This document shows, piece after piece, positions 1 through 8,317 of a stretch of DNA of 8,317 nucleotides. The stretch spans positions 1-8,317 of the forward strand of contig JAJNDJ010000168.1 of assembly GCA_021156345.1 (NCBI GenBank). The letters run 5' to 3'. The notes beneath the pieces are model-generated. The model saw only the letters and a list, made by a program, of their open reading frames with translations. It was not told the DNA's origin and did not search any database. A program made the position numbers and the translations under genes. This stretch comes from Rubrobacteraceae bacterium. GTDB taxonomy: Bacteria > Actinomycetota > Rubrobacteria > Rubrobacterales > Rubrobacteraceae. Every line of letters starts with the position of its first letter. Position 1 is the stretch's first letter.

Positions 1-543
1 TTTGCGGGCATCGTGCAGCAGCTTGTAGAGGGCGTTCTGGTTGGTGCCCATGCGCCTGGCGACCTCCGAGATGGGCATCTCCTCCAGTATCACCGCCACC
101 ACCGCCTCTCGCTGCCTATCTGTCAGTTCTTCGTCGATCATGCGGCGTAACTCTCCCAGTACCGTGTTCTGCAACGCCAGCTGTTCGGAGGTTAACTGAG
201 GATCGGCTGGCCCGCGGTCCGCCCCCTCACGCCGGGCGAACAGGTCCTGCAGCGATACGTCGCGCCATCGCCTGCGCTTTAGCTCGGTGAGGGCAACGTT
301 CATGGCTATCTTCTGGGCCCAGGTGGTGAAACGGCTCTCGCCTCTAAAGGAGTCCAGGTTGCCCGTTATCCTGATCAGTGCCTCCTGGGCAAAGTCCTCA
401 ACGTTAGCCTCTATGCCACTTGCATGCCTGCCCAGGGCTGCCCTTAGGCCGCTTACTAGTAGGTCATATAGGTCCGCAAGCGCCTCATCGGGGTTCGGTC
501 CCCGCAAGTCGGCGAGCCATTGTTCGTTAGTACGTTCTCTCAT
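1..543 (-). CDS. ECF-type RNA polymerase sigma factor (3' end beyond window)
   Basis: An alternative sigma factor that would direct RNA polymerase to a small set of promoters. The 181 codons present contain region 2 (about residues 20-90), with the motif DFAQEALIRI typical of region 2.2 and FTTWAQKIAMNVA typical of region 2.4. A variable linker follows, then region 4 (about residues 118-181), with LTDRQREAVVAVILEEM and the helix-turn-helix ISEVARRMGTNQNALYKLLHDARK running off the left edge. The ATG at 543 is the only start possible, because an in-frame TAG lies at 556-558 with no other start codon between. No clear Shine-Dalgarno sequence precedes it, so it may be leaderless or weakly translated. 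It diverges from the second sigma factor gene. No anti-sigma gene is visible; one could lie further left. The family call is firm, the subgroup is unknown. Confidence 0.9.
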   Translation of the reverse strand, partial: MRERTNEQWLADLRGPNPDEALADLYDLLVSGLRAALGRHASGIEANVEDFAQEALIRITGNLDSFRGESRFTTWAQKIAMNVALTELKRRRWRDVSLQDLFARREGADRGPADPQLTSEQLALQNTVLGELRRMIDEELTDRQREAVVAVILEEMPISEVARRMGTNQNALYKLLHDARK

Positions 544-584
544 GTAAGGACGGTACTACCCCGCTTTCTTCACCCACCGTAGCA

Positions 585-622
585 CTGATCCCGTGAAGGA
601 GCAGGTACGTCGGTGGGATCAG
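585..622. repeat. Inverted repeat in the divergent sigma-factor intergenic region
   Basis: The 8-base arms CTGATCCC (585-592) and GGGATCAG (615-622) are perfectly complementary and separated by 22 bases. A second, imperfect pair (CCCACCG at 573-579 and CGGTGGG at 611-617) overlaps it. It lies between the two divergent sigma-factor genes, where an operator for either could be. No confident promoter boxes were recognised in 544-730. The site could equally be chance in GC-rich DNA. Confidence 0.3.
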
Positions 623-730
623 AACCGCTTAGGACGACGCACGGGGTCTAGAGGGTAAGAAATCGGTCCCTTGAGTGGTCTTATAGACGAGGGGCAGAAA
701 CGAGCATTACGCAGGGAAGGCGGGGAGAAG

Positions 731-1679
731 ATGCCCCGGAGGATCGTACAGCACGACGAGGCCCGAGAGAGCATAGCGAGGAGGATTCGAGATAGCACGA
801 GAGGCGGTAAACAGAATAAGTGATCGGGAGAGCCCAAACCCTCTTGCGAGGTACTTTGGGCAGATCGGTCGTGGAAGACTCCTTACGCACGAGGAGGAGA
901 TAGACCTCGGCAGGAGGACAAGGGTAGGCGACAAGACGGCACGGTCCAAGCTCATCGAGAAGAACCTGAGACTCGTCATCCCGATCGCAAAGAAGTACCG
1001 TGGGATGGGTCTGCCCTTCGGGGACCTCATCCAGGAGGGCAACATAGGTCTCATGCGAGCAGCGGACAAGTTCGACCCTGAGAAGGGCTTCCGCTTCTCG
1101 ACCTACGCCACCTGGTGGATCAGGCAAGCCGTCCAGAGGGCTGTGGCTGACAAGGGTCGGACCATAAGGGTGCCTGTGCACATGGGTGAGAAGATAAGGA
1201 AGATGGCCCGCACCTACAACGAGCTTTCGGCCCAACTCCAGCGCGAGCCCACCGACGAAGAGGTTGCCGAGAGGCTTAGCTGGGACATTGTCCGGGTCAG
1301 GGAGGTCAAGAGCGCCATACCCGACGCTACCAGCCTCAACCAGCCTCTCTCTTCTGAGGAGGGCAGCTCGGAGCTGGGCGATCTTGTCGAGGACGAGCGC
1401 GAGTCGGGGGCGGACGGCGAGGTGGTGCGGGAGCTGGAGACTCGCCGCCTTTTAGAGTCCGTCGCAGGGCTCCCCGAACGCCAGCGCCGCGTCCTCGTTC
1501 GCCGCTATGGCCTTGACGGCGAGAAGCCAGCTACCCTCGCTGATCTGAGCGAGGAGCTTGCGGTCTCCCGCGAGAGGATCAGGCAGCTCCAGCGCGAGGC
1601 CGAGCAATGGTGCCGGTTTACAGAGGGAACGCTCTCAGAGAGCCGCATAAGGCAGTCTAAGGCAAGGAGGCAGAGATGA
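731..1679 (+). pseudogene. Principal-like (group 2) sigma-70 factor, frameshifted near its 5' end
   Basis: This is a primary-sigma-like factor. The intact frame contains region 1.2 ([22 protein letters not shown], from about 834), region 2 ([14 protein letters not shown] through [30 protein letters not shown]), region 3 ([26 protein letters not shown]) and region 4 ([33 protein letters not shown]). The frame is open from 777, but no ATG, GTG or TTG occurs in it before 1005. Starting at 1005 would remove region 1.2 and half of region 2.1. The missing N-terminus lies one frame away: ATG 731 (or TTG 671) reads through to TGA at 821-823, where dropping one base joins GGKQNK to [12 protein letters not shown]. 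It is therefore a +1 disruption, either a real mutation or a sequencing error. The C-terminus after region 4 is atypical. It lies upstream of, and is coupled to, a small ORF and msrAB. Confidence 0.75.
1664..1670 (+). promoter_or_regulatory. Perfect Shine-Dalgarno sequence for the 21-codon ORF
   Basis: AAGGAGG sits five bases before ATG 1676, inside the last codons of the sigma-factor gene. It is the strongest reason to believe that the tiny downstream ORF is translated. Confidence 0.6.
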
Positions 1680-1741
1680 ACGGTAGAGAATCGCAGAGAA
1701 GCTTGGGCTTTGGGTCAGAGAACTCAATAGTGAGGAGGTAA
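1676..1741 (+). CDS. 21-residue microprotein or leader ORF between sigma factor and msrAB
   Basis: The ATG overlaps the sigma-factor stop as ATGA (1676-1679) and is preceded at ideal spacing by AAGGAGG. The product starts [13 protein letters not shown] and ends in VRR, is polar with four arginines (RES, QRS, VRR), and has no membrane segment or cysteine. Its TAA (1739-1741) overlaps the end of the msrAB ribosome binding site and lies four bases before the msrAB start. The layout suits a translational coupler or leader peptide: ribosomes ending here would be placed on msrAB. I do not recognise the product and infer no molecular function. Alternatively it is the shrunken remnant of a longer gene, or a chance ORF. 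Confidence 0.45.
1733..1738 (+). promoter_or_regulatory. Shine-Dalgarno sequence deciding the GTG start of msrAB
   Basis: AGGAGG seven bases before GTG 1746 makes that GTG the clear start, in preference to the internal ATG codons at residues 10 and 12. It lies inside the last codons of the 21-codon ORF, so translation of the two ORFs must interact. Confidence 0.75.
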
Positions 1742-1745
1742 GAGA

Positions 1746-2798
1746 GTGCTCTTTAGTCGCCGCAAGACCAAGATGGTCATGCCCACCGAGGCTCTTCCCG
1801 GCCGGGAGCAGCCGGCGTTCGCCGTTCCCGAGAAGCACGCCGTGCTCGGCACGCTCCTTGAGCCACCCTTTCCCGAGGGTACAAGCGCCGCGGTCTTCGG
1901 TCTCGGATGCTTCTGGGGCGCCGAGCGCAAGTTCTGGCAGATCGATGGCGTCTACACGACGGCGGTCGGCTACGCGGGAGGCTTCACACCGAACCCGACC
2001 TATGAGGAGGTTTGTAGCGGACGAACCGGGCACACCGAGGCCGTGTTCGTCGTCTTCGACCCCGAGAAGATCTCCTACCGGGAACTGCTCGCAGTGTTCT
2101 GGGAGGCACACGACCCGACGCAGGGGATGCGCCAGGGCAACGACATAGGCACGCAGTACCGCTCGGCGATCTACTACACGGGCGACGAGCAGCGCCGGGC
2201 CGCTGAGGAGACCCGTGACGCCTACGAGCAGGCGCTCAAGGGTGCGGGTTACGGTCCGATCACCACGGAGATCACGCCCGCTGGCCCGTTCTACTACGCC
2301 GAGGACTACCACCAGCAGTACCTCCACAAGGTCCCCAACGGATACTGCGGTTTGGGTGGGACCGGCGTGAGCTGCCCTGTCGGACTCGGCGTGAATGCCG
2401 ACAGCGACGAGCTGTCCCTCACCGACCAGGAGTGGCGGAAGCGGCTCTCTACGGAGCAGTACGTCGTCCTGCGCGAGGCGGCGACCGAGCGCCCGTTCTC
2501 TGGCGAGTACGTGGACACCGACGAAGCCGGCCTCTACCACTGCGCCGCCTGTGGCAACCCGCTCTTTGAGAGCCAGGCGAAGTACCACTCGGGCACCGGC
2601 TGGCCGAGCTTCACTGAAACCGTCTCGCCTGAGGCCGTAGAGCTCGTTGAGGACCGTTCGCACGGGATGGTGCGCACAGAGGTGCGCTGCGCGCGCTGCC
2701 ACTCGCACCTCGGCCACGTCTTCGATGACGGTCCGAAGGAGGCTGGGGGGCAGCGGTGGTGCATGAACAGCGTCGCGCTCGACCTGGAACAGCGCTGA
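1746..2798 (+). CDS. msrAB: Fused peptide methionine sulfoxide reductase MsrA-MsrB
   Basis: A bifunctional repair enzyme that reduces both S- and R-methionine sulfoxide in oxidised proteins. It is 350 residues long with a GTG start and no signal peptide, so it is cytoplasmic. The MsrA domain (about 45-210) has the catalytic motif GCFWGAE with Cys55, the GYAGG motif, and likely recycling cysteines Cys201 and Cys210. The MsrB domain (about 225-347) has zinc-site pairs CAAC (266-269) and CARC (315-318), GTGWPSF (283-289), and the catalytic RWCMNS with Cys339. All key residues of both domains are present, and the A-then-B order is a common arrangement. It is preceded by a sigma-factor gene and a 21-codon ORF with almost no gap, suggesting one oxidative-stress transcript. 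The N-terminal tail ([10 protein letters not shown]) resembles actinobacterial MsrA proteins. Confidence 0.97.
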
Positions 2799-2817
2799 GG
2801 CTCGACTGCGAATTGAC

Positions 2818-2844
2818 CTGCGAGGATCTAGAGGGTCCTCGCAG
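2818..2844. terminator. Stem-loop 20 bases after msrAB, possible terminator
   Basis: CTGCGAGGA (2818-2826) and TCCTCGCAG (2836-2844) form a perfect 9-bp stem with a 9-base loop. There is no T-run on either side, so it is a weak candidate for an intrinsic terminator. It could instead stabilise the 3' end of the msrAB message. Confidence 0.4.
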
Positions 2845-2854
2845 CGTCCTCCGA

Positions 2855-2974
2855 GCCGGCGAAGAAAGCGCCAAGGATCACCTCCAGTCCAAACAGTTGC
2901 GCGACCACCACAAGCCCGATGAGCAGGAGAAAGGCTCCCCGGATCCTGATCTGGGCGCTCCTGTCCTGCAGCCT
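2855..2974 (-). pseudogene. Remnant of a monovalent cation:proton antiporter (Kef/NapA type)
   Basis: About 40 codons read RLQDRSAQIRIRGAF followed by the hydrophobic stretch LLLIGLVVVAQLFGLEVILGAFFAG. This order (Gln-Asp-x-Ser-Ala-Gln, a membrane helix, then a GLEVILGAFFAG motif) is typical of the core of CPA2 antiporters. Family members are about 400 residues or more, so this is a small internal fragment. Nothing recognisable precedes it, and the frame ends at TAG 2828-2830 after an unrelated tail. A reading frame extends from 3058 but its first 28 codons do not look like the family. The call rests on pattern recognition alone. Confidence 0.5.
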
Positions 2975-3050
2975 TGAAGGAAACCTACAGTAGTGGAGCC
3001 GACGAGGACCTCGTTCGCTCAGTGGTGTCAAAGATCCCCGGTCCACAACC

Positions 3051-3125
3051 GAGTGCACCTTCCCCTATGTTGGGTGAATAAGGGCAAGAAGAGAAGGGCC
3101 GGGATACCAGGCCCCGGCCCTTCTT
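3051..3125. repeat. Copy 1 of a ~75-bp repeat flanking the CHRD gene
   Basis: It aligns with 3722-3797 over almost its whole length. Shared blocks are CACCTTCC, TTGGGT(G/A)AATAAGGG, AAGAAGA, GGGCCGG and CCCTTC, with small indels; identity is roughly 70-75% by eye. Both copies have the same orientation and both contain a hairpin whose arms are GGGC and GCCC. It starts 28 bases 3' of the CHRD stop on the minus strand. Confidence 0.6.
3091..3125 (-). terminator. Strong hairpin terminator of the CHRD gene
   Basis: GAAGGGCCGGG (3093-3103) pairs with CCCGGCCCTTC (3113-3123), extended by one more A-T pair and a wobble to 13 pairs around a 9-base loop. On the minus strand the hairpin is followed by a pyrimidine-rich tract (TTCTTGCCCTTATTC) and lies about 28 bases after the CHRD stop codon. 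The pairing is nearly symmetric, so it could act in both directions. Confidence 0.65.
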
Positions 3126-3152
3126 ACCTCGTGGGTCTAACGCCGCCTAACC

Positions 3153-3590
3153 CTAGTCGTCCCTGTGCAACTGGCCCCTTATGGCACCATCGGGGTACGG
3201 GTCGTTGTGGACGTTGACGTAATAGTGGGAGGGGTGCTCCCTTAAGTTCTTGCTCAGCTGCTTGCTTATAGCCTTGCAGCCCTCTGAGGAGCCATCCGTT
3301 GGCGCCTTGAGCTCCACGACAATGTCGCCAGCCACATTAGGTCCTCCCCGATGGATGTGGGCCGCCGTGGCCGGCTTTATGCGCTCCACCTCCAGCTCAT
3401 AGCACACCTTCGCTTTGTGCACTTCGACATCGACCTCACCCCGGCCGTTGGGGTCGCCCGGTCCCGGCACCTCTTTTTCGCCCGTCAAGGATGCTTCGAG
3501 GCTGGCGCGAGCTTCGCTGGCCACCACGGGGACGGCGGCGATCAGCACGAGCGCTAGGACGAGCGCTGCCAGCAGGGTCGGTCTCCTCAT
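3153..3590 (-). CDS. Secreted CHRD-domain protein
   Basis: 145 residues from ATG 3590. That start is chosen because AGGAGGT lies 10 bases upstream (3601-3607) and a signal peptide begins at once: MRRPTLLAALVLALVLIAAV, with likely cleavage near residue 29 after EARA. A start at 3638 is open in frame but adds 16 polar residues before the signal. The mature part is a single CHRD domain, with the usual opening GEKEVPGPGDPNGRG (38-51), CYELEV (63-68), TAAHIHRG (75-82) and the closing YYVNVHNDPYPDGAIRGQL (123-141). Cys63 and Cys105 could form a disulfide. The domain is found in chordin and many bacterial exported proteins; its bacterial role is not settled. The gene stands alone, flanked by two copies of a repeat. 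Confidence 0.9.
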   Translation of the reverse strand: MRRPTLLAALVLALVLIAAVPVVASEARASLEASLTGEKEVPGPGDPNGRGEVDVEVHKAKVCYELEVERIKPATAAHIHRGGPNVAGDIVVELKAPTDGSSEGCKAISKQLSKNLREHPSHYYVNVHNDPYPDGAIRGQLHRDD

Positions 3591-3721
3591 CGAACTCTCT
3601 ACCTCCTCATTTGGTTGGGGACCCTCTCCACACCACACATACTCTGATTTGTACGCACAGGTGGATCAAATGGTTCAACCTTCCCTGCGAACTTGTAAGA
3701 ACTCCGTATTGGCGAAGTTCG

Positions 3722-3797
3722 GAGACTCACCTTCCACACACTTGGGTAAATAAGGGTGGTAAGAAGAAAGGGCCGGAGCCAGAAGCCCCGCCCTTCC
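3722..3797. repeat. Copy 2 of the ~75-bp repeat, upstream of the CHRD gene
   Basis: It is the partner of 3051-3125 in the same orientation. It differs by an insertion after AAGGG (TGGT) and by a decayed right hairpin arm. It begins 33 bases 3' of the stop of the broken membrane-protein frame ending at 3830, the same relation that copy 1 has to the CHRD gene. Confidence 0.6.
3768..3795 (-). terminator. Hairpin in repeat copy 2, possible terminator
   Basis: AAGGGC (3768-3773) pairs with GCCCTT (3790-3795), with a mismatch and then two more G-C pairs inside. On the minus strand it is followed by a T-rich stretch (TCTTCTTACC). It is weaker than the hairpin in copy 1. Its position fits the end of the membrane-protein gene. 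Confidence 0.45.
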
Positions 3798-3829
3798 GTG
3801 GAGCGATCTATCTCGCAACGTCGTGAAGC

Positions 3830-4276
3830 TCACCTAGTGTGAGCTGAGGGGTTGCTGTCCCGGCTCCGGGGGGTCGACTCGGGACGGGCGATGCGCCCGC
3901 GACCGCCGTTACGCCACATCAAGAAGGCCACGATGAAAGCCCACACGGCAAACAGAAGCAGGCCCACCACTTTGATGTTCGACGGGAGGAAGCCCTCGTA
4001 GGCCACCATCACAGCGCCGTCGTACATGAACGAGGCCCCGGAGACCGCGGCCACCAATCCCACCAACCGCGGGTAGACCCTACCGAGCGCGATGGCCACT
4101 TCGAAGATAAAGAGGGTCAGCCCCGCGAGGAAGAACGTAGCCCTTTCCCCACGATTTGTTCGTCAGGCAGTGCGTTCTTGCCCGTGGACTCCCACCAGGG
4201 CGACGCTGCCGACCATCATGCCGGCGCCTGTCGTCACGAAGACGGTAAGAGAACCGGAGGCCGACGCCGTGGGCAC
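3830..4276 (-). pseudogene. Broken multi-helix membrane protein
   Basis: The longest open piece starts at GTG 4099 (89 codons), with helices around LVGLVAAVSGASFMYDGAVM and VVGLLLFAVWAFIVAFLMW and a basic, polar tail. That start has no Shine-Dalgarno sequence and cuts a helix in half: the same frame continues upstream as ATFFLAGLTLFIFEVAIALG back to an in-frame TGA at 4163-4165. Beyond the stop the frame stays open, with another hydrophobic segment (GSLTVFVTTGAGMMVGSVAL) and a possible GTG at 4276. The whole reads as a small polytopic membrane protein interrupted by one stop. It resembles the uncharacterised integral membrane proteins common in actinobacteria, but I cannot name the family. 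If the 89-codon ORF is expressed it would be a two-helix protein. Confidence 0.5.
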
Positions 4277-4304
4277 GGGACCTGTCCGTTGTGGAGAGTT
4301 TTGC

Positions 4305-5117
4305 TTATGCGCGCGGAGTGGGCTCCGAGCGCGGCGCGTCCGGCCCCGGCTCATCGAGATCGTCCTCGACCCCCTTGAGGAGGACGGCGTTGACGGCCAC
4401 GATGATCGAGGAGACTGACATCAGAAGAGCAGACCACTCGGGCCTGAGCATGATGCCGTAGGCTGGATAGAGCACCCCAGCGGCGACCGGGATCGCCAGC
4501 ACGTTGTACACCGATGCCCACACCAGGTTCTGCTTCATCTTCCTTACGGTCGCCTTCGAGAGCACGACAGCGCGGGTAACGTCGATCGGATCGCTCCTCA
4601 TAAGGACTACCTTCGCCGTCTCGATAGCGACATCGGTGCCCGCGCCGATGGCTATGCCTATATCCGCCCGGGCTAGGGCCGGGGCGTCGTTGACTCCGTC
4701 TCCGACCATCGCTACCTGTTTGCCCTCCCTCTGGAGCTGCTCGACGTAGCGTGCTTTGTCGACGGGGAGCACCTCGGAGAAGACGCGCTCTATGCCGAGT
4801 TCGCGGGCGACGGCCTCTGCGGTTCTCTTTTTGTCGCCCGTGATCATAACCGCCTCTATGTCCATCTCCTCGAAGCGCCTGAGTGTCTCGCGTGCGCTGG
4901 GCTTGATCGTGTCCGCCACGGCGACGAGTCCGGCGGACTCTCCGTCCACCGCGACGAACATCGGTGTCTTACCTTCCTGCGCAAGTGTGATGGCCCGCTC
5001 CTCCAACGGGAACGCATCTATCCCGCTCTCGTCCATCAACTTGATGTTGCCAACGAGCACGGAATGACCGTCCACCTCGGCCCGGATGCCGTGTCCAGCA
5101 ACAGCCTCGAACCGTGT
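4305..5117 (-). pseudogene. copA: C-terminal third of a second Cu(I)-exporting P-type ATPase
   Basis: Family similarity begins near 5117 (TRFEAVAGHGIRAEVDGHSV) and runs to the TAA at 4305-4307. The only convenient start is GTG 5075, which gives 256 residues against roughly 750-800 for the family. Numbered from there, it keeps the end of the nucleotide-binding domain, TGDK (79-82), GDGVNDAP (125-132), and the last two helices with the copper signatures Tyr190-Asn191 and Met219-x-x-Ser222-Ser223. Missing are the metal-binding domain, helices 1-6 with CPC, the TGE loop and the phosphorylation motif DKTGT, so alone it cannot pump. It is not the lost tail of the ATPase at 6147-7883: both cover the VLVG...AGLVAVAD segment with clearly different sequences. 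It lies last in the copper cluster. Confidence 0.85.
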
Positions 5118-5246
5118 AGCTGGTCTGCGTGATGAATGAAGGCTGCCGCCAGCAACAGCGCGAGCGGCCGCGCCTTCGTAAGAAGTGTCTTCAAGAAGAC
5201 CCCCTATTTCGTGTGGTGTTCGGGTTGAGTCTCGCTTGCTCCGACG
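5118..5246. other. 129-bp junction between the His-rich protein gene and the truncated copA
   Basis: Where the first two thirds of the second ATPase should be, there are only about 130 bases. They hold a short perfect palindrome, GTCTTCAAGAAGAC (5187-5200), and no sequence resembling the family in any frame. A GCTCCG/CGGAGC stem (5238-5256) spans the stop codon of the neighbouring gene. This is the scar of the deletion that removed the front of the second ATPase. Confidence 0.45.
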
Positions 5247-5624
5247 TTACCGGAGCGAAGAAGTCTTCAAAGCCTGAACACCTGAAGGACGGAATACGGC
5301 AGCTGCCCAGCGAAGGACTGCGGACCGACGCAATCCGAGCCAAATCTTTAGCCACATGCCTTTGGCCAACAAGCTCACGAGCAGTCCAAGGAACCCTGCG
5401 ACCACGGCGAAATACTCGGTGCTCGTCGCATGGCCCGCCGGGTGCTCGTGCGTGTCGCCCGCCGTCCCGACTGCGGCGTGGTGCTCCGCCGCGTGCCTCA
5501 CACCACCACTGCACCCCGGAGAGGCGCAGAGCAGGTGCAGGGATCCGAAGACCCCGTGGCAGAGCAATAGTGCTCCCACGAGGAGGAGCGGTGTGATCTT
5601 CTCTCTAGTCGAGTGGTCGATCAC
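5247..5624 (-). CDS. His/Cys-rich two-helix membrane protein of the copper cluster
   Basis: 125 residues from GTG 5624, chosen because GAAGGA lies just upstream and the start is only 8 bases after the copZ stop. The frame stays open further upstream, but that part is copZ read out of frame. Helix 1 is about residues 11-33 (TPLLLVGALLLCHGVFGSLH) and helix 2 about 71-97 (YFAVVAGFLGLLVSLLAKGM). The loop between them, about 37 residues, is rich in histidine (44, 48, 49, 59, 61, 65), and Cys22, His23, His30, Cys33 and Cys38 cluster near helix 1. A short basic tail follows. I do not recognise the family; the layout recalls small actinobacterial His-rich membrane proteins such as DUF6153. A role in copper binding or hand-over at the membrane is inferred only from composition and from its place between copZ and copA. 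Confidence 0.65.
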   Translation of the reverse strand: MIDHSTREKITPLLLVGALLLCHGVFGSLHLLCASPGCSGGVRHAAEHHAAVGTAGDTHEHPAGHATSTEYFAVVAGFLGLLVSLLAKGMWLKIWLGLRRSAVLRWAAAVFRPSGVQALKTSSLR

Positions 5625-5632
5625 GCTGTCCT

Positions 5633-5842
5633 TCAGGCGGCTACACTGTAGCCGGCTTCCTCGATAGCACCCTTGAGATCCTCGGTGCCCACCGTACCCT
5701 CGTCGTAGGAGACCTCGACGGTTCCCCTTGCGACGTCGGCGTTGGCCTTCTCCACACCGGGGAGCTCGTTCAGCTCGTCTTCGACCGCAGCCTTGCAGTG
5801 CCCGCAGCTCATGCCCGGTACGTTGAACGTCTTCTCGGCCAT
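5633..5842 (-). CDS. copZ: CopZ-like heavy-metal-associated copper chaperone
   Basis: 69 residues making up one complete HMA domain. Cu(I) would bind at PGMSCGHC (Cys13 and Cys16), and the fold ends with the usual AIEEAGYSVAA. Such chaperones carry Cu(I) in the cytoplasm to CopA and to the CsoR repressor. ATG 5842 is preceded by GAGGAG seven bases upstream. It lies 32 bases after csoR and 8 bases before the His-rich gene, so it is very likely cotranscribed with both. It looks fully intact, in contrast to the two neighbouring ATPases. Confidence 0.95.
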   Translation of the reverse strand: MAEKTFNVPGMSCGHCKAAVEDELNELPGVEKANADVARGTVEVSYDEGTVGTEDLKGAIEEAGYSVAA

Positions 5843-5874
5843 CGTTTCTCTCCTCGCTCTGCAATGAAAAACGT

Positions 5875-6174
5875 CTAAACCCTCAGGAACCGCTCGACGG
5901 CGGTAGTGAGCTCCTCTATCTTCTCGTCCGCTTCCATTCCGCCGTTCTCGATGGATTCCCTGACGCAGTGCTCGACGTGGTCCTTGAGCAGGATGGTGCC
6001 TACCTTCTCCAGGGCGGAGACGACGCTCGCGATCTGAGTCAACACGTCCACGCAGTAGGCTTCCTCGTCGACCATGCGCTGCACCCCCCGCACCTGGCCC
6101 TCGATCCGCTTGAGGCGGTTCTCGAGCAACTCTTTGTCCTTGGCTTTTATGTAGCCGTTCGTGGCCCCCTCCAC
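5875..6174 (-). CDS. csoR: CsoR-type copper-sensing transcriptional repressor
   Basis: 99 residues of the DUF156/CsoR family, all helical. It opens with [20 protein letters not shown] and [10 protein letters not shown]. The Cu(I) ligands Cys41, His66 and Cys70 are all present with the 25 and 4 residue spacing of known copper CsoR proteins, which argues against nickel (RcnR), formaldehyde (FrmR) or sulfide (CstR) sensing. When copper binds, such repressors leave the operator and release the efflux genes. The only usable start is GTG 6174, which has no good ribosome binding site and lies inside the last 28 bases of the truncated copA. The deletion that cut copA seems to have removed the normal upstream region, so csoR may now depend on coupling to copA translation. 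The protein itself looks functional. Confidence 0.93.
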
Positions 6175-7883
6175 TGGGTTCGCGTGACCTGGAGCCCTAA
6201 AGAGTGCAGCCGCCCGATAGCTTCCCTGGACTCGTCGCGCACCACGTCCGCTACCGCCACGAGCCCTGCGGGCTCGCCATCCACCGCGACACAGATAGGG
6301 GTCTTGCCCTCTCGCGCCAGCTCCTCACCCCTCTGGGCGAGGCCGTCCTCGGAGACGCCCGAATCGGAGAGAAAGCGCCGGCTGCCCACGAGAACCTTGC
6401 GACCCTCGACGCGAGCGCAGATGCCGCCGACCGGGACAGCCTCGAACGCTTCGAGTTCGGCGAGCGGAAGTCCGCGGTGCGTGGCAGCCCGGACTATCGA
6501 CTCCCCAAAGGGATGCTCGCTGCCCCTCTCGGCCGACGCCAAGAGCCTCAAGAACGCTTCCTCGTGCATCCCATCTAAGACGACCACGTCGGTCAGCTCG
6601 GGGGTGCCTCTGGTGAGCGTGCCGGTCTTGTCTAGCACCACCGTGTCGAGCTTGTGGGCCCCCTCGAGGGCTTCTCCGCCCCTGATCAGAATCCCCGATT
6701 CGGCGCCCTTACCGGTACCGACCATGATCGAGGTCGGCGTCGCCAGGCCCATGGCGCAAGGGCAGGCGATGATCAGGACGGCCACCGTGTTCAGGAGCGC
6801 GAACGTGAGGGCAGGTTCGGGTCCGAGCAGCAGCCAGACGACAAACGTTGCGGCGGCCACGGCGATCACACCCGGCACGAACACCGCGCTGATCCTGTCA
6901 GCGAGATGCTGGATTGGGGCTTTCGACCCCTGTGCCTCCTCGACCATTCTCATGATCTGGTGAAGAGCAGTATCCTCGCCGACCTTCGTAGCCGTGAAAC
7001 GGAACGACCCACTGATGTTCATGGTCGCCCCGATTACCTCGTCGCCCTCGCGCTTGGTGACGGGGATGGACTCGCCCGTGATCATCGACTCGTCCACCGC
7101 AGACGCGCCCGAGACAACCCGCCCGTCCACCGGCACTTTCTCCCCCGGCCTGACCACGACGACGTCCCCAACCTGCACGTCCTCGAGGGGCACGTCGAGC
7201 TCCTCGCCTTCCCGCACTACGCGAGCGGTCTTCGCTTGAAGCCCAGCGAGCTTACTTATTGCTTCGTTGGTGCGTCCTTTCGCCCGGGTCTCTAGCAGAC
7301 GCCCCAGCAAGATCAGGGTGATGATGAGCGCCGAGGTGTCAAAGTACACGTCCGCCCTGTCAGCCGTGAAGAGCCCCGGCGCGAGCGTCGCCACCGCGCT
7401 GTAGAGGTAAGCGGCGCTGGTCCCCATGACCACCAGCGTGTTCATGTTCGCCTGCCCGTTCCGGAGCGCCCCCCACGCCCCCCGGTAGAACCGCCGGCCG
7501 GCCCAGAACTGTACCGGTGTGGCGAGCCCGAGTAGCACAAATGCTAGCCACATCATCGGTATCGGAGGCTCGAAGCCGAGCATCATCGGAAGGCTGCCGA
7601 CGAAGATGAGCGCCGTGAGCGCCGCGGCGAGGATGAAGTCCGCTTTGAGCTCCTTGTATTCGCGCTCGTGGGAGTCCTCTGCAAAAGACTCCTCTCCCCG
7701 AACCACACCGTAGCCCGCCCCCTCGACTGCCTTCTCCAGATCACGCAGCTCCACCTCGCCCGTTAGGTACCCGACCGTAGCCTTCCCGTTGGCAAGGTTT
7801 ACGCTCGTCTTCAAGACACCCGGCACCTTCTCGAGGGCCCGCTCGACCCGCCCCACGCAGCTAGCGCACGTCATCCCCGTCAC
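6147..7883 (-). pseudogene. copA: Cu(I)-exporting P-type ATPase lacking its C-terminal third
   Basis: Residues numbered from GTG 7883: HMA domain with GMTCASC (3-9), six helices between about 82 and 385, actuator motif TGES (269-272), the copper motif CPC (374-376), phosphorylation motif DKTGT (418-422) and SEHP (455-458). After [10 protein letters not shown] (residue 566) the sequence leaves the family, adds 12 unrelated residues and stops at TAA 6147-6149, just where TGDN should follow. The P-domain end (GDGxNDxP) and helices 7-8 are absent; 578 residues against about 750-800. The 5' end is also odd: the first HMA strand ([10 protein letters not shown]) lies upstream of the GTG with no start in frame, while GTG 7908, with GAGGAG at ideal spacing, is one base out of frame. 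It leads the copper operon. It could only work if complemented by another ATPase piece. Confidence 0.85.
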
Positions 7884-7913
7884 AGGGATCGTGACCCGCG
7901 CCAGCCACTCTTT

Positions 7914-7919
7914 CTCCTC
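7914..7919 (-). promoter_or_regulatory. Shine-Dalgarno sequence pointing to the original copA start
   Basis: GAGGAG lies five bases before GTG 7908 on the minus strand. From that GTG, removing one base within 7902-7906 gives a start followed by [15 protein letters not shown], a textbook beginning of an HMA domain. It marks the probable ancestral start and a one-base disruption. Confidence 0.45.
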
Positions 7920-7972
7920 GGTCTTTTCCGTGCCGTTCTCCTCACCTTCACGCTCGACTGAATCGACCTTAT

Positions 7973-7999
7973 ACTATACCCCCCGACCCTATATCTCAA
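7973..7999 (-). promoter_or_regulatory. Candidate sigma-70 promoter of the copper operon, with possible CsoR site
   Basis: On the minus strand, TTGAGA (7994-7999) and TATAGT (7973-7978) are separated by 15 bases, slightly short of the ideal 17. The spacer is a G-rich tract, so the element reads TATAGGG-TC-GGGGGG-TATA. CsoR operators are G/C tracts bounded by TA steps placed over promoters, so this is a reasonable place for one, but the arms here are not a true inverted repeat (both are G-rich on the same strand). Nothing else promoter-like was seen upstream of copA. Confidence 0.45.
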
Positions 8000-8001
8000 G
8001 T

Positions 8002-8317
8002 TTGCCCTGAGGCGCTCCTTGGCCTTGCGTAGCTCAACCTTCAACTGAGCGAGGCGCTAGCAGCAGAGGTTCTTGAGTTCCACCTACTTCAGGTGCTTGC
8101 AGACGCAGTTGCTCCAGTTACACCCTGCTAGCCGCCCCGCTGGCCAGAAAGTCCTTTACCCCCCGAGCGCGATGTATCGGAGCGCCGTCCTATATGACGA
8201 GCAGCTTGCCTGGGACCCGTCGCAAGAGATGCCTCAAGAAGCGGTGACCTGACTCGATAGTGTCTTCTCCATAGTGGGATTCGTTATTCCCAAGTCTTTA
8301 GATCGTCACGCTGAGAT
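8002..8317 (-). pseudogene. Decayed IS630-family transposase (continues past window edge)
   Basis: Read on the minus strand from about 8273: YGEDTIESGHRFLRHLLRRV, then PGKLLVI-stop-DGAPIHRARGVKDFLASGAA, SRV-stop-LEQ, and after a break in frame CKHLK-stop-VELKNLCC-stop-RLAQLKVELRKAKERLR. This is the order of the DDE catalytic core and C-terminus of IS630 transposases, where WDGAPIHR carries the second acidic residue; here the Trp codon is TAG (8190-8192). The stretch that normally holds the third acidic residue (LNPVE region) is missing between about 8086 and 8118, together with a frame change. Stops at 8118-8120, 8084-8086 and 8057-8059 confirm that it is dead. No terminal inverted repeat is recognisable, so the element boundary is unknown. 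Confidence 0.8.

Follow-up and report, generated by a model that had tools for sequence, protein, structure and literature searches.

Copper-exporting ATPases of the P1B-1 type (CopA, Cu(I)) are recognized by a list of motifs (HMA, TGE, CPC, DKTGT, HP, TGDN and GDGxNDxP), the subclass metal-site motif of P1B-3 is CPH, and regulators of the CsoR/RicR type have the copper ligand motif Cys-His-Cys. The closest described system is the Rubrobacter copA-csoR-copZ operon, which is present on plasmids of R. marinus (NZ_CP045122) and R. tropicus (NZ_CP045120); these plasmids should not be counted as evidence separate from the 25 relative loci compared below. The window (the whole stretch of 8,317 nucleotides that was analysed, from a Rubrobacteraceae bacterium) shares the gene order and homologous genes with this operon, but its copA is without the last 178 residues and its csoR without the start, both at one junction (Table 1). 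We put the probability at roughly 90% that the window comes from a Rubrobacter-like actinobacterium whose copA-csoR-copZ-(His-rich gene) operon is degenerating, and that this locus exports no copper. The two half-pumps are derived from different types of pump and are most likely non-functional, and the locus is most likely an ordinary decaying gene cluster.

Table 1. Features of the copper locus and its flanks (coordinates in the window)
Feature	Position	Strand	Remarks
Hypothetical membrane-protein gene, 5'-truncated	3830..4133	-	C-terminal part only
3' third of CopB-like (Cu2+-exporting-labelled) ATPase gene (piece 2)	4305..5117	-	Internal GTG at 5075 is the sole start; TGDK
Small His-rich membrane protein gene	5247..5624	-	GTG start, apparently whole
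copZ, complete copper chaperone gene	5633..5842	-	HMA; TIGR00003 above cut-off; AGGAG before ATG
csoR, 5'-truncated	5875..6174	-	99 codons from internal GTG; PF02583
Out-of-frame 12-residue tail of piece 1	6147..6185	-	Read into csoR, overlaps the csoR ORF
Junction copA / csoR	6185..6186	-	copA homology ends at 6186; csoR-frame homology (ANPVEGAT) from within about 3 bases
CopA remnant (piece 1)	6186..7883	-	HMA, actuator domain, CPC, DKTGT, most of N-domain; Pfam HMA, E1-E2_ATPase, Hydrolase
copA start-codon position	7929..7931	-	Reads ACG; aligned with GTG of G365 copA
G-tract box GGGGGGTATAGTATA	7970..7984	-	Upstream of copA; CsoR-operator-like, putative function
Decayed transposase remnant	8007..8243	-	Upstream of copA, stops present

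The CopA remnant lies in a 578-codon ORF (6147-7883, minus strand) that encodes a single HMA domain, an actuator domain, the CPC and DKTGT motifs and the beginning of the hydrolase domain; Pfam and reading of the translation identified HMA, TGE, CPC, DKTGT and HP, and TGDN, GDGxNDxP and the last two helices are absent according to the translation and the alignment to relatives. The last native residue is 566 (SLGLQV), and the full-length, complete database protein P0003 (751 aa; database relatives were the best 120 of about 8000) is 95% identical to the remnant and extends 178 residues further. The first-pass annotation had described the first copA as stopping before TGDN, without GDGxNDxP and the last helices, and this ORF and the comparison with P0003 confirm it. 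At the DNA level, the homology to the copA of a related locus (L136) stops at 6186. The nearest relative with DNA is genome G365, in which the GTG aligned with the start-codon position is the start from which copA was read; in the window copA no in-frame ATG, GTG or TTG was found between the stop at 7974-7976 and the GTG at 7883, and some product could still arise from an unusual start (ACG) or from reinitiation at GTG. When genome contigs were scanned with the CopA piece, the best 80 of 583 relatives were all 45-56% identical and too distant for use, and a scan of viral contigs gave just two relatives, both distant.

Sequence comparison places the fusion between the interior of copA and about codon 9-10 of csoR, so that the C-terminal part of the CopA P-domain, the last two helices (together the 178 residues) and the start of csoR are missing. 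The homology of csoR begins within the N-terminus of its relatives, immediately past the copA break, and thus the native start and the first codons were lost. One deletion probably produced the junction, taking the end of CopA and the start of csoR together. The database proteins P0001 and P0002 carry the identical junction tail.

The core of csoR is preserved: the PF02583 fold and the Cys-His-Cys copper site (read in the translation) are present, the top NCBIfam match is RicR, under its cut-off, and the 111-aa protein P0241 is 95% identical to the window CsoR. A complete gene with a native start is not present, and no obvious ribosome site was seen in front of the internal GTG. Among the best 120 of 2961 relatives, 90 proteins are 109-112 aa long and three are 100-102 aa long, and P0250 starts at nearly the same place as the GTG of the window csoR; by comparison with these proteins a short CsoR may be viable. 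Next to it, copZ has a single HMA domain and is complete. An intact csoR-copZ core had been proposed, which applies to copZ and to the core of csoR but not to the 5' end of csoR, lost at the copA break. Relatives of the His-rich protein, all weak, were found in 15 of 39 genomes, with the gene directly after copZ in two loci (L176 of G311 and L150 of G329) and after an ATPase gene in a third (L178); no Pfam or NCBIfam family matched the protein. The G-tract box has one match in the window against 0.04 expected (up to 3 mismatches) and 21 of the 25 relative loci have it, within 3 mismatches, no more than 700 nt upstream of copA.

Piece 2, which database labels assign to another ATPase type (Cu2+-exporting, CopB-like), contains a 256-codon ORF (4305-5075, minus strand) that begins in the N-domain and comprises the C-terminal part of the hydrolase domain and a terminal membrane stretch read by eye; about 553 N-terminal residues are missing, in agreement with the earlier description of a second ATPase without its N-terminal portion. 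Apart from the GTG, which is located at a conserved valine, no ATG, GTG or TTG start was found in the piece. Complete actuator and phosphorylation domains with DKTGT are not present. GDGVND is retained, and TGDN is replaced by TGDK, a position at which 119 of 120 relatives have N and one has T (best 120 of about 8000, taken from proteins 0.55-1.75 times the length of piece 2, with full-length ATPases outside the search); P0121, which is the same 256-residue piece, keeps TGDN. The CopB-like copy in G365 (L135) is 85% identical in protein over residues 2-184 of piece 2, with DNA homology of 83% from 5114. The window has the last third of this gene alone, whereas the G365 copy has the N-terminal part and its contig ends inside the gene; it reads CPD at the subclass metal-site motif, the corresponding part being missing from the window, and is preceded by a gene which we take to be phosphoketolase-like. 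A short frame before the CopB-like piece, possibly a signal peptide, had no match among the 25 rows listed.

The native sequences of the two ATPase pieces share an overlap of 87 residues (480-566 in piece 1), with 45% identity over 98 columns including the out-of-frame tail. At this identity the pieces derive from two genes, as had been supposed from an overlap of some 85 residues with differing sequence attributed to two paralogues. The supposition that together they hold every motif fails in the window, as piece 1 has no TGDN and piece 2 has TGDK in its place. The sole strong direct repeat between the ATPases (4911-4985 / 6246-6320, 76%) is a homologous stretch; it lies away from the junctions, and deletion mediated by repeats was rejected.

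The flanks of the locus are damaged as well: the hypothetical gene past piece 2 is truncated, and the transposase that lies upstream of copA is broken. The former adjoins the far side of piece 2, with DNA homology beginning at 4133, and its residues 1-79 match the C-terminal portion of an open frame of 175 codons (G388/L171) at 71% identity; a 63-codon frame before it gave low-complexity matches only. The transposase remnant, presumably IS630-like, matches longer frames of L172 and L173 at 69-70% DNA identity (237 bases of the window versus 272), and stops occur in all three frames of 7985-8317. In the proposed decay, neither ATPase fragment would be phosphorylated and complete a cycle, the locus would export no copper, and any pumping would fall to an ATPase encoded elsewhere in the genome. 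That copZ, the core of csoR and the operator-like box persist would be due chiefly to the recency of the loss, though they may retain some value as a copper buffer. The first-pass annotation had considered a dead locus, which is supported in a modified form: both pump genes are broken and the 5' end of csoR is damaged, but copZ and the His-rich gene look whole. Together with the preserved csoR core these whole genes stand against decay, as do the persistence of the truncated pieces in several database haplotypes and the TGDN of P0121. As an example of operon decay the locus would be ordinary but clear, with both the pump's end and the repressor's start lost at a single junction.

An alternative, which we regard as unlikely, is partial function, in which a copper-responsive sensor and buffer with no pump would be made up of CsoR, CopZ and the His-rich protein, to which the CopA metal-binding domain may contribute. 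The complete copZ with its good ribosome site, the preserved csoR core and operator-like box and the short CsoR forms in 3 of 120 listed relatives are consistent with it, and a short N-terminal CopA product is reported from E. coli as a putative chaperone (PMC5009743); against it, csoR has neither a native start nor an obvious ribosome site, the chaperone's pump is broken, and the copA start position is ACG.

It is very improbable that the assembly collapsed or wrongly joined two intact ATPase genes. Related ATPase genes can mislead assemblers, but P0001 and P0002, with the same junction tail, show 2 (start residue aside) and 4 residue differences from the window, respectively, and are listed with contigs of 6127 and 12298 nt, and the C-terminal piece P0121 is on a contig of 28954 nt; because the same cut ends occur in database proteins from other contigs, a one-off assembly error does not explain them, and the sole strong repeat between the ATPases is not at the junctions.

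Open frames had been taken as a sign of function, an argument that does not hold, as there have been few changes after the cut: for 8 missense changes 0.26 stops (about 0.3) are expected, and in a gene truncated recently, long open frames tell little about function. In favour of decay, of the 8 substitutions fixed on the truncated lineage six lead to residues that none of 115 relatives has, compared with 0 of the 5 substitutions of the intact sister lineage (Fisher p 0.02), a contrast that was picked after the data were seen, follows a majority rule rather than a tree, counts position 210 on both sides, omits position 1 of P0001 (the start residue) and the last 12 residues (the junction tail), and vanishes when singletons are added (6/9 versus 6/16, p 0.23).

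Least credible is assembly in trans of the CopA N-terminal and CopB-like C-terminal parts into one working Cu ATPase: the pieces span the length of a pump with their 87-residue overlap, and both reading frames are uninterrupted and are seen again in other contigs, but the two parts derive from ATPases of different types, the break cuts through the middle of the phosphorylation domain, neither half has a credible start, neighbouring genes are also broken, and the lost or changed TGDN and the missing starts are further inactivating changes, which the first-pass annotation had named as grounds to refute trans assembly, though P0121 keeps TGDN; that haplotypes such as P0121 form a two-gene hybrid copper pump, with a split phosphorylation domain and halves meeting in the membrane, is just as improbable.

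Among the papers listed in a literature search there was no split P-type ATPase of this kind, and none on truncated or pseudogene copA with csoR was evidently about this case. The check for a conserved two-piece layout in related genomes was negative: it occurs in 0 of 25 relative loci, and the same pieces were found only in near-identical haplotypes. In all 25 loci csoR follows copA within 400 nt, and in 24 of them copA is full length, including the YN letters of the last helices. In G381 (L139/L087, Rubrobacteria) the copA beside csoR has also lost its C-terminal helices, but the internal deletion is smaller and at another site than in the window, and the csoR start is kept. The loss in G381 looks like an independent event, unless the contig is misassembled, and a second loss of the copA end beside csoR hints at possible repeated loss from this part of the operon.

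The locus is an operon in which decay is in progress. The DNA homology of copA to its counterpart in the related genome G365 (locus L136) ends at 6186, the last native residue being 566; the closest named CopA, the complete protein P0003 ("heavy metal translocating P-type ATPase [Rubrobacter sp.]", 751 aa, 95% identical), extends 178 residues further. Past the break, the csoR frame matches the interior of the N-terminus of P0241, a close csoR relative. copA and csoR are joined with at most about three bases between them, and the native start and first codons of csoR are gone. The gene can be started only at an internal GTG with no clear ribosome site ahead of it, giving 99 codons (among 120 csoR relatives listed, 90 have 109-112 aa and three have 100-102 aa). 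The simplest history would be a single deletion that damaged the end of copA and the start of csoR together. The first-pass annotation, which placed two truncated ATPases around an intact csoR-copZ core, was right about the minus-strand pieces and missed the damage to csoR; copZ and the His-rich gene appear whole.

Features of the copper locus and its surroundings
Feature	Position	Strand	Remark
Transposase-like remnant	8007-8243	minus	decayed; upstream of copA
CopA piece	6147-7883	minus	578 codons
HMA domain of CopA	7720-7883	minus	
csoR	5875-6174	minus	
copZ	5633-5842	minus	
Small His-rich membrane gene	5247-5624	minus	
Short frame	5118-5246	minus	between His-rich gene and CopB-like piece
ATPase C-piece	4305-5075	minus	256 codons
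Hypothetical membrane-protein gene	3830-4133	minus	89 codons
Fused methionine sulfoxide reductase A/B gene	1746-2798	plus	PMSR and SelR domains
Sigma-70-like factor gene	780-1679	plus	

The truncation occurs in more than one contig, because the database proteins P0001 (578 aa) and P0002 (575 aa) end in the same junction tail (the last 12 residues of the CopA piece, read out of frame into csoR) and P0121 repeats the C-piece; a one-off assembly error was rejected on these grounds. P0001 differs from the window at two residues besides the start residue and P0002 at four. The three represent clusters of 12, 6 and 16, respectively, and the cut or piece was read in the named proteins themselves.

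In the Rubrobacter marinus and R. tropicus plasmids (the best plasmid records for CopA, 73.9% and 71.0%) and in related genomes, by contrast, copA is complete and directly followed by csoR and then usually copZ. Given P0003 and these plasmid matches, the source of the window is presumably a Rubrobacter-like actinobacterium. A class-wide search of 39 genomes yielded 25 loci, one per genome. csoR lay within 400 nt after copA in all of them, and copZ also within 400 nt of csoR in 19 (two of the remaining six loci stop within csoR). In 24 of 25, copA ran to full length and included the YN letters of its last helices, and all six motif patterns were present in 20 (the helices are missing in L087; L122, L127, L128 and L134 fail only in the TGE letters). 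Relatives of the His-rich gene, all weak matches, were found in 15 of the 39 genomes; they follow copZ in G311 (L176) and G329 (L150); in G055 (L178) the preceding gene is that of an ATPase. One HMA domain is present in the window CopA, apparently one in P0003 and two in G365.

The genome G381 has lost the copA end adjoining csoR through a different deletion, at another site and with the csoR start kept, although a misassembly there is possible. The internal deletion lies in copA beside csoR (L139, G381:C5, about 5160-5330; also L087): after GDGINDAPALAQADVG the sequence jumps to the copA C-terminal codons out of frame, which removes the last two helices.

The C-piece derives from a different ATPase type than the CopA piece: the label Cu2+-exporting ATPase or P-type Cu2+ transporter is carried by the majority of the relatives that have a name in the database. 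Its closest relative among the 39 genomes (G365, 85% identical over residues 2-184) lies on a contig that has no csoR in the part seen and ends inside the ATPase gene. Since the metal-site motif of this relative is CPD instead of CPC, the piece is termed CopB-like, without a subclass. Its homology starts at 5114, so that comparison with the relative puts the missing part at about 553 residues. No ATG, GTG or TTG lies ahead of GTG 5075 in its frame, and this GTG encodes a conserved valine, shared by 88 of the relatives that align at the position. The proposal that the pieces stem from two ATPases and jointly hold every pump motif thus stands as to the two types and fails at TGDN, which reads TGDK in the window (N in 119 and T in one of 120 relatives listed). 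TGDK is not common to all haplotypes, since TGDN stands in P0121, a copy of the 256-residue piece on a different contig. Assembly of two half-pumps in trans is not supported. A putative sensor or buffer role of the surviving parts (the upstream box described below, copZ and the His-rich gene) is possible. The short frame ahead of the C-piece is signal-peptide-like (MKTLLTKARPLALLLAAAF); it may be the beginning of a further gene that became joined to what is left of the ATPase. Beyond the C-piece, the hypothetical membrane-protein gene lacks its N-terminal part: in locus L171 the open frame has 175 codons, and the window gene matches no more than the C-terminal portion.

Using the window codons, a transition/transversion weight of 2 and substitutions only, nonsense changes amount to 0.032 of missense changes; with 8 fixed missense changes on the truncated lineage, 0.26 stops are therefore expected and the probability of zero stops is 0.77. 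States unseen in 115 relatives make up 6 of these 8 changes, whereas the intact sister lineage has none among its 5 (p 0.02); the figures are 6 of 9 versus 6 of 16 with singletons added (p 0.23), which hints at relaxed constraint on the truncated lineage, short of proof.

At the other end of copA, ACG at 7929-7931 aligns with the GTG start codon of the G365 gene, and no common start codon is in frame between the stop at 7974-7976 and GTG 7883. The transposase-like remnant, which we take to be IS630-like, has stops in all three frames; loci L172 and L173 have longer frames. Upstream of copA a G-tract box, GGGGGGTATAGTATA, has one match (0.04 expected), and in 21 of 25 relative loci it recurs, with at most three mismatches, in the 700 nt that precede copA. 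We infer that it is a CsoR operator; such operators are described as pseudopalindromes containing G-tracts (PMC3902906).

On the plus strand, the frame of the sigma-70-like gene is open from ATG 1005 back to at least 780, a stretch that looks sigma-like on inspection and contains none of the common start codons ahead of 1005, and the fused methionine sulfoxide reductase gene is open throughout.
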